Of a stretch of DNA of 50,695 nt, positions 1 through 50,695 are shown one piece after another. Made by a program: the position numbers and the translations under genes. The DNA is from Vulcanimicrobiota bacterium (GTDB lineage Bacteria; Vulcanimicrobiota; Vulcanimicrobiia; Vulcanimicrobiales; Vulcanimicrobiaceae). The stretch spans positions 1-50,695 of the forward strand of contig JASHOM010000077.1 in NCBI GenBank assembly GCA_030041115.1. The letters are read 5' to 3'. Numbering within the stretch: position 1 is the first letter of the stretch; each line of letters opens with the position of its first letter. The notes under the pieces are model-generated. The model had not been told where the DNA came from and searched no databases. It saw only the letters and a program-made list of their open reading frames with translations.

Positions 1-104
1 TCCACGCCCACCGCAAGGAGTGCGGCCGCCTTGCGGCTTGCCGCTAATCGCCCTAGCTTACCAGGGCTCTTGTGCGGCGGGGAGTTCTTGCTATGCTTAG
101 GCAT
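1..104 (-). CDS. N-terminal fragment of an unidentified protein (MPKHSKNSPPHKSPGKLGRLAASRKAAALLAVGV...), truncated by window edge
   Basis: ATG at 104 on minus strand, preceded by AAGGAGA; open to window edge. Too short to identify. Confidence 0.45.
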   Translation of the reverse strand, partial: MPKHSKNSPPHKSPGKLGRLAASRKAAALLAVGV

Positions 105-191
105 GGGGTCGGTCTCCTTTCATTGCACTTCGAGTGCGTCACGGGTACTTCGTTCAGAAGCCCGTTTTGGGGACCGGCCTTCTCATCCCAT

Positions 192-1820
192 CTAGACCTC
201 GGCGCCCAGCCCGGTGACGGCGCGCACTTGGAGCTGATCGAACATAGCTTCCGATTCGCGGTCGCGGGCGATCAGCGTGCCGAGGATCGCGCCGATCAGT
301 CCGACGGGAATGGAAACGATGCCGGGATTTTCGAGCGGGAAGAGCGCGTGCTTTCCCATCAGCACCGGACTGACGGCGATCAGCGCGAGCGATGAGATCA
401 AGCCCGCGAGCATTCCCACGGTTGCGCCAAACCGCGCAAACCGCCGCCACGAAAGCGCCAGCAAAATCACCGGCACGTTTGCGCTCGCCGCAACCGCAAA
501 GGCAAGGCCGACCAGGAACGCGACGTTGAAGCCGCGCAACGCGATCGAGAGTACGATCGCCATCGCAGCGACGATCAGCGCAGTGGCCCGCGCGACGAAA
601 AGGTGCTCCGTCTCATCGCCGTGGCCGTTTCGAATCAGACTAAACCAGATATCGTGCGCGAATGCCGACGACGCGGTGATCGTCAGGCCGGCGACGACCG
701 CCAAAATCGTCGCGAAGGCAACGGCCGCAACGAAGGCCGTCAACAGCGAGCCGCCGACCTCGTCGGCGAGCAGCGGCGCGGCGAGATTGCTGTCGACCTT
801 GGGCACGATGTAGCCGCTGCGCTCGAGCTGCGCGTCGAGCGCAGTTTCCTGCTGCGGGTGATGCGCGATGTACGAGATCGCCTGACCGGCGAACATCCGC
901 CGGCCGATATGATCCTTGCCGACGATCGTCGCCGCGCCGAGCCCCATGAAACTGGTCGTCAGATAGAACGTGCCGACCAAGGCCATCGCCCAAGCGACCG
1001 ACGTTCGTGCCGCCTTCGCCGAGGGCACCGTAAAGAAGCGCATCAAAATGTGCGGCAATCCCGCCGTTCCCAAGACCAGCGCGAGTCCGAGCGAGATCAG
1101 GTTCCAGGCGCCCAGCGTGCCGTGAAAGAGCAAGCCGGGTTGCAACAGGTTGACCGATGCTCCTCCGGCCCGCACGGCTGCGGCCGCGCCGAAGAAATCG
1201 CCGAGCGAGAAATGAAAGTGCGCCGCCGCCAGCAGCGAGAGGGCGAGCGCCGTCAGCAACAGCAGGCCGGCCTTGATCGTCTGCACCCATGTGGTTGCCA
1301 GCATTCCCCCGAAGAGAACGTAGACGAGCATCAGGACGCCGACCGCGACGATCCCGGCGACGTCGCCGAGCTGCGGAAGCAGCAGATTGACCAGCGCGCT
1401 CACGCCGACCATCTGCGCGATCAAGTAAAAGATCGTGATCGCGAGCGTCGAGAGCGCGGCGATGGCGCGCACCCCGCGCCCTCGCAGTCTGAACGACATG
1501 AGATCGGCAACCGTATACTTCCCCGTATTGCGCAGCGGTTCGGCGACGAGAAAGAGCACGGCGAGATACGCCACCAGCCACCCGACGGAGTACATGAAGC
1601 CGTCGAATCCATAAAAAGCCACCAGTCCGGTAACGCCGAGAAACGAGGCGGCCGAAACGTAATCGCCGGCGATTGCCCAACCGTTCTGCAATCCGCCGAT
1701 GCGGCGGTGGGCGGCGTAGAAGCCGCGGCTGGTTTGGCTCTGACCCGAAGCCCAATAGGTGACGACGAGCGTGATGCCCACGAAGATCGCAAACATCACC
1801 AGCGACGGACGAGGGGTCAT
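192..1820 (-). CDS. actP: Sodium:solute symporter family, cation/acetate symporter (ActP-like)
   Basis: 542 aa polytopic ORF with SSS-family motifs (GDYVSAASFLG, GKYTVADLMSFR); preceded by a DUF485 gene, the usual actP partner. Confidence 0.85.
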   Translation of the reverse strand: MTPRPSLVMFAIFVGITLVVTYWASGQSQTSRGFYAAHRRIGGLQNGWAIAGDYVSAASFLGVTGLVAFYGFDGFMYSVGWLVAYLAVLFLVAEPLRNTGKYTVADLMSFRLRGRGVRAIAALSTLAITIFYLIAQMVGVSALVNLLLPQLGDVAGIVAVGVLMLVYVLFGGMLATTWVQTIKAGLLLLTALALSLLAAAHFHFSLGDFFGAAAAVRAGGASVNLLQPGLLFHGTLGAWNLISLGLALVLGTAGLPHILMRFFTVPSAKAARTSVAWAMALVGTFYLTTSFMGLGAATIVGKDHIGRRMFAGQAISYIAHHPQQETALDAQLERSGYIVPKVDSNLAAPLLADEVGGSLLTAFVAAVAFATILAVVAGLTITASSAFAHDIWFSLIRNGHGDETEHLFVARATALIVAAMAIVLSIALRGFNVAFLVGLAFAVAASANVPVILLALSWRRFARFGATVGMLAGLISSLALIAVSPVLMGKHALFPLENPGIVSIPVGLIGAILGTLIARDRESEAMFDQLQVRAVTGLGAEV

Positions 1821-2149
1821 CGCTCGGCGTCCGTCAGCTCGGCGGTTTCACGTCTGCGGATTCGCGCGGCTCGCACGTCGAAGCCGAGCGATCGGCGCAG
1901 ATAGACTGCGAGCAGGATCCACGCCATCGCGAACTGGGAAAGCGCGAAACAGTAGGCCAGCGTCAGCGGTCCGAGGACCGGCCGGCTCATGACCCGAGGC
2001 AGCCAGCCCACCGTGACGGGCAGCGCCAAGTAGTAGGCGATGAAGAAGACGGTGGCGGGAATTACGAACCGGCGCCGCGAGCGCAGCAGCGAGCGAAACT
2101 CCGGCGTCGCCGCGACCGCTTGCCAGCGCGTAGGGCGAGCGTGATGCAT
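1817..2149 (-). CDS. DUF485 family small membrane protein (YjcH-like)
   Basis: MHHARPTRWQAVAATPEFRSLLRSRRRFVIPATVFFIAYYLALPV..., two TM segments; ORF-track start is too long. ATG overlaps the sufU stop (TGATG). Confidence 0.8.
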   Translation of the reverse strand: MHHARPTRWQAVAATPEFRSLLRSRRRFVIPATVFFIAYYLALPVTVGWLPRVMSRPVLGPLTLAYCFALSQFAMAWILLAVYLRRSLGFDVRAARIRRRETAELTDAER

Positions 2150-2538
2150 CACTCTTCGTCGGGCCAGCCGGCGAGCTCGCCGATCGCCGCGCTCTTGAGG
2201 ACGCGCAGACCGAGCATCGCGCATTTCATCCGGGTCGGACTTATTCCGATGCCGACGTCCTCGAGCACGGCATCCTTGGAAAGCTTCGCAATCTCGGCCA
2301 ACGTCATCCCTTTGACGCGTTCGGTCAGCATCGAGGCCGCGGCCTGACTGATCGCGCACCCTTTGCCCGAGAATCGCACCTCGCCCACTCTCCCGCCGTC
2401 GACTTTGAGCTGCATGCGGATCTGGTCGCCGCAGAGCGGATTGAGATCCTCGGCTTCGACATCGGCATTCGCGAGTTCACCGAAATTGCGTGGATGGCGA
2501 TAATGGTCGAGGATGTAGTCGCGGTAGAAGTCGTCCAC
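2149..2538 (-). CDS. sufU: SUF-type Fe-S assembly scaffold/sulfurtransferase SufU
   Basis: VDDFYRDYILDHYRHPRNFG...LCGDQIRM...GCAISQAAASMLTE...RMKCAMLGLRVL: three Cys plus Asp pattern of SufU; GTG start. Confidence 0.9.
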   Translation of the reverse strand: MDDFYRDYILDHYRHPRNFGELANADVEAEDLNPLCGDQIRMQLKVDGGRVGEVRFSGKGCAISQAAASMLTERVKGMTLAEIAKLSKDAVLEDVGIGISPTRMKCAMLGLRVLKSAAIGELAGWPDEE

Positions 2539-2561
2539 GAGGACAGCCGGCTCCGAGCGCC

Positions 2562-3806
2562 TCAGATCCCGAAGACGCGGGCCGCTTTTTCGAGTCCCAC
2601 GCAAAGCGCGTCGACGTCCGCTTCGGTGTTGTAAACGTAGAACGACGCGCGCGCCGTGGCAGCCCATCCCATCTTGTCCATCAACGGCATCGTACAGTGG
2701 TGTCCGGCGCGAACGCAGACTCCTTCCGTGTCCAGGATCGAGGCGAGGTCATGAGCGTGAACGTCGGCCAAGTTGAATGAGATGACGCCCGAGATCAGCT
2801 CGGGGTCGCGGGCTCCGTAAATCTCCAATCCGCGTCGCTCGAACGGCGCAAGGCGCTCGAGCGCATAGGCGGTCAGCAGCCGCTCGTGCTCGCGTACCCA
2901 CGGCATGCCGACGCGCTCGAGGTAATCGACCGCGACGCCGAAGGCGATGGCGTCGGCGATGTTGCTCGTCCCGGCCTCGAATTTTCGCGGAGGATCGCTA
3001 AAGGTCGAGTGCGCGTACTCGACCTTGCGGATCATGTCGCCGCCGAAAAAGAAGGGGGGCATCGCCTCGAGCAGGTCGCGCTTTCCGTAGAGAACGCCGA
3101 TGCCGGTGGGCCCCAGCATCTTGTGGCCGCTGAACGTGTAAAAATCGCAGTCGAGCGCCTTCATGTCGACCGGGAGATGCGGCGCGCCTTGCGCGCCGTC
3201 CACGAGGACGACCGCGCCGGCGGCGTGAGCGCGGGAAACGATCGTGTCGAGCGGCAAGATGGTTCCGAGCGTGTTGCTGACGTGCGCGGCGGCGACGATC
3301 TTGCAGCCGTCGAGCAGCTCGTCGAGGTCGTCGAGAACGTAGAGGCCGCGCTCGTCGACGGGAATGAAGCGCAGTTCCGCGCCCGAGCGCTGCGCGAGGA
3401 GCTGCCACGGCACGAGATCGGAATGATGCTCCAGCTCGGTCAGGAGAATTGCATCGCCGGCGCGCAGGTTCGCGTTACCCCACGAGTACGCGACCAAATT
3501 GATCGCCTCGGTCGTGTTGCGAACCCAAACGACCTCGGAAACGTCCGCGCCGATGAAACGGGCTATTTTGACGCGCGCCGCTTCGTACTCCGCGGTCGCG
3601 CGAGCCGCGATCTCGTAGACGCCGCGATGGATGTTAGCGTTGTACTGCTCGTAATAATCGACCAACGCCGCAATGACCGCCCGTGGCTTCTGGGAGGTCG
3701 CGGCCGAATCGAGGTAGACCAGCCGCTTACCGCGCGACGTGGGTCGAGCAAGGATCGGAAAGTCGGCGGCGATCCGCTCGACCCTGCGTTCCGCCGTTAC
3801 CGTCAC
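2562..3806 (-). CDS. sufS: Cysteine desulfurase SufS
   Basis: PLP aminotransferase V motifs: YLDSAATSQKP, NANIHRGVYEIA, FSGHKMLGPTGIGVLYG, VCVRAGHHCTMPLM. GTG start overlaps the sufD stop; the 728 aa ORF extension is spurious. Confidence 0.95.
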   Translation of the reverse strand: MTVTAERRVERIAADFPILARPTSRGKRLVYLDSAATSQKPRAVIAALVDYYEQYNANIHRGVYEIAARATAEYEAARVKIARFIGADVSEVVWVRNTTEAINLVAYSWGNANLRAGDAILLTELEHHSDLVPWQLLAQRSGAELRFIPVDERGLYVLDDLDELLDGCKIVAAAHVSNTLGTILPLDTIVSRAHAAGAVVLVDGAQGAPHLPVDMKALDCDFYTFSGHKMLGPTGIGVLYGKRDLLEAMPPFFFGGDMIRKVEYAHSTFSDPPRKFEAGTSNIADAIAFGVAVDYLERVGMPWVREHERLLTAYALERLAPFERRGLEIYGARDPELISGVISFNLADVHAHDLASILDTEGVCVRAGHHCTMPLMDKMGWAATARASFYVYNTEADVDALCVGLEKAARVFGI

Positions 3807-5023
3807 GTGAGTTTCTCCGCTACGGCCGCACGGATCTCGTCGCGAAGTTCCGGCGACGGAAAACACTCGATCGCGGGTTCGAAGAAGGCCAACGCGATCA
3901 TCCGTTCGGCGGCCGAAGTCTCGATGCCGCGACTCTCCATATAGAAAATCTGCTCGGCGTCGATCGCGCCGACCGTCGCGCCGTGATAGGCTTTCACGTC
4001 GTTGGCGCCGATCTCGAGCGCCGGTACGGAATCGACGTGCGCCAACGGGGAGAGGAGCAAAGCATCGTCGCGCAACCGCGCGTCGCTCCCTTGCGCGTGC
4101 GGCGCGATGCGGATGTTCCCCAAGAAGCGCGCCTGGCCGCGCTCGCGCGCGGCCGATTTGACGAGCGTTTCGGAGGTGGCTTCGGGTGCGCGATGCTCGA
4201 CCGTGCTCACGAGGTCGACGTGTTGAGCGTGGCGCGGAAAGAAGAGCGCCGCGATTCGCGCGTCCGCTCCCGGCTCTTCGATTGCGACGTGAAGATCGCC
4301 GGCCGAAAGTTCGCCCCCGAGCTCGGCCACGCTCCACGCCATGCGCGAGTCGCGGCCCGGACGCGCCGCCCGGCTCGAAATGATGCGAGCATCGGCGTCC
4401 GCCTGCTGCACCGCTGCGTACGTCACGTCGGCGTGTTCCGCGCTGACCACCTCGGTCGCGCCGCAAACGAAGGCTCCGGGACCGCCGCGCACGCGCTCGA
4501 CGACCGTGACGCGCGCGCCGCGATCGGCGAGCACGACGGTCCAGGGAAAGATAGCGGCGCGCGCCGGGGAGTCGTAGCGAATCTCGATCGGCTCGTCGCA
4601 GGCGTGGTCTGCCGGCACGTAGGCGAAGAAGCCGAGACCGGTAAAGGCCCGCGCGAGCGCTCCGAACTTCGTCGCGGCGATTCCGCTCGTGTCGAAAGCC
4701 CGGGCAAGCAGTTGCGGATGCTCGCGGGCCGCGGTAGCGAGATCGCAAACGACCGCGGCCGGGTCCCGGCTCGTGATGCTCGCCGTCCCCGCGCCGGGCT
4801 CGATCTGCGCGGCCGGCGGAGCGATCGTTTCGAAGTCAACTCGCCAAAAGCGGCCGGGCTTCTCACGGCCGCTGGGCAGCGCGAAGAATCGGTCGAGTGC
4901 GCGATAGCGTTGCTCGAGGCCGAACTGCGAACGATCGAATGCGTCGAGCCGCCGGTAGAGATCGTGGCTTCCGGCGCGCGATCCCAGAGCGCTAGACAAC
5001 CGCGCCTGTCCTGTGCTTGTCAT
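3803..5023 (-). CDS. sufD: Fe-S cluster assembly protein SufD (SufBD family)
   Basis: C-terminal KAYHGATVGAIDAEQIFYMESRGI motif typical of SufD; located between sufC and sufS. Confidence 0.9.
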   Translation of the reverse strand: MTSTGQARLSSALGSRAGSHDLYRRLDAFDRSQFGLEQRYRALDRFFALPSGREKPGRFWRVDFETIAPPAAQIEPGAGTASITSRDPAAVVCDLATAAREHPQLLARAFDTSGIAATKFGALARAFTGLGFFAYVPADHACDEPIEIRYDSPARAAIFPWTVVLADRGARVTVVERVRGGPGAFVCGATEVVSAEHADVTYAAVQQADADARIISSRAARPGRDSRMAWSVAELGGELSAGDLHVAIEEPGADARIAALFFPRHAQHVDLVSTVEHRAPEATSETLVKSAARERGQARFLGNIRIAPHAQGSDARLRDDALLLSPLAHVDSVPALEIGANDVKAYHGATVGAIDAEQIFYMESRGIETSAAERMIALAFFEPAIECFPSPELRDEIRAAVAEKLT

Positions 5024-5768
5024 CCCGGATTTTATCGTAGCCTTCGCGCTCGATGCGGTTCGCGAGATCGTGCCCGCCGGTCATGACGATGCGTCCGTCA
5101 ATCATTACGTGAACGATATCGGGAACGACGTACTGCAGAATTCGCGGGTAATGCGTAATGATGAGAAAGCCGGTGTTTCGTCCTTCGTCGCTCTCCCGGA
5201 GCGCCGCGATCGAGCGGCCGACGTCCTTGAGAGCATCGATGTCGAGGCCCGAATCGGTCTCGTCCATGATCGCATATTTCGGCGCGAGCACGGCGAGTTG
5301 GAGCATCTCCAGCCGCTTCTTCTCTCCTCCGGAGAAACCGTCGTTGAGGTAGCGTCCCATGAAGGAGGGATCGATGCCGAGCTGCTCCATCTTCTCCAGC
5401 AGGAGCGCCCGGAACTTCGCCGGCGGGAGATCGCCCGGGCGCTCGGCCTGCCGGGCCGCGTGCAGGAAGTTCGCGACCTTCACACCCGGGATTGACGCCG
5501 GGTATTGAAAGGATAGAAAGAGGCCGGCGCGGGCGCGCTTGTCGGGGCTCAGAGCGAAGAGGTCCTCGCCGTCGAGCGTCGCGCCGCCGGTTACTTCGTA
5601 CTGCGGATGTCCGGTGAGCGAGAGGGCGAGCGTCGATTTGCCGCTGCCGTTGGGGCCCATCAGACCGTGGACCCGCCCCGGTTCGACCGTGAGATCGATG
5701 CCTTTCAAAATTTCGTTGCCGGCAACGCGGCAGCGGAGGTTGGCGATACGAAGACCTAGCTCGGGCAT
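4992..5768 (-). CDS. sufC: Fe-S cluster assembly ATPase SufC
   Basis: ABC ATPase: GPNGSGKST, FSGGEKKRLEMLQ, DETDSGLDIDAL; SufC-specific context. Confidence 0.95.
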   Translation of the reverse strand: MPELGLRIANLRCRVAGNEILKGIDLTVEPGRVHGLMGPNGSGKSTLALSLTGHPQYEVTGGATLDGEDLFALSPDKRARAGLFLSFQYPASIPGVKVANFLHAARQAERPGDLPPAKFRALLLEKMEQLGIDPSFMGRYLNDGFSGGEKKRLEMLQLAVLAPKYAIMDETDSGLDIDALKDVGRSIAALRESDEGRNTGFLIITHYPRILQYVVPDIVHVMIDGRIVMTGGHDLANRIEREGYDKIRDDKHRTGAVV

Positions 5769-5796
5769 GCGATTTATCGTAGCCGAGGCTCTCTTA

Positions 5797-5817
5797 GAAA
5801 GTCAAGGAAAAACTTTA
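5797..5817. promoter_or_regulatory. Candidate SufR operator: inverted repeat AAAGT-N9-ACTTT in the divergent sufC/sufR intergenic region
   Basis: GAAAGTcaaggaaaaACTTTAC between the sufC start (5768) and sufR start (5854). Confidence 0.35.
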
Positions 5818-5853
5818 CTATCTCCGCGCCTTCATGCTAGGATAGCGCGGTAG

Positions 5854-6495
5854 ATGCACGCCGACCGCTTCTTTCAAACGACCCGGGGAAAGATCGTCAG
5901 CGAGCTGCGCCGTCGCGGCTCGGCCTCGGCGACCGATTTGGCTCGGTCCTTCGGGCTGTCGCCCAACGCGGTCCGGCAGCAGCTCATGGTCTTGGAGCGC
6001 GACGGTTTGGTCGCCGAGACGCCGGTACGCCGGGGGCCCACCAAGCCGACGTATGAATTTTCGCTGACCTCCGAAGCGGACAAGCTTTTTCCGCAAGGCT
6101 ACGACAAGATGTTATCGGCGGTACTGCGCGAGGTGCGCAGCCAGTTCGGCACCGCCGGCGTCGAGCGAGTCTTCGAGGGCCTCTCGCGCCGCGCGATCGA
6201 ACGGGCGCGCCTCTCCGTAACCGCAAGCCGGCCGGAGGAGAAAATCGCGCAGCTGACCGAGATGCTGCGTCGCAGCGGCGTCGTCGCCGAATACAGTTTG
6301 ATCGACGGCGGATTTGCGCTGCACGAGCACAACTGCCCCTATTCGAGTGCGGCGAAGGAGCATCCGGAGGTCTGCCGGGTCATCCATCACGTCATCGACG
6401 AGACGATCGGCGGCGACCACGCGCAGACCGAGTCGTTAGCGCATGGCGGGAAAGAGTGTCGCTTCGAGCTTCGGCCCGATTTGATTTCGTCGTAG
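5854..6495 (+). CDS. sufR: SufR-like iron-sulfur-sensing transcriptional repressor
   Basis: N-terminal winged HTH (ASATDLARSFGLSPNAVRQQLMVLERDGLV); C-terminal C-X12-C...C cluster (HNCPYSSAAKEHPEVCRVI...GGKECRFEL); divergent from suf operon. Confidence 0.82.
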   Translation: MHADRFFQTTRGKIVSELRRRGSASATDLARSFGLSPNAVRQQLMVLERDGLVAETPVRRGPTKPTYEFSLTSEADKLFPQGYDKMLSAVLREVRSQFGTAGVERVFEGLSRRAIERARLSVTASRPEEKIAQLTEMLRRSGVVAEYSLIDGGFALHEHNCPYSSAAKEHPEVCRVIHHVIDETIGGDHAQTESLAHGGKECRFELRPDLISS

Positions 6496-6510
6496 CGCCG
6501 GCCCCATTGA

Positions 6511-6637
6511 ACTACTCACGTGAAGACGCTCGTCGCTCCCATCCTGGTCGCTCCTGCTGCTCCACTTTTTCGCAACTCCGGAGGAGGTACGACATCCTGT
6601 CTTTTGCGAAAAAGTTGGAGCCTTTACTTCGAGTAGT
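6511..6637. repeat. Nested long inverted repeat / structured element
   Basis: Outer arms ACTACTC-acgt-GAAG (6511-6525) and CTTC-GAGTAGT (6627-6637); inner arms GCTCCA-CTTTTTCGCAA (6559-6575) and TTGCGAAAAAGTTGGAGC (6604-6621) with one bulge. Confidence 0.7.
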
Positions 6638-6702
6638 CCAAAGGGGTCGGCGCGAGAGATTACAGTGAACCTTCGTCAAAGCGGGAATATGGTGAGATAA
6701 GC

Positions 6703-7185
6703 ATGGATTTTCCGAAGTTTCAGCGGCTAGTCGAAGAGCGGAGCGGATTTCGCACGATGGGGAATCCCACCGCGAGCGGCGAGTATTTCAGCGATTCCTG
6801 CGGCGACATGTACAATTTCTTCTTGAAAGTCGGGCCCGGCGCGGTGATCGAGGACATTTCCTACTTCACGACCGGCTGCGGATTCGGCACGGCGACGTGC
6901 AGCCTGGTCGTCGGTCTTGCCAAAGGCAAGACGATCGACGAGGCCGCGGCCATTGCGGCGATCGACGTCGAACGCGAGCTCGACGGTTATCCCGAGAAGA
7001 AGAAGGATTATCCGGAGCGTGCGCTCGAGGCGCTGCAGGTGGCAATTGCGGATTATCGCGCAAAAGTCGCCTCGGGTAACGTTCCCGATTTTGCGAAAAT
7101 GCCGCGCAGCGCCGCCCCATCGCCCGAGCGGGCGTCGTCCGGCAACGGCGCGAGCGAGCAAAAGCTCACTATCAACTTGCGCTAG
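6703..7185 (+). CDS. Divergent NifU/IscU-like Fe-S cluster scaffold protein
   Basis: DSCGDMYNFFLKV...TGCGFGTATCSLVVGLAKGKTIDEA: IscU/NifU_N-like core with CGD and GCG motifs; third canonical Cys absent. Confidence 0.75.
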   Translation: MDFPKFQRLVEERSGFRTMGNPTASGEYFSDSCGDMYNFFLKVGPGAVIEDISYFTTGCGFGTATCSLVVGLAKGKTIDEAAAIAAIDVERELDGYPEKKKDYPERALEALQVAIADYRAKVASGNVPDFAKMPRSAAPSPERASSGNGASEQKLTINLR

Positions 7186-7769
7186 GAGCCCCTCGTCGAG
7201 GGGTCGAGAACGTGTCCGCCGAGAGCAAAGCGGGCTGCGATCTCGTAACGCGACGTCTCGTGCGCGGGGTCGGCGAACGACTCGAAGAGCGCGAGCGCGT
7301 GGATTTGCACGTCTATCGGCGCAAACTCGATCGACGGAAGCGCGCGCTTCGATTCTTTGGTCCTGGCAATCGTCACGTGCGCGACCGGGTCGTCGCGGAA
7401 TTCGAAGCCGAGCTGGGCAAAAGCACGGCGGACGTCGCCCGCGAGCGATCGAAACCGCGGGCCTTGTTCTCGCGCGCCGACGTAGACGACGCGCGGGCGG
7501 CGCTCGTGCGGAAAGGCGCCCAGCTTATCGAGCGAAACGGCCAAGGGGGCCGAGCCGGCGGCGACGGTGCGGAGCGTCGAGACGATCCGGTCCAGCCGTG
7601 CCGGCTCGACGAAACCCAAAAATGCCAGCGTGACATGCAGCTTTTCGGGGGCTTCGTATTTGCCGGCCAAGCCGGCCCTGCGCAGTTCTTGAGCGATGGA
7701 GCTGCAAGCATGGCGCACGCGGTCATCGAGGTCGATTCCCACGAAGAGGCGCCGCTTGCGCTCATCCAT
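7182..7769 (-). CDS. thpR: RNA 2',3'-cyclic phosphodiesterase / 2'-5' RNA ligase family
   Basis: Two HxTx motifs: HVTLAFLG and HVTIARTKE; start MDERKRRLFVGIDL. Confidence 0.9.
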   Translation of the reverse strand: MDERKRRLFVGIDLDDRVRHACSSIAQELRRAGLAGKYEAPEKLHVTLAFLGFVEPARLDRIVSTLRTVAAGSAPLAVSLDKLGAFPHERRPRVVYVGAREQGPRFRSLAGDVRRAFAQLGFEFRDDPVAHVTIARTKESKRALPSIEFAPIDVQIHALALFESFADPAHETSRYEIAARFALGGHVLDPSTRGS

Positions 7770-8403
7770 CGCCGAGGTACGGATTGGAGACTCGTTCGGT
7801 CCCGATCGTCGTGAAGGGACCGTGCCCCGGAATGACCGGCGTGGCATCGCCGTAGGCCAGAAGCTTTGTGCGAATCGAGTCGACGAGCTCTTCCATGGAG
7901 GTGCCGCCGAGATCCCAGCGTCCGATCGATCCCGCAAAGAGCGTGTCGCCGGTGAGAAGCGCGACGTCGCGGCCATCGTCGATCTCGAAGCAGACGCTGC
8001 CGGGGGTGTGTCCGGGAGTGTGGAGCACGCGGCATCGCATGCTTCCCAGCTCCATCCGATCGCCGTCGTGCAACTCGCCGTCGAGCGCGACGACCGGCGG
8101 CGCGTGAGCGAGACCGAGCCAGCGCGCCTGCAGCGGCAGCGTTCGGTAGAGCGGCAGGTCCGCAGGGTGGAGCAAGGCGCTCGCGTGCGTGCGTTCGCGC
8201 AGCCTCCCGAGGTCGCCGACGTGATCGATGTGCGCGTGGGTATGGAGCAAGAACTTCGCGCGCCAGCCGTGCCGGTCGAGCCGGGCGGCGACCTCGTCCA
8301 CGCCGTCGCCGCCGTCGACCACGATCGCGTCGCCGCTCGCTTCATCGGCGACGATCGTACAGTTGCACGCCAGCGGTCCCACCGCAAACGTCAGCGACGT
8401 CAC
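7762..8403 (-). CDS. MBL-fold metallo-hydrolase (glyoxalase II-like)
   Basis: LLHTHAHIDHVGD, HTPGHTPGSVCF, TGDTLFAGSIGR, PGHGPFTTIGTE. Confidence 0.92.
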   Translation of the reverse strand: MTSLTFAVGPLACNCTIVADEASGDAIVVDGGDGVDEVAARLDRHGWRAKFLLHTHAHIDHVGDLGRLRERTHASALLHPADLPLYRTLPLQARWLGLAHAPPVVALDGELHDGDRMELGSMRCRVLHTPGHTPGSVCFEIDDGRDVALLTGDTLFAGSIGRWDLGGTSMEELVDSIRTKLLAYGDATPVIPGHGPFTTIGTERVSNPYLGDG

Positions 8404-8405
8404 CG

Positions 8406-8888
8406 CTACTCCACGTGGATGCCGAAATCGTGGAAGCCGCCGTTGAAGTAGCCCAGCGGCGACCCGGGCCGCGCGCCGCAGGATACCACATGTCCGATGA
8501 AGATCGAGTGCGAACCGAACTGATATTCGTGCGCGAGCTCGCAGTCGAAGTGCGCGAGCGTGCCGCCGAGCACCGGCGCGCCCGTCGCATCGGTTGCGTA
8601 GGCGATCTCGGCGAACTGACGGTCGCGCACTTTTCCCGAGAAATGCTCGGCAAGCCGGCGCTGATCGCCGGCAAGTACGTTGACGCAGAAGACGCGCGAG
8701 CTCGAGATGAAGAGATAGCTGCGCGCCTCGCGGTTGATGCAGATCAAGAGCGACGGCGGATCGACCGAGACGCTCGCGAAGGCGTTGACCGTGATGCCGC
8801 GAGGCTCCCCCTCTTTGAGAGTCGTGACGACGGTGACGCCGGTTGGAACGCGACGCATCGCGTGCCGGAAGGCTGCCGCGCTGGTCAT
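8406..8888 (-). CDS. Flavin reductase family protein
   Basis: FRHAMRRVPTGVTVVTT...GITVNAFASVSVDPPSLLICIN...FCVNVLAGDQ signature. Confidence 0.9.
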   Translation of the reverse strand: MTSAAAFRHAMRRVPTGVTVVTTLKEGEPRGITVNAFASVSVDPPSLLICINREARSYLFISSSRVFCVNVLAGDQRRLAEHFSGKVRDRQFAEIAYATDATGAPVLGGTLAHFDCELAHEYQFGSHSIFIGHVVSCGARPGSPLGYFNGGFHDFGIHVE

Positions 8889-9457
8889 TTCCGTCTGGCG
8901 CCGATGCCGATGCCGGTGGGCAGAATCGTGGCGTCGAGCGCCGGATGGGCCAAAAGGCGTTCGGCGAAGGCGCGGGTTCGCAGAGAATCGTTGAATATCG
9001 CCAGTCCCGAGAGTTTGAGCATCGGCGGAATCAGCTCGAGATACCGCGTGCATTCGGCGCCGTTCGCGGCGACGAAAACCATGTCGAGATTGCGATGGGG
9101 AAAGTTCTCGAGCAGCTCCGTCGCCGGCGTATTGAAAACCTCGATGTAATCATCTTCGGCGGCGCGGCGGAAATAGGACCGGGCAACGTCGGTCAGCCGC
9201 AGGTCCGGCTCGATCGTCCAAATCTTGCCGACTCTGGGCTGCGCAAGCGCCATCCAAAGCGTCGAATAGCCGTAACCGGTGCCGACCTCGAGAATCCGAT
9301 TCGCCTGCATTGCGGTCACCAGCGTCGAGAGAAGGCGCCCCGTGGCGCGAGAAACCGATCGCACGCCATCGCGGTCGGCATGCTCCTCGAGCTCGACGAG
9401 CAGCCGATGCGGCGGATGCGCCGCTTCGAGCGCCGCAAGAAGCTCGTCGGTATTCAC
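8885..9457 (-). CDS. SAM-dependent O-methyltransferase (CCoAOMT-like class I)
   Basis: ILEVGTGYGYSTLWMA, TIEPDLRLTDVARSYF, DMVFVAANGAECTRYLE. Confidence 0.85.
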   Translation of the reverse strand: MNTDELLAALEAAHPPHRLLVELEEHADRDGVRSVSRATGRLLSTLVTAMQANRILEVGTGYGYSTLWMALAQPRVGKIWTIEPDLRLTDVARSYFRRAAEDDYIEVFNTPATELLENFPHRNLDMVFVAANGAECTRYLELIPPMLKLSGLAIFNDSLRTRAFAERLLAHPALDATILPTGIGIGARRK

Positions 9458-9482
9458 TGAAATCGCTTTGGGCGCGCGGCGA

Positions 9483-10337
9483 CTAGCGACCTGCGCGCTC
9501 TGCGGCCTTGACGACGTTGCGCAATAGGGCGACGTTGGTGACGGGACCGACGCCGCCCGGAACCGGCGTTATGGCGCCGGCGACCGTAACGGCGCTTTCG
9601 AAATCGACGTCGCCCTTGAGGACCCCGTCGACCAGCGTCGTCCCGACGTCGATCACGGTCGCGCCCGGCATCAAATCGTCGCCCTTTATCAATCCGGGAG
9701 CGCCCGCGGCGACCACGACGATTTCGGACAACCGTACGTACGGCTGCAAACTCGCCGACTCTTTGTGAAGGATCGTAACGCTCGCATCTTGCGCCAGCAT
9801 CAGCATCGCGACGGGCGCCCCAACGACGATCGAACGGCCGATCATCACCGCGCGCCGGCCGCGCAAGGGCCAGTGCGGGCTACGTTCGAGAAGGAGCATG
9901 ACGGCTGCCGGCGTCGCCGGCGCGTACTCGGTTCCGCTGCCGAAAGCCAAGTGTCCTTGATTCGTCGGATGTGCGCCGTCAACGTCCTTGCGTGCGGGTA
10001 TCGCGTCGGCGATTTCGCGAATCGACAGATGCGCGGGCAGCGGCTGCTGAAGCATGACGCCGTGCACGCGATCGTCGGCCTGCAGGCGGTCGAGGCGAAA
10101 ACGAATCTCCGGCGCTGTGACGCTCGCTGCGAGGTGCTCGACGGTCACGTCGATGCCGGCATGCTCGCCCGACCGCTGCAGATTGCGCACGTAGGCGAGG
10201 CTCGCTTCATTCTCTCCGACGAAAACGATCGCAAGCTTTGGGTGAATCCCCCGTTCGCGCAGTGCGCCCGTCCGCGCAACGAGCTCGGTACGCAACTCGG
10301 CGGCGAGGCCTCTTCCGTCGAGAATCAAGGCAGCCAC
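9483..10337 (-). CDS. folD: Methylenetetrahydrofolate dehydrogenase/cyclohydrolase
   Basis: VFVGENEASLAYVRNL, GVMLQQPLP, KDVDGAHPTNQG, GRSIVVGAPVAMLM, VTPVPGGVGPVT-like C-terminus; probable GTG start. Confidence 0.93.
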   Translation of the reverse strand: MAALILDGRGLAAELRTELVARTGALRERGIHPKLAIVFVGENEASLAYVRNLQRSGEHAGIDVTVEHLAASVTAPEIRFRLDRLQADDRVHGVMLQQPLPAHLSIREIADAIPARKDVDGAHPTNQGHLAFGSGTEYAPATPAAVMLLLERSPHWPLRGRRAVMIGRSIVVGAPVAMLMLAQDASVTILHKESASLQPYVRLSEIVVVAAGAPGLIKGDDLMPGATVIDVGTTLVDGVLKGDVDFESAVTVAGAITPVPGGVGPVTNVALLRNVVKAAERAGR

Positions 10338-10417
10338 GCCGTCGGCGTTTCGTGCGCGCAACCACCGGAACCTACGCTCGGAGGAGCGGAGCGTGCGATT
10401 GCAGCAGACCGTTGCCG

Positions 10418-10951
10418 ATGTCGCGTTATCTGGTCTGGCTCGCGGCCGCCGTTGTGATCGCAGTCGCGTACGCCCTTCTCGCGCCCTTTTTCATTTCGCA
10501 AACGGAGCACTCCGGCGGTCCCCAAGCGCTCGTCGGCGAATCCGCTCCCGTTTTCGCTCTACGCGACGACCGCGGCGCGCGGGTATCGCTCGACGACTAT
10601 CGCGGCCGCATCGTTCTGATGAATTTGTGGGCGTCGTGGTGTCCGCCGTGCCGGGCCGAGATGCCGGACCTGCAGCGGCTGGCAAATGCGTATGCCCGCA
10701 GCGGGGTTGCGATCGTCGGCGTCAACGAGGGCGAGTCGCCGGCGCGTGCGCGCGCCTTCGCCGACTCGTTGAGGATACGCTTCCCCATTTGGATCGATGC
10801 GAGTCAACGCTACGGACGGACGTATGCCGCTCTCGGATTGCCGACGACCGTGATCGTCGATCGGCGCGGAGTCGTCGCCCGCGGCTTCGACGGTCCGCTG
10901 ACCTGGGCTGAAATGGAGTCGACGATCGCGTCCTTGGTGCGAACGCATTGA
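10418..10951 (+). CDS. Membrane-anchored TlpA-family thiol-disulfide oxidoreductase
   Basis: N-terminal TM, thioredoxin WASWCPPCRAEMP motif, GLPTTVIVDRRG. Confidence 0.93.
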   Translation: MSRYLVWLAAAVVIAVAYALLAPFFISQTEHSGGPQALVGESAPVFALRDDRGARVSLDDYRGRIVLMNLWASWCPPCRAEMPDLQRLANAYARSGVAIVGVNEGESPARARAFADSLRIRFPIWIDASQRYGRTYAALGLPTTVIVDRRGVVARGFDGPLTWAEMESTIASLVRTH

Positions 10952-11895
10952 CGGCGCTCATTGCCGCGGCGCTGATCGTCGTGGCCGCCGTTTTGGCGGA
11001 GCTCGCCTTTCCGGGCCAACCCGTCTATCATTTCGGATGGTACAACGTTATGCTCGGCGCGCTCGTGGTCGTCGCGTGCGTCGCCGGCCGGCGGCAGTCC
11101 GCGCGCCGATCGGCGCCGTCGCGGTTTGCGATGCTGCTCGTCGTGGCCGGTGCCGGAGTTACCGGACTGGCCGGCGTTGCCAACGGTTTGTTCGCTCCGG
11201 ACAATCAGACGTTCGTCGGTGCGCCGGGCCAGCGCATTGCGGTCCAGTCGCTGGGGACGCTCGACTTTCCGCTGGCCGCGAGCGATTCGTCGTCGAGCGA
11301 GACGGTAACGCTCGAGCGAACCTTCCACGCGCCCGTTCGTATCGCCCGGCGACCGAAGGTGACCGGAAATTTCGTCCTGCGGACCACCCCGCGCGACGTC
11401 GTCGACGTCGAGGCCCGCGATCTGCGCGGAAACCGTTTGACCGTCACTCAGCCTTCCGGAGCGGTCTTTCTGTCGCCCGTTCTCTTGATGGAACATCGGC
11501 AAACGATCGCCGGAATGAGCCTGCCGTACGATTCGTTCAACGTGCCGGCGGTGCGGCGAGTCGTCAAGGCCGTCATGTTCAGCCCGCCGCAGGCGGCGAT
11601 GCTGCTGCGTGCCGGCGTCGGGCCCGGCGACGCCGCCGTGCTCTTTGCGGTCGACGATGAAAACGAGCGTCCGTTGCCGCACGGGATCGCCTTGAGTGCC
11701 GCGGGTCGAAGCGCGGCCGTCGGCGCGCTCGTGCTGCGCGCGACGGTGGTCAGCTATCCCGCGGTCGAAGTCGTCGCTGCGCCCAACGCCGTTGCCGTCG
11801 GGCTGGGCGCCTTGCTCGCGATCGGCGGTCTGATCGCGTTACTGACCCGCGACGATCGCCCGGACGTTTCTCAAGACGATGCTGCCGGACGATAG
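10948..11895 (+). CDS. Hypothetical membrane protein, overlaps the redoxin gene
   Basis: N-terminal TMs, long periplasmic-like segment, C-terminal TM; 4-bp overlap with upstream CDS. Confidence 0.7.
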   Translation: MTALIAAALIVVAAVLAELAFPGQPVYHFGWYNVMLGALVVVACVAGRRQSARRSAPSRFAMLLVVAGAGVTGLAGVANGLFAPDNQTFVGAPGQRIAVQSLGTLDFPLAASDSSSSETVTLERTFHAPVRIARRPKVTGNFVLRTTPRDVVDVEARDLRGNRLTVTQPSGAVFLSPVLLMEHRQTIAGMSLPYDSFNVPAVRRVVKAVMFSPPQAAMLLRAGVGPGDAAVLFAVDDENERPLPHGIALSAAGRSAAVGALVLRATVVSYPAVEVVAAPNAVAVGLGALLAIGGLIALLTRDDRPDVSQDDAAGR

Positions 11896-13953
11896 CTCGA
11901 TGCCCTTGGGCGGCAGCACGTAGATGGCCGCGAGCCGCGCCGCGCGGGTATCGGCCGGAAAGCGCACGGTCACGGTGCGCCAGCCGGCTTCGCCGAGCTG
12001 CGTCGCGTCGAGCAGGATGTCTTCGTTGATCTCGTTGCGCACGGCGATCCGCACGCGTGCGTCGCTGCCGTCGTCTTGAAGGTCGAACGCCAGTCCGATC
12101 GTGTCGTCGGGCAGCGGCAAGTCGCTTGCGGCGTAAGCCGCCCGCTCGCCGTTTCCAAAAGCGAAGGTCATGCGCAGGCAGCTCGCGCATCCGGCGTCTC
12201 GAACCACCTCCCCCTCGCCACCGCGGCGAGCCGTGACGAAATGCGCGCTTTGGGCAAACGGCAAAGCCACGTCGTGCGAGCCGACCGTGACGCGCGCGCT
12301 TGCGACCGTGTCGCCGATGCGAACCGCGACGGTGGCATCGTGCGACCCCGCATGGAGGAGACCACCCGGATCGATCGCGCCGGAGCTCGTGCTCCAGCGC
12401 AAGAGCAGCGGGAGCGCGAGTGCATAGCCGTCGGAGTCGTACGCGTGCGCGCGTAACGCGACGATTGCGCCGGGATCGACGTTTGGACGAATGGGAGTGA
12501 TCTCGCTGCGTGCCGGCGTCGCGGCGATCTCGATCGGGACGACGCCTTTCAAGCCGTTCGCTCGAAGAACGAGCCGTCCGCTGCCGGGATGGAGCGCGAC
12601 GAAGGCGCCGTCGCGAACCATGCCCAGATCCGGCGGCGAGACGGTCATTTCGAGCGGTCCGGGGCTTCCGGCGACGCGATAGGAGGCGTCCACCGCGGCG
12701 ATGTGCAGCGGTATCTGGGCGCCGCCGATTGCGCGTAGAACGCCCGGTCGAGCGACGAGACGAACCGGCGGCCCGGCCGGCGCGCTGCTGTAAACGAAAA
12801 GGCCGTCCGCAACCGGGCGTTCCTTGCCGTCAGACGGCGAGTTGACGACGCCGGCGGCGTCATCGCCCAGCCGGCGCACGACCAGCGTGGACGAGCCGCC
12901 GCCGTCGAAGAGTAACCCCTCGGTCGCGCCGAGCGCGCGCATGAGCGCCGCGAACTCTTCGCGCGTCACGCCGACGCTCAGCTCGGCCTGCCGGCCGTCT
13001 ACCTCGACCAAGAAAAGCCGGCCGTCGGGCGCGGTCGCCGCACCCGAGCAAGGCATCCGCTTTCGATTCTCCTCGCGATACGGCGCATCGGCGTCGTCGT
13101 ACCATCGGCCGTCGTGTAGAACGAGCGCACCGCCCCCGACCGCCGCCGCGATCGAAGCGAGATCGAGCGGCGAAAGATCGCCGCTCACCGTTACCGCCGA
13201 TCCGACGTCGGGAACCGGGAGTACGCCGTAATCGTTCAGCCCGATCGCGACGTAGTATCCCGGTGGTTGCGGATCGAGATTGTCCGCGATGCCGGTCACG
13301 CGGTAACGCGCGAGCGGCGGCGTGGCGTCGAGCGGCTCGAGCGCTACGAGCGTTATGTCGTCGCGCGGCGGTACTCGCCCGTAGAGCGGCGTCAGTAACG
13401 AGATTCCTCCGTTGGGCTGGGGCATTTCGTCGATGCCGTCGAGCGGCATCGTCCGATCGTCGATCGCAATCTGTCCCGCGAACGTGAACTCGGCGATGTG
13501 CGGCGCGCCGTCCTTCGTGATCGCAAGCACGTAGCGTTTGTAGGGAAGCTGCAAGAGCGCGCCGTCACGCACGACCATGTTGACCGGGCGGTTCGTGTTC
13601 CCGATGTCGAAAAAATCGCCGTTGATTCCGGCAACCGCCCGAGTCCGGCGTGCCATCGAGCCGACCGTTTCACCGCGTGAGACGAGCGAGTCGTCCGCGA
13701 GGACGGAACCGATTCTCACGTCGCCTCTCGCCGTCCGTACGGCAACGACGTGAACGGCGAGCGGGCCGGCTGACGTTTCGAGCTGATAATCCGCATACGT
13801 GACGCCCGGCGCGATGCTTTCGATCATCGGCGCCTGCTCGATGATCTGCGGGAACGGGGCGCTCGGCTCGAGCCGGTCGGGTAGCTCGCCCGCGGCTGCT
13901 CCGGCGCACGCTCCGAAGAATAGCGCGAGGAAGCCGAAGAGGAAAACTTTCAC
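11839..13953 (-). CDS. Secreted phosphodiester glycosidase (NAGPA domain) protein
   Basis: GINGDFFDIGNTNRPVNMVVRDG...LLFDGGGSSTLVVRRLG...; signal peptide VKVFLFGFLALFFGACAG; GTG start. Confidence 0.83.
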   Translation of the reverse strand: MKVFLFGFLALFFGACAGAAAGELPDRLEPSAPFPQIIEQAPMIESIAPGVTYADYQLETSAGPLAVHVVAVRTARGDVRIGSVLADDSLVSRGETVGSMARRTRAVAGINGDFFDIGNTNRPVNMVVRDGALLQLPYKRYVLAITKDGAPHIAEFTFAGQIAIDDRTMPLDGIDEMPQPNGGISLLTPLYGRVPPRDDITLVALEPLDATPPLARYRVTGIADNLDPQPPGYYVAIGLNDYGVLPVPDVGSAVTVSGDLSPLDLASIAAAVGGGALVLHDGRWYDDADAPYREENRKRMPCSGAATAPDGRLFLVEVDGRQAELSVGVTREEFAALMRALGATEGLLFDGGGSSTLVVRRLGDDAAGVVNSPSDGKERPVADGLFVYSSAPAGPPVRLVARPGVLRAIGGAQIPLHIAAVDASYRVAGSPGPLEMTVSPPDLGMVRDGAFVALHPGSGRLVLRANGLKGVVPIEIAATPARSEITPIRPNVDPGAIVALRAHAYDSDGYALALPLLLRWSTSSGAIDPGGLLHAGSHDATVAVRIGDTVASARVTVGSHDVALPFAQSAHFVTARRGGEGEVVRDAGCASCLRMTFAFGNGERAAYAASDLPLPDDTIGLAFDLQDDGSDARVRIAVRNEINEDILLDATQLGEAGWRTVTVRFPADTRAARLAAIYVLPPKGIELSSGSIVLRNVRAIVAGQ

Positions 13954-15197
13954 GGGCTCGATCGCCAGATTGCGACGGCAAGCGGATAATTCCCAGTCCG
14001 AAACGGTGCGCCGCGAACACGACGCAGGGTGCGCGTATCGAATGCGTCGACGGCATCGGACTGCGCGCAGGGAACGTAGAGCCGATCGGCCGAGAAGTCG
14101 ATTGCCGGCTTCCACGGCGTCGTGCACGTGCGTAGCGGAGCTCGCTTCGGACGCAGCGTGCGCGCGTCGAACACGTCGACTTCGTTCGAGCCCTCGTCGG
14201 TGACGAAGAGCGTCCCGGTCGTCGCGTCGAGCACCACTCCGAGCGGGAAGGTGAGATCGGCGCTTCGCGCGACGATCCGTGGCGTGCCGCTCAACCGGAT
14301 TGCGACCGCGAAGCCCGCCGCCGCGAAGGGGGAGCCGGCGCTCTGATTGGAGACGGCGTACAACCGGCTGCCGTCCGGCGAGAGCGCCAGCGAGAAAATT
14401 CGGCGAACGGCGCGGAACCGGCGAACCACGCGCATCGTGCGCGCGTCGACCGCCGCCACCGTCGCGTCGTTGGTGTTTGCGACGTAGACGAGCTGCCGGC
14501 GCTCGTCGATGGCGAGGCCCTCCGCCGTCGACCCGGTCGCGACGCGCGTGACGCTGCCGTCGAGGCCGACGCGGGTCAGCGCGCCCGTTCCGTCCGTATC
14601 GCGGTTGGTCACGAAGACGCTCTGCGTCGTTCGATCGACGGCTACTTCATCGCCTACCAAGACGTCCTCGACCCGCCGCACGATCCACGGCGCGAGAGAC
14701 GCGATCGTCAAGGCCGTGCCCTGCGTGTCGGTCGTTGCGATGCGTCCCTTTTGGTCGATGGCGACGTCGCTGGACGCTCCGCCCGTGGAGAGCACGCCCA
14801 GCACCGAAAACTTCGCCGCATCATGAAAGACCAGGCCGTCTTCATACGACGCGACGATCACGAGATCGCGTCCGGCCGGCGGGGGGGCGGCAATTCGGAT
14901 GGTTGCCGAGGCCAAGCCGGCGGCATTTCCGGCCACGAGCATAGCGCTGCCCTGCGCGGTCGAGAGCGGTATCTCATACGTCGCCCCGTCGAGGAAGCGC
15001 CCCGGCCCAATGACGGCGGCACGATAAGGAACCTGCAATCCGTCGATGCGCAGCGGGATCCTACTGCCCGGCAGGTACGGCCACGGAGCAATCGAGATTC
15101 GTCCGGTCGCGAGCCTGGTTTGCGGTGCTCGCGCCACGCCGCCCGCCAGCGCAAAAGAAAGGCAGGCGAAGAGCGCGAGATTACGAGCGCGCGTCAC
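13950..15197 (-). CDS. Secreted YVTN-type beta-propeller protein
   Basis: Repeated propeller blades (RQLVYVANTNDATVAAVDARTMRVVRRF; GTLFVTDEGSNEVDVFDARTLRP); signal peptide NLALFACLSFALAGG. Confidence 0.8.
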   Translation of the reverse strand: MTRARNLALFACLSFALAGGVARAPQTRLATGRISIAPWPYLPGSRIPLRIDGLQVPYRAAVIGPGRFLDGATYEIPLSTAQGSAMLVAGNAAGLASATIRIAAPPPAGRDLVIVASYEDGLVFHDAAKFSVLGVLSTGGASSDVAIDQKGRIATTDTQGTALTIASLAPWIVRRVEDVLVGDEVAVDRTTQSVFVTNRDTDGTGALTRVGLDGSVTRVATGSTAEGLAIDERRQLVYVANTNDATVAAVDARTMRVVRRFRAVRRIFSLALSPDGSRLYAVSNQSAGSPFAAAGFAVAIRLSGTPRIVARSADLTFPLGVVLDATTGTLFVTDEGSNEVDVFDARTLRPKRAPLRTCTTPWKPAIDFSADRLYVPCAQSDAVDAFDTRTLRRVRGAPFRTGNYPLAVAIWRSSP

Positions 15198-16473
15198 GCA
15201 GGATCTTCGCCACGCGCTCGAGACCTTCACCGAGGTCGCTTCCCGGCGCGACCGCAGTATCGGTAACCATTCGCGGGTCGAACGTGACGCTCGCGAGCCG
15301 GTAGCCGTCAAACGTGCCGGCCGCAACCGTGCCGCTCGGATCGACGAGAAATGCGCGCTCCAGCGAAGCGTCAAAGACCACGACGTAGATCCGCAGCTCG
15401 AGCGCGCGGGCTCGCGCCAACCGCTCGGACCACGGTGCGCCCAGCCGCGTGTTCCAGCAGATGAGCCGGTAGCCGGCGCGACGGTAGAGCACCAACCCGG
15501 CCGGGTCCCGCACGACGTCGTCGCCGACGCAGGCGGCGGGAAGCGCGCGCTCCGCCTCGCGCATCCGCGCGCCGTCGTGCGGCGAGAGCGCGTAGGCGTC
15601 GTCGAGGAGTTCGAGACGTTCGTCGATATCGGCGGGAAGCGGATCGGGAGAAATTGCGACGCGGATGCCGCGGTCGATGCCGGCGGCTGCCGCCTGCGGA
15701 ACGGCGACGGCGCCGCGTTGGGGCTGCCGGCGCTCCAAGGCGATCGACGCGTGCAGCGTTTCCGCCTCGAGCTCCCCGGCGAGCGCGACGATTTCACCGC
15801 GAGCGTCGATGATCTGGCTCTTTCCGCAATAGGCAACCACACCGAGCTCGCTGCCGCACTTGTTGGCGGCGACGAACGGCACGTGATTCTCGTATGCTCG
15901 AACGCGCGCCAGAAGATCCGCCTGAACGTTTTCCAGCGCACTCGGATCGCGCCCGCTCGTGACCCATGCGGTCGGCATGATCAAGGCAATCGCCCCGCGG
16001 TCCACGAGTGCTCGCGCGATGGTCGGAAGCCGGCCGTCGGCGCAGATGAGCACGCCCAGCGCGCCGAGGGCCGTCGGGATCGGTTCGATCCGGTCGCCCG
16101 GCTCGAACCAGCGGCGGTCGAAGTGCCACAAGAAGAGCTTATCGGCGCGCCCCGCAAGCGAACCATCCGCATCGATCACGAGCGCAGCGTTGCGAATCCG
16201 GCCCTCGGCCGCGACTGCGGCGCCCAGGACGATCACGGTGCGGGTCGTGGCTGCGATCTCGCAAAAGCGCTCCACCGCCTGCTCGATGGCCCCCGTCTGC
16301 AGCGGGGACCGGCCGAGGACGTAGGCCGGAAAGGTAGCCTCCGGTAAGACGACGAGGTCGGCCGTCGCGGCCGCTTCCCGGACCGCCGCAACCGCGCCCC
16401 GAACCGAATCGGCGAATTGCGAGCGGTCGTGCGCCCGAAGCTGCAATGCCGCCACGCGGACCGGACCCATCAT
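15181..16473 (-). CDS. Carbon-nitrogen hydrolase (nitrilase superfamily)
   Basis: E-K-C triad context: LVVLPEATFPAYV, DKLFLWHFDRRWFEPG, GVLICADGRLPTIARAL. Confidence 0.88.
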   Translation of the reverse strand: MMGPVRVAALQLRAHDRSQFADSVRGAVAAVREAAATADLVVLPEATFPAYVLGRSPLQTGAIEQAVERFCEIAATTRTVIVLGAAVAAEGRIRNAALVIDADGSLAGRADKLFLWHFDRRWFEPGDRIEPIPTALGALGVLICADGRLPTIARALVDRGAIALIMPTAWVTSGRDPSALENVQADLLARVRAYENHVPFVAANKCGSELGVVAYCGKSQIIDARGEIVALAGELEAETLHASIALERRQPQRGAVAVPQAAAAGIDRGIRVAISPDPLPADIDERLELLDDAYALSPHDGARMREAERALPAACVGDDVVRDPAGLVLYRRAGYRLICWNTRLGAPWSERLARARALELRIYVVVFDASLERAFLVDPSGTVAAGTFDGYRLASVTFDPRMVTDTAVAPGSDLGEGLERVAKILRDARS

Positions 16474-16608
16474 GCTCGCGACACGTTCGAGGTGCGAAAA
16501 GCTCTGCCCCTACCCCCCGAGCCGAGGAGGCATAGGGGCCTACGGCGCGAAAGGAATCCTCCTCAAAGGGCTTCCCGGCTATGAGGGAGCCCGAAGGAGT
16601 ATTGGCAA

Positions 16609-17319
16609 GTGACACGCGCGATTACCACTTTTTCGCTCGCGGCTATGATCGCTGGAGCCGTCGCATTGGGGATCATGCCCACATCGACGCCGGCGATCGC
16701 CGCCGCCCCCCAGCCCACACCAACAACCGCCGCGTCGAAGTCAAAAAACAAGGACGTTTGCGGAGCGACCATGAGCAAGTGGGCGCACCTTCAGTGCGAG
16801 GAATTCCATGCCTCGGCGCCCGGCGACGAGTATTTCGGACGCATGAAGATGAGCTATCTCGGCATCGACAACACGTACAAGGACGGCGCCATTAGCGCCG
16901 GAGCTTACACGATCGATCCGCATCTCATCTCCAAGCTCGATTTCGCCACCGAAGCGCTGCGGCGTTGGGCTGCAAAATATCCGAACGATCCGCAACTTGC
17001 GCGCACCTACTATCTCGGCATCCTCGTGTTGAAAAAAGTCTACACGCAAGGTGAGCAGCAGACGGCGTGGCAGTTCATGCAGATTCTCGTCACCAAATAT
17101 AAGAGCACGTACTTCGGCAAGACGATCAAGGCGAGTTTGGCCAGCGACGGGTTCACGGAGCACTGGTTTGCCCTCGCGCAGGTCTGTCCGACCCCGCTTC
17201 CGCCGGGCGTGATGCCCGAAACGACGCCGGCGGCAACGCCGTTACCGTCGCCCGACCCCAGTCATCCCGCCGTCGACCTGATCACGCCGCCGTGCGTGCA
17301 ATCGTCCGACGCTCCGTAA
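16609..17319 (+). CDS. Secreted hypothetical protein (signal peptide, Pro-rich C-terminus)
   Basis: GTG start with upstream GAAGGAG; signal peptide ITTFSLAAMIAGAVALG; strong terminator downstream. Confidence 0.7.
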   Translation: MTRAITTFSLAAMIAGAVALGIMPTSTPAIAAAPQPTPTTAASKSKNKDVCGATMSKWAHLQCEEFHASAPGDEYFGRMKMSYLGIDNTYKDGAISAGAYTIDPHLISKLDFATEALRRWAAKYPNDPQLARTYYLGILVLKKVYTQGEQQTAWQFMQILVTKYKSTYFGKTIKASLASDGFTEHWFALAQVCPTPLPPGVMPETTPAATPLPSPDPSHPAVDLITPPCVQSSDAP

Positions 17320-17333
17320 AGCGGTAGGATAGC

Positions 17334-17362
17334 AAAAGCCCCTGCGGGATGCAGGGGCTTTT
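17334..17362. terminator. Bidirectional intrinsic terminator between convergent genes
   Basis: AAAAGCCCCTGC-gggat-GCAGGGGCTTTT: 8-bp GC stem with flanking A/T tracts. Confidence 0.9.
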
Positions 17363-17384
17363 GATTCGCGGCGGTGCTGAAGCT

Positions 17385-18713
17385 TTAAAGCTTCAGGCCG
17401 ATGCCCGCATAGGGGCCATATTCGGAGAATCCAACCGGAGCTGCATTGTAATTCCAGCCGCGGTCGCCCAAGAATCCGGCTTCGATGTAGAGCGGGAATC
17501 CCGGGAACGTGTATGAGACTCCGAGGTCGTACTTCAGAATGTCGTAGGCAACGTTGTACGAGCAGGTGCTGCCGGTCGGACCGTTGCCGCAGGCGAGCGG
17601 CGTACTCGTATAGTTTCCGTTGACGCCGAAGAAGTACAGAACGCTTCCGTAGAATGAGAAGACGCGGTCGAGGTCGGGCAGTTTTTCCAGGCCCACGCCG
17701 GCGCCGTCCTCATGCGGATAGCCGTAGTTGTTATTGCGCCACATGTATCCGCCCACGACGTAAATGCGGGGTTTGAGTACGCGGATACCGACGCGTGCGT
17801 CGAAGTCGTAGTCACGGCCGATGAAGGCCGGAACGGACGACTGGCCGAGTCCGCCGATCGTGGTGACGTAGCAGTCGGCGCCTCCGCAGTTATGCTGCCA
17901 GTTCCACTGACGATAATCCACCTCGACCATGAACGGTAGGTTCATGACCGGGATTTCGATCGCGCCGTGCAAGCGATACGAGAAACCGCCGTTGTTGTTG
18001 TCGCTGCTCGCGCCGTTGACGAACTCGTTGTAGACCTTCGGCGAGATAATGTAGTCGCCGGCGACGTAGAAGTCGTAGTACGGCGCAGCCGAGGGCACCG
18101 GCGTCGGAGTCGGTGGCGGCGGCGGAGCCGGCGGCGGCGGAGCCGGCGTGGGCGGCGGGGTCGGCGGGATGTAACGAACCACGACGAGACGGCGGTCCGG
18201 CACCCACTGAACGTATGCACCCATGCCTTCCGAAATCACGCGAACCGGTACGAGGACGGTCCCTTGATAGATGATCGGCGGCACGTCCAGCGGACGCGAC
18301 TCGCCGTTGATGACGACCTCCGGCTTACCGACGGTCACCTTGACCTCGGCGCCGGCTTTGCTGACCGTCACGGTCTTGCTGCCTGCGTCGTACGACACAG
18401 TTGCGCCCATTTGCTCGAACATAGAGCGAAGCGGGATCAAAAGCGTTCCCCCGCGCACCAGCGCGGCGAGTACGCGGCCCTGCTTCAGGACATCAGGCTT
18501 GGCATAGACGTGGTGGTCATTGAAGAGAATCGGATACTGACCCGACGGCGGGGACCCGAAATTCGCCGGCGGAGCAGCCATCGCACCCCCGCCCTGTGCG
18601 ACCGCGTTGGTTCCAATGTTGCCATGCGACGCTCCAGGCTGGGCTGCGACTGCGTTGAATCCAAGCCCGGCTGCCATCAGCACGGTCAGGATTCCAGTGC
18701 TCAGTCGCTTCAA
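17385..18713 (-). CDS. Copper-amine-oxidase-N-like stalk domain + Pro-rich linker + predicted outer-membrane beta-barrel
   Basis: Stalk motif (GGTLLIPLRSMFEQMGATVSYDAGSKTVTVSK...GTVLVPVRVISEGMGAYVQWVPDRRLVVV), PPTPPPTPAPPPPAPPPPPTPTP linker, aromatic beta-rich C-terminus ending YGPYAGIGLKL; TTG start with AGGAGG. Confidence 0.78.
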   Translation of the reverse strand: MKRLSTGILTVLMAAGLGFNAVAAQPGASHGNIGTNAVAQGGGAMAAPPANFGSPPSGQYPILFNDHHVYAKPDVLKQGRVLAALVRGGTLLIPLRSMFEQMGATVSYDAGSKTVTVSKAGAEVKVTVGKPEVVINGESRPLDVPPIIYQGTVLVPVRVISEGMGAYVQWVPDRRLVVVRYIPPTPPPTPAPPPPAPPPPPTPTPVPSAAPYYDFYVAGDYIISPKVYNEFVNGASSDNNNGGFSYRLHGAIEIPVMNLPFMVEVDYRQWNWQHNCGGADCYVTTIGGLGQSSVPAFIGRDYDFDARVGIRVLKPRIYVVGGYMWRNNNYGYPHEDGAGVGLEKLPDLDRVFSFYGSVLYFFGVNGNYTSTPLACGNGPTGSTCSYNVAYDILKYDLGVSYTFPGFPLYIEAGFLGDRGWNYNAAPVGFSEYGPYAGIGLKL

Positions 18714-18721
18714 TGTGTCCT

Positions 18722-18837
18722 CCTAGCTGTTAATTGAGCATTAGGCCTAACCGTCCGGGCCCTGCGGGCCCAGGCCGGTAAGTACCTTCGGCGTCCTTTT
18801 CGGGGACGGGCGATTGCCTCCCCTGCAGTAGGAGGCT
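18722..18837 (-). ncRNA. Candidate structured 5' leader of the stalk/barrel gene
   Basis: Consecutive stems on minus strand: GCCTCC..GGAGGC; GTCC-ccgaaaa-GGAC; ACCG[..GGGCCC-gca-GGGCCC..]CGGT; TTAGGCCTAA palindrome; then AGGAGG and TTG start. Confidence 0.35.
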
Positions 18838-18839
18838 AC

Positions 18840-19235
18840 TCAGGCCAGCTTTTCGCGCAGCTTTGCCAGGAACTTGGCTTTTTCGATGATGTACCGTTCA
18901 TGGGTCCCCTCGGCTACTGCTTCCTGCTCGTCGAAGACTTGAACGGCGAAGCTGATACGCGGTCCGTCGAGCATGACGACCTCGACTTCGGTGCGCACGA
19001 TAAAGCCGACGGGAACGGGCTTTCTGTGTTCGAGATCGATGTGCGTTCCGAGGGTGACTTGACCGGTCCGCAAGATCGGCTCGACGCAATGGATAGCCGC
19101 GCTCTCGACAAGCTGAACGAGCATCGACGTCGAGAGGACGTCGACGCCCTTGTTCCCCGCCTTCTCGGCGGTCATCCACTCCTCGACGCGGCTCTGAAGG
19201 CTATACGAGCGGCCGATGTCGAGTTTCGCGCTCAT
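18840..19235 (-). CDS. Hotdog-fold thioesterase (fluoroacetyl-CoA thioesterase-like)
   Basis: EKAGNKGVDVLSTSMLVQLVESAAIHCVEPILRTGQVTLGTHIDLEHRKPVPVGFIVRTEVEV pattern. Confidence 0.85.
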   Translation of the reverse strand: MSAKLDIGRSYSLQSRVEEWMTAEKAGNKGVDVLSTSMLVQLVESAAIHCVEPILRTGQVTLGTHIDLEHRKPVPVGFIVRTEVEVVMLDGPRISFAVQVFDEQEAVAEGTHERYIIEKAKFLAKLREKLA

Positions 19236-19452
19236 TGCCCCCCGGAGATACGCCCTGCAGCCGATTACCTCATGCCGAGGTTCCACGGGAGGGTCCTTTG
19301 AATCAAAGCCCCTCGGGCGCCGTATATGAGAGGATGCAGGACCGCACTTCTAAGGATCGATTTGTAGGGAAAGAGATACTCATTATGACACCCCTCCCCG
19401 TTTCGTTGAGAGCGACGCTATTGGCGCTTGCGGCGACCGCGGCGCTGCCGTC

Positions 19453-20646
19453 TTGGCCGCTTGCGGGAAGAAGGCGCCGCCGGCGGCGCCTCCGCTCACC
19501 GTCGACGCCGCTCCCGCGACGCGACAGAACATCGCGACGTTCGTTACCCTCGACGGACAGATTGCGCCGCTGGATCAGTCGACGCTCGCGTTTCAGCAGA
19601 GCGGCACGATTCTCAAGATCAACGTGAACATCGGCGACATGGTTCACAAGGGCCAGCTCCTCGCGACGATCGACCCCCGTACCCTGGAAGCTTCGCTCGC
19701 GCAGGCACGAGCGCAGGAAGCCCAATACTCGGCCGCCGCGCAGGGCTCGGTCGTCGGCTATCCGGTACAGGTCCAAACCAACGAGGCCGCGGTGCAAACC
19801 GCGAAGGCCAATCTCGAGAATGCCAAGCTCGTCTACGATCAAAACAAACAGCTCTACAAGCAGGGGTACGTTTCGGAAACGACGCTGGCGCAATCTCAAG
19901 CGAATTACGTACAGGCGCAGCAGACGTACAACAACTCGGTCGTCGGGTTGCGCAACAACGTCGTCAGCTATCAGAACGTCAAATCGCAGCAGGCCCAGGC
20001 CGTAGCGGCGGGGGCGCAAGCGCAGCTGCTCGCGACGCAGCTCTCGCAAACCTATCTCTACTCGCCCTACGATGCCGTCGTCGCAAACCGCTTGGTCGAT
20101 CCCGGCGCCTACGCTTCGCCGTCGCAGCCGGTCTTGCAGGTGGCGCGGGTCGACAGGGTCTGGATCAACGTCAACGTCCCCGACGAGGATCTCGCGTACG
20201 TGCATCCGGGCGTCAACGTCACGTATGAATCGACCTCGATTCCGGGCCGGACGTTCAGCGGGCCGGTGCAAACCGTGAACCTGGTGCCGACGTCCGGCAC
20301 GCTCTCGTACCTCGCGCGTCTCGAAGTCCGAAACCCGGGTTACGTTTTGCGCGGAGGCATGCTCGTAACGGTAACGGTGACCAAAGCCCATGCCGCCGGC
20401 GCGATCGTCGTGCCTCGCAGCGCGGTCGCGCAGACTCCGGGCGGCAACGTGGTTTACGTGGTCGCCAACGACAAGGCGCAGGCGGTTCCGGTGCGCGTCG
20501 GCGTCCAGACCGACACGCTCTCACAAGTGATCAGCCCGCAGATTCAGCCGGGCACCGTCGTGGTCACCACTCGTCCCGACGCTCTCAAGGACGGAAGCGT
20601 GGTTGCGGTGAGCAACGGAAACGCTCCCGGCGCGCCGGTGCACTGA
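19453..20646 (+). CDS. RND/HlyD-type efflux periplasmic adaptor, probable lipoprotein with N-terminus out of frame (see findings)
   Basis: ATFVTLDGQIAPLDQSTLAFQQSGTILKINVNIGDMVHKGQLLATIDP lipoyl domain and coiled-coil hairpin; LAAC lipobox at the ORF start; signal peptide in another frame from 19385. Confidence 0.88.
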   Translation: MAACGKKAPPAAPPLTVDAAPATRQNIATFVTLDGQIAPLDQSTLAFQQSGTILKINVNIGDMVHKGQLLATIDPRTLEASLAQARAQEAQYSAAAQGSVVGYPVQVQTNEAAVQTAKANLENAKLVYDQNKQLYKQGYVSETTLAQSQANYVQAQQTYNNSVVGLRNNVVSYQNVKSQQAQAVAAGAQAQLLATQLSQTYLYSPYDAVVANRLVDPGAYASPSQPVLQVARVDRVWINVNVPDEDLAYVHPGVNVTYESTSIPGRTFSGPVQTVNLVPTSGTLSYLARLEVRNPGYVLRGGMLVTVTVTKAHAAGAIVVPRSAVAQTPGGNVVYVVANDKAQAVPVRVGVQTDTLSQVISPQIQPGTVVVTTRPDALKDGSVVAVSNGNAPGAPVH

Positions 20647-20647
20647 G

Positions 20648-22231
20648 GTGGGGCGAGGACGCATTCGCGCGCGCGGATTGATCGCAGCGCTGGCACTCGG
20701 ATCTCTTGCGAGCGGAGTCGCGGCGGCTCAAAGCACGATCCCGGGCGAGCCGGGAATCCAAATGCCGTCGCCGCAGCCTCAGCCGACGATCAGCGGCACG
20801 CCGTTGCCATACCCGGCGTACGGCACGCCGGCTCCCGACGTGGCTGCGTTGCGGCCGAAGAAGGGCGTGCCGCGCTCGATCTCGCTCGCCGACTCGATCC
20901 GCATCGCGGTGGCGCTCTCACCGGCCTTTGCGCTCGACAATGCGCAATGGGCCTCCATCCACGCGAAGTACACGTCGTCGATACAAGCGCTGTACCCCGG
21001 GCTAAGCGCGACCGCGCAAATGGGCAAGACGTACACGAACGGTTCGAGCTCGACGACGAGCGCACTGGCTAGTGCGACGCCCCTCGCCGCTCCGACGGTG
21101 GCGCCGACGAAGGCGCCGTTCGGCGTCTACAGTCAAGGCACGTTCACGCAGGAGTCCGTCAACCTCATGGTCACTCAACTGATCTACGACGGCGGCCGGA
21201 CCATTGCGGCGATCCGCTCGGCCAAGGAAGCCGACATTGCCGGCCGGGCCACGCTCTTGCGCGAGCTGCAAACGCTCGCGCTCAACGTTGCCAACGCCTA
21301 CTACGGCGTTCTAGAGGACAATGCGACCGTTACCGCCGACGCGCAGCTCGTTCGCGAGTTCGAAGTCAACGAAGCTTCGACCGCGGCTCAGATTCGCAAC
21401 GGCGCGGCGGCGCGCTCGGACATCGCCGCGGCACAATATCAAACGGCGCAGGCGAAGGGGAACCTCATAACGGCGCAAGGCACGGCGATCGGCGCTCAGG
21501 CGACTTTCGCTACCACGCTGGGGCTCGATGCCGATGCGGAGGTCGTACCGCAGGCGCTCGCGGCGCAGCCCGCGTCCCCGAATCCGAGCTACCAAGCCTC
21601 GCTCAAGCGCGCGTTCCTGATGCGTCCGGACTTTCTCTCCGCGGCCTACACCGTGCAATCGGACCAAGAGAATCTGCGCTATGCCAAGCTCGCCCGCTTC
21701 CCCGTCCTGAGCGCTGCGGCGAGCGACGGCGTGAGTCGCACCTTCACCGACTGCTACACGACGACCGCGCTCGCATCCAATGGCGTCAACGTCCTGCCCG
21801 TGTCGTATTGCCCGGGGCCCGCGGGTTGGTCCAACGACAAGGCCCTGGGGCTGAACCTCAGCATTCCCATTTACGATCAGGGCGTGACCAACTACAATGT
21901 CGCCGTTGCCGCGTCGCAGCTCGATCAGGCGGTCGCAACGTTCAACTCGACCAAGCTCACGGTCGAGTCGGACGTACGCTCGGCGCTGGCCACCCTGATC
22001 TCCGCGCGCGCCGCCCTGGTCCAGGCAAAGTCGGAGTTGACCTCGGCGCAGGTAACGCTCGATGCGACGCAGGCGCAGTATCGAGTCGGAGCGACCACGA
22101 TCCTCAACGTGGTCACCGCCGAAGCAAATCTCACGACCGGTCAATCGGCCTATATCAGCGCGCTCTACGGCGTCTACACCGCCTATCAAAACTATCTGTA
22201 CGCGACGGGCATCAGCGACGTCCAAGTTTAG
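20648..22231 (+). CDS. TolC-family outer-membrane efflux protein
   Basis: Signal peptide; two OEP repeats (SLADSIRIAVALSPAF..., VESDVRSALATLISARAALVQAKSELTSAQ). Confidence 0.88.
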   Translation: MGRGRIRARGLIAALALGSLASGVAAAQSTIPGEPGIQMPSPQPQPTISGTPLPYPAYGTPAPDVAALRPKKGVPRSISLADSIRIAVALSPAFALDNAQWASIHAKYTSSIQALYPGLSATAQMGKTYTNGSSSTTSALASATPLAAPTVAPTKAPFGVYSQGTFTQESVNLMVTQLIYDGGRTIAAIRSAKEADIAGRATLLRELQTLALNVANAYYGVLEDNATVTADAQLVREFEVNEASTAAQIRNGAAARSDIAAAQYQTAQAKGNLITAQGTAIGAQATFATTLGLDADAEVVPQALAAQPASPNPSYQASLKRAFLMRPDFLSAAYTVQSDQENLRYAKLARFPVLSAAASDGVSRTFTDCYTTTALASNGVNVLPVSYCPGPAGWSNDKALGLNLSIPIYDQGVTNYNVAVAASQLDQAVATFNSTKLTVESDVRSALATLISARAALVQAKSELTSAQVTLDATQAQYRVGATTILNVVTAEANLTTGQSAYISALYGVYTAYQNYLYATGISDVQV

Positions 22232-22249
22232 CGAAGCCGCCGGCGCCCG

Positions 22250-23416
22250 ATGATTCGCGGCGCACCGCAAACCCCGGCGACGATGTCGGATCCGGTGAAT
22301 GCGGCGATCCTCGCGGTTGCGGAAGACCGTCTGTCGGGCTTCCAGACCGATCCCTTCGGCGAGATCGCCGCGCGCAGCGGCGTACCGGTCGAGACGGTGA
22401 TCCAACGCGTCATCGCGATGTTGGAGGCCGGCACGATTCGGCGCGTGCGCCAAACCTTGCTCGCAACGAATCTCGCCGGCGGCGCGCTCTGCGCCTGGGA
22501 AGTCGGCCCGGGGGAGCTCGACGCAGCCTTCGACTACATGTTTGCCCAGGATCCGTTTTCCGGGCACGTCGTGATTCGAACGACCGATGCGGTCTCCGCG
22601 GGAAGCAGCTACCGGCTGTGGACGACGCTCAAGGTGCCCCAGGGCTTCTCGCTGCGCAAGCACGCGCGCTGGCTGTGCGACCGCGTCGGAGCCGAGCGCT
22701 TCCGTTTGATGCCGGCGAAGATGCTTTTTGCGCTGGGCGTCGGCCACGTTCGCCGCCGCGGCCTCGAAGCGGGTGCCCGCGCCGCGGAGCTTGCGCAGCC
22801 GTTGCGCGCATCGGTCGTCCGCCTGAGCGAGCGTGACTGGCGCGTGCTGGTTGCGCTCAAACGCGAGTTCGCTCCCGGGGAATTGATTCGCGACCTTTGG
22901 GACGCACGGGCCCGCGAGGCCGGGGTCGATCTCGAGACGTTCGTTTCCATCGCGCGATCGCTCGACGAGCGCGGCGTCGTCGGACGCTTTTCGACTTTTT
23001 TGGAACACGTCAAGCCGACCGCCGGAAACGAGCGCGCGACCCGGTACAACGCGCTTTTTCACTGGGCCGTGCCGGCCGGGCGCGAGATCGCGGCGGGCTG
23101 CGAGATAGGGCGGCACTACGTCGTCACCCACGCCTACTGGCGCGAGGGCGGCCCGGAGTTCCACGACGTCAACGTCATGGCCGTGGCTCACGGAATGGAG
23201 AAGGCGGCCCTGCTCGCACACAAGACCGCCATCGACGCGCACCTGCGCGAGGCGGGCATTGATTTCGCTTACACGAATGTTTTTTGGGGAGGCCGCAGCG
23301 AGATCAAGCCATCGGAGATCGCGCCGGCGGCCTATTACGAGTTTTGCCGCAAGCACGGCATCGACCCGGATGCGATGCGCGCGGACGACGCCGACGAGGG
23401 AGGAGCCTGCGCATGA
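22250..23416 (+). CDS. Tandem Lrp/AsnC-like protein resembling fused AhbA/AhbB siroheme decarboxylase-type domains
   Basis: Two HTH+RAM-like halves (ILAVAEDRLSGFQTDPFGEIAARSGVPVETVIQRVIAMLEAGTIRRVR; ...FVSIARSLDERGVVGRFSTFLEHV...HYVVTHAYWREGGPEFHDVNVMAVAHG). Confidence 0.65.
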   Translation: MIRGAPQTPATMSDPVNAAILAVAEDRLSGFQTDPFGEIAARSGVPVETVIQRVIAMLEAGTIRRVRQTLLATNLAGGALCAWEVGPGELDAAFDYMFAQDPFSGHVVIRTTDAVSAGSSYRLWTTLKVPQGFSLRKHARWLCDRVGAERFRLMPAKMLFALGVGHVRRRGLEAGARAAELAQPLRASVVRLSERDWRVLVALKREFAPGELIRDLWDARAREAGVDLETFVSIARSLDERGVVGRFSTFLEHVKPTAGNERATRYNALFHWAVPAGREIAAGCEIGRHYVVTHAYWREGGPEFHDVNVMAVAHGMEKAALLAHKTAIDAHLREAGIDFAYTNVFWGGRSEIKPSEIAPAAYYEFCRKHGIDPDAMRADDADEGGACA

Positions 23417-25080
23417 GTTCGAAGTCCCGGTGCCTGGCAGTCGCGTTGGCTTCGGCCATATCGATGACGGGCTGCACGAAGGTCTCCACCGGCGGAGAAG
23501 CCGGCACGCGTCATGCGTGGACGATTCCGGGCGTCTTCCGATTCTCGGAGGCCAGCGATCCCAAAGGCCTCAATCCGGTGCTCGACTCCGCATCGCCGAC
23601 GCTCGATCTGTCGATGTTCATCTTTTCGTGGACGATTCGCTACGACGCCAAGGGGCGGCCGGTGCCCGATGCGTTGCGCGAGGTTCCGACCGTCGCCAAC
23701 GGCGACGTCAGCAAGGACGGACTGACCCTGAAGTACAAGCTCCGGCCGAACATCGAGTGGCAAGACGGCGTACCGCTCACCTGCGACGACCTGAAGTTCA
23801 CCTGGCAAGTCGTGATGAACACTCACAACAACGTCGTCACGACCGACGGCTACAAGGACATCGGAAGCATCGACTGTTCGGATCCGCACGTCGCCGTCAT
23901 CCACATGAAAAAGCTCTACGCGCCGTACCTGCAGCAGCTATGGAGCGTCAACGGCAACGCGCCCATTCTGCCGCGGCACTTGCTCGCCAAATATAACGAC
24001 GACAAAGGCTCCTTCAACACGGCGCCGTACAACGCGTTGCCGGTGGGCAGCGGGCCCTTCAAAGTCGTCGCGTGGGACCGCGGGCAAGAAGTCCGAATGG
24101 TCGCAAATCCGTATTTCTACCTCGGGCCGCCAAAGCTCAAGGAAGTCGTCTACAAGATCCTTCCCGACGAGAACACCGAGGAGACGCAGCTTCAAACGCA
24201 CGAGATCGACATGCTCGCCACGGGGTCGGGGATGAAGTGGCCGCAATATGCCGCGCTGGCGGCCGACCCTCGCAACGGACTCGTCGCGATCCGGGTCGAC
24301 TCGTTTCTGTTTTCGCACGTCGACTTCAATCTTCGTCATCCGATCGTGAGCGACCGCAACGTTCGCGTCGCGCTCGCCTATGCGACGAACCGGCAGGAGA
24401 TCATCGCTAAAATACTTCACGGGTCGGCGGTTCCCGCCGAGACGGATCAGAGCCCGAAACTCTCGTGGGCCTACACCAACGATGTGACGCATTATCCGTA
24501 CGACCCCGCGAAGGCGCGAGCGATTCTCGATGCGGACGGGTGGAAGGTGGGGCCCGACGGCGTCCGCGTCAAGGACGGGCAGCGCTTGGAGTTCACGCTC
24601 AGCACTCAGACGGAGTCGACGTACGGCAAGGCGCTCCAAACGTTTCTGCAGCGGGAGTGGCGGGAAGTTGGCGCCCAAGCCGACGTCAAGAACTATCCGA
24701 CCAGTCAGTTCTTCGACAACTCGAGCAGCGGAATTCTGCAAGGCGGCCATTACGACGCGGCCGGCTTCAGTTGGTACGGCGCCGCCGATCCGGACGATAG
24801 CCCGATCTACTCGGCGGATAACTTCGCTCCGCACGGACAGAATGCGATGTTTTGGGGCAATCGCATCGCCACCGACGCAATGAACGATGCGCTCAAAACG
24901 GTCGACCAGGCACGGCGCAAGCGCGATTACGTGATCGTGCAGCAGCAACTCACGCTCGACGTACCGACGCTCATCATCAACTTTGCTCGCGTCCCGTTCA
25001 TCTACAACAGCGACTTCAAAGGATTCGATCCGTCGCCCGTCATCTCGGCGTTCTGGGACCCTTGGAACTACTCGATTTAA
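23413..25080 (+). CDS. Oligopeptide-type ABC transporter substrate-binding lipoprotein (SBP family 5)
   Basis: Lipobox MTGC; LKYKLRPNIEWQDGVPLTCDDLKFTW, GSGPFKVVAWDRGQEVRMVANPYFY; ATGA overlap with upstream gene. Confidence 0.93.
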   Translation: MSSKSRCLAVALASAISMTGCTKVSTGGEAGTRHAWTIPGVFRFSEASDPKGLNPVLDSASPTLDLSMFIFSWTIRYDAKGRPVPDALREVPTVANGDVSKDGLTLKYKLRPNIEWQDGVPLTCDDLKFTWQVVMNTHNNVVTTDGYKDIGSIDCSDPHVAVIHMKKLYAPYLQQLWSVNGNAPILPRHLLAKYNDDKGSFNTAPYNALPVGSGPFKVVAWDRGQEVRMVANPYFYLGPPKLKEVVYKILPDENTEETQLQTHEIDMLATGSGMKWPQYAALAADPRNGLVAIRVDSFLFSHVDFNLRHPIVSDRNVRVALAYATNRQEIIAKILHGSAVPAETDQSPKLSWAYTNDVTHYPYDPAKARAILDADGWKVGPDGVRVKDGQRLEFTLSTQTESTYGKALQTFLQREWREVGAQADVKNYPTSQFFDNSSSGILQGGHYDAAGFSWYGAADPDDSPIYSADNFAPHGQNAMFWGNRIATDAMNDALKTVDQARRKRDYVIVQQQLTLDVPTLIINFARVPFIYNSDFKGFDPSPVISAFWDPWNYSI

Positions 25081-25114
25081 AATTTCAAGCAACGCGCAAA
25101 GGAGCTCGCCTGTA

Positions 25115-26728
25115 ATGAAAAAGATTTCGCCGCTCGCCGTCGCGATCGTTTCGGTGCTGCTCTGCTCCTGCACGAAAGCGGGGACGAGCTCGGTAACGCC
25201 GCACTATCTCACGGTCGCCGACGGCAGCGGTGACGTTCCGACGCTCAATCCGCATCTCTTCACCGAACTGACGCTGGGCTTCATCTCGCAGATGACGCAG
25301 GCGTACTTGGTCAAGTACGACGAGCGCAACCGCCCGTACCCCGAGCTGCTTACCGTGATTCCGACGCAGACGAACGGCGGGATCAGCAAGGACGGCGATA
25401 CGATTACCTGGCATCTGCGGCGGGGCGTGCGTTGGTCGGACGGAGCGCCGTTCACGGCCGACGACGTCGTGTTTTCGACCAAGGCGGTGCTGAACCCGAA
25501 CAACAACGAAGTTGGGCGCGACGGCTGGAATCTGATCACGAAGATCGACGAGCCGGACAAATACACGGTGATCTACCATCTCAAGCACCCGTACTCGCCG
25601 TACGTTCCGACCTTTTTCGGGAGCGCCGGCGCCAATCCCGACGTTCTGCCAAAGCACCTGCTGGGGCAGTATCCGAACATCAATCACGTTGCGTACAATG
25701 CCAAGCCGGTGGGCATAGGGCCGTTTCGTATCGCCGCTTGGAAGCGCGGCGACAGCATCGAGCTCGAACCGAATCCCTATTACTTCCGGGGCACGCCGAA
25801 GCTTGCGCACATCACCTACAAGCTCATCCCGTCGTACGATACCTTGCTGACGGCGCTGCAGACCGGCGAGGTCGAGCTTTGGCCGCAGGTTCCGGGCTCG
25901 TACCTCGTTCAAGCGAAGGCGCTGACCCAACTGCACACCGACGTGCAGCCCAGCGTTCTTTACGCGCACCTCGACTTCAACGTAACGCGCCCGCTCGTCA
26001 GCGACCTGCGCGTTCGCGAAGCGATCCGCTACGCGATCGACCGGCGGCGGATCGTCGAAAAAGTCGCGCATGGAAACGGCATCGTTCAAGATAGCACGAT
26101 CTCGCCGGTCTTGCCCTTTGCTCCCAAAGACATTCCGTTCGCCGAGCACGATCCGAGCCGGGCGCAGCAGTTGCTGGACGCCGCGGGATGGAGAGTGGGG
26201 CCGGGCGGGGTTCGTGTCAAAAACGGCAAGCGGCTCTCGCTGGAGTTTCCGTATTTTACCGGCGCCTCGACGGCGGACGAGATCGTGGAGCTCGTTCGTC
26301 AGGACCTGCGCAAGGTCGGGATCGAGATCGAAACGCGAAAATACGCGCCGGCGGTCTTTTTCGCGCAGTACCAAAACGGCGGCATCGTCTACGGTTCCAA
26401 GTGGGACATGACGATGTTCACCTGGCAAGATCTCCCGAACACCGACATTTCGAATCTGTTCGAGTGCAACCAGATTCCGCCCAACGGGCAGAACGTCTTG
26501 CACTATTGCAATCCGAAGCTCGACGCGCTTCTCGAGGAAGTCAAGCACACGTACGACGAGCGAAGGCAGGCCGCTCTCCTGGACCAAGAGATGCGCATCA
26601 TCGTCGCGGACGTCCCGACGATCGTTTTGGACATACCCGACATGGGCTACACGTACGATCGCAATCTCACCGGGTTCCATCCGGGAGCGTTTACGCCGTT
26701 CGACGACATGCTGAATGTCGACATATAG
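25115..26728 (+). CDS. Second oligopeptide-type ABC substrate-binding lipoprotein (SBP family 5)
   Basis: Lipobox LCSC; ITWHLRRGVRWSDGAPFTADDVVFSTK, GIGPFRIAAWKRGDSIELEPNPYYF; AAAGGAG upstream. Confidence 0.93.
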   Translation: MKKISPLAVAIVSVLLCSCTKAGTSSVTPHYLTVADGSGDVPTLNPHLFTELTLGFISQMTQAYLVKYDERNRPYPELLTVIPTQTNGGISKDGDTITWHLRRGVRWSDGAPFTADDVVFSTKAVLNPNNNEVGRDGWNLITKIDEPDKYTVIYHLKHPYSPYVPTFFGSAGANPDVLPKHLLGQYPNINHVAYNAKPVGIGPFRIAAWKRGDSIELEPNPYYFRGTPKLAHITYKLIPSYDTLLTALQTGEVELWPQVPGSYLVQAKALTQLHTDVQPSVLYAHLDFNVTRPLVSDLRVREAIRYAIDRRRIVEKVAHGNGIVQDSTISPVLPFAPKDIPFAEHDPSRAQQLLDAAGWRVGPGGVRVKNGKRLSLEFPYFTGASTADEIVELVRQDLRKVGIEIETRKYAPAVFFAQYQNGGIVYGSKWDMTMFTWQDLPNTDISNLFECNQIPPNGQNVLHYCNPKLDALLEEVKHTYDERRQAALLDQEMRIIVADVPTIVLDIPDMGYTYDRNLTGFHPGAFTPFDDMLNVDI

Positions 26729-28082
26729 CGTAGGCGAGCAGCGCGCAGCCGAGCAAGGATAGCGCGCGGAGCCCCGCCCAGGCGGGCACCTGCGCGAGCA
26801 AGCCGGTTGCGCGCTGCTCGTTCGCCCATTGCGTCGCGATTGGTGCGACCGGCGCGTGAAGGGCGCGCAGCGCATCGGGCCAAACCGGCGCCGGGTGCCC
26901 GACTGCCAACCAGGCGGCCGCGGCAAAGACGAACGAAAACGCAATCGCCGCCACCAGCGCGCCGCGCGCCCTCGAATTCTTTCCCAACGCCGCGAAAGCG
27001 GCGAAGACGGCCGCCGCGAGCAGTGCGCTTTGTGGAATGCCCGAAGGGCGCTGCGCCAGGCCGAGCCAGTCGACGGCGACGAGCAGCGTTCCGGCGAGTG
27101 CGATCGAGCGCGTCATTCCGGCGGTTCGCAGCGCGCACCAAAGGGCCGCGGCGTACGCTACGACGAGGTCGTGTTCGTGAAAGAATCCTGCGACGAACGG
27201 CGTGAGCGCCGCGAACGCGGCGAAGCGCGCAAAACCGTCGCGCACGCGGAGCGCGAGGACGATCGCGGCGGCGATCGACAGGAGCGCGACGATCGCCGCC
27301 GCCGCGATCGCGGCGACGGGCGTTGCGCCGAAACCGAAGACGACGGACGCCGGAGTGAGTTGAATGGCGACGAAACGCTCGGCCGCGGCGTGTGCCGAGA
27401 TGACTCGCGCGTACGCGAGCGGCCACGCCCAGCCCGCCGCGAGCGCGCCCAGCAGATAGGCCGCGAGCACGCCCAGTGCGATCGCGAGCGTTTGCCGATT
27501 GCGTCCGATTTGCGAGGCGAGCCCGAGCGACGCGTTGGGTTGAGCGAAAGAGACGCATGCGGCCGCCGCTGCAAACGAGGGCGAGCGCGCGCCCGATGCC
27601 GCGACGAGCGTCGCGGCGGCGAATGAGGCCAGCGCAAGCTGACCGAGAGCGAGATCGCTCGTGATCGGCCCAAAGGCAAGCGCCAGCGCGAGCGCCGCGA
27701 GGAACTGCGCGAGCGTCGGACGCACGGTGCCGTAGAGCGCGGCGGCGACGAGCGCCAACAGAAACGCCGCGAGCATCGCCGACCACAGCACGGCGGCAGC
27801 CGCGTACGGCAGCCGCGCCAGGGCCGCCCAAACGAGCAGCGTGGCGGGCGTACCGACGAACGGCAAAACCTCGTTGCGTCGCGCGTCGACGCCGTCGACC
27901 ATGCGTTCCGCGTTCCAGATCGAGCGTCCGTACGGGTCGGCATGCGCGTTCCAGGTGCGCCCCGCCGCCCAGTAGGCTTCGAAGTCGCGCAAGACCGGGC
28001 CGCCGGTGGAGTGAGGACGCACCGCAAGAACCGCGATCGCGATGCACGCGAACGCAAGCGCCGGTAGCCGGTCGCGTCTCAC
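26691..28082 (-). CDS. Polytopic membrane protein, GT87/DUF2029-like glycosyltransferase
   Basis: Multi-TM; GGPVLRDFEAYWAAGRTWNAHADPYG motif typical of GT87; GTG start overlaps the upstream stop. Confidence 0.7.
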   Translation of the reverse strand: MRRDRLPALAFACIAIAVLAVRPHSTGGPVLRDFEAYWAAGRTWNAHADPYGRSIWNAERMVDGVDARRNEVLPFVGTPATLLVWAALARLPYAAAAVLWSAMLAAFLLALVAAALYGTVRPTLAQFLAALALALAFGPITSDLALGQLALASFAAATLVAASGARSPSFAAAAACVSFAQPNASLGLASQIGRNRQTLAIALGVLAAYLLGALAAGWAWPLAYARVISAHAAAERFVAIQLTPASVVFGFGATPVAAIAAAAIVALLSIAAAIVLALRVRDGFARFAAFAALTPFVAGFFHEHDLVVAYAAALWCALRTAGMTRSIALAGTLLVAVDWLGLAQRPSGIPQSALLAAAVFAAFAALGKNSRARGALVAAIAFSFVFAAAAWLAVGHPAPVWPDALRALHAPVAPIATQWANEQRATGLLAQVPAWAGLRALSLLGCALLAYAICRHSACRRTA

Positions 28083-28897
28083 CAGCCCAACGCACCTGCG
28101 GCGCTTTGAGACGCGTTCGCGTGCGATTGCGCCATCACGAGGAAGAGGCCCAGCACGGTCGCGAGGTACCAGACGCTCACGCGCGCGCGCGCCCCCAAGG
28201 TCATCCGCGCGGCGCGGGGGTCGACGTGCCCTCGCCACGCCGCAATCATCGCCGGAAGGCCGAGCGCGCCGATGATCACGACGAAGAGCACCGGCACGTG
28301 CAAAAAGACCGCAACCGCAACGAAGAGCGAAAAGCCGATGATCCACAGCGGCGGCCAGAGCGCCCCGATGACGCGGCCGCCGTCGAACGGCGGCATCGGA
28401 ATCATGTTGAAGAGATTCAAGAACGCGGATAGGTCGGCGCACGCGTACCAAAAGCGGTCCTTCTCCGCGTCGCCGATGGCATAGCAGACGGCCGCGAGGC
28501 CCAGTCCGACGAGGGGTCCGGCCAGGGCGATATAGGCGTCCTGTTCGAGATCGGGCGGCGCCGCGCCGGCGGTGAACGCGCCGAGCAGCGGTACGAATGT
28601 CGGCAATTTTGCCGGCAAGCCGTATGCGCGAAAGGCGAAGTAGTGCCCGAGCTCGTGGGCGAGCAGGAGCAGGATGACGACGACCGCCAGCTTCCAGCCG
28701 AAGAGTAGGACGTAGACCCAGAGCGAGAGCAGGAAGGTCCAACTGACCGCGAAGAGCTTGCTCCCGATCAAAAAGAGAAACTTGAACTTGAGTAGGAAGG
28801 CGGCGATTGCGGCGAGCAGCGCGCCGAGGCCGCCGCGGCGGCGTTGCGCGTCTTTTGGGGATTCGGGCTGCGGGTCCGCGGGCGGGAGGTATCGCAC
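28079..28897 (-). CDS. M50-family site-2-protease-like membrane metalloprotease
   Basis: LLLLAHELGHYFAFRAYG (HExxH), LFNMIPMPPFDGGRVIGAL. Confidence 0.9.
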   Translation of the reverse strand: MRYLPPADPQPESPKDAQRRRGGLGALLAAIAAFLLKFKFLFLIGSKLFAVSWTFLLSLWVYVLLFGWKLAVVVILLLLAHELGHYFAFRAYGLPAKLPTFVPLLGAFTAGAAPPDLEQDAYIALAGPLVGLGLAAVCYAIGDAEKDRFWYACADLSAFLNLFNMIPMPPFDGGRVIGALWPPLWIIGFSLFVAVAVFLHVPVLFVVIIGALGLPAMIAAWRGHVDPRAARMTLGARARVSVWYLATVLGLFLVMAQSHANASQSAAGALGW

Positions 28898-29007
28898 GAA
28901 GACCTCTTCAACCGCATCGCGTGCCGGTCATCGTGATCGCCGGCGCAACCGTCGCGGACCTCGGCCGCCGACCAAGAGCCGGCGGCGCAGCCGGAGAAGA
29001 AAACGCC

Positions 29008-30402
29008 ATGCTCAACGAACCGATCGAGCGCCTCATCCGCGATCCGAAGGAGTTCACGCGCGACGTTCGCTTCCCCGACCCCGCGCAAATTCGCATCTAC
29101 GACGAGACGCTGCGCGACGGCGAACAGATGCCGGGCGTTTGTTACGCGCCGTCGCAGAAGCTCGAGATCGCCAAGGCGCTGGCCGGCGTCGGCGTCCACA
29201 TCATGAGCGTCGGCTTTCCGGCCGCGTCGGAGGGCGATCGCCGGACGCTTCAGCTCGTGATGGGGGCAAAGCGCCGCGGCGAACTCGGCGATGCCGAGAT
29301 CGTCGTGATGTGCCGAAGCAATCGAAACGACATCGACGTGACCGTCAAGACGTTGCGCGACGCCGGCGTCGAGCCGTGCGAGGTGACGTTCTTCATCTTT
29401 ACCAGCGGCAGCGATCTGCACTTGAAATACAAGATCGGCAAGACCCTCCTGCGCTACGAAGGACGCGACGAGCGGGAGTGGCTCGAGCTGCCGCTTGACT
29501 TCTACCGTTCGGCGAACATCCGGCTGCAGTGCGACGCGATCCGGCACGCGCGCGAGTGCGGAATAGACCGTGTCGAGTTCGGGGCCGAAGACGGCAGCCG
29601 CGGCGACGTCGCGTACTTCATCGAGTACTTCAAGGCGGGCTTGGCGGCGGGCGGTACGCGCCCGGCGTGGCCCGACACGGTCGGAACGCTGACGCCCGAA
29701 GCCACGCGCTGGTACTGCTCGCGCATCGTCGCGGGATTGCCCGACGGGCTGCCGATCGTCGCGCATCTGCACAACGATTACGGCCTGGGGACGATCAACG
29801 CAATCACCGCCGCCTCGTGCGGGTTCAAAGTCATCTCCGTGACGGCGAACGGCTACGGCGAGCGCGCGGGCAATGTGAAGCTGCACGAGTTTGCGGTCGC
29901 GCTCCGCGTGCTCTACGGCATCGAGCTGCCCGGTTTCAGATACGACAAGCTGCGCGACTTGGCGCGCTTCATGGAACGCATGAGCGGCATCCCGCTGCAG
30001 CAGCACGAGCCGATCGTCGGCGCGAAGGTCTTCGCCCACGAGTCGGGCATCCATACGCAGGCGATGTTGATCGATCACCGCATGTACGAAGCGGTTCCGG
30101 GAGAGCTCGTCGGCGCCCGGACGACCTGGGTCTTCGGCAAACACACCGGCGCGGCGCTGGTCGAAGATACCCTGCGCCGTGAGCGCGAGCGCCTCGTTCG
30201 CGCCGGAGTCGAACCAACGCCGGAGCTCGCGCACCGCGTCACCGGCGAGGTCAAACGCTTGCGCGAGGAGCGCGCGGCATCGAGCAAAAGTGAAGAGACG
30301 ATCGAGCTGTACGAAGCGGCAATGCGCCGGCTCTCGCTCGACGAGAACGACGTCGTCGAGATTGCCATCGCGCTGGGATCTCCGACGGCCGCAGCACACT
30401 AG
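29008..30402 (+). CDS. 2-isopropylmalate synthase / homocitrate synthase family (HMGL-like)
   Basis: RIYDETLRDGEQMPGV, AHLHNDYGLGTINAI, GYGERAGNV, FAHESGIHTQAML. Substrate class not assignable by eye. Confidence 0.88.
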   Translation: MLNEPIERLIRDPKEFTRDVRFPDPAQIRIYDETLRDGEQMPGVCYAPSQKLEIAKALAGVGVHIMSVGFPAASEGDRRTLQLVMGAKRRGELGDAEIVVMCRSNRNDIDVTVKTLRDAGVEPCEVTFFIFTSGSDLHLKYKIGKTLLRYEGRDEREWLELPLDFYRSANIRLQCDAIRHARECGIDRVEFGAEDGSRGDVAYFIEYFKAGLAAGGTRPAWPDTVGTLTPEATRWYCSRIVAGLPDGLPIVAHLHNDYGLGTINAITAASCGFKVISVTANGYGERAGNVKLHEFAVALRVLYGIELPGFRYDKLRDLARFMERMSGIPLQQHEPIVGAKVFAHESGIHTQAMLIDHRMYEAVPGELVGARTTWVFGKHTGAALVEDTLRRERERLVRAGVEPTPELAHRVTGEVKRLREERAASSKSEETIELYEAAMRRLSLDENDVVEIAIALGSPTAAAH

Positions 30403-30423
30403 TGTGCCGAACCGTAAATGGCG

Positions 30424-31248
30424 TCACGCCATCGCGCCGAGACGCCAGGCGGCCACGAAGGCTTTGAAGAGCACTGCATAGTCGTCGTGGACGAAACGCA
30501 CGCCGCGTGCGCCGGTCCGTTCGAAGCCCGGAATCGTCGCGACGAGATGGGCTTGGGCGGTCGTGACGAGCTGCACCTCGAGCGCGAAGGGCGGATCGAA
30601 GCGAAATGGCTTGGCGCCGCCGGCTTCGCGCACGGCCCGTTCGGCGACGCTTCGAATCGCGCGCCGCGCGGCGTCGGGGAGCATCGACGCGGCGGCAAAG
30701 TTTCCGATCGAATCCTTGACGATCACGCCGCGAACCCAGGGCATCTGCTCCTGGACGCCTTCGACCGTCGTGCGATCGCCGGTCACGACCAACAGGGGAA
30801 CGCCGTAATGGCCGAGCAGACCCGCGTTGATCGTCGCCTCGCTGCAACGCAGGTCGTTGATGCGGACCTCGTAAACGACCGACGGCGTGTACGTGTGGCA
30901 AAGAACTGCATCGGCGTCGCCCGCGGCGCCGTGATAACCGATGAAAAAGGCGCCGTCGAAACCGTTGCCGGCGTCTTGCACCATCGACAGCGGCTTGCGA
31001 TTGCCGAAAATCACGCGTACGCCGGCGGGAAGTTCGTCGAGAAGAAGATTACGCATGGCTCCGTGCGAGTCGTTGACCAGAACCTCGTCCGCGCCGCCCG
31101 CGCGCGCGCCTTCGATGGCGCTTACTATCTCGCGGGTGTAATACCGGCGAAAGATCTCGAAGTCGCGATGTGGCGTTCGCGCGTCAACCTGCTCCCAGGC
31201 GCAGATTCCGGCAACGCCCTCCATGTCGCCGGAAATATAGAGCTTCAC
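30424..31248 (-). CDS. M55-family D-aminopeptidase (DppA-like)
   Basis: VKLYISGDMEGVAGICAWEQ, NDSHGAMRNLLLDELP, IGYHGAAGD; GTG start. Confidence 0.9.
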   Translation of the reverse strand: MKLYISGDMEGVAGICAWEQVDARTPHRDFEIFRRYYTREIVSAIEGARAGGADEVLVNDSHGAMRNLLLDELPAGVRVIFGNRKPLSMVQDAGNGFDGAFFIGYHGAAGDADAVLCHTYTPSVVYEVRINDLRCSEATINAGLLGHYGVPLLVVTGDRTTVEGVQEQMPWVRGVIVKDSIGNFAAASMLPDAARRAIRSVAERAVREAGGAKPFRFDPPFALEVQLVTTAQAHLVATIPGFERTGARGVRFVHDDYAVLFKAFVAAWRLGAMA

Positions 31249-31318
31249 GCTTCGTCCCTCGTCCTTCGACTTTGCGGATGAGAAGCTCGGGACGGCAGGC
31301 TGGGCATGACGCGGTGCT

Positions 31319-32152
31319 TCATGCGATCGGGTTGGCGGCGGCAGCGATGCGGGTCGCCGCGATGAAGGCTTGGAGTAACGCCGGGTACTCGCGGGATTCA
31401 AAACGCACGGCGCGGCCGCCGATGCGTTTGAATCCCGGCATCAGCTCGATAAAGTCGGCGTGCTCGACGCCGGCGGTTTCGAGGGTCAACTCGAACGGCG
31501 AATCGAAAACGAACGGGCGGGCTTGAGCGATGCGACCCATCGCTTCACGCGCACCGGCGCGAATGGCGTCGCACGCGGCCTGCGGAGTGAGGGAGTTCAC
31601 CGCGGAGAAGCCGATCGCGTCCTTTACCGCGACGCCGACCGCCCAAGGCAGCTCGCGAACGACTTCGCTCACGATGGTGCGATCGCCCGTGATCAGAACG
31701 ACGGGAACCCCGTAGCTTCCGGCGAGCGCGGCGTTGAGCGTGGCTTCGCTGCACGGCTTGCCGTTGACGGCAACGGAATAGATCGCTTCGCTGAAGGTGT
31801 GCGCGAGGGTCGCGCAGTCACCTGCCTTTGCGTGATAGCCGGTGAAGAAAGCCGCATCGACGCTCGAATTGAGTCCCTGCATCATGCTCCACGGTTTGGG
31901 CGCGCCGGAGATGACCCGCAAATCGCCGGCGGCGGGTAACTCGTCGAGTAACAAGTTGCGCATCGACCAGTGGGCGTCGTTGACGATCAGCGCGGCGGCT
32001 CCGCCCTGGCGTGCGCCCTCGATGGCCGCGCCGACCTCGCGCGTCATGTAGCGCCGAAAGACGGGATACTCGTACGCATCGCCCGGATCGCACTGCTTCC
32101 ACGAGCAGATGCCCGCCGTTCCCTCCATGTCGCAAGACATGTACACGTTCAT
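31319..32152 (-). CDS. M55-family D-aminopeptidase (DppA-like), tandem paralogue
   Basis: MNVYMSCDMEGTAGICSWKQ, NDAHWSMRNLLLDELP, TGYHAKAGD. Confidence 0.9.
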   Translation of the reverse strand: MNVYMSCDMEGTAGICSWKQCDPGDAYEYPVFRRYMTREVGAAIEGARQGGAAALIVNDAHWSMRNLLLDELPAAGDLRVISGAPKPWSMMQGLNSSVDAAFFTGYHAKAGDCATLAHTFSEAIYSVAVNGKPCSEATLNAALAGSYGVPVVLITGDRTIVSEVVRELPWAVGVAVKDAIGFSAVNSLTPQAACDAIRAGAREAMGRIAQARPFVFDSPFELTLETAGVEHADFIELMPGFKRIGGRAVRFESREYPALLQAFIAATRIAAAANPIA

Positions 32153-32159
32153 GATGCCG

Positions 32160-32612
32160 TCACTCGCGCAGCGCTTCGCGGGCCTGCGACAGCCCGGTCT
32201 GCGCGGCGACGTTGCGCGGATTGGCTCGGAGGGCCCGTTGATAGAGTGGGATCGCTTCCCGGAAGAGGTTGGCGGCGAGATACATGTCGGCGAGCTGCGT
32301 GAGCGCTACGTCGTCGTGAGGATGCGCGGCAATCCGCGCGCGCAGCGTTGCAAGCTGCGCCGCGACCGGCGCCGGCGGTCCGCCTTCGACGGCATCCTGC
32401 GAACCCTGGCGCGGGAGCGCCGTGCTCGTTTGCGCGCCGGCGACTTTGCCGAAGACCGAGCCGGTAACGCCGAACCCGGCCGCCACCAAATAGGCCATCG
32501 TCCCGAGGAAGATCGCCGCGAGGAGCGTGGCGATCGGAACGTAGATGTTCGGCGGCAGACCGCTGCGTTCGACTTCGGGCACGATGATTCGGTTGGACGC
32601 TCGACGAACCAA
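32160..32612 (-). CDS. Single-TM TPR-containing protein
   Basis: TM NIYVPIATLLAAIFLGTMAYLVAAG followed by TPR-like LTQLADMYLAANLFREAIPLYQRALRANPRNVAAQTGL; probable TTG start. Confidence 0.7.
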   Translation of the reverse strand: MVRRASNRIIVPEVERSGLPPNIYVPIATLLAAIFLGTMAYLVAAGFGVTGSVFGKVAGAQTSTALPRQGSQDAVEGGPPAPVAAQLATLRARIAAHPHDDVALTQLADMYLAANLFREAIPLYQRALRANPRNVAAQTGLSQAREALRE

Positions 32613-32619
32613 ATCATGC

Positions 32620-33183
32620 GTGACCCACGCGCTCCCCGGCGAAGCCGACCTTCAGCTCCTCTTCGCGCGTTTGAACTGCGAGTTTTTCAACGGCGAGGCG
32701 CCGGATTGCAAGATTCATTACAACGAGCGTTTCTCCAACTGTGCCGGGCGTACGACGTACGGCCGTCAGCCGTTGGTCGTCGAGCTTTCGGCCAAACATT
32801 TTCGGCGGCATCCCGAGGCGTTGGAAGAGACGCTGCTGCACGAGATGATTCACGCTTGGTGCTACGCGAAATTCCGCGATACCGGGCACGGGGCTCGGTT
32901 CAAACGCAAGATGCAGGAATGCGGCTTGACGTCGATCTACCACGACCTCGGCAACGCCGCGCCGCTGAAGGAATCGAGCAAGCGGTTCATCCTACGATGC
33001 GAGCGCTGCACCTTCGAAGTGCTCCGGCGCGAGCCGCCGCGCCGGCCCGCGAGCTGTCCGCGCTGCAACAAACGTCGCTTCGACGAACGGTATCCGCTGG
33101 CAATTTACGAGGTGATGGAGTTGCGAGCCGCCGGTAACAGCGTCGAGGGCGTGCGCGCCGCGCGGAAAGGTCCGGCACGATGA
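32620..33183 (+). CDS. SprT-like zinc metalloprotease-family protein
   Basis: [14 protein letters not shown] (HExxH), C-terminal CERC...CPRC zinc ribbon. Confidence 0.88.
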
Positions 33184-34592
33184 CGAAGTCCGTGGCGATG
33201 CGTACCGAAAGCGACTCCATGGGGAAGATCGACGTCCCGTCCGATAAGTATTACGGCGCTCAGACGGCGCGCTCGCTCGTTCACTTCGACATCGGCGAGC
33301 CGGCGTGGCCGCGCGACGTGATGCCGCGGCAAGTAATCGCGGCGATGGCCGTGCTGAAGAAAGCCGCGGCAATCGTGAATCGCGATCTCGGGAAGCTCGG
33401 CGAGGAGAAGATGCGTTTGATCGTTCGAGCCGCCGAGGAGGCGGCCGAAGGAAAACTCGACGCGAATTTTCCCTTACGGGTGTGGCAGACGGGCTCCGGT
33501 ACGCAGACGAACATGAACGTCAACGAGGTCATTTCGAATCGCGCGATCGAGTTGGCCGGTGGCGAAATGGGTTCGAAAATCCCGATTCATCCCAACGATG
33601 ACGTCAATATGTCGCAGTCCTCCAACGACACGTTCCCCACGGCGATGCACGTCGCCGGGGCGCAAGCGATGGCGGCGATGCTGCCCGCGGTGAAAGCGCT
33701 GCGCGACGCGCTGCATGCCAAGGCCAAAGGCTGGTCGCACATCGTCAAGGTGGGGCGCACGCATCTACAGGACGCGACTCCGCTGACCTTGGAGCAAGAG
33801 TTCTCGGGCTACGTCACGCAGCTCGATCGCGCGATGGCCGCCTGCAGGGAGGCGCTGGATCCGCTCTACGACCTGGCGATCGGCGGCACCGCGGTAGGGA
33901 CCGGGCTCAACGCGCACCCGCAATTCGGCGAGCGGACCGCGGCCAAGATTGCCGAGTTGACCGGTTTGCCGTTCCGGTCGCACCCGAACAAGTTCACCGC
34001 GCTTGCCTCACACGACGATTTCGTCTTTGCCTCCGGCGCGCTCAAGATGCTAGCCGCCGCTCTGATGAAGATTGCCAACGACATTCGCTGGCTCGCATCG
34101 GGCCCGCGGGCCGGGATCGGCGAGCTCGTGCTACCGGAGAACGAGCCGGGAAGCTCGATCATGCCGGGCAAGGTGAATCCGACTCAGTCGGAAGCGATGA
34201 CGATGGTCTGCGTGCAGGTGTATGGCAACGATCTAGCGATCGGCTTCGGCGCGTCGCAGGGAAACTTTGAACTCAACGTCTTCAATCCGGTCATCATCTA
34301 CAATTTCTTGCACTCGACGACCCTCTTGCGCGACGCCTGCACGATGTTCCGCGAGCACGCAGTGGAGGGCCTTGCGGCTAACGAAGAGCAAATCAAAAGG
34401 TATCTCGACGAATCCCTCATGGTGGTCACGGCGCTCTCACCGAAAATCGGCTACGACAAAGCTGCCGCGGTCGCAAAGAAGGCGCATCACGAAAAGACGA
34501 CGCTCAAGGCGGCCGCGCTTGCGCTCGGCCACGTGACCGAAGAAGAGTACGATCGCATCGTCGTTCCGAGAAGAATGACGTCGCCCGGATGA
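33180..34592 (+). CDS. fumC: Class II fumarate hydratase
   Basis: [56 protein letters not shown]. Confidence 0.96.
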
Positions 34593-34638
34593 CCCGAACG
34601 CCCGCCGGCAACGCAGACGTCCCGCCGCGAGCTACCGC

Positions 34639-34959
34639 CTACGACCCCGGAGCTCGGTAGTTGACGTGCTTTTTTGCGGCTTCGTCGATTTGTTCGGGCG
34701 TGAGAAGGACCGTCGCTCGCGTCCGGATCGCCCCCGTCGCCGAGACGGTCAGCGAAATCGCCGCCATCGCTTCCTGATCGGGAACGTCGACGATGAGGGC
34801 GGCGTCATCGGCGCCGAACGCGAAGTAAAATGCCTCGAGTTTTCCGTTGAACTGCGCGAGGACGTCGGCCGCCGCCTTACGCCGTGCCGAACCTCCGTCC
34901 TCGAGCACTCCCTTGGCGCCCTCGGCCGTATATGAAAGCTGGATCAAGAATTTAGGCAT
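34639..34959 (-). CDS. GYD-domain protein
   Basis: MPKFLIQLSYTAEGAKGVLEDGGSARRKAAADVLAQFNGKLEAFYFAFGADDA. Confidence 0.9.
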   Translation of the reverse strand: MPKFLIQLSYTAEGAKGVLEDGGSARRKAAADVLAQFNGKLEAFYFAFGADDAALIVDVPDQEAMAAISLTVSATGAIRTRATVLLTPEQIDEAAKKHVNYRAPGS

Positions 34960-35046
34960 CGTGTTGCTCCTTCGATCTCATAGACCTCGACGACGCTTGA
35001 CTTGTGCCAAGAGGCGGTGAATCCTTGACGGTCCGGGAAGGCGACG

Positions 35047-35817
35047 TCAGAGCTGCCGCCAGACGAGGGTGGCGGCCGCGACGACGAGAGCGATCGCGAC
35101 CACGACGAGCAGCTGCGGCGAACGCAGACGGAGCGAGAGGCGCGCGCCGATCGGTCCGCCAAGCAATCCACCCGCGACGAGCGGAACGACGTCGCGCGCG
35201 ACGATGTCGCGCTGCAGGGCGTGGACGACCAAACCGACCGGCGACGTGAGCAGAATCGCGAAGTGGGAAGTCGCGCTGATCGCATGCGCGGGCAGCTCGG
35301 AGAAGTAGAGAAAGGTCGGTACCAAGACGATGCCGCCGCCCAAACCGAAGAGGCTCGAGAAAAGTCCGACGACGAACCCCAGCGCCAAGGCGCCGCGATA
35401 CGACATCCCCTTGATCGAGGTAACGCGCTCTCGTTCGACGCGCCCCGCCACCCGCCGCTGGGCATTCCAGATCATGTCGACCGCGACGGCAACCAGCAGC
35501 GCGGCGAGAATGGCGTCGAAGAGCCGCGGCGAGATGTGAAACGACGCGATCGCACCGAGCACGCCGCCGGGTAGGCCTCCGGCGGCGATGAGCAACCCGA
35601 TCTTGAGATGAACGCGTCGCTGGAGCAGGTACGTGAAGGCGCCGCTCGCGCTGTTTGCCACGATCAAGACCAGCGACGTGCCGGCGGCGTACGCCGGCGC
35701 GAAGCCCAAGAAAATACGGAGGATCGGTACGAGGATGAAGCCGCCGCCGAGCCCGACCATGGAGCCGAAGACGCTGGCGACGAACGCGGCGGCGAAGAGC
35801 TCCAGTGCGAAGCGCAC
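35047..35817 (-). CDS. TSUP family (TauE/SafE) membrane transporter
   Basis: Two repeats: GSMVGLGGGFILVPIL and FSSLFGLGGGIVLVPTFLY. Confidence 0.92.
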   Translation of the reverse strand: MRFALELFAAAFVASVFGSMVGLGGGFILVPILRIFLGFAPAYAAGTSLVLIVANSASGAFTYLLQRRVHLKIGLLIAAGGLPGGVLGAIASFHISPRLFDAILAALLVAVAVDMIWNAQRRVAGRVERERVTSIKGMSYRGALALGFVVGLFSSLFGLGGGIVLVPTFLYFSELPAHAISATSHFAILLTSPVGLVVHALQRDIVARDVVPLVAGGLLGGPIGARLSLRLRSPQLLVVVAIALVVAAATLVWRQL

Positions 35818-35832
35818 GCGGCGCTCGAGAGG

Positions 35833-36393
35833 TTAGCCGGCCCGGCCGAGGTAACGGCGGTCGCGCGTGTCGATGCGGATGACGTCCCCGCTTTCGACGA
35901 AGAGCGGAACCGCAACGGTGGCGCCCGTTTCGAGCTTGGCGGGTTTCGTCACGTTGGTTGCGGTGTCGCCGCGGAATCCGGGATCGGTTTGGACGATTCG
36001 CAGCTCTACGTGGGCCGGAAGGTCGACGCCGATCGGCGTGCCATCGTGAAGCTGAACGTCCACGACCATTCCGTCCTTCAGGAAGTCGGCAGGGTCGCCG
36101 ATGAGGTCGCGCTGCAACGTGACGTTCTCGAACGTCTGCTGATCCATGAAGTGATAGCCGTCGCCGTCGTTATAGAGCATCTGCATCTGGCGGTTGTCCA
36201 CGATGGCGCGCTCGAGCTTCTCGCCGGCGCGAAACGTGCGCTCGAGCGTGGTACCGGTCTTGACGTTCTTCAGGCGGGTGCGGACGAAGGCCGAGCCTTT
36301 CCCGGGCTTGACGTGAAGGAACTCGATGACGGTCCAGAGCTGGCCGTCGACGACGATGGTCACACCGTTGCGTAGGTCATTTGACGAAATCAT
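35833..36393 (-). CDS. efp: Elongation factor P
   Basis: ISSNDLRNGVTIVVDGQLWTVIEFLHVKPGKGSAFVRTRLKN...; C-terminal EF-P domain. Confidence 0.96.
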   Translation of the reverse strand: MISSNDLRNGVTIVVDGQLWTVIEFLHVKPGKGSAFVRTRLKNVKTGTTLERTFRAGEKLERAIVDNRQMQMLYNDGDGYHFMDQQTFENVTLQRDLIGDPADFLKDGMVVDVQLHDGTPIGVDLPAHVELRIVQTDPGFRGDTATNVTKPAKLETGATVAVPLFVESGDVIRIDTRDRRYLGRAG

Positions 36394-36448
36394 CAGTTCC
36401 CCTCAGTACGGGCTGCAGCGAGGCAAGCCCTGGCGAAGGCCGGTTCGG

Positions 36449-37051
36449 CTAACCGTGCGGCCGGGAGAGGCGAATCGAGCTCTCGGCTCCGGTTCGAAGA
36501 CGGCGAATGTTCTCGCGATGCGTGAAGAGAATCAGCAGCGCGGAGAAGACGCCGTAGAGCGTTTCAGGCAACGAACGGGTGACAGCCCAAATGGCGATCG
36601 GCGCGAGCACGCTGCCGAGCATGGATCCGACCGAGGAATAGCGAGTAACGAGCGCCCCGGCGAGCCAGCCACCGGCCGCAACCAGCCCTGCCGGCCAGCA
36701 GAGCGCAAAGATCGCGCCGAACGACGTTGCAACCCCTTTGCCTCCTTTGAAGCGAAGCCATGGCGAGAAGCAGTGCCCCAGCACGGCTGCGGCGGCGACG
36801 AGGGATGCGGGAGTCGCGCCGGAGGGGAGCGCCCACAGCGTCGGGGCAAAGCCTTTGAGGGCATCGAACAGCAGGACGGCGATTGCGCCGGCTCGCCCCA
36901 GCGCTCGCAATGCATTCATCGCGCCGATGTTTCCCGAGCCCACGCGCCGTATGTCGGTGCGATAGAAGAGTCTGCCGACGATGTAACCGAACGGAATCGA
37001 TCCGATCAGAAAGGCGCCGGCTGCGGCGGCGACGAGGAACGTGATCGTCAC
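36449..37051 (-). CDS. plsY: Glycerol-3-phosphate acyltransferase PlsY
   Basis: FLIGSIPFGYIVGRL, GSGNIGAMNALRALG, GHCFSPWLRFKGGKGVAT. Confidence 0.94.
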   Translation of the reverse strand: MTITFLVAAAAGAFLIGSIPFGYIVGRLFYRTDIRRVGSGNIGAMNALRALGRAGAIAVLLFDALKGFAPTLWALPSGATPASLVAAAAVLGHCFSPWLRFKGGKGVATSFGAIFALCWPAGLVAAGGWLAGALVTRYSSVGSMLGSVLAPIAIWAVTRSLPETLYGVFSALLILFTHRENIRRLRTGAESSIRLSRPHG

Positions 37052-38397
37052 CCTTCCTCGTCCTTTCGGCGCGCGCGAAACTCGAGCGTCAGCGGCACCC
37101 CTTCAAAGTCGAAGTGCCGGCGAAGCGTGTTCTCCAAGAAGCGCTTGTAATGCGGTTGGACGAGCTGCGGATCGTTGCAGTGAAAGACGAAGATCGGCGG
37201 GTGCGTTGCCGGCTGCGCGGCATAGTAAATCCGCAGGACTCCGGCCGCCGTCGCGGGTGCCGGATGTGCGAGGACGGCGCTGCGTATGGTGGCGTTGAGC
37301 TGCGCGGTGGGAATGCGCCGGTCGAGATTCTCGGCGACGTGCGCGACGATCGGCATGAGACTCCCCAGGCGGCGATGCGTCTTTGCCGAGAGAAACGTGA
37401 TCGGTGCGAAGCCGGCAAAAGGTATCAGCTCGTGCACGACGCCGGCGAGTTCATTCTGGCTGATCTCGCCGCCTTGCTCGCGAACGAGGTCCCACTTGTT
37501 GCCGACGATGACGAGCCCCTTACGCTCCTCCAAGACGATGCCCGCGAGACGGCGGTCTTGGGTCATGACGCCGGCCATCGCATCGAAAACGAGCACGGCG
37601 ACGTCGCAGCGGGCGATTGCGGCGAGCGAGCGCAGCGCGGCGTAGTATTCGATCGCTCCCAGTGCCTCGGGCTTCTTGCGAAAACCGGCCGTGTCGACCA
37701 CCCGGAAGGAACCGTCGCGCCACCGGAAGAGCGCGTCAACCGCATCGCGCGTCGTTCCCGGGCTGTGCGAAACGAGGGTTCGCTCTTCCCCCACGATCGC
37801 GTTGACCAACGAGCTTTTGCCGACGTTCGGACGCCCGATCACCGCCAGCGCGAGTTCGTCGGCCGGCGTGGCGTCGGCCGCCGCCGGCAACAGCGCAACG
37901 ATGCGGTCGAGCAAATCGCCGGTGCCCTCGCCGTGGATCGCCGAAACGGCAAGCGGTTCGCCGAAACCCAACGGGCTGAACTCCGCATAGATCGCTGACG
38001 CCGCGTCGGGCGCCTCGGCCTTATTTGCGACCAAAACGATGGGCCGGCGCTTGCGGCGCAGGATGGTCGCGACGTCGTCGTCGAGCGGATGGATGCCGGT
38101 TCGAGCGTCCACGACCATGACGATGACGTCCGACTCGTCGGCGGCAGCCTCGGCCTGCCGGCGAGTGGCATCGGCCAGCTCGATGCCGTGCGCCATGTCG
38201 GCATCCGGGTCGATCCCTGCCGTATCGACGATACTGAAGGACCGGCCACGCCAGTCGCAGAGCGCGTAGAGGCGGTCGCGCGTGACCCCGGGCGTATCTT
38301 CCACGATCGCCAGCCGGCGGCCAATCAGGCGGTTGAAGAGCGCGCTCTTCCCGACGTTCGGCCGCCCGACGATTGCGACCGTCGCCGGTTGGAGCAT
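37048..38397 (-). CDS. der: Ribosome biogenesis GTPase Der (EngA)
   Basis: Two GRPNVGKS P-loops, DTPGVTRDR/SPGTTRDAVD, C-terminal KH-like domain. Confidence 0.96.
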   Translation of the reverse strand: MLQPATVAIVGRPNVGKSALFNRLIGRRLAIVEDTPGVTRDRLYALCDWRGRSFSIVDTAGIDPDADMAHGIELADATRRQAEAAADESDVIVMVVDARTGIHPLDDDVATILRRKRRPIVLVANKAEAPDAASAIYAEFSPLGFGEPLAVSAIHGEGTGDLLDRIVALLPAAADATPADELALAVIGRPNVGKSSLVNAIVGEERTLVSHSPGTTRDAVDALFRWRDGSFRVVDTAGFRKKPEALGAIEYYAALRSLAAIARCDVAVLVFDAMAGVMTQDRRLAGIVLEERKGLVIVGNKWDLVREQGGEISQNELAGVVHELIPFAGFAPITFLSAKTHRRLGSLMPIVAHVAENLDRRIPTAQLNATIRSAVLAHPAPATAAGVLRIYYAAQPATHPPIFVFHCNDPQLVQPHYKRFLENTLRRHFDFEGVPLTLEFRARRKDEEG

Positions 38398-38477
38398 TCC
38401 TTCCCTTTCTCAATCGGCCGGCACGAGACCCATCGGCCGGAACGGCGGGGGCGTCGAGCGAACAGCGCAGTGCGAGC

Positions 38478-39902
38478 ATGCCCAGCGTCTACATCGAGAC
38501 CTTCGGCTGTCAGATGAACGAAGCCGACTCCCGTTACATTGCCGAGCGCGCGGCGTCGGCCGGGTACAGCGTCGCCGCGGCTGCCGAAGAGGCGAACGTC
38601 GTCATCCTCAACACCTGTACGGTGCGCGACAGTGCGGAACGGCGCGCGTACGGCCGTATGAACCACTTCAAAGCGCTCAAGGATTCGGATCCCAGCGTGC
38701 GGTTGGTAGTCGCCGGCTGTTTGGCGGAGCAAGATCGCCGGCTCATGCGCGAGCGCGCGCCGCACGTCGATGCGATCTTCGGCACTGCGGAGCTGGCGCA
38801 ACTCGGCGATCAGCTCGCGGCATGGGAAGCGGACTTCGGCGAATCCCGGGCGCAGCGCGACGCTCGCGACGACATGCTGCGGTTCGCTCTCGGCGGCAGG
38901 GCCGACGGAGTCGCCGACGCGTTTTCGCGTCTGCGCGCCTTCGTCACGGTGCAGCGCGGCTGCTCCTACTACTGCACGTTTTGCATCGTGCCGCACGTGC
39001 GGGGCCGCTTCGACCATCGGCCACGGGGCGCGATCGTTGCAGAGGTGCGCGACCGGATAGCGCAGGGAGCTCGAGAGATCACGCTGGTCGGCCAAACGGT
39101 AAACGCTTGGCGCGATCCGGCCGGCGGCGCCGATTTCGGCGATCTTTGCGCGACCGTCGCACGGCAGCCGGGTTTGGAGCGGCTCACGTTCATCTCGCCG
39201 CATCCCAAGGATTTCACCGAGAAAGTTCTCGATCAACTCGGCGCGATTGCGCAGCTCAACCCGAGGATTCATCTGCCGCTGCAAGCGGCGAGCGACGCGA
39301 TCTTGCGGCGTATGAATCGGAAATACACGCTCGCCTCCTTCGATCGCGTCGTGACGTCGATTCGCCGGCGCATTCCCGAGTGCGCGATCACGACCGACCT
39401 CATCGTCGGGTTCCCCGGCGAGACGGAGGAAGATTTCGAGGCGACGCTCGAGTACGTCAACCGCGGCGTCTTTGCAAATGCTTTCACGTTTATTTATTCG
39501 ATTCGGCGCGGAACGCCGGCCGCACGTTGGGAGCAGGTGCCCAGAACCGTCGCGCTCGAGCGCTTCGGCCGTCTGCTCGACGCCCAGAATCGCGTGACCC
39601 GCGCCTATCACGACCGTAAGGTCGGGCGAATCGTACGCGCGCTCATCGTGGGGGACTCCAAGAAAGACGCGAGCCGCCTGACGGCCAAGACGGTCGATAA
39701 CGTCACGATCGTTGCGCGCAAGCCTCCGGACTACTCCGATTCGCCCGCGTGCGACGACCATCCCTACGCGCGAACGCCGTGGCTCGACGTCGCGATCGAA
39801 AGCGCGCACGTTTGGGGCTGCACCGGGACGGCACTGGGACGCGCCGAGCGATTCGCACAGAGCGCGCGCGCCGTAACGCAGCCGACGATCAGTCTGATCT
39901 AA
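38478..39902 (+). CDS. miaB: tRNA-2-methylthio-N6-dimethylallyladenosine synthase
   Basis: ETFGCQMNEADS, NTCTVRDSAE, GCSYYCTFCIVPHVRG radical-SAM motif, C-terminal TRAM. Confidence 0.95.
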   Translation: MPSVYIETFGCQMNEADSRYIAERAASAGYSVAAAAEEANVVILNTCTVRDSAERRAYGRMNHFKALKDSDPSVRLVVAGCLAEQDRRLMRERAPHVDAIFGTAELAQLGDQLAAWEADFGESRAQRDARDDMLRFALGGRADGVADAFSRLRAFVTVQRGCSYYCTFCIVPHVRGRFDHRPRGAIVAEVRDRIAQGAREITLVGQTVNAWRDPAGGADFGDLCATVARQPGLERLTFISPHPKDFTEKVLDQLGAIAQLNPRIHLPLQAASDAILRRMNRKYTLASFDRVVTSIRRRIPECAITTDLIVGFPGETEEDFEATLEYVNRGVFANAFTFIYSIRRGTPAARWEQVPRTVALERFGRLLDAQNRVTRAYHDRKVGRIVRALIVGDSKKDASRLTAKTVDNVTIVARKPPDYSDSPACDDHPYARTPWLDVAIESAHVWGCTGTALGRAERFAQSARAVTQPTISLI

Positions 39903-39905
39903 CCC

Positions 39906-42386
39906 ATGGCTGCGGCCAAGTTCTCCCCCATGCTCGAACAATACTTCGGAATGAAGGCCAAGCATCCCGAAGCGATTCTCCTTTCGCGAGTCGGCGATTT
40001 CTACGAAGCGTACGGCGATGATGCGGAAACGGTTGCGCGCGCGCTCCAGATCGCGCTGACGAGTAAGGAAGCCGGTGCGGGTAAGCGCGTCGCGATGGCC
40101 GGCGTGCCGCATCATGCGTTGGGCGGATACCTCGCGCGCCTCGTTGCCGCGCGATTCATCGTCGCGCTGGCCGAACAACTGGAGGCGCCGCAGCCGAACC
40201 GGCTCGTCCGTCGCGACGTCGTGCGGCTGGTGACGCCCGGCACGGTCATCGAGGAGCAGCTGCTCGACGGGAAGCAGAACAACTATCTAGCCGCCGTGGC
40301 CGCGGTGGCCGACACGTTTGCGCTGGCCTTTGTCGACGTGTCGACGAGCTATTGCGCCGCGACCGCGATCGCCGGCGACGACGCCTACGACGAGCTGCTT
40401 GCGGAGCTGGCGCGGATCGGTCCCGTGGAGATCGTCGCCGACGTTCCCGCCGATCTGCGAGCCTCGATGAGCCCGGTCGTGGAAACGATGGGCGCGCGAT
40501 TGGTCACGCCGGGCCTCGGCGCCGTCGAAACGCGCGCGCGCGAGTCGTTCGACGGCTTTTCCATCGACGAGTCGCTGGCCATCCATCGGGCGCTCGAAGC
40601 GCTGGCCGCGTTCGTCCGGCGCACCGGCGTCACCAACGGCGAAGGCGTTCCGGGCGAACCGAACCTCTATCGGCGGCAGCATTTTCTGGCGCTGGATCCC
40701 GCAACGCGCAAGCATCTCGAGCTGACGCGCGCCGCCGGTCAGAACGCGCGGGCTACCCTTCTCGCGACCCTAGACTCGTGCGTGACGTCAATGGGTTCGC
40801 GCATGCTGGGCCGCTGGATACTCGCACCGCTCGTCGATCGCGAGCGCATTACGGCACGTCAAGATGCGGTCGGCTCGTTCGTCGGCGAACATTCTCGACG
40901 CGACGCGATTCGCGAGCTGCTCAAAGGGGCGTTCGATCTCGAACGAATCGCGCAGAAGATTCGCTTCCGCCGGGCGATGCCGCGCGATCTGGCGTCCTTG
41001 CGGCGAACGCTCGAGATCCTTCGGCCACTCGCGCAGGTCGCGCCGCCGGTGCTCGCACCGCTGCTCGGACGCATCGCCGATTTCAGCGACGTGCTCGCTG
41101 ATTTGCAGCGCACGCTCTCGGACGAACCGCCCGCGACGCCGAGCGACGGCGGGGCGATTCGTCCGCAGGCCGACCCGGAGCTCGCCGAGTGTCTCGCCTT
41201 GCGAACCGACGCGCGGGCCAAGCTGTTCGAGCTCGAGCAACGCGAGCGCGAGCGCACCGGCATCAAGACCCTCAAAGTGAAATACGCGAGTCCCTTCGGC
41301 TACGCGATCGAGGTGGGCAAAAGCTACGCCGATTCCGTCCCCCCGGAGTACGTGCGGAAGCAGACGCTGACGAGCGGAGAGCGCTACGTCACGCCGGAGC
41401 TCAAGGAGCTCGAGCTGGCGATCTCCGGCGCGCAAACGCGCCAGGAGCGGCTCGAGCAAGAACTCTTCGATGCGCTGCTCGAACGAATCGCCGGCCGAGT
41501 CGAGGCATTGTTGGCAGCCGCAGATGCGATCGCCGAAATCGACGTTCTCACCTCGCTCGCGCAATGCGCGGCCGAGCGCGGCTACGTTCGACCGAGCTTC
41601 GTCGACGAGAGCATCGTGACCATCGACGACGGACGCCACCCCGTCATGGAGGCGGCGCTGCACTCGAAGTTCGTGCCCAACGATCTGGACCTGCAGGCAA
41701 CGCAGCGCCGCTTCCTGCTCCTGACGGGTCCGAACATGGGCGGTAAGTCCACCTATCTACGGCAAACGGGGCTGCTCGCGATCATGGCGCAGATCGGTTC
41801 GTTCGTGCCGGCAAAGAAAATGGTGCTGGGCATCGTGGACCGCATGTTCACCCGAATCGGAGCGGGCGACGATCTCGCATCGGGTCAGTCGACCTTCTAC
41901 ATGGAAATGGCCGAGGCCGCCACCATTCTGCGGCGCAGCACGCAGCGCTCGTTGCTGTTGATCGACGAAGTCGGGCGCGGGACCGGGACGCTCGACGGAC
42001 TCGCGATCGCACAAGCGATCTGCGAATTTCTCCTTTCGCTTGGCGAACGGACGCCGCTCGTGCTCTTTGCAACGCACTTCCACGAGCTCTGCGCGCTGAG
42101 CGATCACTGGAGCAGCGTGGTCAACTATCACATCACCGCGGTCGAGAATACCTCGCGCGGCGGCGCGCCCGTCTTTTCGCATCGCGTTCAGCCGGGAAGC
42201 TCGTCGCGCTCGTTCGGAATCGAAGTCGCGCGCATGGCTGGACTGCCCGAAGCGGTCGTGGAGCGGGCCCGTGAGATTGCCGACGCACTTTCCGGTGAAG
42301 CGGACGTCGAAGCGCGCGTCCCGATGCGCAAAAAGATGCCGAAGCGAGCACCCACGGAAAGCCAGCTTTCGCTGCTGCGATCCTGA
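39906..42386 (+). CDS. mutS: DNA mismatch repair protein MutS
   Basis: LSRVGDFYEAYGDDA, LTGPNMGGKSTYLRQTGLLAIMAQIGSFVPA, LIDEVGRGTGTLDG. Confidence 0.97.
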   Translation: MAAAKFSPMLEQYFGMKAKHPEAILLSRVGDFYEAYGDDAETVARALQIALTSKEAGAGKRVAMAGVPHHALGGYLARLVAARFIVALAEQLEAPQPNRLVRRDVVRLVTPGTVIEEQLLDGKQNNYLAAVAAVADTFALAFVDVSTSYCAATAIAGDDAYDELLAELARIGPVEIVADVPADLRASMSPVVETMGARLVTPGLGAVETRARESFDGFSIDESLAIHRALEALAAFVRRTGVTNGEGVPGEPNLYRRQHFLALDPATRKHLELTRAAGQNARATLLATLDSCVTSMGSRMLGRWILAPLVDRERITARQDAVGSFVGEHSRRDAIRELLKGAFDLERIAQKIRFRRAMPRDLASLRRTLEILRPLAQVAPPVLAPLLGRIADFSDVLADLQRTLSDEPPATPSDGGAIRPQADPELAECLALRTDARAKLFELEQRERERTGIKTLKVKYASPFGYAIEVGKSYADSVPPEYVRKQTLTSGERYVTPELKELELAISGAQTRQERLEQELFDALLERIAGRVEALLAAADAIAEIDVLTSLAQCAAERGYVRPSFVDESIVTIDDGRHPVMEAALHSKFVPNDLDLQATQRRFLLLTGPNMGGKSTYLRQTGLLAIMAQIGSFVPAKKMVLGIVDRMFTRIGAGDDLASGQSTFYMEMAEAATILRRSTQRSLLLIDEVGRGTGTLDGLAIAQAICEFLLSLGERTPLVLFATHFHELCALSDHWSSVVNYHITAVENTSRGGAPVFSHRVQPGSSSRSFGIEVARMAGLPEAVVERAREIADALSGEADVEARVPMRKKMPKRAPTESQLSLLRS

Positions 42387-42413
42387 GAATCGGTTGAGCG
42401 CCGCGGAGAGGGG

Positions 42414-43046
42414 TTGGCGGCGCGCCGCCGGAAGGGCGAAACCTTGAGAATCTCGTTCGCGCGCTTGGGATTCTGCGTACCGGTCGCCGTAATCGCCGCC
42501 GCTATCGCCGATCCGATCGTAGAGTTCGGTTCGAACGCCGGCTGGTTCGGGGCCGGAAGCTTTACCGATCGCAGCAACATCGACGTCGCCCCCGCACTGC
42601 TCGCCGGTATCGCGCTGCTGGTGATTTTGGTCGTGCGCGGCGCCCACGCGATCGTGTCGGGCAGCGCGGCGGACGGCCGAAACCTCGGATCGCTCCCATG
42701 GATTTTCGCACTCCAAATCCTGACGCTCTTTGGGATGGAGACGGCGGAGCAGTTCGTGGTGTTCGGACATGCGTTGGGTCCGACGATCTGGCTGGGTGCG
42801 CCACCCCCCATTAGTTTGGCCGTTCATGCCGCCGTTTGCCTGGCCGTGACGTACGCCATCGTGCGATCGAGGCGAACGCTTGCGGCGACGACCCTGCGCG
42901 TCATCGCGCTCATCGAGGCGATCGCGCGTTTCAGCGCGCGCGTCCCGCTGCCGGAATTCACCCGCCGCTTCGCGGTGGCGTGTTTCGCGATTCTTCTGCC
43001 CGTTTTCTGCACGATCGGAGAACGCGCGCCCCCCCGGCTTAGCTAG
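42414..43046 (+). CDS. Hypothetical polytopic membrane protein
   Basis: Four to five hydrophobic segments; downstream of mutS on same strand. Confidence 0.6.
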   Translation: MAARRRKGETLRISFARLGFCVPVAVIAAAIADPIVEFGSNAGWFGAGSFTDRSNIDVAPALLAGIALLVILVVRGAHAIVSGSAADGRNLGSLPWIFALQILTLFGMETAEQFVVFGHALGPTIWLGAPPPISLAVHAAVCLAVTYAIVRSRRTLAATTLRVIALIEAIARFSARVPLPEFTRRFAVACFAILLPVFCTIGERAPPRLS

Positions 43047-43072
43047 AAGACCGCATTCGCAGCCTCCCTGCG

Positions 43073-43092
43073 GGCGGCGGCTCGCCGCCGCC
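43073..43092. other. Strong GC hairpin upstream of the LCP gene
   Basis: GGCGGCGGC-TC-GCCGCCGCC perfect 9-bp stem, no U-tract. Confidence 0.6.
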
Positions 43093-43115
43093 GAGGGCGT
43101 CATTGGGGGAAAACC

Positions 43116-44237
43116 ATGTTTGCAAAGCAATGGGTACGCGTCGCGGCGATCGCGACCGCGGCCGTCGTGTCGGTGGCGGCCGGATACGTGGCTTTACGCG
43201 GGCCGATCCGCCAGCAGGTCGTAGCGCAAACCGCGCGCCGATCCTTTGGACAGCTGAAGCTCAATCTTCTGATCCTCGGCTATCAAGCCGATGAAATGAC
43301 GACCGACACGATCATTCTCGCGCACCTGGACGTGAGCCGCCGCACCGCGACGCTCGTTTCGATTCCGCGCGACACGTGGGTCCGCGTGCCGGGCGAAGGT
43401 TATGCCAAGATCAACTCGGCCTACGCGTTCGGCGGCGCGCACGCGACGGCCAGGGTCACGAGCAAGCTTTTGGGCGGCGTTCCAATCGACGCGATCGTGG
43501 CGTTGCAGCCGGAAGGCGCGGCGGCGATCGTCGAGGCGATGGGCGGGCTCGACGTCAACGTCGATGAGACCATGAACTACGACGACGACAGCGGCGACCT
43601 TCACATCCATCTTCAGCGGGGCGAACAACACCTCACGGGCGATCAAGTGGCCGGCTACGTGCGCTTCCGGGAAGATCCTGCGTCGGACTTTGGCCGGGTA
43701 AAAAGGCAGCAGCAGGTGCTCAAGCTCTTGATCGACCAAGTTAGCGAACCTCAAAATTGGGCCAAGCTGCCGCAGATTCTACGACTCGCGCGCAAACGGG
43801 TGAACACGACGATGAGCGATCGCCAGCTAGTTTCGTTGTTGGCGATCTACCGCAACGTACCGGACGAGAACATCCGCTCGTTCACGCTTCCGAGCAAAGC
43901 CGGGTGGATTGGCGACGCGTCGGTCGTCTTCGCCGATCCGCGTTGGGCAAAGCTGATCGGCGCCGTTCTCTTCGGCCGTAGCGATCCGCCGCAGGACGAG
44001 GTCCTCGTCGCCAACGCCACGGGAAACGCGATGCTCGACGGAACGATCGTGGGAGCGTTGCGCGGCGCCGGCTGGAACGTCCCGACCTTCGTCGACGCAA
44101 AGCCGAAGCGGCGTAGCGTCGTGGTGGGCACCTCGCCGGCCGCCATCGCGCTCGCGAAAGCCTTCGCCACGACGATTCGCCCAGGCTCGAAGACCGCGCT
44201 CGTTCTCGGTGCCGATCTCGCGCCCGACACCGAGTGA
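43116..44237 (+). CDS. LytR-CpsA-Psr (LCP) family protein with LytR_C-like C-terminus
   Basis: LLILGYQADEMTTDTIILAHLDVSRRTATLVSIPRDTWVRVPG...KINSAYAFGG; VLVANATGNAMLDGTIVGALRGAGW. Confidence 0.9.
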   Translation: MFAKQWVRVAAIATAAVVSVAAGYVALRGPIRQQVVAQTARRSFGQLKLNLLILGYQADEMTTDTIILAHLDVSRRTATLVSIPRDTWVRVPGEGYAKINSAYAFGGAHATARVTSKLLGGVPIDAIVALQPEGAAAIVEAMGGLDVNVDETMNYDDDSGDLHIHLQRGEQHLTGDQVAGYVRFREDPASDFGRVKRQQQVLKLLIDQVSEPQNWAKLPQILRLARKRVNTTMSDRQLVSLLAIYRNVPDENIRSFTLPSKAGWIGDASVVFADPRWAKLIGAVLFGRSDPPQDEVLVANATGNAMLDGTIVGALRGAGWNVPTFVDAKPKRRSVVVGTSPAAIALAKAFATTIRPGSKTALVLGADLAPDTE

Positions 44238-44244
44238 GACGCCC

Positions 44245-45573
44245 TTAGCCCCCGAGAGCCGGGAAGATGATTTGCGCCGTAGAGATCAGCGTCAGCATGC
44301 CCACGAGGAACGCGGTCGTCCAGGCAATGACGTTGAAAAGGGAGCTGTTCGTCCATGCCCCCATCAACCGTCTGTCGTTGATGAGCAATAGCATGAGAAC
44401 GAGAACGACCGGCAGCAGCACGCCGTTGAGCACTTGCGAATAGAAGATGATTCCGCCCAGCGGCGCACCCGGAATCACGACGACGCCGGCGCCGATGACG
44501 ATGAGCGCGAGGTAGAAGCCGTAAAAGATCGGAGCTTCAAAGAAGCGGTGGTCGACCCCGCGCTCGAATCCGAAGGCCTCGCAGACGTAGTATGCGGTCG
44601 AGAGCGGAAGAATCGAGGCCGTGAAAACGGCCGCGTTGAGCAATCCCAACGCGAAGAGCAGCGCCGCGAACTTTCCGGCGATGGGCGCGAGCGCGACGGC
44701 AACGTCGCCGACGCTGTTGCTCACGTTGATCGCATGTCCGCCGGCATGAAGGTTGTGGATGTAGATCGTCGCCGCGCAGGCCACGATGATGAAATACGCG
44801 ATCACGTCGGTCCATATTCCACCGGTTACCACGTCGAGGCGCGAGTAGCGATAATCATCCTCGCGGATGCCTTTGTCGACCACTGCTGCTTGAATGTAAA
44901 ACTGCATCCATGGCGATATCGTCGTGCCGATCACGGCAATGATCATGATGACGTACGCCTTCGACGCTTGAAAGTGCGGGATCACGCTCTGACGTACGAC
45001 GTCGCCCCAATCGGGACGAACCATGAAGGCGCTGACCACGTACGCAACGTAGACCAAGCAGAAGAAGAAAAAGATCCGCTCGACGAGCTTGGCCGTCCCC
45101 CGCGTGACTGTGAGAAAGACGAAGAGCGCCGCGCCCAGGACCATGGCGATTTTGAAGGCTTCGGCATTCGAAACGTGCAGATAGCCGCCAAAGATCGGGG
45201 CGGATGCCGCCACACCGGCGAATTCGGTAGCCGTATTGCCGACGTCGCCGAGAACGAACAGAAGGAGACACCAGAACGTCACCTTTACTCCGAAGTTCTC
45301 GCGAATGAGGTCGGCTAATCCCTTGCCCGTGACCGCGCCCATGCGGGCGCACATTTCCTGAACGACGACGAGCGCGACCGTGATCGGCACCAACAGCCAG
45401 AGTAGCGAATAGCCGAACTGCGCGCCTGCCTGCGAATAGGTCCAGATGCCGCCGACGTCGTTGTCGGCGTTTGCGGTGATGATGCCGGGGCCGACGATCG
45501 ACAGAAACATGATGATCGAGCGCCAAACGTTCGGGCGGGCGACTCGCTTTGCCGGCATGGTTTGCGCGGTCAT
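44245..45573 (-). CDS. NRAMP-superfamily divalent metal transporter, atypical (NRMT/Mg2+-type proposed)
   Basis: NRAMP fold sequence GPGIITANADNDVGGIWTYSQAG in TM1 and GTTISPWMQFYIQAAVVDKG in TM6; canonical DPGN and MPH motifs replaced. Confidence 0.88.
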   Translation of the reverse strand: MTAQTMPAKRVARPNVWRSIIMFLSIVGPGIITANADNDVGGIWTYSQAGAQFGYSLLWLLVPITVALVVVQEMCARMGAVTGKGLADLIRENFGVKVTFWCLLLFVLGDVGNTATEFAGVAASAPIFGGYLHVSNAEAFKIAMVLGAALFVFLTVTRGTAKLVERIFFFFCLVYVAYVVSAFMVRPDWGDVVRQSVIPHFQASKAYVIMIIAVIGTTISPWMQFYIQAAVVDKGIREDDYRYSRLDVVTGGIWTDVIAYFIIVACAATIYIHNLHAGGHAINVSNSVGDVAVALAPIAGKFAALLFALGLLNAAVFTASILPLSTAYYVCEAFGFERGVDHRFFEAPIFYGFYLALIVIGAGVVVIPGAPLGGIIFYSQVLNGVLLPVVLVLMLLLINDRRLMGAWTNSSLFNVIAWTTAFLVGMLTLISTAQIIFPALGG

Positions 45574-45612
45574 CGCTTGCGGCTCATTCCGGATCGGAGC
45601 AGCGCCGGCGTC

Positions 45613-46989
45613 TCAAATCTGCACATGATATCGCAGCCCGAATATCGCGACCGGACCTCGCGCCGCGTTATACGCGGGGTTTCGAACGAACTGGTAATCG
45701 GCGGTAACTGCCGCATCCGCACCGACACCCGCCTTGTAGTACGCTTCGACGATTCGTTCAGCCGCGTACGAGAGGGCCCCGTCGCCTATCAGTATGCCAA
45801 GTCCGCCGGCTGCGAAGTATTGCTGCGCCGGAGCCGAGATCGCGTTCACTACTCCGGCGAGTCCGATGGCGTCGTTGGGACGGCCGTAGAGTCCGCCATC
45901 GACCGATACTCCGGCACAGGCCGACCGGTCGACGTCCGTGAACTCAAAAGCCTCGTACGTTCCGTTCATCGCACTGAGCCGGCCGAAGACGCCGACGTGA
46001 GGAGCAAGCTCCTGATAGGCGTTGACGCCGCCGCCCAGCTTCCAATGACGCGCCGTTCTGACGGCGGCGGTGCTTGGCGGCTGCCCGCTGCCGGCGGCTG
46101 CCGCGAGCGCGTCGGCGTACGATCCCATGAAACCGTAGTCGCCGTAGACGAGTGCTTTGATCGCTCCCGGACGTCCGCCGAATAGCGAGGTTCGCCGCTC
46201 GAACTCGACGATCGGAGAATATTCAAAGAATGGCACCGGTTCGATCGCGATCGTGTTCGGCACGGTTGAGAGCTGAAACAATCCCACGCGCAGGGTCGAT
46301 CGTGAAGAGTAGAGTTCCGCGCTCAAACCGTAGGTATATCCCCAAGCGTCCGCGGCGTAATCGAACGAACCCATGTCGATGATCGACCAGTTCATAAAGT
46401 CGTTTGAAGGATCGTGCGCATAGGGATTCGTGTCAAAGACGTCCGTGACGGCGAACTTTCCGAACGTTAGCGTCAGGCGATTCGGGCTTACCGCGGTGCC
46501 GAGCTGATTGACGCCGGGGTCGACCGTCAGGAGCGGCGTGCCGAAATTGAACGTTTGGCGCAAGAACAGACGCTGAACTCGCTCGTACGTACTTGCGCTG
46601 CCGACCTTGTAGGCTTCGCCGGAGACGTATCCTGCGACCCCGAACGTTCCCGAGTACGGAGCCGGCGCGCCCGGCGGGTTGGGAAATCCGAGGCCGTAGC
46701 CTTGGTCGGCTTCAGGATTTACGTAGAATTCGGCGCCTTTCCAAAGCCGCAAACCGAGGAAAAGCGTCGTGGAGAACGTCTTCGCCGTGTCGGCGTTAGG
46801 ATCGAGGCTTTGCGAGCCCGAGTAGGCGGCGGCGAACTCCCCGTGATACTGCTGAACGTCCGTCGCTTGGCCGTGAATGCTCCATTGCTCGGCCTTTGGG
46901 GCGGCCGAAGGTGACGGTGACGAACTGGGAGCGGTCGTCGCTACGGGTGTCGCCGTTTGCAGCGCCGCGAGAAGGGCAGCGAGCAGCAT
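45613..46989 (-). CDS. Outer-membrane porin, OprB/carbohydrate-porin-like
   Basis: WSIHGQATDVQQYHGEFAAAYSGSQSL, LTFGKFAVTDVFDTNPYAHDPSNDFMNWSIIDMGSFDYAADAWGYTYGLSAEL, terminal FGLRYHVQI. Confidence 0.82.
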   Translation of the reverse strand: MLLAALLAALQTATPVATTAPSSSPSPSAAPKAEQWSIHGQATDVQQYHGEFAAAYSGSQSLDPNADTAKTFSTTLFLGLRLWKGAEFYVNPEADQGYGLGFPNPPGAPAPYSGTFGVAGYVSGEAYKVGSASTYERVQRLFLRQTFNFGTPLLTVDPGVNQLGTAVSPNRLTLTFGKFAVTDVFDTNPYAHDPSNDFMNWSIIDMGSFDYAADAWGYTYGLSAELYSSRSTLRVGLFQLSTVPNTIAIEPVPFFEYSPIVEFERRTSLFGGRPGAIKALVYGDYGFMGSYADALAAAAGSGQPPSTAAVRTARHWKLGGGVNAYQELAPHVGVFGRLSAMNGTYEAFEFTDVDRSACAGVSVDGGLYGRPNDAIGLAGVVNAISAPAQQYFAAGGLGILIGDGALSYAAERIVEAYYKAGVGADAAVTADYQFVRNPAYNAARGPVAIFGLRYHVQI

Positions 46990-47029
46990 GCGCTTCCACT
47001 AATGCCTCATGCCGAATGTCACGCTGCGG

Positions 47030-47176
47030 CTAGCTGACGAGTGCTCGCCAAAAGCTGAACGGGGCGCTACCGTTCTGTCCCTGGTTTGCCCGCAAGCTGT
47101 CGTTATGAAAGCCTGCATCTCGCGGCCGAACGACGTTGCGGCCAAAGGCAATCAGAGCTGCCAGAATTTTTTTCAT
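47030..47176 (-). CDS. Small ORF (48 aa) with strong RBS and signal-like N-terminus, between riboswitch terminator and porin
   Basis: AGGAGG-tacgtgtc-ATG; MKKILAALIAFGRNVVRPRDAGFHNDSLRANQGQNGSAPFSFWRALVS*. Confidence 0.35.
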   Translation of the reverse strand: MKKILAALIAFGRNVVRPRDAGFHNDSLRANQGQNGSAPFSFWRALVS

Positions 47177-47312
47177 GACACGTACCTCCTAGTGGTGAAC
47201 GGTTTGCCGCGCCGAATGCACGGCGCGGCGCAAAAATAGCCGGCTCGTTCCGAGCCGCGCGCACGAGCTACTGCCTGGTCCGTCGTCCATGGCGAGGCAT
47301 CACCCCCTTTCC

Positions 47313-47352
47313 AAAATAAAAAACTGTCGCCGCTCCCCGCAAGCCGACAGTT
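47313..47352 (-). terminator. Intrinsic terminator of the M-box expression platform
   Basis: Minus strand AACTGTCG...CGACAGTT followed by TTTTATTTT. Confidence 0.85.
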
Positions 47353-47385
47353 CGAGAAACCTTGCGCGATCAAATCGCGCCATCT

Positions 47386-47592
47386 CCCTCAATGTCGAGC
47401 TTTAGCACCGCACGACGTAGGCCTCCTTGTCATTCCGAGCCCTTCGGCTATGTTCGGGATGAACTTCATCGAGGAGGTCAGCCGCATTAGATTCCGCCTT
47501 GATTCGGCGGGATCTGGTCACCCGTTGGGGTCTCTCGACCTTTCCGGGCAGCGGCGTCTCTTCGTACAGACGCCTCACCTAACGAGGAATCC
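47386..47592 (-). promoter_or_regulatory. M-box (ykoK leader) Mg2+-sensing riboswitch aptamer
   Basis: Minus strand CTCGTTAGGTGAGGC...GCCGCTGCCCGGAAAGGTC...GACCCCAACGGGT...CTAATGCGGCTG...GTGCTAAAGCTCGACATTGAGGG: matches the conserved blocks of the M-box in order. Confidence 0.9.
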
Positions 47593-47599
47593 TTCAACC

Positions 47600-47627
47600 A
47601 GGATACTCGTGACCGAGGCTTTGTCAA
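47600..47627 (-). promoter_or_regulatory. Sigma70-type promoter driving the M-box leader
   Basis: Minus strand TTGACA - 16 nt - TATCCT; predicted TSS about 47593, just before the M-box. Confidence 0.75.
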
Positions 47628-47650
47628 CCCCGAGCCGCGAACTGCTCGTC

Positions 47651-49318
47651 GTGGGCAGCATTCGCGAACTCGACGCGGTGACGATCGGCCAGATCGCTGC
47701 CGGCGAGATCATCGATCGTCCCGCTTCGGTCGTCAAAGAACTCGTCGAGAACGCAGTCGATGCCGGCGCGCAGCGGATTACCGTCAACGTCAGCGGCGGG
47801 GGCCGCGATCTCATCGAAGTGATCGACGACGGCATCGGCATTGCGGCGGAGGACCTGCCGCTCGCGATGCGGCGTCACGCGACGAGCAAGCTGACGGCGG
47901 CCGGCGAGCTCGAGTCGATTGCTACGCTGGGATTTCGCGGTGAAGGGCTCGCTTCGATCGCGGCCGTCGCACGGACCCGGATCGTCTCACGCCGTCAGCA
48001 CGACGCGGTCGGAACCCAACTGCAAGCACACGCCGAGCAGATCGGCGTCGCCGAGCCGGCTCCGTCGCCGGTCGGCACGTGCGTGCGCGTTACGGCGCTC
48101 TTCGAGAACGTGCCGGTTCGCCGCGAGTACCTTCGCTCTCCGGGCGCCGAGTTCAATCGCATCTCGTCCTGGCTCTCCAGTTTCGCACTTGCATATCCCG
48201 ATATCGCGTTTACGCTGCGGCACGACGGCAAAGACGTTTGGGTCATGCCGCCGAGCGGCGACGAGCGCGAGCGGTTGGCAATGGTGTTTGGGCGGCAGGC
48301 TGCCGAACGACTTCGCCCGCTCGACGCGGCCGCCGCGAGCATCCTCCGGGGGCGATTGCGTGGGTTCGTCAGTGAACCCGGATACGATCGTCCCGATCGC
48401 CGAATGCAGCTCCTCTTCGTCAACGGACGCCTGGTGCGAAGTGCGATTCTCGCCGGTGCGTGGACCGGCGGCTATGCGACCTATGCGATGACCGGACGGC
48501 ATCCCTACGGCGTGATCTTTCTCGATCTGCCGCCCAACGAAGTCGATTCCAACGTTCATCCCACCAAAAGCGAGATTCGGCTGCGCTATGCCGCTCAGAT
48601 TTTTGACGCGGTTCGGCGCTCGATCGCGGCAACGTTAGCCGGCCATGCCAAGACGCGCTTCTTCGAACACACCGGCGCGCTGCCGGGAACCGCGATCTCT
48701 TTCGCTCCCGCCGAGATGGCGCTCTTCGACGAATCGTCGCCGCCGATGACCCAAGCCGACCGCCGATTGCGCGTTCTGACGCAACTAGACCGGACGTTCG
48801 TTCTCGCCGCTGACGGTGAAGCATTGCTGCTGGTCGACCAACACGCCGCGCACGAGCGAATCGCCTACGAGTCGATCGTTGCCGCCGCTCGCGGCCGCAC
48901 GACGACCGAACCGCTGATGGTTGCGCAGGTGATCGAGCTCGATGCGGCGCGCAGCGCGGTCTTGGATCGGACGATCGATCTGCTGCGCGAGGGGGGACTC
49001 GAGATCGAGCCCTTCGGCGTGCGAACGTATCGCATCGTCGCAACCCCCTTCGGATACAGTGCTCGGAGGTTCGACGTGGCCGGATTCATCGATGACCTGA
49101 CCGAGGAACCCAAGCAACGCGACGTGCGGGAACGAGTGTGGGCCTCGCTTGCATGTCACTCGGTCACGGTCGCCGGCGAACGCCTCGCCCCTGACGAGAT
49201 GACGACTCTCGTCGAGCGTCTGCAGACCTGCGAGAACCCGATGCACTGCCCGCACGGGCGCCCGACGATGGTGCGCCTGGGCGCCGCCGAGATCGCCCGT
49301 CTCTTCAAGCGTGTCTGA
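47651..49318 (+). CDS. mutL: DNA mismatch repair protein MutL
   Basis: GSIRELDAVTIGQIAAGEIIDRPASVVKELVENAVDAGA, DDGIGI, GFRGEGLASIAAV. GTG at 47651 preferred; GTG 47609 possible; the ORF-track start at 47450 lies inside the antisense M-box. Confidence 0.94.
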   Translation: MGSIRELDAVTIGQIAAGEIIDRPASVVKELVENAVDAGAQRITVNVSGGGRDLIEVIDDGIGIAAEDLPLAMRRHATSKLTAAGELESIATLGFRGEGLASIAAVARTRIVSRRQHDAVGTQLQAHAEQIGVAEPAPSPVGTCVRVTALFENVPVRREYLRSPGAEFNRISSWLSSFALAYPDIAFTLRHDGKDVWVMPPSGDERERLAMVFGRQAAERLRPLDAAAASILRGRLRGFVSEPGYDRPDRRMQLLFVNGRLVRSAILAGAWTGGYATYAMTGRHPYGVIFLDLPPNEVDSNVHPTKSEIRLRYAAQIFDAVRRSIAATLAGHAKTRFFEHTGALPGTAISFAPAEMALFDESSPPMTQADRRLRVLTQLDRTFVLAADGEALLLVDQHAAHERIAYESIVAAARGRTTTEPLMVAQVIELDAARSAVLDRTIDLLREGGLEIEPFGVRTYRIVATPFGYSARRFDVAGFIDDLTEEPKQRDVRERVWASLACHSVTVAGERLAPDEMTTLVERLQTCENPMHCPHGRPTMVRLGAAEIARLFKRV

Positions 49319-50216
49319 AGTTCTGATTCTCACCGGGACGACGGCGAGCGGAAAGACCGACCTCGCTATCGACCTCGCTCGCGAATTCGATGCCGAGATC
49401 GTGGGAGCCGATTCCCGGCAGATTTATCGCGGAATGCCGATCGGCACGGCCGCGCCGTCGCCGGAGCAGCTCGTGCAGGTGCCGCATCACCTCGTCGGGT
49501 TTCTCGATCCCCTCGAACGCTACTCGGCCGCGCGCTACGCGAGCGACGCCATCGCCGCGATCGACGCGATTGGCCGGCGTGGGAAGCGGGCGATCGTCGT
49601 CGGCGGCACCGGCTTCTATATCCGCGCGCTCATCGGCGGCGTCACGCTCGCGCCGCAGCACGACGAAAGCTTGCGCGACCGGCTCGCGCGCGAGGCCTTG
49701 ATCCACCCGGCGGAATTCCTCCACGGCTGGTTGGGCCGGCGCGACTCCGCTCGCGCGCGAGCCCTCAATCCCGGCGACACGTACCGAGTGCTGCGCGCGC
49801 TCGAGATTGCCTTGACCGATCCGGCCGCGCGGCTACGCGATCGGCCGGCGCGCACGTTGGCGACCGAAGGTTTCAAGTGGCTGCTGCTCTTTCTCGATCT
49901 TCCCTGGCAGACGATCGACGGGCGGATCGCGCGTCGCGTCGAGCGCATGCTCGACGCCGGGTTGCTCGAGGAGGCGGAGCGAATCGACGCTGCCGCGATC
50001 GCCGCGAATGCCGTCGGGTATCCGCAAGCGTGCGCGTATGCGCGCGGCTGGTGTACGTATTCGGAGTTGCGCGTCTCGCTCGAGCGCGCGACCCGGCGCT
50101 ACGCGCGTCGCCAGCGCGCGTGGTTTCGAAACGAACCCGGAACGCAGTGGATCGCGCCGGACTTCGTACGCAGCGCGGCGCGGGAAAAGCTCGGCTGGCT
50201 TTCGAAGCGCGCCTAA
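49311..50216 (+). CDS. miaA: tRNA dimethylallyltransferase
   Basis: LTGTTASGKTDLAIDLA, GADSRQIYRGMPIGTA, VGGTGFYIRAL; GTG start overlapping mutL. Confidence 0.95.
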   Translation: MSEVLILTGTTASGKTDLAIDLAREFDAEIVGADSRQIYRGMPIGTAAPSPEQLVQVPHHLVGFLDPLERYSAARYASDAIAAIDAIGRRGKRAIVVGGTGFYIRALIGGVTLAPQHDESLRDRLAREALIHPAEFLHGWLGRRDSARARALNPGDTYRVLRALEIALTDPAARLRDRPARTLATEGFKWLLLFLDLPWQTIDGRIARRVERMLDAGLLEEAERIDAAAIAANAVGYPQACAYARGWCTYSELRVSLERATRRYARRQRAWFRNEPGTQWIAPDFVRSAAREKLGWLSKRA

Positions 50217-50695
50217 TGCACGTTACGAAGATGCACGGCGCTCGCAACGATTTCGTGATCGTCGACGCTCGAAGCCAAGCGCTTCCCGACGGCGCGTCGT
50301 TTGCGCGCTGGGCATGCGATCGCCACGCCGGGATCGGTGCGGACGGTTGTATCGTGCTCGAGCCGGCCCGCTTCGGCGGTGCGCGCATGCGAACGATCAA
50401 TGCCGACGGCAGCGAAGCCGAGATGTGCGGTAACGGGGTCCGATGCGCGGCGCGGTGGCTCGACGAGGCGGGGGAAGGCGAGCGGATCGCGTTCGAAACG
50501 CAGGCCGGGATCGTCCGGACGGAGATCGTCGCACGCGAGCCGGAGTACTTGGTGCGAGTGACGATGGGCGTGCCGAGCGTCGAGGATCTTACGCTCGCGG
50601 TGCCGCCGGGCGCTGCTTGCGTGCAGATCGGCAACCCGCACGTGGTGATCTTTTGCGACGATCTCGATGCGATCGATCTGAAATCCGTCGCCGGC
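50217..50695 (+). CDS. dapF: Diaminopimelate epimerase, truncated by window end
   Basis: MHVTKMHGARNDFVIVDAR...INADGSEAEMCGNGVRCAARWL. Confidence 0.93.

Follow-up and report, generated by a model that had tools for sequence, protein, structure and literature searches.

In the usual view, general porins let Mg2+ through the outer membrane passively. The locus described here, in which an M-box riboswitch precedes an outer-membrane porin and an NRAMP-type transporter, raises the question of whether Mg2+ entry across both membranes may be controlled by a single RNA switch. The window (the whole stretch of 50,695 nucleotides that was analysed) comes from an uncultured member of Ca. Eremiobacterota from soil, whose assembly comprises 2.6 Mb in 222 contigs and is 95% complete. 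A cultured member of the phylum has an outer membrane and a typical Gram-negative envelope (Vulcanimicrobium alpinus, PMC9758169). On the minus strand, the locus consists of a promoter, an M-box, an antiterminator/terminator region, a leader element, a small open reading frame (uORF2), a porin of the OprB fold, and an NRMT-type NRAMP transporter. The operon genes all lie on the same strand, with 39 nt separating the porin stop from the transporter start, and are presumably co-transcribed. They are flanked by a diverging mutL gene on one side and a converging LytR-CpsA-Psr gene on the other. Because a LytR-CpsA-Psr gene also lies downstream of NRMT in the genus relatives, the loci are comparable. 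The first-round comparison covered the window and 110 other M-box loci, and the phylum survey covered 149 genomes. Among 132 distinct M-box loci, the first genes downstream mostly encode NRMT/NRAMP transporters, MgtE_N-CBS proteins, or outer-membrane barrels. At four loci of other lineages (L025, L050, L052, and L109), a PRC/MgtE_N/CBS protein, which is the known NrmT partner, is encoded 3' of the M-box, and before NRMT where the sequence allows.

The promoter (TTGACA-N16-TATCCT, 47600..47627, minus strand) was located by a consensus scan and is of the conserved sigma-70 type. The motif GGGTTGACA...GAGTATCCT is found 5' of the M-boxes in genus relatives, indicating that the same promoter form, proposed in the original prediction, is conserved. 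The prediction had also recognised an M-box, and the RF00380 covariance model bore this out, matching over its full length (1-169) at 47381..47593 (minus strand) with 122.9 bits (gathering threshold, 44) and an E value of 3.8e-27. This ykoK-type aptamer is the sole M-box in the 2.6 Mb assembly, and no other known RNA family was detected in the leader at E<5. Membership in the RF00380 family points to Mg2+ as the probable ligand. One variable loop of the M-box is enlarged by about 53 nt (47420-47479). We considered that the insertion might be a genome repeat, but a good second copy is absent elsewhere in the genome.

The stretch from the 3' strand of P1 to the U-tract was folded with ViennaRNA, and the P1 3' strand was withheld to mimic the Mg2+-bound aptamer. 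In the predicted antiterminator (47342..47400, minus strand; MFE -37.0 kcal/mol), the P1 3' strand CUCGACAUUGAGGGAGA pairs with UUUCUCGAACUGUCG. The small stem-loop GCGCGAT-TTG-ATCGCGC (47364-47380), noted earlier as a separate element, is real and constitutes the apical hairpin of this antiterminator. The antiterminator excludes the terminator hairpin, which forms in a state of -33.0 kcal/mol once the P1 3' strand is unavailable. The intrinsic terminator of the original prediction, a hairpin followed by a U-tract (47318..47352, minus strand), also held up: its stem pairing is kept across 23 relatives, with compensatory changes at two pairs. The arrangement of M-box and terminator is that of a classic OFF switch, and the operon is almost certainly controlled by the M-box. 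Past the terminator, a search for conserved leader structure gave just three further pairs, which were unconvincing. Another hairpin with a T run is present at 47257-47241, but most relatives are without a comparable T run, and thus there is probably no second regulated terminator. In one relative (L239; G038:C29:15500-24500), other sequence stands in place of the aptamer core, but the locus still has its promoter, terminator, leader element, uORF2, and NRMT; this may represent a loss of the riboswitch.

The transporter (442 aa; 44245..45573, minus strand) matches the Nramp family PF01566 with 308 bits. Its best match in the PDB is EleNRMT of Eggerthella lenta (7qia, E 3.3e-95), whereas Mn2+ transporters reach 5e-26. 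The signature of NRMTs is DxxG-TxxA/T (PMC8806188). In TM1, D39-V-G-G42 of the window protein aligns with D55-G58 of EleNRMT and has the DxxG form, not DxxN. In TM6 (T217-T-I-S220), the equivalent of Thr224 is present and the Met that selects transition metals is missing, in keeping with the NRMT-like assignment originally made. Ser220 replaces Ala227 of EleNRMT, so that the site reads DxxG-TxxS with Ser instead of the usual Ala/Thr. Of the 87 NRAMPs at the M-box loci surveyed, 33 have this DVGG/TTIS form, which is the commonest. M-boxes also control a second clade of NRAMPs (L098, L100, L102, L104, and others), in which the signature is DAGA / TT[IV]A and the predicted ORF is longer, at about 550 aa, with uORF1 and uORF2 upstream. 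No match to CorA or MgtE, and none to MgtA over the cut-off, was found in the 95% complete assembly; the NRMT is therefore likely to be the main Mg2+ importer. Together with the match to EleNRMT and the binding-site signature, this absence supports Mg2+ as the cargo, and we regard Mg2+ import by the NRMT as highly probable.

The original prediction of an OprB-like porin agrees with a PF04966 match of 98.9 bits (cut-off, 22.9) over a 458-aa protein encoded at 45613..46989 (minus strand). An AlphaFold2 model of modest confidence (pLDDT 62) has about 16 strands, and its top PDB match is OprB of Pseudomonas putida (4gey, E 2.3e-17). The porin had been placed as the first gene of the operon. Outer-membrane barrels do recur in this slot, but a small-protein gene (discussed below) comes ahead of them as the first conserved gene past the switch. 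The proposed search of related genomes for an M-box with a porin and an NRAMP showed that barrels recur 3' of M-boxes, but that OprB itself is the exception. A tblastn search gave no homologue of the window porin in the other 110 first-round loci, and in most genus relatives another barrel, c3, fills the slot; we rejected OprB as a conserved operon member across relatives. OprB is rare in the phylum (13 copies in 12/149 genomes). Three of the 13 copies (in the window, L135, and L201) are preceded by an M-box within 5 kb and belong to different genera, and the tree does not separate a single from an independent origin of this linkage. OprB relatives in other genomes (L232-L234) do not adjoin M-boxes, and a further M-box operon contains a fragmentary, decayed OprB gene (L133:5066-5494). 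The signal-peptide regions of the window porin and of c3 in two relatives (L007 and L009) are alike, and when the 5' end of the window porin was aligned to L007, 2 of 500 shuffles scored as well. The likeness is no more than suggestive of an in-frame replacement of c3 by OprB that kept the old signal peptide.

The c3 protein is an unannotated protein of about 600-614 aa that occupies the barrel slot in most genus relatives (e.g. L002:4154-5998, alignment A1) and has no match in Pfam or NCBIfam. A model from the A1 alignment is a beta-barrel of fair confidence (pLDDT 77, pTM 0.78; AlphaFold2), which Foldseek places closest to the LamB, Occ, AlgE, and MOMP porins. A relationship of c3 to OprB as a divergent form was not supported, as hhalign gave a probability of 13% over 22 columns and no profile similarity. 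The c3 family occurs in 59/149 genomes, at about one copy per genome, and no genome of the window's genus carries c3 and OprB together. Twenty-eight of 57 c3 copies, from three families and many genera, have a same-strand M-box no more than 5 kb upstream; the binomial P values for M-box linkage treat related genomes as independent and are to be read as 'far above chance' only. Based on the repeated linkage of both c3 and OprB to M-boxes, we consider outer-membrane barrels to be recurrent members of M-box operons alongside NRMT and the window barrel to be a substitute. Both types of barrel are net negative, which is weak evidence for cation passage. Barrels are apparently also being lost, as suggested by the decayed OprB gene and by an internally deleted c3 remnant in another M-box operon (L008:5510-5980). 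Because only this remnant is left in L008, and because close relatives (L004/L101, G042) have M-box-uORF2-NRMT operons without a barrel, the barrel appears to be dispensable and not essential to the arrangement.

Two elements between the terminator and the porin had been overlooked by the original prediction. A conserved Shine-Dalgarno (SD)/AUG leader element is located at about 47305-47275, where an extended SD sequence, AAAGGGGGTGATG, lies just upstream of ATGGACGACGG (MDDGP...). The corresponding uORF1 (47189..47290, minus strand) is present in 25 distinct M-box leaders, and the element co-occurs with uORF2 in most leaders. The pN/pS ratio of uORF1 is 0.47 over the first 8 codons and 1.0 over the remainder; conservation is limited to the first ~8 codons, and a real peptide is unsupported past them. 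The other element, uORF2 (47030..47176, minus strand; SD AGGAGG), encodes a 48-aa small protein, MKKILAALIAFGRNVVRPRDAGFHNDSLRANQGQNGSAPFSFWRALVS, with 26 distinct homologues. In many genera these stand 3' of an M-box, at some 200 nt from the aptamer, and have the core H(N/D)DxLRANQ. Close pairs differ mainly by synonymous changes (e.g. pS 0.29/pN 0.04 and 0.15/0.02), and translation of uORF2 under selection is therefore very likely. Neither Pfam nor NCBIfam has a matching family; one Pfam match (E 0.03, single member) was taken as chance. The search of the 149 genomes gave 30 strong matches, of which 26 are directly 3' of an M-box. The other four, away from a called M-box, are a homologue directly 5' of a c3 barrel (L237:4250-4372), one elsewhere (L238:4819-4962), a copy upstream of an M-box in a locus with a second copy downstream (L240:1322-1447), and the one in the locus whose aptamer core is gone (L239). 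A helping or tuning role for the small protein, directed at either the barrel or the transporter, is probable.

The locus may thus be read as an operon that is repressed by Mg2+ and serves to take up Mg2+ through both membranes, a reading to which we assign a probability of roughly 60%. When cellular Mg2+ is high, the M-box would fold with its P1 helix holding the 3' strand, and the terminator would form and stop transcription. Under low Mg2+, the 3' strand of P1 would instead pair downstream as the antiterminator, and the polymerase would continue into uORF2, the porin, and the NRMT. The barrel would raise the permeability of the outer membrane to hydrated Mg2+, and the NRMT would carry Mg2+ through the inner membrane, with probable help from the 48-aa protein for one of the two. 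The two-membrane system of the original prediction is favoured by the EleNRMT match, the lack of CorA, MgtE, and MgtA matches, and the recurrence of M-box-linked barrels, with Mg2+ passage through the porin as its conjectural step. Since relatives repeatedly place an outer-membrane channel in the M-box operon, a dedicated Mg2+ entry route across both membranes is probable in Ca. Eremiobacterota. A fuller picture, in which interchangeable barrels, a lineage-specific 48-aa protein, and an NRMT replacing CorA, MgtE, and MgtA form one riboswitch-controlled pathway, with the small protein binding the barrel or transporter physically, is less likely than not.

The barrel could also be made under low Mg2+ for the sake of the envelope, stabilising or reshaping an outer membrane that has too few Mg2+ bridges while carrying no Mg2+ itself. 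Outer-membrane proteins induced by low Mg2+ are already known, and OprH of Pseudomonas aeruginosa, which is PhoPQ-dependent, has such a role; that two unrelated barrels are able to fill the slot, and that it is sometimes empty, would fit a generic envelope function. However, the two barrels have the large folds of porins (OprB; LamB/Occ/AlgE-like) and not small 8-strand ones, and they sit with an importer; we consider this explanation unlikely. We give equally little weight to the idea that a carbohydrate-type OprB with no Mg2+ function joined the M-box operon through chance, or because it helps once growth resumes. The OprB family name refers to carbohydrate uptake, thus implying sugars, and most copies of this rare protein have no M-box link, but those that do have one belong to different genera, a decayed copy adds to them, and an unrelated barrel occupies the same slot in relatives. 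The name of the family, the OprB relatives away from M-boxes, and the barrel-free M-box operons count against the two-membrane reading, and a role of the barrel in Mg2+ uptake is only somewhat favoured.

The transporter might instead carry mainly Mn2+, with the M-box just coupling its expression to Mg2+ status. In complementation, NrmT of Acidobacterium capsulatum fully rescued a Mn2+ defect, but rescued a Mg2+ defect only at low millimolar Mg2+ (PMC4072509), and Ser220 departs from the NRMT signature. The A. capsulatum gene, however, has no M-box, and its authors propose the M-box as a marker of Mg2+ specificity (PMC4072509). As the window genome also has no other Mg2+ importer that we could find, a mainly Mn2+-carrying protein is improbable.

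The two-membrane reading can be compared with several known systems. Operons of M-box and NRMT have already been described, as the original prediction stated; in the M-box-(MgtE_N-CBS)-NrmT operons of Clostridia and Deltaproteobacteria (Shin et al. 2014, PMC4072509), the M-box precedes NRMT and is of the transcription-termination type, as here, but the MgtE_N/CBS partner is absent from the window operon and no outer-membrane barrel is mentioned there. A porin partner likewise lies outside the EleNRMT study (PMC8806188). In Mycobacterium tuberculosis, an M-box controls PE20-PPE31 and outer-membrane Mg2+ uptake behind a conserved small ORF (PMC12810186, PMC12302996). Like the window, the pe20 operon carries a uORF1 of poor conservation, then a small uORF2 that is conserved, and then an outer-membrane Mg2+ component, for which the barrel is the candidate in the window. 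In contrast, its switch is translational/Rho-dependent, its outer-membrane proteins are mycomembrane PE/PPE proteins and not such beta-barrels, and it has MgtC and no NRMT. The small ORFs are likened by position, not by homology: Pro7, reported as conserved in the Rv1805A-type uORF2 of M. tuberculosis, is not seen in alignment A3 of the uORF2 homologues. The window porin shares its Pfam family and predicted fold with 4gey at 15% identity, but its operon context suggests Mg2+ uptake. A riboswitch over an outer-membrane import component is also seen in the cobalamin riboswitch, which controls BtuB; however, BtuB is a TonB-dependent receptor with a vitamin ligand, whereas the window locus combines a metal ion and a porin. 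In the papers searched, a set with most subscription journals outside it, we found no M-box operon with beta-barrels in a diderm phylum, and riboswitch-controlled outer-membrane Mg2+ uptake behind a conserved small ORF only in M. tuberculosis.

Although this kind of M-box/NRMT operon is already known, the locus yields two families that were unannotated until now, the barrel of about 600 aa and the conserved M-box-linked small protein, the latter with a parallel in the small ORF, as yet unexplained, behind the M-box of M. tuberculosis. A lineage without the usual Mg2+ importers, with barrels under a Mg2+ riboswitch, would offer a direct test of regulated outer-membrane Mg2+ permeability outside mycobacteria.
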